Source of the DNA: a virus
DNA length: 26,618 bases
Strand: one strand, 5' to 3'
IMG/VR virus record: IMGVR_UViG_3300036852_000036
Span: 1 to 26,618 of that record
Shown: piece by piece, positions 1 through 26,618 of the stretch
How the letters are laid out: each line of letters begins with the position of its first letter
How positions within the stretch are numbered: the stretch's first letter is position 1
The notes under the pieces: generated by a model
Databases searched by the model: none
Seen by the model: the letters and a program-made list of their open reading frames with translations, nothing else
Told to the model about the DNA's origin: nothing
Program-made: the position numbers and the translations under genes

Positions 1-129
1 GATGAGACTGACCAGCGGCTGCGCGAGGCTCTAATCAAAAGAGGGGTGAAGCTGTATGATGCCCAACCGATCGACGCGGGCACTTTCGAACTTGGCCAAC
101 ATCCGTCAGAGCAAAGAGGACAAAGTTAA
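1..129 (+). CDS. 3' end of an unidentified plus-strand gene (partial)
   Basis: The first 42 codons of the window read open on the plus strand and end with TAA at 127-129. That stop overlaps the ATG of the next gene as TAATG, which suggests the two are co-transcribed and translationally coupled. The visible C-terminus is hydrophilic, begins DETDQRLREALIKRG and ends in a Gln/Ser-rich tail. I recognise no domain in it, and the start lies outside the window. Support is the open frame, the stop-start overlap and the sharing of strand with the two genes that follow. The product is unknown. Confidence 0.6.
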   Translation, partial: DETDQRLREALIKRGVKLYDAQPIDAGTFELGQHPSEQRGQS

Positions 130-731
130 TGATAGCAGGCCATGAGGCACCGTGCCCGAAGTGTGGAGCGCCAACGGGCGGAGCGTGTCATTCCGCAAGC
201 GGCCGCGGCGTTCCCCCGCATAAAGAACGGCTAGACCTTGCCGGAACTCCTCATCGAAGCAAAGGAAAAAGCGCCTGTCAGAAGTGGCTAGAAGATCACG
301 CGGGCTATGACAGGGATGATTGTCTGATCTGGCCGTTCTCTGACACTAGAGGATATGGGCATTTTAAGTGCAACGGCGTGAGATTCTACGCCCATCGCTA
401 TATGTGCACGCTTATCCATGGGGAGCCGCCATCGGACAAGCATCAAGCTTCTCACTCTTGCGGTAAGGGCCACGAGAAATGCGTCCACCCGCGCCACATC
501 TCATGGAAGACGCCATCTGGCAACCAACTCGACCGCCGCTTTCACGGGACGACGAAGCGCAACAAATATGGGCCGATGGGAAGGATTACGATAGCTCAAG
601 CTGAGGAAATGAGGCGGTTAAGCTTGCACAAAACTCAAGACGAGTTGGCTGGGATGTTCGACACCTCTAGAGGCAATGTCCAGTTCATTTTGAACGGTCA
701 AACTAAACGGACGGGCCAAACACCGTCCTGA
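129..731 (+). CDS. zinc-ribbon / HNH endonuclease / HTH protein
   Basis: This 200-aa protein appears to be a site-specific DNA endonuclease with three parts. Residues 8-35 form a small zinc-ribbon-like motif (C9, C12, C20, H31) of a kind seen in phage proteins. Residues about 60-140 resemble the HNH_3 fold: H89 in a YAHRYMC context, then H109-C111, C118, H120, P121, H123, W126, N132 and D135. Residues about 152-190 look like a helix-turn-helix (ITIAQAEEMRRL..., TQDELAGMF..., SRGNVQFIL), which would give the enzyme target selection. The start is the ATG overlapping the upstream TAA; an AGAGG motif lies about 9 nt before it. Free-standing HNH proteins of this kind in phages are usually homing-type nucleases or packaging aids. 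Which applies here cannot be told from sequence. It lies on the strand opposite the structural genes. Confidence 0.75.
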   Translation: MIAGHEAPCPKCGAPTGGACHSASGRGVPPHKERLDLAGTPHRSKGKSACQKWLEDHAGYDRDDCLIWPFSDTRGYGHFKCNGVRFYAHRYMCTLIHGEPPSDKHQASHSCGKGHEKCVHPRHISWKTPSGNQLDRRFHGTTKRNKYGPMGRITIAQAEEMRRLSLHKTQDELAGMFDTSRGNVQFILNGQTKRTGQTPS

Positions 732-761
732 TTGTCCCCAATATCCCGCCGTCAAGACCTA

Positions 762-770
762 TGCTACAAT
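762..770 (+). promoter_or_regulatory. possible extended -10 promoter element
   Basis: TGCTACAAT matches an extended -10 (TGn followed by a TATAAT-like hexamer with one mismatch). It lies 22 bp before the ATG of the 129-aa gene. No convincing -35 sits at the right distance, so this rests on the extended -10 alone. Confidence 0.25.
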
Positions 771-792
771 AGATTCAAAGGATCCCCGAACG

Positions 793-1182
793 ATGACCAA
801 ATGGCAAACCCAAGGCGCGGCCGGCGGCGGCAACTATTGTAGCTCTACGCCGTCCGGAAACACCGGAGGGAACGCCGGCAGCCAACCGCCGGCCGAATTT
901 ACCACTGGCGGCAACGGAGGCGGCAGCAGGAGCGACGCAAGCCGTGGGCAGAACGCTCGCGCGAGCGTTGGAGCGATCATATCAGCTGCTATGGCTGCCG
1001 CCGAGAAAGCCAAGGGAGCAAACCACATCCACATTGCATGGACGGCATTAAAGGTGATCGTCACGACGCATATTGACGGCGTTGACGCAGCCTGGATCGA
1101 AATGGACAGCGAACAGCTCGACGAGCTGATCCGGCTGGCAAAGCTCGCCCGTTCAGGGATGACGGGAAGCAAACCCGACTGA
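793..1182 (+). CDS. hypothetical 129-aa protein
   Basis: No family recognised. Residues 1-55 are Gly/Asn/Ser/Thr-rich and look disordered. Residues 60-125 look folded and helical, ending with an acidic-amphipathic stretch (MDSEQLDELIRLAKLARSG). The ATG is preceded by AAAGGATCC at 777-785, a reasonable ribosome binding site. The same AAAGGATCC recurs at 1182-1190, just after this gene's stop. A long minus-strand frame (834-1475) crosses the whole gene in antisense. I favour this plus-strand gene as the real coding sequence for 834-1182, because it has an RBS and a protein-like composition, whereas the antisense frame loses tail-protein character at about 1200. Confidence 0.6.
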   Translation: MTKWQTQGAAGGGNYCSSTPSGNTGGNAGSQPPAEFTTGGNGGGSRSDASRGQNARASVGAIISAAMAAAEKAKGANHIHIAWTALKVIVTTHIDGVDAAWIEMDSEQLDELIRLAKLARSGMTGSKPD

Positions 1183-1475
1183 AAGGATCCACGTGAGTTG
1201 TTGGTTCCCCATAAAACGTCTGAAGACGACGCGGTAGAATTCCAGGAGAAGTTGCTATTCAGGGTTACGACAGTTGAGCTGGTAAACCCGGAGATGGTCG
1301 CGTTTTTAAAATTGCTTCCATCCCACACGGAGATCATTTTGCCGTTATCGCCCGAGACAAAGATGCCAGTGCTTACAGTCAGAGTAGGAGATCCGGACGA
1401 AACGGTGATGTTGACTGTTTGTCGTTGAGCATCACCGACGCCGCCAAAGTCTGAAACGAGGTTTTTGGTTGGCAT
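834..1475 (-). pseudogene. truncated tail-spike/pectate-lyase-type protein; only the N-terminal ~91 codons look genuine
   Basis: The frame starts with ATG directly after the TAA of the SGNH-like gene. Residues 1-91 read as the N-terminal part of phage tail spikes and pectate-lyase-fold proteins: a KNLVSDFGGVGDAQ motif resembling the usual DFGAVGDG element, then Thr/Ser-rich beta-strands and a WGT motif (residues 89-91, about 1203-1209) that normally precedes the right-handed beta-helix. After that the reading is Ser/Arg/Pro-rich and lies antisense to the 129-aa plus-strand gene. This looks like readthrough into unrelated DNA. I infer that the original gene lost its beta-helix and C-terminus by recombination near 1195-1205. 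The remaining 213-aa frame may still be translated, but enzymatic or receptor-binding function is doubtful. Confidence 0.55.
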
Positions 1476-2087
1476 TTAGCGCCTGCTACTCCATAGGAGT
1501 CTACCGCCGGGACCGATGCTATCCATGACCGGCGCGAAATACGAATAGAGGATGGCCTGTCCCGCATCCGTCAGATGGCCGCCCGGTTCGAAATAAGTCA
1601 GATCGTCGCGCGTCGCGTCGTTGCCGAGGATGGGGTCACTCGCAACGTCAGCCACAGCCGTGCAGTGCGTCCCTACCCATGATCGGATCAGCGGATCTTG
1701 CGCGGCGCGATTGATATTGGATTGCGCGCTGCTCGCATACGACGTGATGCACACCACCATAAAGCCCGCTGCAATGTAGGTATCGAGAAACGGCGTGATG
1801 TGGGCTGCCCAAGCATTCGCGTCGTTGCCGAACAATGAAAGGTAATCGGCAGGGAGGTAAGCCCATGGCCGTATCGTAACGATGTTGACGGCCCCAATTC
1901 GTTTGGCCGCAAGTACCGTGGCTTGATCGGATATCCACTCCTCCGGCCCCGTATTGAAACGGGTCGTTAAGTCAGTCGGAACAGCAGCGCCCGCCTCGTA
2001 TAACCCTACATAGCCATGAGCGAAGTCGCTGCCGCCGCTGTTCATCTCCTGGCTATTGCCATGAGCCTGCCAAAGTCTATTCACCAC
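1476..2087 (-). CDS. SGNH/GDSL-hydrolase-like tail-associated protein
   Basis: This 203-aa protein carries features of SGNH hydrolases (esterases/deacetylases), which phages often place in tail tips to trim host surface polysaccharide. The clearest is the C-terminal block V, with GGHLTDAGQAIL and H171 as the putative catalytic histidine; E167 or D162 would be its partner. A central alternation of strands and helices (VNIVTIRPWAYL, GFMVVCITSYA) fits the flavodoxin-like fold. Block I is weak: GNSQ at residues 10-13 stands where GDS is expected. The start is one of two consecutive GTG codons (2087 or 2084), bounded by an in-frame TAA just upstream, so a shortened N-terminus is possible. It follows the glycine-rich tail gene by 8 bp. 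The alternative is a fold relative lacking activity. Confidence 0.55.
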   Translation of the reverse strand: MVNRLWQAHGNSQEMNSGGSDFAHGYVGLYEAGAAVPTDLTTRFNTGPEEWISDQATVLAAKRIGAVNIVTIRPWAYLPADYLSLFGNDANAWAAHITPFLDTYIAAGFMVVCITSYASSAQSNINRAAQDPLIRSWVGTHCTAVADVASDPILGNDATRDDLTYFEPGGHLTDAGQAILYSYFAPVMDSIGPGGRLLWSSRR

Positions 2088-2095
2088 TTATGAGC

Positions 2096-3511
2096 CTATG
2101 GTGTATACGTAATTACGATGATGCCCTGAGCGCCGGCGGCACCAGCGCTACCGGCGGTAGTCGCCACACTGCCGCCACCGCCTCCCCCTCCGCCTCCGTA
2201 AAGACCGCCGGGTCCACCCGCTCCAGGACTTGCTGAGACACCGCTTGGAGAGCCACCGCCACCGCCGCCCGCACCGTGGGTAGCGTCCCATTCTTTGCCA
2301 GCGCCACCCGTGCCGCCAACATGCGCGGTATTATCTGAGCCGCCTCCGCCTCCGCCTCCGCCGGGGCCACTAGCCCCAGTTCCTGCAGTTGGCGTTGAAC
2401 CAGATGCGCCTGAACTCGCTCCGCCCGCACCACCTGATGTGCCATCGCTGCCTGCACCGCCAGCACCGCCCGTGCCGCCGCTCGGTGCAGAGCCCGCGGT
2501 CGCGCTACCCGCTCCCGCACCGCCACCGCCGCCACCGGCTCCGCCCGCCGCCGATGGACCACCTGCTCGACCAACTCCGCTTGGAGCGCCAGCACCGCCG
2601 CCGGCCGCCGACGCGCGATTGCCGCCAGCATTGGAGCCACCAGCACCACCGCTATTCTTGGTTGTTCCGATTCCGGATGCAGAATCTCCGCCGGCACCGC
2701 CTGTACCGCCGGTGCCGCCTGCACCGCCCCACAACCCTTTAACACCGCCCTTTGCACCAACAGATGATGCAGCGAGCGAAGCACCATTAAACCATGTGTC
2801 ACCGCCGTCTACGCCATCCGCCTGATAAGCACCTGCCGTGCCAGCAGCACCTATTTGAATTGTAGCGCTACCACTCGGAGTAAGTGTCAGATTGGTAATT
2901 TTTGAATACGCGCCACCACCACCGCCGCCGCCGCCAAGGTTTCCGTTGGCACCGCCACCGCCGCCCGATCCGCCGCCGCCGCCGCCAATGACTTCGATTG
3001 TGTTGTTGGCGCTGTTCCAGTCCGCAGGGACAGACCACGACGTTCCGCTAGTCAGGAAGATAACTTGCGTGCCACCGCCTGCACCGCTGTAAGTCAGCGT
3101 CACCGCTTGACCGGTCAGGGTGAGGGCCCCGACGTCAGAGGCAATATTGCGATTGTAAAGCAAGCCAGCTGCTACGCCCGTTTCGGTAAACGCCCCAACA
3201 TCAGCAACCAGACTATAGTTGTGCACTGGTGCCATATCGGAGCCATTAAGCGCGAATGTGCCAGTGTTGGCAGCTATGGTCTTAGATCCAGATGGCGCAG
3301 TTAGACCAACATCTTGGCCCGTGAGAGTGAAGGCCCCGACAGCAGCGGCCAAGGCAAGCCGGCTGTACACCAGGCCAGCGTCATCCCCCGTAAGAGTGAA
3401 GGTGCCTTTTGAGGCCGTGATGACTCCAGGGATGATAGGGTCGCCGACCTTCCCGCCGCTGCCCAACCGACCGAACCCGCGCCCTAGCTCTCCCAACCGA
3501 CCAAATGCCAT
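2096..3511 (-). CDS. glycine-rich phage tail fibre-like protein
   Basis: A 471-aa structural protein. Residues 1-30 are Gly/Arg-rich. Residues 36-139 hold five imperfect repeats of 22-25 residues, each with a core like GAFTLTGQDVGL (starting near residues 36, 59, 84, 106 and 128). Residues 148-245 resemble the glycine-rich tail domain: VIFLTSGTSWSVP, then an EVIGGGGGG turn and a GDTWFNG element. Residues 250-460 are extremely Gly/Ala/Ser-rich, and the protein ends with a beta-strand (GIIVITYTP). This layout is common in adhesin-like tail proteins of alphaproteobacterial phages, where the glycine-rich sandwich carries the host-binding surface. Its place between a small virion protein and an SGNH-like protein fits a tail-tip role. 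The GGN-rich coding produces long proline-rich frames on the other strand, which are artefacts. Confidence 0.75.
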   Translation of the reverse strand: MAFGRLGELGRGFGRLGSGGKVGDPIIPGVITASKGTFTLTGDDAGLVYSRLALAAAVGAFTLTGQDVGLTAPSGSKTIAANTGTFALNGSDMAPVHNYSLVADVGAFTETGVAAGLLYNRNIASDVGALTLTGQAVTLTYSGAGGGTQVIFLTSGTSWSVPADWNSANNTIEVIGGGGGGSGGGGGANGNLGGGGGGGGAYSKITNLTLTPSGSATIQIGAAGTAGAYQADGVDGGDTWFNGASLAASSVGAKGGVKGLWGGAGGTGGTGGAGGDSASGIGTTKNSGGAGGSNAGGNRASAAGGGAGAPSGVGRAGGPSAAGGAGGGGGGAGAGSATAGSAPSGGTGGAGGAGSDGTSGGAGGASSGASGSTPTAGTGASGPGGGGGGGGSDNTAHVGGTGGAGKEWDATHGAGGGGGGSPSGVSASPGAGGPGGLYGGGGGGGGGSVATTAGSAGAAGAQGIIVITYTP

Positions 3512-3514
3512 GGC

Positions 3515-3922
3515 TTAGGCGATCGTCAGAACGCCATTGGTGCCGTCAAAATCTATAGTGAACGTTTCACCGTTCGCCATGGTGACGGCAGAGCCATAGT
3601 CCCACCAACCGATCAACTCCTTATTGGTCGCCGTATCGTTGTAGAGCACGACATAACGGAAAGTGGCGACCGCGCCCGAGGCTGTCAGAACAAGATCTGT
3701 CAGCGTCAACTTATAGGTGCCTGATGATTGCGCCGACGCGGAAGTGGTGACGGTGCGGGCAGAGAGGTTCGTGTAGCTGATTTCAGTGATGTTCGACAGT
3801 TGCGTGTTGGTATTGACCGGCACCGTATTCGTTAGCGCTATCTTGAGAGAGTCCGAGCCCAGATTATGGACCTTCTCGGCCACGGCCTCGACAAACGAGT
3901 TGAACTTGTTGAATGTAGCCAC
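3515..3922 (-). CDS. small phage virion protein (hypothetical structural)
   Basis: A 135-aa beta-rich protein starting MATFNKFNSFVEAVAEKVHNLGSD, an N-terminus I associate with a widespread family of small phage structural proteins of unknown role. The rest alternates Thr/Ser strands with an FRYVVLYND segment and ends in GTNGVLTIA, typical of decoration or tail-associated proteins. The start is GTG at 3922, preceded by a good GGAAAGGA site about 8 nt upstream. It is the first gene after the terminator at 3949-3972, so it opens the final tail block and needs readthrough or its own promoter. Confidence 0.65.
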   Translation of the reverse strand: MATFNKFNSFVEAVAEKVHNLGSDSLKIALTNTVPVNTNTQLSNITEISYTNLSARTVTTSASAQSSGTYKLTLTDLVLTASGAVATFRYVVLYNDTATNKELIGWWDYGSAVTMANGETFTIDFDGTNGVLTIA

Positions 3923-3948
3923 TTTGGTATCCTTTCCGAGGGTTAAAG

Positions 3949-3972
3949 AAAAAGGCCCGCGTGAGCGGGCCT
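3949..3972 (-). terminator. rho-independent terminator after the DUF4406 gene
   Basis: Read on the minus strand, a perfect 8-bp stem (AGGCCCGC paired with GCGGGCCT) closes a 4-nt TCAC loop. A run of T follows (TTTTTC when overlap with the stem is counted). It lies 24 bp past the DUF4406 stop and 26 bp before the next gene's start. Confidence 0.85.
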
Positions 3973-3996
3973 GTGCAGGTCAGTGGTGGTGAGGTT

Positions 3997-4278
3997 TTAT
4001 AAGTAGATGATTTTCAATTTGAGATACTTCGCCAGCATCCATTCAATGCGAGCGCCGCCGCTACGCCACCAACCCGGCAACATCGCAATCGCGTCAGCTT
4101 CTTCACATAGCCACGTCAGAAGATAGGCCATGATCTTGCGGAGTGGCCTGCCTTCCTGGTTGGCGGCTGCGGGATTGAAAACGGTCCAACCTTCCATGCG
4201 GAGTTTGTCGGCGGCTTTCGCGAATGTCTCGGCGTAGTTTTCGACGCCGCGGATGCGGCCGGCGAGGTAGACGTTCAT
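3997..4278 (-). CDS. DUF4406 (nucleoside deoxyribosyltransferase-like) protein
   Basis: A 93-aa protein with the DUF4406 pattern. It starts MNVYLAGRIRGVENY, has a helix (FAKAADKLRMEGWTVFNPA), then CEEADAIAMLPGWWRSGGARIEW and a terminal strand (LKIIYL). The family has the Rossmann-like fold of nucleoside 2-deoxyribosyltransferases. Phage members are presumed to bind or process nucleotides, but no specific reaction is established for them. I placed the start at the ATG at 4278, which overlaps the upstream microprotein's stop as ATGA, rather than at the more distant in-frame start at 4311. It is the last gene before a strong terminator and closes the metallophosphoesterase/endonuclease cassette. 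Confidence 0.8.
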   Translation of the reverse strand: MNVYLAGRIRGVENYAETFAKAADKLRMEGWTVFNPAAANQEGRPLRKIMAYLLTWLCEEADAIAMLPGWWRSGGARIEWMLAKYLKLKIIYL

Positions 4279-4439
4279 ATTACGTTCCCGCCGGACGATC
4301 CGAACATCCAATCATCCATTTCGCATTCATCCATGAAGTCAAATTCTTCGGCATCAATCATGAACGGACGGCGCCTATTGCGGCGATGGGATGGAGAGCG
4401 GGGCCTCTTCCGTCGAAACTCGCGCCCCCTGCAAACCAT
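4275..4439 (-). CDS. 54-aa charge-segregated microprotein
   Basis: A short frame that exactly fills the gap between two recognisable genes. Its ATG overlaps the endonuclease stop as TGATG and its TGA overlaps the DUF4406 ATG as ATGA. A GGGGTG element lies just before the start. Residues 1-26 are strongly basic (MVCRGREFRRKRPRS, then HRRNRRRPF). Residues 27-46 are strongly acidic and Met-rich (MIDAEEFDFMDE, then MDDWMF). I recognise no family. The basic half could bind nucleic acid and the acidic half could mimic DNA or bind a partner, but this is speculation. Support is the double overlap and the sharp charge split. An internal ATG at 4361 could give a 28-aa acidic version. Confidence 0.6.
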   Translation of the reverse strand: MVCRGREFRRKRPRSPSHRRNRRRPFMIDAEEFDFMDECEMDDWMFGSSGGNVI

Positions 4440-4984
4440 CAGTCACCCCGTAAGTATTTCCAGACGACTTCCCATTGCTCGGGGGTCTCCCCGAGAATGC
4501 CGATCGAGATATTGCAAGGTGTGCAGAGCAGACCGCGAACGCGCCCCGTAGAATGACAATGATCGACCGCAAGCTTGCCGTGTTTGCCGACACGGCCGGG
4601 AACCTTACAGATAGCGCAGACGCCGCCCTGTGAGGCATACATCGCGTCCCAGTCTGCTTGGGTCATCCCGTATTTGCGTTCGAGGTGTCGTTTCTTCGAG
4701 TAGGCAGCCTTTTTCGCCTTGTACTCGTCCGACATCTCTCGATACGGCTTTTTAGGATAGGCTTTGATTTTGTCTTGGTTGTTCTTTACCCAAGACCTCG
4801 CATACGCAAGCCGCTTCTCCCTGTTCCGAGATACCCAATCCATCGCGTCGGCGGTATGACACGTCTTGCAACGAGAGCGCTCTTTACCGCGCTGAAGGGG
4901 GAAATCTGAACGAGGTTTGGATGATTTGCACTTGCTACAAATCTTGGTTTCGCAAGCCAAACGGTATAAAAGCTCTGTAGCCAT
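4439..4984 (-). CDS. endonuclease VII-type HNH nuclease
   Basis: A 181-aa protein with two parts. The N-terminal zinc-finger region has C16-C19 and C39-C42, followed by a Lys/Arg-rich helical linker (residues 50-105). The C-terminal recombination endonuclease VII fold has C123-C126, the catalytic-region DHCH (D141-H144) and C154-C157 followed by N158. T4 endonuclease VII resolves branched DNA before packaging; phage relatives of this size are either resolvases or free-standing HNH nucleases. I chose ATG 4984 because GGAGG lies about 6 nt upstream; the TTG at 4999 is less likely. Its stop overlaps the next microprotein's start. No dedicated Holliday junction resolvase is seen elsewhere in the window, so it may fill that role. 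Confidence 0.85.
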   Translation of the reverse strand: MATELLYRLACETKICSKCKSSKPRSDFPLQRGKERSRCKTCHTADAMDWVSRNREKRLAYARSWVKNNQDKIKAYPKKPYREMSDEYKAKKAAYSKKRHLERKYGMTQADWDAMYASQGGVCAICKVPGRVGKHGKLAVDHCHSTGRVRGLLCTPCNISIGILGETPEQWEVVWKYLRGD

Positions 4985-5050
4985 TCTAGCCTCCGACAAG
5001 GTTGGTCTGGTCAGAAGCGGCGCGCTGTTACCAGCAACGCGCTGCTTCGC

Positions 5051-5992
5051 TTAACACCTTATCAGACTCCCGCGAAATTGCACGTGTTTGTCGTCCCATT
5101 TTGTCACGAGTTCGGGATACATAAGACGACCATCCCGATAAGTGAGAACCGCAAAACCAGACCGCCAATCGAGCGCAGAATCTTCTGTATACGAGAAGGC
5201 CCTGTGCTGTTTATCGGCCACGCAGCCAGTATCAACCCCATAGCGATCCCCACGATAATCAGACACAGGGATAACCTTTTGGCTATGCAGATGGCCCGTA
5301 ACCATATGGACACCAGCATTTAAAGTATTTGCCCTTGGGGCGCCCTGCCCAGACTTCCAACGATGCTTCACCATCGTTGCGCCGCCCTCGATGCCCTCGT
5401 TGATGAAGCAGGACATTGCTTTCTGCCAAACGCCGGAGAAGTGATCGGCCAGATGCACGCCCTTAACGCCGCGCATTTGCGGGACCGAGTTGGCGAACGT
5501 AGCCTCCCACCTAGCGTCGTGATTTCCAAGGGTCCAGATTTTGTACGCGCCGCGCTTACAAGCTTGCACGATATCGTTGAGGTGATCTTGGACCGCCTCG
5601 ATTTCCTCCTGTGGATCTGGCGCTTTCTCCCAATTCTGGGGATGTCGGCTGATCCTCGGAAAGTCCATCACATCGCCGTTGAGGATGACGGCACTTGGCT
5701 TAATATCGTCTACGAACTTCTTGAATGCTCGAAGGCAAGTGGATGGTTCACCGGGCCAGATATGGAAGTCAGAACCAATCAGCGCAGTTCCGTTGCGGAT
5801 TTCTAGTGGAAGTCTTCCAGGAAAATTGACCGCTTGTTTCGTCGGCGCCGTGATGAAATCATACCTAGAAAGCCTTGCCCTGCGCTTATAGATCGCCCTC
5901 TCGCTGCATCCTAACTGCCTTGCCGCTTCTGTTGCTCCGAGTGTCTGGAATAGCCGAACGAACTCTTCATCAGAGCAGGCTTTGGCTCCCAC
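5051..5992 (-). CDS. HTH-fused metallophosphoesterase (calcineurin-like)
   Basis: A 313-aa protein. Residues 8-42 form a helix-turn-helix (DEEFVRLFQTL, ATEAARQLGCSERAIYKRRAR). Residues 68-300 are a calcineurin-like phosphoesterase with every metal-binding motif present: SDFH (D75, H77), GDVMD (D107, D110), GNHD (N157, H158, D159), H210, and GHLH (H234, H236). The family hydrolyses phosphomonoesters, phosphodiesters or nucleotides using two metal ions. The HTH suggests a DNA substrate or DNA targeting. The start is GTG at 5992, directly after the TAG of the upstream gene, with GGGAGG about 7 nt before it. The substrate is unknown; a DNA-repair nuclease of the Mre11/SbcD type is one possibility, but the accessory domains of that family are absent. 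Confidence 0.85.
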   Translation of the reverse strand: MGAKACSDEEFVRLFQTLGATEAARQLGCSERAIYKRRARLSRYDFITAPTKQAVNFPGRLPLEIRNGTALIGSDFHIWPGEPSTCLRAFKKFVDDIKPSAVILNGDVMDFPRISRHPQNWEKAPDPQEEIEAVQDHLNDIVQACKRGAYKIWTLGNHDARWEATFANSVPQMRGVKGVHLADHFSGVWQKAMSCFINEGIEGGATMVKHRWKSGQGAPRANTLNAGVHMVTGHLHSQKVIPVSDYRGDRYGVDTGCVADKQHRAFSYTEDSALDWRSGFAVLTYRDGRLMYPELVTKWDDKHVQFRGSLIRC

Positions 5993-6427
5993 CTAGACAC
6001 CTCCCGCCTGAACGAAGCAGAAGACCGAGCCACCAGAACTCAGAAACACGACGCTGTGCCCGGTTGGGTTGACCCGGTCCCACTTCAGCTTGCGATCGGG
6101 GATCTCTACTTCAGTCCCGACAGGGACCGGAGGGCGGCCATCCACCTCGCGGTCATCGGTAATCTTGCAATAGGCCCTGCCGTCCTTGGCGTAGTAGTCA
6201 TCACACCAATACGCATCTGCCTTGCCACAACACGATGCTGTGGGATTATCCGGCTGCATCAAGCCTGCGTACCATTGATCAAGTTCTGGGTGGTCGTGGT
6301 CGTGAGCCCTAACTGGCAACGCAATCAGAACAAGGCCAACAACAATCAAAGGCCACGCGATCTTGCTTTGCGTGTTCTGGGTGGCGATGAACATTCCGAC
6401 GATGAAAAGAATGATGCCGAGGAACAT
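5993..6427 (-). CDS. exported cysteine-rich phage protein with N-terminal membrane segment
   Basis: A 144-aa protein. Residues 1-40 are hydrophobic (MFLGIILFIVGMFIATQ, then a second segment IAWPLIVVGLVLIALPVRA), which anchors it or acts as a signal peptide ending near A-H. The exported part begins HDHDHPELDQWYAGL and includes a motif I associate with a conserved Rhizobiales phage family (NPTASCCGKADAYWCDDYY), then PVGTEVEIPDRKLKWD and a terminal GSVFCFVQAGGV. Five cysteines in the exported part could form disulfides in the periplasm. Function is unknown. I chose ATG 6427 because it sits one base past the upstream stop (TGAAATG); the ORF extends further upstream only inside that neighbouring gene. 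Confidence 0.7.
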   Translation of the reverse strand: MFLGIILFIVGMFIATQNTQSKIAWPLIVVGLVLIALPVRAHDHDHPELDQWYAGLMQPDNPTASCCGKADAYWCDDYYAKDGRAYCKITDDREVDGRPPVPVGTEVEIPDRKLKWDRVNPTGHSVVFLSSGGSVFCFVQAGGV

Positions 6428-6428
6428 T

Positions 6429-6749
6429 TCAGGCGCCCGAGCGACCGAGCATCTTGTTGATCGTCGCCAGATCGATTGGATCACTGGAGAAAATCACCAT
6501 CCCATCATGAACGAGAGCGATCATAACACTGGAGCCGAGCGTCAGAAGATAGATCGTTGATGGCTTCGGCCTCGGGTTCGTGGCGGCGTCGATCTTGGCC
6601 GTGTCAGCGTCGTTTAACCTTTCGATGATGACGCCGTGTAGCTTGCCCATCTCCTCGATCTTGGAGAGAGGCTGCCCTTGAAGTTCGTTAACGGCATGGG
6701 CTGGCGACGCGGCAAGCCAGGCAAGCAGCGCAATGGCGATTAATCGCAT
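6429..6749 (-). CDS. small exported protein of unknown function
   Basis: A 106-aa protein with a clean signal peptide: MRLIAIALLAWLAASPAHA, with cleavage predicted after AHA at residue 19. The mature part (about 87 aa) has a charged first half (IEEMGKLHGVIIERLNDADTAKID), a Pro-rich hinge (NPRPKPSTIYLLTLG) and a hydrophobic strand-rich end (SSVMIALVHDGMVIF). I recognise no enzyme motif. It sits between the lysis cassette and the cysteine-rich exported protein, and both appear to be exported. A role in the cell envelope during lysis or in excluding other phages is possible, but is inference. Confidence 0.65.
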   Translation of the reverse strand: MRLIAIALLAWLAASPAHAVNELQGQPLSKIEEMGKLHGVIIERLNDADTAKIDAATNPRPKPSTIYLLTLGSSVMIALVHDGMVIFSSDPIDLATINKMLGRSGA

Positions 6750-6758
6750 ATGATGTCC

Positions 6759-6935
6759 CTAGTGTTTGCCGATGAAATTTGTGGCGATGTAGGCGAGGAC
6801 GGCTGATACGCCTGAGGCCCAATAAACCTTCTTCTCGACCGCCCCGAGGCGCTTTTCGTAGCCGCCGGAGCGCTCCAGAAGAAGATCAACCTTGGCCTCT
6901 ACCCGGCCCATTGCGCGCTGGAGTTCGTCACTCAT
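6759..6935 (-). CDS. 58-aa coiled-coil/transmembrane protein, XhlA-like lysis accessory
   Basis: A short protein with an N-terminal heptad-like helix (MSDELQRAMGRVEAKVDLLLERSGGYEKRLGAVEKK) and a C-terminal transmembrane segment (VYWASGVSAVLAYIATNF) ending IGKH. That arrangement resembles the XhlA/hemolysin-type membrane proteins found beside holins and spanins. The ATG at 6935 overlaps the stop of the upstream lipoprotein gene as ATGA, and this supports it over the longer frame starting at 6974. Placement directly after the spanin pair supports a lysis or membrane role. It may be a second holin or an antiholin. Confidence 0.6.
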   Translation of the reverse strand: MSDELQRAMGRVEAKVDLLLERSGGYEKRLGAVEKKVYWASGVSAVLAYIATNFIGKH

Positions 6936-7225
6936 CGGAATACCGTCGCCGCGACTTTGACGCCTTCGTACCAACGGTCCTTGAAAGTAACGCCAGCGGC
7001 TTTTGCTGGTTTAGCGGCCTTCTGACAAATGGCCTTCCATGCGGCGTTGTGTTCTTTCACTTCCGCAGCCGTGGCCGGCGTATCCTTGCCGCTCCAGTAG
7101 ATCGGCTTAAAGGCTGCACAGGCCACCTTGTCAGTCGGGACGGCGGAAGGAGTCGTCGTCGCGCAAGATGCTAGCGGGATCGCGAGTGTTAGCATCATGC
7201 ATGTCAGCACGGGCTTTGTTGGCAT
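6932..7225 (-). CDS. outer-membrane lipoprotein spanin (Rz1-like, o-spanin)
   Basis: A 97-aa lipoprotein. The signal peptide is MPTKPVLTCMMLTLAIPLAS followed by the lipobox cysteine (LASC, C21). The mature part carries CAAFKPIYWSGKDTPATAAEVKEHNAAWKAIC, a stretch I associate with small lysis lipoproteins of proteobacterial phages. Its first 95 nt lie inside the 3' end of the upstream inner-membrane spanin gene in another frame, the classic Rz/Rz1 embedding. Spanin pairs fuse the inner and outer membranes in the last step of Gram-negative lysis. I used ATG 7225, where the signal peptide begins, not 7240. The C-terminal 30 residues are longer than usual for Rz1. Confidence 0.75.
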   Translation of the reverse strand: MPTKPVLTCMMLTLAIPLASCATTTPSAVPTDKVACAAFKPIYWSGKDTPATAAEVKEHNAAWKAICQKAAKPAKAAGVTFKDRWYEGVKVAATVFR

Positions 7226-7376
7226 TTGAAATCGCAGCATCGGCGTCCTGAAGTCCCTTTAAAGCTGCCTCCGCAGCCCCCGCTGCCATCCATTTCTGCT
7301 GTTCGGCATAACCGATCAGCCAACGGGCGACAGTGAAGACTGCGGAGATAATCGAGAGGATTGTAGAAGCGGTCAC
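7131..7376 (-). CDS. inner-membrane spanin (Rz-like, i-spanin)
   Basis: An 81-aa protein starting with GTG at 7376, which overlaps the holin stop as GTGA. Residues 4-24 are a single transmembrane or signal-anchor segment (STILSIISAVFTVARWLIGYA). The rest is a helical, Ala-rich periplasmic arm (EQQKWMAAGAAEAALKGLQDADA..., NANKARADMHDAN) with a charged end. This is the expected i-spanin plan: one N-terminal membrane helix and a periplasmic coiled coil that meets the lipoprotein partner. The Rz1-like lipoprotein gene starts inside its 3' end. It is short for an Rz protein, so the call rests largely on the gene arrangement. Confidence 0.65.
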   Translation of the reverse strand: MTASTILSIISAVFTVARWLIGYAEQQKWMAAGAAEAALKGLQDADAAISNANKARADMHDANTRDPASILRDDDSFRRPD

Positions 7377-7543
7377 GCAGTCGGCTTCTTGGCGAAGACA
7401 GACCACGCAGCAACAAAGATCGTGCCGACGCCGCCGAGGATCGCGGTCAGCAGTTCATTCGAGACATAGCCCTTTGCAACAGCCCAACCGCCAACAGCAG
7501 CCAGAATGGTGCGGACAACGCCCCAGACTTGTTCGCCAGTCAT
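7373..7543 (-). CDS. 56-aa putative holin (Pam3-gp28-like)
   Basis: A short gene running from ATG 7543 to TGA 7373. The product begins MTGEQVWGVVRTILAAVGGW and continues with a polar turn (KGYVSNELL), a second hydrophobic segment (TAILGGVGTIFVAAWSVF) and a basic tail (AKKPTA). Two short membrane helices of this type, with the AAVGGW and AAWSVFAKK signatures, match the small Pam3-gp28-type holins. Holins open the inner membrane and time lysis. The start has a strong AAGGAG site 6 nt upstream, and the stop overlaps the i-spanin GTG as GTGA. It follows the endolysin and the coiled-coil gene. Confidence 0.8.
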   Translation of the reverse strand: MTGEQVWGVVRTILAAVGGWAVAKGYVSNELLTAILGGVGTIFVAAWSVFAKKPTA

Positions 7544-7553
7544 TGTTATCTCC

Positions 7554-7874
7554 TTACGGGTTCATGGCGTCGATGGCGCCGAGCCGGTCATTGATAGCCT
7601 TGGCGTGCGCCACGGCATCAGCCAGCGCGGCTTCCTGCTCCGGGGTCATGCCGGGAACGGGAATTGCAGCAAGCTTTTCCATCAGCACCGCGATGTCAGC
7701 GGCAACAGCTTCCACCTTGGCGTCGGTTTCCGCCTGAGCTGCCTTGAGGTCTTCGAACGACATTTTAAACGTCTCCTGGTTTGAGATGATTGAACCGAGC
7801 ATTGTTTCAATTCGACAGAGACGCTCGGCGGTGTCCCTATCGGTAAGGTGAAGGTGTTGGGTGATGAGACTCAT
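7554..7874 (-). CDS. coiled-coil phage protein, 106 aa (possible internal start at 7763)
   Basis: The ATG at 7874 overlaps the endolysin stop as ATGA. The first 37 residues (MSLITQHLHLTDRDTAERLCRIE...) are helical. From residue 38 comes a conserved-looking small phage protein (MSFEDLKAAQAETDAKVEAV..., MEKLAAIPVPGMTPEQEAAL, then an Ala-rich helix to the end) with coiled-coil character and no membrane segment. An in-frame ATG at 7763 is preceded by AGGAGA about 9 nt upstream and could produce a 69-aa form. The function is unknown; similar small proteins sit beside lysis genes or in virions. Confidence 0.65.
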   Translation of the reverse strand: MSLITQHLHLTDRDTAERLCRIETMLGSIISNQETFKMSFEDLKAAQAETDAKVEAVAADIAVLMEKLAAIPVPGMTPEQEAALADAVAHAKAINDRLGAIDAMNP

Positions 7875-8347
7875 CGGGAGACGTATTCAAAATGCATATC
7901 GTCGCGGCGACCTTTGTAGTCTCCACCCCAGAAGGCTCCCGTGTTCTTGAAGGCCCTCACGACGGTCTCGCCGATGGTGCCCTTCTGATAGAAACCATTT
8001 GTTGCTGGGCTCAGGTCGATCGCACAGGCCCACGAGTGATTTGACCAACTGTTGGCGCTCCCTGCGATTTTACGGATATTGAAACACCCGCCAAAATCGC
8101 TTGCGCCAGTGGCCGCGACCTTCTTCTCGTCGTGGTCGCACTTGTCCCAAATCTCGGTGAACGCAGCCATCATCGCAGCCGCGCAAGCCTTGTTGACAAG
8201 GATGCCGGTCTTCATCGGCTTCTTGTCATAGAACATCATGAAAGGCGGCTTGATCCGGGTCAGATGCTCGGCCTGGAAGCTGGCAAGCTTGAAGTTCCCA
8301 TAGAATGCGTTTTTCGCAGCCGTGGTGTCCTTTGGCCAAGTTATCAT
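7871..8347 (-). CDS. M15-family peptidase endolysin (D-Ala-D-Ala carboxypeptidase-like)
   Basis: A 158-aa protein with the M15 zinc peptidase motifs. SNHSWACAIDLSP at residues 102-114 gives ligands H104 and D111, and DDMHFEYV at the C-terminus gives H152. Members cut peptide bonds in peptidoglycan stem peptides; single-domain phage versions act as endolysins. The N-terminal half carries RIKPPFMMFYDKKPMK and KACAAAMMAAFTEIWDK, typical of the family. There is no signal peptide, so release depends on the holin. The start is supported by TGAGGA followed by GGG just upstream. It heads the lysis cassette. Confidence 0.85.
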   Translation of the reverse strand: MITWPKDTTAAKNAFYGNFKLASFQAEHLTRIKPPFMMFYDKKPMKTGILVNKACAAAMMAAFTEIWDKCDHDEKKVAATGASDFGGCFNIRKIAGSANSWSNHSWACAIDLSPATNGFYQKGTIGETVVRAFKNTGAFWGGDYKGRRDDMHFEYVSR

Positions 8348-8531
8348 CCCAATTCCTCAATGATTTGAGTCGGTTAATTCAACCTCAGATCGAGCGTTGA
8401 ACGCAGCGAGGTTGCGTGCTTAAATTCTGTTCGGCAGAGGGTTTATTTTGAAGATTTCAGGTGTGACGGTTTGGACCGCGATATTCTTAAGCTTCCTTGT
8501 TCTCGGCTACTGTGTGCCTAAGCAGAAAATG
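8348..8531. other. 184-bp intergenic region upstream of the lysis cassette
   Basis: The region lies between the stop of the 184-aa virion protein and the endolysin start. It holds the endolysin ribosome site at its left edge. I found no convincing hairpin terminator or -35/-10 pair on the minus strand. A plus-strand TTG frame (8448-8624) encodes a hydrophobic stretch but is not accepted as a gene. A lysis promoter may lie here, though none is recognisable. Confidence 0.4.
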
Positions 8532-9086
8532 CTAGGCGTTGACGCCCTTAATCAACGCGAACTGGATCACTACGGCCTCGCCAAGCGAACCGGCCGTGTT
8601 GTTTCTGATGTTGATGGTCGCTGACCCCGCCGCGCACTGAGCGTTGAGCGTGTAGGAGCCAACCGTTCCGCCCGATATGTGGTTCAGGACAAGAACGTCC
8701 GTCGCCGCAATCAACGTATTGGTCAGCGTGAATGAAACAATCGTTGCCGCCGCCAATGCAGCGTTGTTCATCGTTATGGCGCCAGATGACTTGCTGAGCG
8801 TTACGCCGGTTGCTTTGCTGGTTGCCTGCGTAACCGTTCCGCCCGCTCCCGTGGTGTATCCAATGGAGCCCGAGCTAAGAAGCTGGTTTGCCGACCATGT
8901 ATTGGCACCATCGAGATAAGGCACATAATGGCCGCTCGTACCCGTCAGAAGACCAGCAACGCTGGTAGTCAAGGTAGCCGCGTCAATGCTAAAATCGTAG
9001 CTGATGCCAACCTTTGAGAGAACGACGGGCGACTGAACCGTGACGAGCGCCGGAAACTGGACGCGATGCTTGAGTTTTAATGCCAT
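8532..9086 (-). CDS. phage structural protein, beta-rich (hypothetical, tail region)
   Basis: A 184-aa Thr/Ser/Ala-rich protein predicted to be mostly beta-strand, starting MALKLKHRVQFPALVTVQSP and ending VIQFALIKGVNA. The middle resembles tail-fibre or decoration repeats (GLLTGTSGHYVPYLDGANTW, GGTVTQATSKATGVTLSKSSGAI). The ATG overlaps the previous gene's stop as TGATG. I recognise the C-terminal pattern (SFTLTNTLIAATDVLVLNH) as typical of small virion proteins in alphaproteobacterial phages, without a defined role. It ends the collar-fibre block. Confidence 0.6.
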   Translation of the reverse strand: MALKLKHRVQFPALVTVQSPVVLSKVGISYDFSIDAATLTTSVAGLLTGTSGHYVPYLDGANTWSANQLLSSGSIGYTTGAGGTVTQATSKATGVTLSKSSGAITMNNAALAAATIVSFTLTNTLIAATDVLVLNHISGGTVGSYTLNAQCAAGSATINIRNNTAGSLGEAVVIQFALIKGVNA

Positions 9087-9436
9087 CAGTTTCCGTCCAT
9101 TACAGAGATTGTGCCGATAATGATGTCTGTCACGAAGTCATCGATCGTGATCTTCGCGCCGAGTCTGTACGTTTTCGCGCATAGCCCCGTCAGGTCAGAA
9201 ACCTCGAATTGCCATTGAAAGCCGGGGCCTGGGATCGTGACCTTGCCGTCAGCAATGCTCGCCGTTACGAGGTCCGTTGAGCCCTCGCACATATCGCGAA
9301 TGGTCACGACGATATCGACATCAAGCAACGGGTCGGTCAGGTCGGTTGTGGTGCCGTCTTCCTCGTCAACCAGTTCATAGACATCGCTTGCCCACGTTGC
9401 CTGGTTGGAGATTTCAGCGACTTGCCCTGTGTACAT
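9086..9436 (-). CDS. small phage virion protein (hypothetical)
   Basis: A 116-aa acidic protein starting MYTGQVAEISNQATWASDVYEL. It has many short strands (LLDVDIVVTIRDM, TASIADGKVTIPG, WQFEVSDLTGL, TYRLGAKITIDD) and ends TDIIIGTISVMDGN. The organisation resembles Ig-like or decoration-type phage proteins. The ATG at 9436 has GAGGG about 9 nt upstream and is preferred over the TTG at 9439. Its stop overlaps the next ATG as TGATG, coupling it to the 184-aa protein. No specific function is recognised. Confidence 0.6.
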   Translation of the reverse strand: MYTGQVAEISNQATWASDVYELVDEEDGTTTDLTDPLLDVDIVVTIRDMCEGSTDLVTASIADGKVTIPGPGFQWQFEVSDLTGLCAKTYRLGAKITIDDFVTDIIIGTISVMDGN

Positions 9437-9454
9437 CAAGCGGCCCTCATGTTT

Positions 9455-10426
9455 TTACAATTTCATGTAGGGGGTGAAGAGAATGGCGGGCGGCGTCTTG
9501 TCAAAGCCCGTGCTGGTACCGCCCTGTGCCACGCCCGCAAAGGTGGTGGTCGCCTGAGCCACGCCGCTTCGGCTTGTCATGTCAGCATTTGCGGTGCTTG
9601 GCCCCGTCGTGAATCCCGCGTTCGCCCCCGTAGCGGCAGACGTAACCTGCATAGTTGAAAATGTGATTGCACCATTGGTGATAGTGCCGGTCGGCGTATA
9701 GGCGGGAAGGTTCGCGGTGACCAAAACTTTGGTTTCGGAGCCAGCCCCAGCCCCCACCTTGTCGTTGTTGGTGAGGAACGTTCCCACGCCCGAACCGAGA
9801 CGACCGGCAGCCGTGCTTCCCATGCTGTCGGGGCCGAAGAACGAACGCCCCCTAACGTCGGGCAACGTAATGGTTTTACCAGCGGCGTAATCGGCCGCCG
9901 CCGACGCTCCCCGGCCAGTCGATACAGTTAGAAGAAGATCAGTTGCGTCCTGGGTCCAAAGGTACGAGAACAGGGTAGAGGTATCAGCGTTAGCCCGCTC
10001 TGTTGCCCCAGAGGCGGCGTTACCGATCGTCCGTCCGTTGAGGCGGACCCAGCCGGTATGCACGCCCGTTCCGTACCGCCATTTGGTGTCGCCCGCGCTG
10101 AATACCGTCGTGGCGTCTACCGTGGGAGGCGTTCCCGTACCCGCCGAGGCTCCCACAACCAGGAGGTTATCCGCCGACACCTGGGTGACGCCCGCCGCGT
10201 CAGTCAGCCTGATTTTGATCTGCCCATCGGCGAGGTAAAAGGCCGGAATTCGCCCTGCCGAGTCCAAAACCATCGGGTTCGGCCATGGAATGGTCAGCGA
10301 ATAGTCCTGATAGGCCGATTGGGGAGTCGTGGTCCCGGCAACATAAAAATACAGAAGGCCCCCGTTTAAAGGGGCTCCCGTACTGTCGAATTGCTGTGAT
10401 AGACTGAGGCTTATGGAGCCAGCCAT
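9455..10426 (-). CDS. tail fibre protein with phage tail collar domain
   Basis: A 323-aa tail protein. Residues 1-90 are a fibre N-terminal domain often seen in phages (QQFDSTGAPLNGGLLYFYVAG, then PMVLDSAGRIPAFYLADGQI). Residues about 110-200 hold a tail collar fold (TGWVRLNGRTIG..., AGKTITLPDVRGRSFFG, GRLGSG). The C-terminal third is Thr/Ala-rich (LPAYTPTGTITNG) and ends TPPAILFTPYMKL, a terminus typical of short fibres in which collar residues reach the tip. It probably contacts the host or joins the fibre to the hub. A terminator lies just upstream of its start, so it begins a new transcript or relies on antitermination. Confidence 0.8.
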   Translation of the reverse strand: MAGSISLSLSQQFDSTGAPLNGGLLYFYVAGTTTPQSAYQDYSLTIPWPNPMVLDSAGRIPAFYLADGQIKIRLTDAAGVTQVSADNLLVVGASAGTGTPPTVDATTVFSAGDTKWRYGTGVHTGWVRLNGRTIGNAASGATERANADTSTLFSYLWTQDATDLLLTVSTGRGASAAADYAAGKTITLPDVRGRSFFGPDSMGSTAAGRLGSGVGTFLTNNDKVGAGAGSETKVLVTANLPAYTPTGTITNGAITFSTMQVTSAATGANAGFTTGPSTANADMTSRSGVAQATTTFAGVAQGGTSTGFDKTPPAILFTPYMKL

Positions 10427-10442
10427 TCAAGAAAATCCCATG

Positions 10443-10469
10443 AAAAAACCCGCCGAAGAAGGGCGGGTT
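10443..10469 (-). terminator. rho-independent terminator after the 691-aa ejection-type gene
   Basis: On the minus strand an 8-bp stem (AACCCGCC with GGCGGGTT) closes a 7-nt loop, and the T run continues directly (TTTTTTC counting the stem end). It separates the ejection genes from the tail-fibre gene. The plus-strand reading has only a poor T tract, so it is mainly a minus-strand signal. Confidence 0.8.
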
Positions 10470-10561
10470 GATGAGCCTATTTTTGGTTCGGGAGCGGCGC
10501 CGGCCTTAGCCTACGCCGCGTCGTGGATAATCAGCTTGTTCGTCCTGCATTGGCTTACTCA

Positions 10562-12637
10562 CTAGCGGCGGTTTTGACCGGGGCCGGTCACCGCAGCGCC
10601 CCCAACTGCCCCGCGCCGGATGCTATCCGCGATTTCGGCTGCGCGCTGTGAGCGGCGTATGACAGCATCGACCATTGCCTCTAGGCGCTTGTCGGGGATG
10701 CTTTTGCCGTTCTGCAGAAGAATTTTAGCAACCTCCTGCCGCACCGCTGGCGTGTTGCCGCTGAATGCATTGTGGCCTGCCGAGATTGCAGACTTGACCG
10801 CAGCGCCGAAATTCCCGGTCACGATGTTCTTGACCACTCCCAGCACCTCTGGGGATACGGACATCGCTGCATCATCATTCAGGTTTTCAACCGTCTTTGA
10901 CCCGCTCAATGAGTGGTTGCGGGTTTGCGTCATCGTATTTTCGCGGTCTAATTTCCGCAGCAAAGCATCCGAACGCCCCGGCACCGCAAATGCTTCAATT
11001 TCCTGTTTCACCGCATCTGATGAGAATGGCCTAGCCTTGTCCGTCCCGAACGCTGAATTCCGTATTTGGCTAATCTGCGGGTCAACATAGCCCGCCCGGA
11101 AGGCCTGCTTCCCTTCCGCGTCCAGCGGGTTGAATTGGTCTATCGCATCTTCCGGCCGGCCCTGCTTAGAACCAACTTCCTTGCCCTTGTCCAAGGCCTC
11201 AATCCGCTGCTGGCGAACCCTGTAGGCATCCCTCGCCTTTGCATAGTTAGACGAGGTTTTAGCTAGTTGTTCGTCCAGAGCATCCCTGACAGGGGTTAGT
11301 TCGGCAATGAGTGCGCCCTGCTTGTTCTCCGCCGCCTTGGCAATCATCTGGTCAATGTTCGTTTTGGCGCGGAATGCCTTACCAACATTGGAGGCCGTCA
11401 GCGTCGGCGCCGCCAAGTATGACCGCGCCTCCTTCAGTGCGTTGCCTATCGGGTCGCGCAGGACAGATTCGGCACCCTCAATACCAGAGCGGGCCGCCAA
11501 GTCTGTTGGCAGCGCCTCACGTGCCGCTGCCAGATTGTCGGCAGCGGGAGAAATAGCGCGGTTTGCAAGTGCCACCGGCTGGCTAACATCAATCGGCTGG
11601 GTCTCTGCCTTAACGGGCGCATAATTGACGCCCGCTTCGGCATTGGCTTGCTTAACCATTCCAGCGCGGGTTTGCTCAGCCGTTAATGGCGCGTCAAACG
11701 CCTCCTGGAAGGCCCCTGTCAGCCTTCGGCCCTGATCGCCCTGTCGGGAGTTAAGAGTATCGACAACCGCTGTACGGCCTTCTCCGGGCGATCTGGCAAC
11801 CGTCGAAAGCATACGCTGGCCTGGATTACCAAGGGCGTCAGCTACGGTGAAAACGCCCTGCCCTTCGTTTTGGGCATGTAGCAAAGCAAGTTCAACCTCC
11901 TGGGGGGTGGTCTTTCCTTCGGATATCGCTCGGGCGACTTGTGCCTCTGCATAAGCCTTTGGATTAGATCGTGCCGCGAATTGACTGGTGATAGGAGTTG
12001 CCAAGATCTTTAACGCAGTCAAAACGCCCGGTGTCACAGCGCCAATAGCCCCGCCCACGGTCGCGCCGATACCGGCATTCGTCGCGCGCTCCGAAAGACC
12101 ATTGCCTTCCATTGCCCCCGATATGCCACCAATAGCAGATGCGTCCGCCCCGCTAGCCGCCGAACCCGCAAGGAACGCCCTGCCCTTCGATAGGCCTTCG
12201 GGGATAAACCTGGCTGCTGTTATACCATTCTTCGCCAACCCACCTGCGGTAACGGCCCCGCCGAGGGCCTCGGTAGCCGTCCCCAAAAGTCCAGTTTTGT
12301 GCCTCGACTTGTCCATGATGTAGTCTTCGCGAGCTTTGGCGTAGTTGTAGCCCTCGCGCGGGTCAATGGTGCCCCGTTTGATCATTTCCAGTGGAGTTGT
12401 TGCCGCGGCTAAAAGCGTGCTGTCCGCGCCCAACGTGGCACCGTGGGTCAGCCTGCGGGTGAACCCGGCCTCGGAAGTCCCGCCGATCGCCTTATCTTCA
12501 TCAATGGCCGCCTGCTGGTATTTATCCGGCTGCTTAACGCTCAGATGTTTCTTCAGTGCCTCAAACGCTCCTTGGGCATTCTCGCCCTCGATAGTGTACT
12601 GCTTGCCGTTTGGTGCTTCTATGGTGAAGGTCGGCAT
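10562..12637 (-). CDS. large ejection/internal virion-like protein
   Basis: A 691-aa protein, the last and largest of three consecutive genes between the tail hub and the fibre. The N-terminus (MPTFTIEAPNGKQYTIEGEN, then AFEALKKHL) is a small domain often found at the start of large phage internal proteins. Residues 70-215 are Gly/Ala-rich with hydrophobic stretches (ATLGADSTLLAAATTP, GATVGGAIGAVTPGVLTALK), consistent with membrane insertion during DNA ejection. The rest is long and helical, with repeated Ala/Glu/Arg segments. By position and composition it parallels P22 gp16/gp20 or T7 gp16-type ejection proteins. No lysozyme or other enzyme motif is seen. Its ATG overlaps the upstream stop as TAATG. 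Confidence 0.7.
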   Translation of the reverse strand: MPTFTIEAPNGKQYTIEGENAQGAFEALKKHLSVKQPDKYQQAAIDEDKAIGGTSEAGFTRRLTHGATLGADSTLLAAATTPLEMIKRGTIDPREGYNYAKAREDYIMDKSRHKTGLLGTATEALGGAVTAGGLAKNGITAARFIPEGLSKGRAFLAGSAASGADASAIGGISGAMEGNGLSERATNAGIGATVGGAIGAVTPGVLTALKILATPITSQFAARSNPKAYAEAQVARAISEGKTTPQEVELALLHAQNEGQGVFTVADALGNPGQRMLSTVARSPGEGRTAVVDTLNSRQGDQGRRLTGAFQEAFDAPLTAEQTRAGMVKQANAEAGVNYAPVKAETQPIDVSQPVALANRAISPAADNLAAAREALPTDLAARSGIEGAESVLRDPIGNALKEARSYLAAPTLTASNVGKAFRAKTNIDQMIAKAAENKQGALIAELTPVRDALDEQLAKTSSNYAKARDAYRVRQQRIEALDKGKEVGSKQGRPEDAIDQFNPLDAEGKQAFRAGYVDPQISQIRNSAFGTDKARPFSSDAVKQEIEAFAVPGRSDALLRKLDRENTMTQTRNHSLSGSKTVENLNDDAAMSVSPEVLGVVKNIVTGNFGAAVKSAISAGHNAFSGNTPAVRQEVAKILLQNGKSIPDKRLEAMVDAVIRRSQRAAEIADSIRRGAVGGAAVTGPGQNRR

Positions 12638-13863
12638 TAATGTTCCCGAATCGTATAGCCGTCAACCACCGTCACGTTGGGATTGCCATATGCCGAATTA
12701 AACCTGTCACTGAATGTCGTCGTTTTGGCCTCCGTGTGCCCAGCTTCTGACTTCCCTTGCGTCTGGACTTCTTTCTTCTGGCGTTCGATAGCCCGCTTGG
12801 TGACACCGGCCTCAACCTTCAACTGACCAAGCGCGGCTTCGTAAGCTTCCGGACCATCAGCCATTGAGAGAATCTTACGCGCATAGGCGATATCGCTTTC
12901 GCGGGTGGTGCCGTTCGGGTTAATGGTTCGTGCATAATCCTTTGCCGCAGTATCGGTGGCGATCAGGAAGCGCTTGACGTTCGGATCACCAACATTGGTT
13001 TTGCCGGTCAAGATAAGCTGGTTGATAACCGGGAATGCAGTACGGGGAACTGCCTTTGACGCCTCAAGCGCGATCGGAAGCGACTCCTCCATTGCCTTTT
13101 CAGCAACACCGAAGTGCGCTGACTTAGTGCCCAGAGTGCGAGATTCCGACATGCGGCCGGCCTGCACGGCGTTATTGTTCAGGATATCAGTTGCGTCTAA
13201 GCCTTCCGCCTTAGCGATCTCAGCGACCCGCCGCTGAATCTTGAGAAGATTTTCCGCCCCCTGTGCGCCTCGACCGAGGCCAACAAGCGCCTTAGTATCG
13301 CCTTGAATGCTGCGCCTTGCGAGAAGGTCCGTCGTTTGATCATCGAGAGATGAATCCGCCGCAGGCTTATTAGTGAAAATAGCTCCTTCAGATGCTTTAT
13401 TCGGTACGATGACGGAGCTTCCAGCCCCAATAATTGTCGGGACGTCACCCTTTGCTCGGGCTGTTTCAGCGGCCACCCGCGCTTGATAGGCGGGGTCGGC
13501 CGGACCAATCGGCCTATACCCGCCGGGCGCATTAGGATCTTTGACAAAGTTGTCTGGCGTCGGGTCATCGGCCCGATCTGCGGCTCGCTTCTGCAATGCC
13601 AGCGTCTGTTGGAATTGAGAGGCCTGACGCGCCGCTTCCTGCTGCCGCCAAATGTCATCGCTCGATCGGTTTTTCATCGCAACGCCAAGCTGGGCAAGCG
13701 ATAGATCCCCGGATCTCAACAGCGCGTTAACGTCCGCATCCGTCCCTTGACCAAGGCTGGCAAGGGTCTGCTGGCGCATCTGGTCTTCCTGCGCCTTGCG
13801 ATAGACGTTCCCCAACTGGCCCAGAGGGGAGAAGTCAACACGGGGAACGGTTAGTTCTGCCAT
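12637..13863 (-). CDS. ejection/internal virion-like protein, helical
   Basis: A 408-aa Ala/Gln/Arg-rich protein with long predicted helices. The N-terminus (VDFSPLGQLGNVYRKAQEDQM) and the Gln/Arg-rich stretch around residues 70-95 (WRQQEAARQASQFQQTLALQ) resemble the second ejection gene of podoviruses. Residues 200-380 alternate helices (QGAENLLKIQRRVAEIAKAEG, EAYEAALGQLKVEAGVTKRA). The protein ends with GNPNVTVVDGYTIREH. No catalytic motif is visible. It lies 3 bp past the neighbouring gene's stop, and its own stop overlaps the next start as TAATG, so the three ejection candidates form one translational unit. Confidence 0.65.
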   Translation of the reverse strand: MAELTVPRVDFSPLGQLGNVYRKAQEDQMRQQTLASLGQGTDADVNALLRSGDLSLAQLGVAMKNRSSDDIWRQQEAARQASQFQQTLALQKRAADRADDPTPDNFVKDPNAPGGYRPIGPADPAYQARVAAETARAKGDVPTIIGAGSSVIVPNKASEGAIFTNKPAADSSLDDQTTDLLARRSIQGDTKALVGLGRGAQGAENLLKIQRRVAEIAKAEGLDATDILNNNAVQAGRMSESRTLGTKSAHFGVAEKAMEESLPIALEASKAVPRTAFPVINQLILTGKTNVGDPNVKRFLIATDTAAKDYARTINPNGTTRESDIAYARKILSMADGPEAYEAALGQLKVEAGVTKRAIERQKKEVQTQGKSEAGHTEAKTTTFSDRFNSAYGNPNVTVVDGYTIREH

Positions 13864-13866
13864 CGA

Positions 13867-14601
13867 TTATTTCCCGTATCCAGTCGGGCTGCCGCCACCG
13901 AACAAGCCTTGACCGAGATTGAGGCCCTTCAACCCGCCAAGCAGCGAGGTGCCGCCGCCGGAAGCAAGTGCCGAAAGGCCATTGAGACCGAAATTCCAGA
14001 GATTGCCCGAGCCCGCCATCTCAGCGTTAGCCGACTGCGTATTCTGGTTCACGATGCCGTTCGCGGTTTGAGTTCCGAGGTTGGCAATTGAGTTGGCCGT
14101 GCCCTGATACACCGGCACCTTGCTCGCCTCGGCTCCTGCCTGACCGCCGACCGCCTGAAACTCAGGCGCGATCAATCCGCCAAGCCTTGTCTGCCAGTTA
14201 CCGTATTCCTGATTGGCCATATTGCCGGCGCGATCGGACAAAGCCGCAAGGGTATTGCCGCCGTTCAGGCTGCCCGTTGCAGCCGCAGCGCGGTTGGTCT
14301 GGTCGAGCGCCTGCTGTACCTGGTACTGATAGCCCGGCCCCGCCTGGAACGCGCCAGTAGCCCGCGCATTACCGTCAGCGCCATTTACGCCGAGGCTGTC
14401 CAGATAGAGGTTCGTCCCCTGCCCGTACTTCTGGGACAGCGGCGCGTAATAGCTGCCTGCCGTATCCAGGGATTTAAGGGAGTTGTTCTGCCCCTGCGCA
14501 AGCCGGGCCTCGCCGGATTGCTGATTCTGCTGAAGCAGCGCAGAGTTCTTTTCGGCCGCCTCCTTTGCGGGAGCGCCGGTGAAGATGTCAAAAATGCCCA
14601 T
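13867..14601 (-). CDS. ejection/DNA-transfer-like protein
   Basis: A 244-aa protein starting MGIFDIFTGAPAKEAAEKNS, the typical opening of a P22 gp7-like or similar DNA-transfer protein in short-tailed phages. It is Gln/Asn/Gly/Ala-rich, with a motif SYYAPLSQKYGQGTNLYLDS and then a middle of repeated Gln/Ala (YQYQVQQALDQTNRAAAATG). The C-terminal hydrophobic glycine-rich tail (LWNFGLNGLSALASGGGTSL) could insert in membranes. The order hub protein - small ejection protein - large ejection proteins is what is expected of podovirus virion genes. The role is inferred from order and composition. Confidence 0.65.
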   Translation of the reverse strand: MGIFDIFTGAPAKEAAEKNSALLQQNQQSGEARLAQGQNNSLKSLDTAGSYYAPLSQKYGQGTNLYLDSLGVNGADGNARATGAFQAGPGYQYQVQQALDQTNRAAAATGSLNGGNTLAALSDRAGNMANQEYGNWQTRLGGLIAPEFQAVGGQAGAEASKVPVYQGTANSIANLGTQTANGIVNQNTQSANAEMAGSGNLWNFGLNGLSALASGGGTSLLGGLKGLNLGQGLFGGGSPTGYGK

Positions 14602-14615
14602 GATTTGCTTTCTGC

Positions 14616-15206
14616 TCAGGCAATGCGGATTGCCGTGATCGAACTGTCCTTGGACGATCCGCTCTGATTGAACTTGATGACGCCCGTGGCCCGGCTGATG
14701 TTCTTGCAGCTAATTCGGAGATTGCCCGCTGGAGATGTGATGATCCCGCAGAGGTGAACCGTTTGCGGTTGGGAGGCGGCCTGCGTCGAGACCTCCGCCG
14801 AACCAGAACTTACAACCGTTGTCCCGTCCCATAATTTACAGTCGATTTCTGATACGCCTACAGTATCCAGAACCGTCACCGAGCCGGAGACGAACCACGT
14901 TCCTGTCGTTCCCTGCGCTATGCTTGGACCATCTGCGACATTGTTAATCGCGCCCATTGCCACGTCCGCACCTAGCGCGGCGGTTATGGAGGTTATCGAG
15001 AATGTCGTTGGCGTCGTTGGCGTATAAAGCCCGGTGGTCGAATTGTAAGCCAGCACCTGACCGTTCGTCGGGGCTGTTACACTAACCGCGGTACTATGAC
15101 TGCGAAGGTCCACATCCTTTAGAAATTCACGCCATTCAACCGACAGCTTGCCGGTATCTCGCAGAACCGCGGAATCGGTATCCGGAATGGTCTTGCGAGT
15201 ACTCAT
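14616..15206 (-). CDS. phage structural protein (tail/neck-associated, hypothetical)
   Basis: A 196-aa protein. The N-terminus (TIPDTDSAVLRDTGKLSVEWREFLKDVD) is short and helical, then a Thr/Ser-rich linker leads to a beta-rich C-terminal domain (WFVSGSVTVLDTVGVSEIDCKL, GNLRISCKNISRATGVIKF). This resembles a tail needle or appendage protein attached by a short N-terminal anchor. The ATG overlaps the gp10-like stop as ATGA. No known activity is recognised; it is placed in the virion by context. Confidence 0.55.
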   Translation of the reverse strand: MSTRKTIPDTDSAVLRDTGKLSVEWREFLKDVDLRSHSTAVSVTAPTNGQVLAYNSTTGLYTPTTPTTFSITSITAALGADVAMGAINNVADGPSIAQGTTGTWFVSGSVTVLDTVGVSEIDCKLWDGTTVVSSGSAEVSTQAASQPQTVHLCGIITSPAGNLRISCKNISRATGVIKFNQSGSSKDSSITAIRIA

Positions 15207-16618
15207 GCAGAGCGAAGCTCGCTAGACATCTGCCCGCCCATCAGCCCAAAGTGAACCGGATCTGACATGGTAACGCGCCATATGCGCCCTTGTGATCCAC
15301 TGGTGCCGCATTGGTTGATCCGAATACGTGTCAGGCCCCGCGACTGCCGACCAAGCTTGCGTTGCCGTGGCGTCGAGAATGTCTGCCCGCCATCGTCTGA
15401 CCATGAGATTTCAACCGTGGGATCTGTCGCAATCGGGTCGGTTCCTGACGCAACACCGACGCCAACCGAAAAATCAAAGTAGGCCGAGGCAACCCGAACC
15501 CGCGCGGGAAAGTTCTGAACCGGCGCCGACCACACTTCACAAACCATAGGGTTCGCTATTTCAAGCTGAACGTCCGTGATCTGCTGAATGTTGCCCGTCT
15601 CGGTATCGCCGCAAAGCCACTTGGAGAAGGCGTAATAGGTGTTCGTGATCCGGCTGCGGCTGCCGAGGTACTTCTTGCGCTCGTGCCACCTCTGATTATT
15701 GATGTTGTAAACCCACGTCCATGTCGTGGATGATATCTCGATGAACGAATGACCCCGCGAGCTGTAGCAAGACATCTCTAGCTCGGTCTTGTCGCTAACG
15801 TCCTCAATCAGTCCGTCAAGGTCAGGCGTGGAAATCTTGCCGAACGTATAGCCGTTCAACTGCTGAACGGTATTGTCTCCCGCAATGATAAAGATGCCCT
15901 TGGAGAAATTGCGCTCAAAGCCCGTGATGCAGTACGGCCCGGCAATCCCAACCGGGATGACTTCAGACCGCGCGAACGGGAATGGGGAAAGGCCCTGGTC
16001 GTTCCATATTTCTATCGTCTCAGGGCCGCACATCAGAAGGCGCTGGCCCCAAGTGACAATCCTGGTCAGCCCGTCCGGCTTGGACTCGGCCTTGCCAAAG
16101 GACAGCGCGTTGACTGTGACGGCGTTCAGGTCGGTTGCGAACGCTCGCCCGTCGCCAATGGAGAAAACTAGGTATCCGTCGAGGTCGGTGACGGAGTTGG
16201 GGGAGGGAAGGTCAACGTCGAATCCGCTTGTGGTGGCGCCGGCCGTGAAGGTGTAGATGTTCCCATCAGGATCAACGAATACCTTATCAGGCGTTGCCGC
16301 GTTATTTCGCGCGAAGAACCCCTTTTTAGTCCCGTTGAGCGTGCCGACATTGGTTGATGCTCCGCCGACCGTGGTGAACTTCTCTAGTTGACCGCTGAAA
16401 GCCGCGTAAAGAACGCCGCCAACTTCGATCATGCCTCGGCAGCCTGTGCGGGCTGTCGTGCCGAAGTTCGTCAGGCCGGGGGATCTATGACGGACGGCGA
16501 TATCCCGCCCGCCCTCGCCGATTGGTTCAGCATAGCAATTGATAAGCCTGCCCGCGCCTTCTGACGCCCTCAATCCCGGAGAGGTTGAGGTTGGGAAGAC
16601 GACAGGAGCGAGAGCCAT
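15203..16618 (-). CDS. P22 gp10-like packaged DNA stabilization / tail hub protein
   Basis: A 471-aa protein with the features of the phage stabilisation protein family (P22 gp10). It starts with an ordered beta sheet (VVFPTSTSPGLRASEGAGRLINCYAEP), has GLTNFGTTARTGCRGMIEVGG and repeated beta-propeller-like strands (TRIVTWGQRLLMCGPETIEIW), then RWHERKKYLGSRSRI and a C-terminus GLMGGQMSSELRSA. In P22, gp10 caps the neck after DNA packaging and joins the tail. The length matches the 450-475 aa usual for the family. Its ATG overlaps the gp4-like stop as TGATG, preserving the gp4-gp10 order of P22. Confidence 0.85.
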   Translation of the reverse strand: MALAPVVFPTSTSPGLRASEGAGRLINCYAEPIGEGGRDIAVRHRSPGLTNFGTTARTGCRGMIEVGGVLYAAFSGQLEKFTTVGGASTNVGTLNGTKKGFFARNNAATPDKVFVDPDGNIYTFTAGATTSGFDVDLPSPNSVTDLDGYLVFSIGDGRAFATDLNAVTVNALSFGKAESKPDGLTRIVTWGQRLLMCGPETIEIWNDQGLSPFPFARSEVIPVGIAGPYCITGFERNFSKGIFIIAGDNTVQQLNGYTFGKISTPDLDGLIEDVSDKTELEMSCYSSRGHSFIEISSTTWTWVYNINNQRWHERKKYLGSRSRITNTYYAFSKWLCGDTETGNIQQITDVQLEIANPMVCEVWSAPVQNFPARVRVASAYFDFSVGVGVASGTDPIATDPTVEISWSDDGGQTFSTPRQRKLGRQSRGLTRIRINQCGTSGSQGRIWRVTMSDPVHFGLMGGQMSSELRSA

Positions 16619-16965
16619 CAGTAATAGTGGCCCTTTTGGGCTTCGTAGGTCGGCAGCGTCGAGGTAATTTTCCGCAGGAACATTTCATCCCGCGCCTTGG
16701 CGTCATCATTGACGGGTGAGCCGAAGTCCGGGCCAGCCATATTCCCCAGCAGGTTCGCAAGCGGGATAAAATACGCCACGGGGATTTCTTCGGAGTCGTC
16801 GATATATACCACCTGGTCTGCCGCCAATTGGGCAATCAGGGGATCAACGAGGTTATCCATCGTGTTGTAGTCTTCAGTGCTCGGCGCCTCGCCCGGCTCA
16901 AGCGCACCAATAGCCGCTAAAGCTCGGTGAATAAGCTGCGTTCGGGTCTTTACGGTATCGACCAT
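16618..16965 (-). CDS. P22 gp4-like head-tail adaptor (tail accessory factor)
   Basis: A 115-aa helical protein (TRTQLIHRALAAIGALEPGEAPSTEDYNTM, then LIAQLAADQVVYIDDSEEIPVAYFIPLANLLGNMAGPDFG) of the size and pattern of P22 gp4-type adaptors. These bind under the portal ring after packaging and recruit gp10. The position immediately before the gp10-like gene supports this. A GAGGG site lies 7 nt before ATG 16965. It follows the hairpin at 16981-17005 with no room for a promoter, so it depends on transcription from upstream. Confidence 0.75.
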   Translation of the reverse strand: MVDTVKTRTQLIHRALAAIGALEPGEAPSTEDYNTMDNLVDPLIAQLAADQVVYIDDSEEIPVAYFIPLANLLGNMAGPDFGSPVNDDAKARDEMFLRKITSTLPTYEAQKGHYY

Positions 16966-16980
16966 GCCAAGCCCTCAAAA

Positions 16981-17005
16981 GAGAAGAGCGGGGCCGAAGC
17001 CCCGC
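16981..17005 (-). terminator. UUCG-loop hairpin after the decoration gene (possible weak terminator)
   Basis: On the minus strand a perfect 7-bp stem (GCGGGGC with GCCCCGC) closes a TTCG tetraloop, a C(UUCG)G hairpin that is unusually stable. It is followed by an interrupted pyrimidine run (TCTTCTCTTTTG), which is weaker than a true U tract. It may terminate partly or protect the 3' end of capsid mRNA. Confidence 0.65.
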
Positions 17006-17015
17006 CCAAGTAGCG

Positions 17016-17504
17016 TTAGACCGCAGCCGAGAACGGCGTGGCCTCAGTGCCCGAGGACGTTAGGATGCCGGTAACGCCCCAGAAGCCGGACTTGATGTCT
17101 TCAAGCTCGACCCAGTCACCAATGCTCACGCCGCCCGTGGTGGTGCCGTTGAGGGTAATAGTGTCCGCACCAGCCGTCGCAGTCGTGTCGAAGCCCTGCA
17201 CGCCTGTCGCAGAGTCATCATTCACGATCACGCCGCCCCCCATCACGTCGGTCGAGTTGGCGACCTGAATGATGTAGTTCGACGTATTGACCACGCCCAC
17301 GCGGAACTTGAACTTTGCGCCCGTGCCGAGAGCGGCAGGAAGCGTAAAGGTCAACGCAGCGCCGGACGCGCCCATAAGCAGGGTCTGTCCGTCGTGCAGT
17401 TCCTGAGTGATAGTGGTAGAGGCAGTCAGAGTCCGAATGCGGCTCTGGCCTTCGCGCCCGTCCTGGTCAAGAACCGGGCGGGACGTATTGAGAGAAGTAG
17501 CCAT
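17016..17504 (-). CDS. head decoration-like structural protein
   Basis: A 162-aa beta-rich, low-charge protein starting MATSLNTSRPVLDQDGREGQ. The middle holds alternating strands (QTLLMGASGAALTFTLPAALG, AKFKFRVGVVNTSNYIIQVAN) and Thr-rich ends (SGFWGVTGILTSSGTEATP). It directly follows the major capsid gene with only 18 bp between, the usual place for a capsid decoration or cementing protein. The ATG has AAAGGA 8 nt upstream. No trimeric decoration motif is certain, so the call rests on context and composition. Confidence 0.6.
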   Translation of the reverse strand: MATSLNTSRPVLDQDGREGQSRIRTLTASTTITQELHDGQTLLMGASGAALTFTLPAALGTGAKFKFRVGVVNTSNYIIQVANSTDVMGGGVIVNDDSATGVQGFDTTATAGADTITLNGTTTGGVSIGDWVELEDIKSGFWGVTGILTSSGTEATPFSAAV

Positions 17505-17522
17505 GTGTTTTGTCCTTTCCTA

Positions 17523-18659
17523 TCAATCGGTCGCCGACGCGAAGAAGCCCGTCGCCATGCCGAACTGAACGAGGTTCGAGCCGGACGCGGGATGCTTCTT
17601 GAAGATCTTCGAGACGCCGTAAGCCATCTCGATGCCGGTGCCGGTGATGAAGCCGTAGTCATCTTCCTTGCGGAAGGTGGGCTTCGCCATCTGGCCCCAG
17701 CACATCGCCGCCGCCTGCTGACCGCACAGGAACACGGGCTCGACACGGGCGGACGAAGCGCCAGCCGTCTTGAGGGTCGTCCAGACGTTGGTCACGAAGG
17801 ACGAGATTTCGGGCACCTGCCGGATGATCACGCCGTCGTAGATCTGGTCGCCATCCTGGAACAGCGGGTTCTTGTCCACGCCGTTCTGCTCACGAGGCCG
17901 CGCATCCTTGTTGATCGTCTCAAGAGACGCCTTGAGATCGCGGAACGTGTTGGAGCCGGCGAACGCAACATAATACTCATAACCGTTGGAGGTCTTGAAC
18001 GGCCGAATCTTCGGGCTCGCATTCATGGCAATACGCTTCAGCAATGCGAGGTTCGGAGCGGTCGCCTTGTCGTTGGTGGTATCAACGTTGGCAAGCGCGG
18101 TTGCGTGGGTCGCGTTGTAGTTGGCAGTCGAGTTGCCGTACAGCACACGATCCGAGTTGGCCGCGTTCCAGGTATTGCGCTGGGCAGCGGTCGCCAGATC
18201 GTACTGGATGCCGTTGACGCGAACGCCGGTCGAGGGCAACGTTTCGGAAGGCAGCGCCATCAAGGCAGCGATCAGCTCGTCGCGCTGAAGCTCCTTGCCC
18301 CAGTCAGACAGCAGCGGCTTTGCTTCGCCGAAGATGTCCGCCGAGTCCTTCTGGCTTTCTGCCTTGGTCGTGGTGACGGCGTGGCGAGCCCAATCGAGGC
18401 GAACGCGCATGCCGTAGTTTTCGATCTGCTCCTCATTGCCAACGAGTGTGCCGGTCGAAACGCCAGCGCCGGTCAGGCGGGTGACGATCGGGAGGTTCAT
18501 TTCCTCGCCGCCGGCCTTCAGCTCGTTCTTGATGCGGATGATCGAATTGAGAGCGGTGCCCATGTAGGGCGAGAAGAGATTGCCACGAACGTATTCGCGG
18601 TTGATCTCCTGGGTATATTTAACCAACTTGTTGTTGGCCTGGATGGTAGTGACAGCCAT
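17523..18659 (-). CDS. major capsid protein (N4 gp56 / Phage_capsid_3 type)
   Basis: A 378-aa protein with an opening I recognise from this capsid family: TTIQANNKLVKYTQEINREY, then NLFSPYMGTALNSIIRIKNELKAGGEEMNLPIV, GTLVGNEEQIENYGMRVRLDWARHAV and KDSADIFGEAKPLLSDWGKE. The C-terminus has RVEPVFLCGQQAAAMCWGQ and GIEMAYGVSKIFKK. These proteins have an HK97-type fold and build the icosahedral shell. The length fits the family. It lies after the scaffold gene, separated by a terminator. The GAAAGG site is about 9 nt before ATG 18659. A 482-aa frame on the opposite strand is an artefact. Confidence 0.85.
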   Translation of the reverse strand: MAVTTIQANNKLVKYTQEINREYVRGNLFSPYMGTALNSIIRIKNELKAGGEEMNLPIVTRLTGAGVSTGTLVGNEEQIENYGMRVRLDWARHAVTTTKAESQKDSADIFGEAKPLLSDWGKELQRDELIAALMALPSETLPSTGVRVNGIQYDLATAAQRNTWNAANSDRVLYGNSTANYNATHATALANVDTTNDKATAPNLALLKRIAMNASPKIRPFKTSNGYEYYVAFAGSNTFRDLKASLETINKDARPREQNGVDKNPLFQDGDQIYDGVIIRQVPEISSFVTNVWTTLKTAGASSARVEPVFLCGQQAAAMCWGQMAKPTFRKEDDYGFITGTGIEMAYGVSKIFKKHPASGSNLVQFGMATGFFASATD

Positions 18660-18693
18660 TTCAGTGACCTTTCCGCGCTGTCATCCGCCCAAC

Positions 18694-18714
18694 AAAAAAA
18701 CCGCCCGAAGGCGG
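18694..18714 (-). terminator. strong UUCG-loop terminator between scaffold and major capsid genes
   Basis: On the minus strand CCGCC and GGCGG pair around TTCG, giving the ultrastable C(UUCG)G tetraloop, followed by seven T. It lies 24 bp past the scaffold stop and only 34 bp before the capsid ATG, so the capsid gene has no room for its own promoter downstream of it. Confidence 0.85.
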
Positions 18715-18738
18715 CCTGTTTTCGTTATGCGGAGTGGG

Positions 18739-19584
18739 TCAGCGCATTGCGTGTGCGAATAACCCCGCGTCGCTCATGTCAGCCACGTCGTCAGACGAGG
18801 AATGAGATGACGGCACCTTGCCGATCGACGGAGGCAACTTGATTTGGTTTGGTGCCTGGGAGCCTGGAGCTCGGACGGCGGCCTGCATCTTCTGCAACTG
18901 TGCTGATGCGAACTGCGGATCGGCCAAACGCTTTTCCAGTTCTTTCTCGAACCATGCGTTGGGATCGTTGCCAATTTGGCTGTAGACGGCCTTTTGCTGA
19001 TGCGCCTTCAGGATCTCCCCATAGGGGTCCATTGACTGCATCGCGCGCTGATAGACAGCCGAAACCTCGGGATCGCGGGTTTGCATCCCTTGGGCTACCC
19101 AGTCATACGCAGCCTTGACCTTCTCCGGCCCGTGTTCCTTCTCGGCCCATTTCTTTGAGTATTCCTCGCGGAGCTGGGTGATTTCGGATCGGATCGGATC
19201 TACATGCTGCCGAACGCCGTACTCCAAGAACTTGTTGGGGTCCTCGAACACATCGGGAGCCGGCTTAGGCTCATCCTTCGGCAATCTGGCTTGCAGTTCA
19301 GCAATCTGGCGCTGCCATTGCGTTTGAGTTTCCTGGAAACGGCGTTCAACCGCTTCCCGCTCCTCACGCATTTCTCGCAGGCGCCATGACGGGACATATG
19401 CCTCATCCTTGCCTTGCGGCTCGGCGGCTACAGGTTCGGGTTCTGCCTTGGCGGCAAACCGTCCCTGATCATCGCGTGGCTGTCCGTCAACAACCGGCTG
19501 TTCGGCAACGGGTTCATCCGCCGTCACCTCAATCGGTTCATCATTCAGTGCAGAGTCAAACAGTTCCTTGTCTTCGATGTCCAT
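18739..19584 (-). CDS. scaffolding-like protein
   Basis: A 281-aa highly charged helical protein. The N-terminus is acidic and low complexity (DDEP-like: LNDEPIEVTADEPVAEQPV, then GRFAAKAEPEPVAAEPQ). A long coiled coil follows (REMREEREAVERRFQETQTQWQRQIAELQARL), then Pro-rich and charged helices. The C-terminus has APNQIKLPPSIGKVP and SDAGLFAHAMR. Composition, charge and the position between portal and capsid fit a scaffolding protein, which directs capsid assembly and leaves the shell. A GAGGA site precedes ATG 19584. No protease is encoded next to it, so exit without cleavage is likely. Confidence 0.75.
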   Translation of the reverse strand: MDIEDKELFDSALNDEPIEVTADEPVAEQPVVDGQPRDDQGRFAAKAEPEPVAAEPQGKDEAYVPSWRLREMREEREAVERRFQETQTQWQRQIAELQARLPKDEPKPAPDVFEDPNKFLEYGVRQHVDPIRSEITQLREEYSKKWAEKEHGPEKVKAAYDWVAQGMQTRDPEVSAVYQRAMQSMDPYGEILKAHQQKAVYSQIGNDPNAWFEKELEKRLADPQFASAQLQKMQAAVRAPGSQAPNQIKLPPSIGKVPSSHSSSDDVADMSDAGLFAHAMR

Positions 19585-19701
19585 GTTTCCTCAGGTCGCC
19601 GTATCGTGGCGGAACGTATGCCTGCATATCGCTGCTGGCGTGCGTGATTTGAGCCAATGTCGCCGGCTCGTGCGATTTCGTGCCTCAACCCAAAGGGAGG
19701 C

Positions 19702-19998
19702 TTAGGTATTCGTGATGGCCGCGATCTTGTAGGCAGGCGGGACGGCAAACGTTAGGATGTTGCCCGCCTCAACGCGGAAGTTCGTCGTTGCCGCAGTTGG
19801 ATTGGTGGATACAAGATACGAGAAGATGCCATCACAGGTAATGGTGATGAACTTGGTCTTGGCGTTGAATGCTGCCGACTGAGCCGACGTGCCGCTCACC
19901 GTGACAGTCTGCTCGATCGGGGCGGGTTCTGCCCAAATCTGGGGGTTGCCCGAGATAATCGGCATTGTCTCGTGTTCTTTGATCCAAAGCGTGCTCAT
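19702..19998 (-). CDS. small phage structural protein (hypothetical, 98 aa)
   Basis: A 98-aa protein starting with ATG 19998, which overlaps the portal stop as ATGA. It reads as a small beta-sandwich (TVTVSGTSAQSAAFNAKTKFITITCDGIFSYLVST, NFRVEAGNILTFAVPPAYKIAAITNT). I recognise the pattern as typical of small proteins placed after the portal gene in alphaproteobacterial podoviruses, with no defined role. A 117-bp space with no clear signal separates it from the scaffold gene. Confidence 0.6.
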   Translation of the reverse strand: MSTLWIKEHETMPIISGNPQIWAEPAPIEQTVTVSGTSAQSAAFNAKTKFITITCDGIFSYLVSTNPTAATTNFRVEAGNILTFAVPPAYKIAAITNT

Positions 19999-22028
19999 GC
20001 GTTAGCCTTCTGTTTCGCTGCAATCTTGCGATCCGCGTCTCTGTCCTTGATGCCCTGCTGGAAGTTCGCCCGAGCCAGCTCGGCCTCTTCAGCCGCCTTC
20101 TGCGGTGCCAATTCAGCCTCAACCGTAGTCTTGTGGGCCGCAGCATCCTTCTGCCGGGCGCTGGCGTGCTTCTCGACAATCTCAGCGACAGCCTGCGCGA
20201 TCTGCACTTCCATCGGGAGTTCGTCAGGCTGCGGCTGTTGCGGTGCGCCTATCTCAGGCGTTGCGGCTTCCTGCGCCTTGGCCAAATTGAGCGCGACCTT
20301 GGACTTGGTTTCGTCTACCTTCGCAGCCTCGCCCGCCAATGCGATTTGCTTGGCCTGCTCTGCCATCGGATCGGGCTTTTGCTCGGAAGCTTCGCGGAAC
20401 TGCTTCTTAGCCGACTCCGGCAATGCCGAGGTCTGGATCAGTACCTTGACCGCGGCCTGTGCCTGCGGCGGGGTCAGCATCGGGGCGACCGATGGCAGAA
20501 CCTGCGTCAGCGTCTCGTAAACGTCTGCCTGCGCGTTGACCGTATCCGGTCCCTCATCCAGGATGATATCCACGTCCAGAGAACCCAGCGCGTTGACCAT
20601 CGTCGGGTAGCCCGTATTCGGATCTACTCCAACTCCGTTGATCTGGATGAATTGGGCTAAGCCTTCGTCATCCGTCACACGGATATATCGTTCGGCCTGC
20701 CAGTATTTCTGAACTGCATTGAAGATCGCGCGATAAACCCGCACCTTCCAGCCACGATAGCCCAGGATATACGGCCCAAGCTCAGCCATTCCGGCTTGCT
20801 GAAGCAACTGAATGGCGCGGCCCGATTGATTCTGGATGTCGCCGATCAGAGCCTGGTTAGGCCCGTAATTGTCCAGTTCCATCTTGTCTTCTTCGAGGAG
20901 CTTGGCCCAGCCAGCGAAGTCGAAGGTCCGGTCATCGGCCTTGATGCCATCGTTGACATTGCCGTTGATCAGCACAACGCCGTCATCTCTGGCCCATTCG
21001 GTTCGGGCCTTCTCCACATCCTGCACGCTGCCCTGGCTCATAATCAGCCGGCGCGAGGCAAGGATATGGTTCAGCTTGGAATGCTTGAAATTGAACGAGT
21101 CCTGCGAGGACTTCATGTGCCGCACGAAGCCATAACGATCTCCGTCATGGTCAACGTTGCAGGAGAACATGATGTACTTGCAGGTGCCCTTGTTCTTCTC
21201 GTCAACAAGGTAGGATTCGCCTTCCATCAGGATCACCGACCCCGTGAAGATCGCCCAGCACCATGTGCCCTTGTGCTTGTACCAAACGTCAACGAGCCGA
21301 ACGAGCTTCTTTGCCCCGTCAAACGAAAACCACTTTTGCTCGCGGTCTGGATTGGAGCTTAGCTCGCTGCCATCCTCGGCAAGCCCGCTGATCTGATCCG
21401 CCTTGTCGGGAAACATCTCCTTCGCGGCGTCGATCTCGACCCACTTGCCTTGGCCCATATAGCTGGCGTCAGAGAAGTCAGCCCGGTAAGACCGGGGATC
21501 ATAGAAGAACGAGTCAGGCTCAACGATATCGAACCCAACCTCAGGGTCGCCGTGATCGCCCTCCTCGATCTCGATCTCAAGGCCGCCAATGCCGTCTACA
21601 GCCCCGTCACGGGCGCACTCAGGAGACTTTGCCTTCCACTCCTGCTCGTCCAGCACATAGCGCAGAACCGCCGTAGCAAGCTCTGCGCCCTGTTCCTGCT
21701 GGGGTGTGCGGGGATAAGCCTTCGGATCTTGCCGTAGACGCTCAATGAGACCAATCGTGCCATCGATCTTGCGGGCAATGCGGTTCTTGGTCGATGGCGG
21801 CTGCCGACGCTTCTTGAGGGTCTTGAGCTGGTCCGCAGTCCACTGCGCGCCGTGGTAATACCGTCGCGCTTCCTTCTGCTCCTCGATTTCAGCGGTCTTA
21901 TTGCCGAGGTAATCCAGATACGCCTTCTTGCAACGCGAAAGGGGCCAGTAGTCATCGCCCTTCTTGTCGTTGCTGACGCCGCCATAGGTGGATACCGAGC
22001 CGCCTATGGCATATCCGGTATCACTCAA
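19995..22028 (-). CDS. portal protein (P22-like)
   Basis: A 677-aa portal of P22 type. It opens with SRCKKAYLDYLGNKTAEIEEQKEARRYYHGAQW, an N-terminal helical region common in P22-like portals, followed by RQPPSTKNRIARKIDGTIGLIERLRQDPKAYPR. The middle has VGFDIVEPDSFFYDPRSYRADFSDASYMGQGKW and NQSGRAIQLLQQAGMAELGPY. The C-terminal 150 residues are a long Ala/Gln/Glu-rich helix (QIAQAVAEIVEKHASARQKD), like the extended barrel of P22 gp1. The dodecameric portal is the DNA gate and connects to terminase and gp4. The start appears to be TTG at 22028, overlapping the terminase TGA as TTGA; no ATG exists near the N-terminus. Confidence 0.85.
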   Translation of the reverse strand: MSDTGYAIGGSVSTYGGVSNDKKGDDYWPLSRCKKAYLDYLGNKTAEIEEQKEARRYYHGAQWTADQLKTLKKRRQPPSTKNRIARKIDGTIGLIERLRQDPKAYPRTPQQEQGAELATAVLRYVLDEQEWKAKSPECARDGAVDGIGGLEIEIEEGDHGDPEVGFDIVEPDSFFYDPRSYRADFSDASYMGQGKWVEIDAAKEMFPDKADQISGLAEDGSELSSNPDREQKWFSFDGAKKLVRLVDVWYKHKGTWCWAIFTGSVILMEGESYLVDEKNKGTCKYIMFSCNVDHDGDRYGFVRHMKSSQDSFNFKHSKLNHILASRRLIMSQGSVQDVEKARTEWARDDGVVLINGNVNDGIKADDRTFDFAGWAKLLEEDKMELDNYGPNQALIGDIQNQSGRAIQLLQQAGMAELGPYILGYRGWKVRVYRAIFNAVQKYWQAERYIRVTDDEGLAQFIQINGVGVDPNTGYPTMVNALGSLDVDIILDEGPDTVNAQADVYETLTQVLPSVAPMLTPPQAQAAVKVLIQTSALPESAKKQFREASEQKPDPMAEQAKQIALAGEAAKVDETKSKVALNLAKAQEAATPEIGAPQQPQPDELPMEVQIAQAVAEIVEKHASARQKDAAAHKTTVEAELAPQKAAEEAELARANFQQGIKDRDADRKIAAKQKANA

Positions 22029-23470
22029 TAGGATATCCAGTCATTGTCAGCGGTTTCCGATTCATAGGTGCGATAGCCCGAGGGGTTCTTGATCTCTGCG
22101 GGCTCGATAACTTTTGCCCACGGCCGCGACATGCAGGCGTAGCGCCAATCGTCCGCAGCGTGGTCTTCCATGTCCGTGTTCAAGTCTTCCGGCTTGGCTT
22201 CATCATGTTGCAGCGCCGGTATCGTCCGAATGCTGTCAACGCAGGTGGAAAAACATGCAATCATCGGATTGCCATCAGCATCGCCGACCATCCGAGACCG
22301 CATTTGATCCCAGCCACCCATCGCGCCCTTACCAGGCACACGCTTGTTGTCTGCGCGCCGGAATATAACCTTGTTGCCAGAGCCCCGCATAATCCGCTCA
22401 TGGATCGATGGGCCGCCGTCCTCACTGAATGCTGAGGGGTCCAGAACGCCATAGGACAGCGCCGGGTCGTTCTTCTCGCGCTCCCAGATGCCTTGCCCAA
22501 CCTGCTCGGCAGTGAGCTTCAGGCCCGTATTGGGCTTGCCTGGCTGCATGCCATACCATTCGCTGTATCTCACCAAACAGCCGCGCGGCAGCGTTACGCC
22601 ATCCTGCGTCTTCGGATCATCAACGATGGCCCACCAGCCGAACGAGAACGGACTCGCCGAGCCCCAATCTCCCGATCGGAATCGTGTCCACTCTTTCGGT
22701 ATCGTGAAAGGTCTGACGATATGACGCTTGCTGTCCCAGCAATCGAAGAACGCGCCGTCGATAACCGACCAATCGCCCTCCAGCCACGCTTTAACGAGTT
22801 GCTCAGAGCCCGACGCCTTGAGCTGCTGGACGTAGCTCTCACCCAGGTATTTGTTATCGTTCACCCGCGACGGGATATAAACCCGCTCCAACCCGCTCAA
22901 TGGATCTTTAAAGACGCGATAGCCCAAGGGAGCAGGATCAATATATCTAGCGCGCACCCATTGATGACCGGGACCGCCCGGATTGCCGGTAGCCCTAAAT
23001 CCAACAGGCACACCCGCTCCGCTTCGGAGAGTTGCCATGAGCTTGAGGATTGGCTTGTCGCTTGGGAAGTTGCCAATTTCCTCAACGTAGAGCCGCGTGT
23101 AACTGTGGCCCTGGTATGCTTCTGCATCCGCATCCCTCTCTAGGTAGGCGAACCGAAGCCGAGCCCCGTCAGGCGCTCGCCACATCTTGTCCTGTTCGTG
23201 GTAGGTCCAGCCAAGCGGGGTATAAATCGCCCTGCTTCGCTCGATCGTCTCAATCAATTCAGTCCGCTGCCGGCGGATCATCAGGCCGATGGCATTCTTG
23301 CCATACAGGCTGGCGTGACGAATGAAGTCGCCTAGAACCCCATCTGTCTTGCCGCCGCCTCGTGCGCCCCCGAAGAAAACCTCAAAGACCGGGCAACTGA
23401 TAAGGGCGCGCTGTGGTCCTGTCTGCGCCGACCAAACTACTGAATAGTCTGCGCGTGCTGTTGCTGCCAT
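22025..23470 (-). CDS. terL: terminase large subunit
   Basis: A 481-aa packaging motor. The ATPase half holds Walker A (GGARGGGKT, residues 34-42), a Walker B-like LYVEE (127-131) and a coupling motif TGNPGG (161-166). The nuclease half has GDWG (D268) and LDPSAF (D344) as expected metal-binding acidic residues, and a late acidic DMEDHAADDWRYA. This is the usual TerL plan: ATP-driven translocation into the portal and cutting of the concatemer. ATG 23470 lies inside the TerS gene's last 34 bp. Packaging strategy (headful or cos) cannot be read from the window; no cos or pac site is recognised. Confidence 0.9.
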   Translation of the reverse strand: MAATARADYSVVWSAQTGPQRALISCPVFEVFFGGARGGGKTDGVLGDFIRHASLYGKNAIGLMIRRQRTELIETIERSRAIYTPLGWTYHEQDKMWRAPDGARLRFAYLERDADAEAYQGHSYTRLYVEEIGNFPSDKPILKLMATLRSGAGVPVGFRATGNPGGPGHQWVRARYIDPAPLGYRVFKDPLSGLERVYIPSRVNDNKYLGESYVQQLKASGSEQLVKAWLEGDWSVIDGAFFDCWDSKRHIVRPFTIPKEWTRFRSGDWGSASPFSFGWWAIVDDPKTQDGVTLPRGCLVRYSEWYGMQPGKPNTGLKLTAEQVGQGIWEREKNDPALSYGVLDPSAFSEDGGPSIHERIMRGSGNKVIFRRADNKRVPGKGAMGGWDQMRSRMVGDADGNPMIACFSTCVDSIRTIPALQHDEAKPEDLNTDMEDHAADDWRYACMSRPWAKVIEPAEIKNPSGYRTYESETADNDWISY

Positions 23471-23745
23471 TGCTCGGTCGTCGCCGCTACTTCCGGCACA
23501 TCTGCAACATAGCGGTGAACAACCTCTGTCTTGTTATCGCTCGCGCTTAAATCAGGCAGAACCTTGCGCAATAGAATGCCCGCTGCGGTAACCTGTGCAG
23601 GTTCTAGCGTAATTGAGCCTTCGACAAAGGAAATCAAACGGTTAGTAATTTGGCTGGCTTGGATCTTTTGGCGGGTATTGTCTTCCCAATCCATGCCCAA
23701 AACTGAACCGCCGCGCTGTTTGCGCTTTGCTCTATCTGCGCCCAT
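23437..23745 (-). CDS. terS: terminase small subunit
   Basis: A 102-aa protein with the N-terminal basic stretch (ADRAKRKQRGG), a helical core (WEDNTRQKIQASQITNRLISFVEG) and the motif LEPAQVTAAGILLRKVLPDLSAS, which I associate with small terminase subunits of Rhizobiales phages. The C-terminus (TEQWQQQHAQTIQ) would dock TerL. TerS binds the packaging start site. It directly precedes and overlaps TerL. Its ATG overlaps the upstream stop as TAATG. The call rests on motif and position. Confidence 0.8.
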   Translation of the reverse strand: MGADRAKRKQRGGSVLGMDWEDNTRQKIQASQITNRLISFVEGSITLEPAQVTAAGILLRKVLPDLSASDNKTEVVHRYVADVPEVAATTEQWQQQHAQTIQ

Positions 23746-23933
23746 TAGTCCAAGTCCGGTCCGAAGTTCTGCTTCTGGTAGATGCCGCGCAGCCGTGAGT
23801 TTTGCATCGCAACCATCTGATCTTCATATTGAACGGGGGCAGCCTTCTTCTCGCTCTTCACAAACCCGCGCCATTCGTGCGCTGTGCCCGCGTAGGGCCA
23901 TTCAGGATGGGCGAGCGACTTAAGCTGGGTCAT
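23745..23933 (-). CDS. small hypothetical protein upstream of TerS
   Basis: A 62-aa protein beginning MTQLKSLAHPEWPYAGTAHE, basic in the middle (FVKSEKKAAPV) and ending QNSRLRGIYQKQNFGPDLD. No family recognised. ATG 23933 sits 14 nt inside the preceding gene's 3' end, and the stop overlaps the TerS start as TAATG. The longer frame beginning with TTG 23978 is less likely because it would run further inside the upstream gene. Confidence 0.6.
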   Translation of the reverse strand: MTQLKSLAHPEWPYAGTAHEWRGFVKSEKKAAPVQYEDQMVAMQNSRLRGIYQKQNFGPDLD

Positions 23934-24093
23934 AGTCGGTCGCCGCTTGATAAGGCCAACCAGCCGCGTACTCGCCAAAAGTCTTGGGCTCTTTCACTGG
24001 TGCACTGCTTCCAGTCAAAGCTAGTTGGCGATCGGCCTCGATCTCCTTGAGGCGCTGGGCAATGGCTTGCGTGTCGTCCGCTGCGTAGCTCAT
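23920..24093 (-). CDS. 57-aa hypothetical protein
   Basis: A short gene starting ATG 24093, which overlaps the previous stop as ATGA, and ending TAA 23920. It begins MSYAADDTQAIAQRLKEIEA and ends FGEYAAGWPYQAATDYDPA: an amphipathic helix and an aromatic tail. No family is recognised. Support is the overlap at both ends within a continuous chain of overlapping genes. A 107-aa frame on the same strand (23930-24253) in a different phase conflicts and looks non-coding. Confidence 0.6.
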   Translation of the reverse strand: MSYAADDTQAIAQRLKEIEADRQLALTGSSAPVKEPKTFGEYAAGWPYQAATDYDPA

Positions 24094-24572
24094 TCCGGCC
24101 CCCCATTCGTGAACTCTGCAAACTCCTGAAGCGCGTCAGCAACCTCAGATTTGAGCTTGGCCTTGACATTATCGACCGTCGTCTTGATGTCGCTTGCAGC
24201 CTGCACCGTCGCGGCCTTAACATCAGCCACGCCTTGGCTTTGAAGGCTGCCAATCTCGGTCTTCATCTCTTCCAGCATCGCCTTGAAGGCGCCGGATTTT
24301 AATCCCGTGATGCTCATCTTGGGTTTCTCGGTTATCTGCCTGATCTTGTTGATTTCTGTCGCAATCTGCTCGTCAGTCGCCAGCGCGCCGATTGTAATCT
24401 CTTGGCCTTCCACGTTTATAATCTGGAAATGGCCCATGTATCGGATAGTCAGGTCAGGAGCGTTGAACTTTGCTCTCAGCTCCGTCTGCCTGCCCACTCG
24501 GTGTTTCCAGTTCTCGTCGATGACCGCGTTGGATAGGCTGTCGGCAATTCCATCAAGAACGCTTGGGTTCAT
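24090..24572 (-). CDS. hypothetical helical protein of the packaging operon (160 aa)
   Basis: A 160-aa protein with ATG 24572 (in-frame alternative 24611, inside the zinc-ribbon gene). The N-terminal part (DGIADSLSNAVIDENWKHRVGRQTELRAKF) leads to strands (TIRYMGHFQIINVEGQEITIG). A long C-terminal helix (residues 105-155) is rich in Ala, Lys and Val with coiled-coil heptads (EEMKTEIGSLQSQGVADVKAA, TTVDNVKAKLKSEVADALQEF). The function is unknown. Place and coiled coil suggest DNA-packaging or head-assembly help, but this is inference. Confidence 0.65.
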   Translation of the reverse strand: MNPSVLDGIADSLSNAVIDENWKHRVGRQTELRAKFNAPDLTIRYMGHFQIINVEGQEITIGALATDEQIATEINKIRQITEKPKMSITGLKSGAFKAMLEEMKTEIGSLQSQGVADVKAATVQAASDIKTTVDNVKAKLKSEVADALQEFAEFTNGGPE

Positions 24573-24690
24573 CTGCCTGTTTGCGCTGCTCGCATTTGGC
24601 GCAATGGCCATTCGTCAAGCCACGCATCATCTCGTGACATTCCGGACATTCGTAAAGTACCGGCTTTCCGGTTCTGAGATTTAGTGTCAT
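24553..24690 (-). CDS. 45-aa zinc-ribbon microprotein
   Basis: A short gene with ATG 24690, overlapping the upstream stop as ATGA, and TGA at 24553. It has two CxxC pairs (C14-C17 in YECPECHEM and C30-C33 in HCAKCEQ), which would form one zinc ribbon. No family is assigned. Zinc ribbons this small in phages usually bind nucleic acid or a host protein. The overlap with neighbours and the spaced cysteines support it as a real gene. Confidence 0.7.
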   Translation of the reverse strand: MTLNLRTGKPVLYECPECHEMMRGLTNGHCAKCEQRKQADEPKRS

Positions 24691-24845
24691 GCAGGCTCTT
24701 TCCCCAGATCCATCCCGTCGATGCCCTTGCCCCCATACGGCACCTCAGCCAGGATCTTCGCCGCTTCCTTCTCTAGCTCTCGCTGCATGCGCTCGATGTC
24801 TTTCTTGGACTGATAATCGCGCATTTGGTAAACGACTGCGGACAT
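24687..24845 (-). CDS. 52-aa hypothetical protein, first gene of the packaging operon
   Basis: It starts at ATG 24845 with GGAGG 4 nt upstream, a strong ribosome site, and ends in TGA overlapping the zinc-ribbon start as ATGA. It begins MSAVVYQMRDYQSKKDIERM, has a charged helix (RELEKEAAKILAEV) and ends GKGIDGMDLGKEPA. No family is recognised. It is the first gene after the terminator at 24958-24987, so it opens the late operon. Confidence 0.7.
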   Translation of the reverse strand: MSAVVYQMRDYQSKKDIERMQRELEKEAAKILAEVPYGGKGIDGMDLGKEPA

Positions 24846-24957
24846 TCATCCTCCAAAAGGGTTTCGGGCAGCACCAGGCTATGCGGACTCGGCGCACGTA
24901 ATCGGCGCATCGCAGGGGGAGTAGTCTCGCGGTTTGCTCTTAGTGCCGCCCGAACGG

Positions 24958-24987
24958 AAAAACCCGCCAAGGATTTCTCCCGGCGGG
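24958..24987 (-). terminator. intrinsic terminator upstream of the packaging operon
   Basis: On the minus strand CCCGCC and GGCGGG pair across a 13-nt loop, followed by TTTTT. It lies 60 bp past the 183-aa gene's stop and about 110 bp before the first packaging gene. The large loop weakens it slightly. Transcripts crossing it must be antiterminated or start further downstream. Confidence 0.7.
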
Positions 24988-25011
24988 CTTATAATTCTTG
25001 CGACGATGGGC

Positions 25012-25040
25012 ATTTACCCCTGATTTGCTGGTCCTGTCAA
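25012..25040 (-). promoter_or_regulatory. candidate late promoter
   Basis: A consensus TTGACA -35 sits at 25040-25035 (minus). A 17-nt spacer leads to GTAAAT, which matches TATAAT at only 3 of 6 positions. The -35 and spacing are good and the -10 is poor. Its transcript would run straight into the terminator at 24987-24958. Confidence 0.3.
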
Positions 25041-25046
25041 GTACCC

Positions 25047-25598
25047 CTACCGGGTATGGGTGGCAAAGCCGTAGACTAGTGCCATACAGTCAAGGCATTC
25101 TTGAAAGCGAAGCCCATAGTACTTCTCCCAACGCTCCCCGATCAGCCCCCGCGCCGAGGCCACCTGTTTCCGGGTCTGATTATGGACCAGCACAGCATGA
25201 ACAATTGCCGAGCCATCCTGACCGAGCGCCCGATAGATGATCGCCAGTTGCCTTGCAGCCCGCCTCTGGGCCTCGGTGATAGGTTCTGGCATCAAGCCGC
25301 CATCCACGGCCTCTTTGCTCGGATCAATCGCCCTAGGCCCCCTCTCGGCCGTTTCAAAGTCATTCTGAAACGCCCTCCCCGATTGATACTGCGCTTCATC
25401 GATCATGTGCCGCGCGTGAAGGTCTGCCAGTGGATCATCTCGGGTTGATCGCATCACAATGATCTTCCCGCCCTGCTCATAGGGATCATCCACTTCCTTT
25501 GGCGTGAGATAGTTTTCTACCCCTCGATTGGAATCTGAAGCCCGTCGATCGTGCACGTTCTTCAGGTCGTTCGGCTGTCGGCGTCTCGTTCTTGCCAC
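25047..25598 (-). CDS. DUF6456-like putative regulatory protein
   Basis: A 183-aa protein. Residues 1-40 are basic and likely disordered. Residues 50-85 (RSTRDDPLADLHARHMIDEAQYQSGRAF) and 105-175 (ITEAQRRAARQLAIIYRALGQDG, then QTRKQVASARGLIGERWEKYYGLRFQECL) resemble DUF6456 proteins, which carry an HTH-like helix and occur in alphaproteobacterial phages and cells. It probably binds DNA. The start is GTG at 25598, 32 bp past the replication gene's stop. Its place immediately before a possible terminated late promoter is where lambdoid phages keep their Q antiterminator, but I see no sequence match to Q. The family call is moderate, the function inferred. Confidence 0.55.
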   Translation of the reverse strand: MARTRRRQPNDLKNVHDRRASDSNRGVENYLTPKEVDDPYEQGGKIIVMRSTRDDPLADLHARHMIDEAQYQSGRAFQNDFETAERGPRAIDPSKEAVDGGLMPEPITEAQRRAARQLAIIYRALGQDGSAIVHAVLVHNQTRKQVASARGLIGERWEKYYGLRFQECLDCMALVYGFATHTR

Positions 25599-25630
25599 TG
25601 TGATGCCCCGGTGTGATGTAGTTGGACGCG

Positions 25631-26467
25631 TTACATAGCTCGAAGGGCTGGCGGCCGATCAGGCTCACCAGTCGGAACTACTATCCCGTGCTTTGCCAGG
25701 ATCTCGGGCGGACAGCGGCAGCTACCAGAATCCGGTGAGTTGCCACCCTGCTTCGACCAATGCCCGAATTTCTTGTAGCTCGCGCAAATGGCTTCCCAGT
25801 CAACCGCGGTGGGGTTGGCAATCTCGAACGTCTGCCGCGGCGGGGCCTTGCTGGCGTGCGCTTCCTTGATGGCGTTGTCGAAGTAGTTGAGCGTCGTGAT
25901 CGACGGCCTCTTACGGACGATCTCGGAGATTACTGCGAGGCAGATATCCTCCTGGTAACCCTGGGTCAGCCAGAGCTCGGCGCGTGACGTCTCGATCATC
26001 GTCGGAGAGTTGGCCGCCTCGAATGCTTTCACGATTGCTTGCCGGAAATCTCCTACCCGCTTTTGCAAATCAGAGCGCGCGTCTGTTCTGCTCTGTTTCT
26101 GTTCTGTCTCTGCTTCTGGGGGCGTTACTGTAACGGCCTCTGTAACGTTACGCTTGCGTTCCCTGTGACGTTTCACTCGCTCATTTGAAACGTCACTCTT
26201 GAATTGCCTGCCGTCCCAATTATGCGGAACGAAACGGCCGTCCACCAAGTCGAGAAGTCCAGCGTTTTTTAACCCGGCGATGATGGCCGCCGCCGCAGCC
26301 GGCTTGACACGAAGAGAGATAGCCACGTCGTCGGTTGCGGGGATAACTCCATCATTCTTTGAGGCAATGCAGAGCATGGCTATCCAATGCCAGCGCGTGG
26401 CCTCTGGAAGCTTCAGAATCTTGGGATCATTAATGGCGTCGTCGTAGACCCGGAACCAGCGGCTCAT
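25631..26467 (-). CDS. phage replication protein (winged-helix, O-like)
   Basis: A 278-aa protein starting MSRWFRVYDDAINDPKILKL, the usual beginning of a Rhizobiales phage replication protein. Residues 1-100 look like a winged helix (RWHWIAMLCIASKNDGVIP, DVAISLRVKPAAAAAIIAGL, FVPHNW). A basic linker (residues 90-110, RVKRHRERKRN) and a helical C-terminal half follow (SRAELWLTQGYQEDICLAVISEIVRK), with a final Cys/Pro-rich tail. It probably binds the origin and recruits the host helicase. No origin iterons are obvious inside the gene. ATG 26467 overlaps the upstream stop as ATGA. Confidence 0.7.
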   Translation of the reverse strand: MSRWFRVYDDAINDPKILKLPEATRWHWIAMLCIASKNDGVIPATDDVAISLRVKPAAAAAIIAGLKNAGLLDLVDGRFVPHNWDGRQFKSDVSNERVKRHRERKRNVTEAVTVTPPEAETEQKQSRTDARSDLQKRVGDFRQAIVKAFEAANSPTMIETSRAELWLTQGYQEDICLAVISEIVRKRPSITTLNYFDNAIKEAHASKAPPRQTFEIANPTAVDWEAICASYKKFGHWSKQGGNSPDSGSCRCPPEILAKHGIVVPTGEPDRPPALRAM

Positions 26468-26618
26468 GCAAACTCACCGTTCCGGGCCCGCTCCTCGAAA
26501 TGTTCGTAGGTGTCCACCTCGACTTCTATGGCCTCGATCCCCTGGTCTATGTCCATATTGAACCATTCACCGCTAGTCCTTACGGCTCTGTGGTCGGTGT
26601 GGATGGCCTTTTCGTGCA
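26464..26618 (-). CDS. 3' end of a GIY-YIG/MUG113-like gene (partial)
   Basis: The last 155 bp read open on the minus strand and end in TGA at 26464, overlapping the replication gene's ATG as ATGA. The visible 50 residues (HEKAIHTDHRAVRTSGEWF, then DIDQGIEAIEVEVDTYEHFE) match the C-terminal part of GIY-YIG/T5orf172/MUG113-type proteins, where a conserved His and GEWF follow the catalytic core. The catalytic GIY-YIG residues lie outside the window, so activity cannot be judged. Confidence 0.55.
   Translation of the reverse strand, partial: HEKAIHTDHRAVRTSGEWFNMDIDQGIEAIEVEVDTYEHFEERARNGEFA

Follow-up and report, generated by a model that had tools for sequence, protein, structure and literature searches.

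The locus considered here raises the question of how a phage controls its packaging and structural genes when a promoter, a short leader and a terminator stand between them and the preceding gene for a 183-aa protein. The window, that is, the whole stretch of DNA that was analysed, comprises 26,618 nt of the IMG/VR record IMGVR_UViG_3300036852_000036. A sequence-only reading had proposed the architecture of lambda pR'-tR', with the 183-aa gene in the place of Q. Both the gene order and the promoter, leader and terminator were confirmed, and they are conserved. Judged from sequence and by analogy with characterised systems, a Q-type late switch run by a protein of the GafZ family is very probably the best explanation for this region of what would be a phage of a soil bacterium. 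The features are as follows.

25631..26467, minus strand: replication initiation gene, upstream (phrog_3926, E 3.8e-17)
25047..25598, minus strand: DUF6456/GafZ-family gene, 183 aa, GTG start, proposed late antiterminator
25035..25040, minus strand: -35 element TTGACA (sequence; TTGAC kept in alignment A6)
25018..25034, minus strand: promoter spacer GGACCAGCAAATCAGGG, putative antiterminator loading element (conserved in relatives)
25011..25017, minus strand: weak -10, GTAAAT or TAAATG (sequence and alignment A6)
24997..25008, minus strand: conserved leader start CATCGTCGCAAG (alignment A6)
24958..24988, minus strand: intrinsic terminator with GC stem, GAAA loop and T5 (fold energy and z-score)
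24858..24957, minus strand: conserved structured RNA with four helices and a C-rich loop (covariation in alignment A4; model R1)
24687..24845, minus strand: first late ORF, 52 aa, behind GGAGG at 24854-24850 (translation)
23437..23745, minus strand: small ORF in the place of the terminase small subunit (position only)
22025..23470, minus strand: terminase large subunit (Terminase_6N, E 1.2e-5; phrog_2, E 2.4e-30)
19995..22028, minus strand: P22-like portal protein (P22_portal, E 5.6e-101)
17523..18659, minus strand: major capsid protein (Phage_capsid_3, E 2.2e-49)

The order is thus replication gene, DUF6456 gene, switch, small genes, terminase, portal and capsid. The place corresponding to that of the replication gene is held by a DUF1376 gene in the Bradyrhizobium phage relative L014. 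No family match was obtained for the small ORF at 23437..23745 in Pfam and PHROG profile searches. Farther away in the window, Cys/His patterns of HNH-type endonucleases were read by eye at 129-731 (plus strand, opposite to the late operon) and 4439-4999 (minus strand), and 2096-3511 (minus strand) encodes a 471-aa product, probably a tail or fibre protein, whose second half is very rich in glycine.

The consensus TTGACA claimed at 25040-25035 was present when the minus-strand sequence was checked, and it starts 6 bp past the stop codon of the 183-aa gene, which ends at 25047. The -10 described as weak can be read as GTAAAT (25017-25012), which gives a 17-bp spacer, or as TAAATG (25016-25011), which gives 18 bp. 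Transcription is predicted to start near A25007, so that the leader would be about 50 nt long; the first estimate was about 45 nt. Its conserved start, CATCGTCGCAAG, is a possible promoter-proximal pause. The terminator itself was placed correctly: the hairpin GCCCGCC-GGGA-GAAA-TCCT-T-GGCGGG occupies 24988-24963, TTTTT follows at 24962-24958, and the hairpin by itself folds with -20.3 kcal/mol (z -4.4 against shuffles). From these sequences we infer promoter and terminator activity for the module. A simple promoter and terminator scan found no sigma-70 sites in 23500-26618. It also passed over the late-switch promoter, because the -10 is weak, and the hairpin, because the loop limit of the scan was 8; these are limits of the patterns and not absence. 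The interval 24957-24850, described earlier as 110 bp without a promoter, likewise yielded no sigma-70 site, but it is occupied by a conserved structured RNA and is not plain sequence. TTGACA occurs nine times in the window against 10.9 expected. Since the motif is not enriched, conservation in relatives is the test of its significance.

Relatives were collected by protein searches, first 12 and then 56 viral ones; a Bradyrhizobium lablabi prophage and Bradyrhizobium phage ppBeUSDA76-2 were further relatives. A pattern-limited contig scan with the protein alignment A1 gave a single relative, and a whole-genome search gave many. We built a nucleotide profile of an 87-nt unit (TTGAC -35, conserved spacer, -10, leader start CATCGTCGCAAG, GC hairpin and T-run) from 17 loci and ran it over all loci. 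The unit was matched in 38 of the 56 distinct loci (E<=0.05), 21 of these matches lying outside the profile, and the profile search gave no significant element in the other 18. All 38 matches are on the sense strand and lie -60 to +1300 nt from the stop of the DUF6456-like gene. With the same profile, the unit was found at no other place in 614 kb, and 411 kb of viral DNA from unrelated loci had none either, the best E there being 0.94. A terminator-like hairpin is present in 24 of the 38 elements, compared with 12 of 200 random windows; in some relatives the terminator is shifted by inserted sequence. TTGAC, spacer and leader start are kept in dozens of relatives, including those with 200-1200 bp between gene and element.

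The search was also run in reverse. The pattern TTGACNNGNCCNGCAAATCA, applied to 2.9 million viral contigs, returned 21 stretches, ten of which contain the leader and are full elements; a DUF6456 gene lies upstream in all ten. The remaining 11, without the leader, look like chance matches. The short leader motif TCGCAAGTGATTTGC was set aside as a search pattern, its 56 stretches being mostly matches by chance. The promoter-leader-terminator unit is conserved at this place, and its occurrence there exceeds chance.

Between -35 and -10, GGTCC[AG]GCAAATCA is kept in many or most relatives. A different spacer (TTGACAGTAAAACCAAATCA; AGTAAAACCAAATCA) was found in two phages, L138 and L154, both with the same divergent type of DUF6456 protein; the two loci were reached via the leader. 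The DUF6456 protein of L138 is divergent (PF20057, E 0.0012). L154 has no DUF6456 gene near the switch; a gene of the L138 type was predicted, and the search of the remaining contig then found it elsewhere (L169; 79% identity to the L138 type, E 2e-101). The profile of the common DUF6456 type had no match on the rest of that contig. In the small sample of L138 and L154, spacer type and protein type go together. The spacer is a putative loading element, by analogy with the GafZ ZBE and the lambda QBE, which occupy the same place. Over 42 relatives its dyad symmetry reaches significance (Fisher p 9e-8, uncorrected for the relatedness of the sequences), but the window copy shows no clear sign of it (p 0.97), and a spacer palindrome was therefore set aside as a defining mark.

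Other details of these loci were noted. In L038, L039, L049, L103 and L116 the spacer motif GCAAATCAC recurs in the leader as its reverse complement, GTGATTTGC, so that the start site sits inside an inverted repeat. Where phages lack GCAAATCA in the spacer, their leader frequently still has TGATTTGC. At L154 55-1227 (minus strand), genes on the opposite strand lie directly upstream of the switch, one of them for an antitoxin-like HTH protein. By eye, tRNA-like sequences were seen directly downstream of the switch at L040 ~2320-2400 and L138 ~3500-3600.

The 183-aa protein had been called DUF6456-like, and profile searches agree. The window protein alone scored 23.3 bits against Pfam DUF6456 (PF20057; E 7.6e-5), below the gathering cut-off of 26.3. 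The same family was matched by all 13 aligned relatives (A1; best 4.8e-7), and profile-profile comparison (hhalign) with GafA-type DUF6456 domains gave 98% probability and E 1.7e-13 over 121 columns. These profiles show the protein to be a homolog of the DUF6456 domain in GafA and GafZ, which regulate gene transfer agents; it represents the GafZ family in a phage and is no orphan. As regards sequence, the proposed lack of kinship with known Q families is borne out, in that the Pfam search of the window protein gave no PF06530 (Q21) at E 0.1 and no PF03589 (lambda Q), and the protein profile gave no Q21 at E 10 among PDB sequences. The proposal has to be amended in two respects, the homology to GafZ and GafA and a predicted fold whose best match is Q21. 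KorA-like matches covered the HTH alone and were set aside. In the literature that we searched, no phage protein with DUF6456 is described as regulating late genes. The architecture had been proposed without knowledge of the GafZ homology, and the two are therefore independent lines of evidence.

An AlphaFold2 model of the window protein was made from 46 relatives (mean pLDDT 77; confident core approximately 61-85 and 109-178). In Foldseek, Q21 took ranks 1 and 2 of 350,542 chains with E values of 0.27 and 0.43, which are not significant. VIA also ranked Q21 at the top, with Z 8.6 (113 residues) and 8.1 (92 residues, 2.8 A), and for a second model, of the distant relative L057, Q21 formed the top four VIA rows (best Z 9.2). 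Over all Q21 entries the window model gave Z 6.9-8.6 and the L057 model Z 8.0-9.2; values of 8-9 are close to what helical domains commonly reach, and a sigma-region-4-like HTH supplies part of the similarity. The VIA list of the window model also holds the AlpA loading complex (Z 6.5) and sigma region 4. With the L057 model, Q21 was not among the best 50 Foldseek matches listed. The structural alignment with Q21 spans residues ~60-180 at 7% identity. The models suggest that the fold is probably Q21-like with a sigma-4-like HTH, which is not proof. For GafZ itself, an earlier AlphaFold analysis reported no likeness to Q21 (PMC11150451).

The structured RNA lies between the leader terminator and the first late gene and is about 100 nt long, in the window as well as in L015-L071. 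In alignment A4 (18 sequences), 93.9% of cells were paired and 16 of 24 pairs had changes on both sides. The covariation score was 0.440 against 0.154 in shuffles, none of 500 reaching 0.440, and it fell to 0.03-0.07 when the structure was slid. Model R1 recovered the window copy at E 1.2e-13 and found one sense copy in each of 21 loci, three of them outside the model. Rfam had no match for the leader or for the structured RNA. Because it stands behind the terminator, this RNA would be part of transcripts from the late-switch promoter only after readthrough. Candidate roles are aid to the modified polymerase, RNA protection and translation control; a pairing of the C-rich loop with a ribosome-binding site is no more than a guess.

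A close DUF6456 homolog was found in 113 of 118 Bradyrhizobium genomes, nearly always in single copy. In B. lablabi (L072 714-1917) the chromosomal gene follows and overlaps the gene of the GcrA cell-cycle regulator (PF07750, E 1e-31). No switch element was seen beside the chromosomal DUF6456 gene in the loci examined. The profile of the promoter-leader part did find clusters of copies downstream, on the same strand as the gene. These copies read TTGACACGTCGGGCAAATCA..CATCATCGCA..AGCCCGCGCGGAGAAATCCGCCGCGGGCTTTTT, and in one genome four of them follow at 166-bp spacing. Near-identical promoter-leader-terminator clusters are present in L224 (13691-17830), L225 and L226, from genomes G001, G200 and G232, where they sit 10-70 kb downstream of the chromosomal DUF6456 gene. 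A terminase large subunit stands behind the cluster in four genomes; one of them has an intact gene, the other three have genes that are shortened, interrupted or fragmentary. Rfam searches of the chromosomal arrays gave weak matches, all below the gathering score. The clusters resemble a late switch that has been domesticated or is decaying while its regulator has been kept. Behind some clusters a further folded RNA, also with a C-rich loop, was read by eye. The idea that Bradyrhizobium are ordinary RcGTA hosts was dropped, the PF04860 portal being found in one of 8 and the P22 portal in none of 12 genomes tested.

In the mechanism that we propose, a sigma-70 promoter behind the DUF6456 gene would give a transcript of about 50 nt that is stopped at the intrinsic terminator. 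The DUF6456 protein, made from the early operon, would bind the promoter spacer and join RNA polymerase close to the promoter, possibly while the enzyme pauses in CATCGTCGCAAG. The modified polymerase would then pass the leader terminator and later ones into the packaging, head and tail genes, and the readthrough RNA would open with the folded element of ~100 nt, followed by the first late gene. Spacer loading, readthrough and late-gene control by the protein are suggested by the homology to GafZ and by the architecture. The near-consensus -35, together with the lack of any other promoter found before the late genes, fits antitermination.

The protein might act instead as an activator of this promoter, as has been proposed for GafA via omega, with a terminator that is leaky or incidental. 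The weak -10 would suit such a role, GafA binds both omega and the promoter DNA around -10/-35 (PMC9638019), and a reporter without the terminator was also about 4-fold lower upon GafZ loss (PMC11150451). A near-consensus -35, however, should scarcely require an activator, a conserved terminator hairpin directly past the start is left unexplained by simple activation, and omega was not pulled down by GafZ in Caulobacter (PMC11150451). We consider activation unlikely.

That the terminator merely ends the early operon, behind a TTGACA that arose by chance so close to the stop codon, would agree with the lack of enrichment in the window. It is scarcely credible given the retention of TTGAC, spacer and leader start in relatives where the element lies far from the gene. 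The unit could also be a small regulatory RNA of ~50 nt, the late genes being transcribed from elsewhere. Promoter, short conserved transcript and terminator do make a complete sRNA gene, and tandem copies occur in Bradyrhizobium chromosomes, such as the four in one genome; yet the scan found no other promoter before the late genes, a DUF6456 gene precedes the full elements in viral contigs, and spacer and protein types vary together. A small RNA as the whole explanation is very unlikely. Lambda pR' likewise makes a short RNA, so sRNA and antitermination may both hold.

Within the antitermination reading, a wider proposal is possible, which we put forward tentatively and would not yet favour as a whole. 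Phage DUF6456 proteins would form a new class of Q, with a Q21-like fold common to GafZ and GafA, which would themselves derive from a phage late antiterminator; the new structured RNA beyond the terminator would be part of antitermination or late control; and Bradyrhizobium chromosomes would keep a domesticated version of the whole switch. A DUF6456 switch would assign a function to two families listed as unknown, phrog_21451 and phrog_16492, and would tie the gene transfer agent regulators GafZ and GafA to phage late-gene control. It would be a compact natural antitermination system, with protein, site, leader and terminator in less than 700 bp, and the locus points to an undescribed structured RNA. 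GafA as an antiterminator, a point left open in PMC11150451, becomes testable.

Several known systems resemble this switch in part. The window shares its architecture and genome place with lambda Q and pR'-tR'; in the Pfam search its protein has no sequence similarity to lambda Q, and the leader is about 50 nt long, whereas that of lambda pR' is about 190 nt. Q21 is a late regulator with its site in the promoter, a short leader and a terminator. The phage system has the same layout and a predicted fold that matches Q21 (best Z 8.6-9.2, close to what is usual among helical domains), although sequence similarity to Q21 is not detectable. AlpA of Pseudomonas aeruginosa is a cellular regulator, a Q-like antiterminator that loads in the promoter; its loading complex matched the window model in VIA (Z 6.5), with no match in sequence. 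A 2025 paper in eLife, cited in PMC13236601, reportedly deals with antitermination in the Bartonella gene transfer agent.

The homologs of GafA are annotated as DUF6456 (PMC9638019). GafA of Rhodobacter capsulatus has a C-terminal DUF6456 region and regulates a phage-like late cluster, as would the window protein, but it has a fused N-terminal DNA-binding part and is described as an omega-dependent activator (PMC9638019). GafZ of Caulobacter crescentus, homologous to the C-terminal domain of GafA, is an experimentally shown antiterminator: it loads between -35 and -10, travels over the cluster with RNAP and NusA/G/E, and permits readthrough of its own terminator and of rrnB T1 (PMC11150451). 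The GafYZ system of the Caulobacter gene transfer agent and the window have in common the DUF6456 domain, an element between -35 and -10 that is putative in the phage, and a packaging and structural operon with structural genes behind the terminator, their control in the phage being presumed. In Caulobacter the -35 is degenerate and requires GafY, and the terminator lies behind the first gene, whereas the phage has the near-consensus TTGACA and a terminator ~20 nt past the start. No GafY was identified beside the DUF6456 gene, where the upstream neighbour is the replication gene; the window covers a part of the phage. A near-consensus -35 freed the Caulobacter promoter from dependence on GafYZ (PMC11150451). 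Unlike Caulobacter GafZ, the DUF6456 gene described here adjoins its own site, and the element that carries it is a phage.
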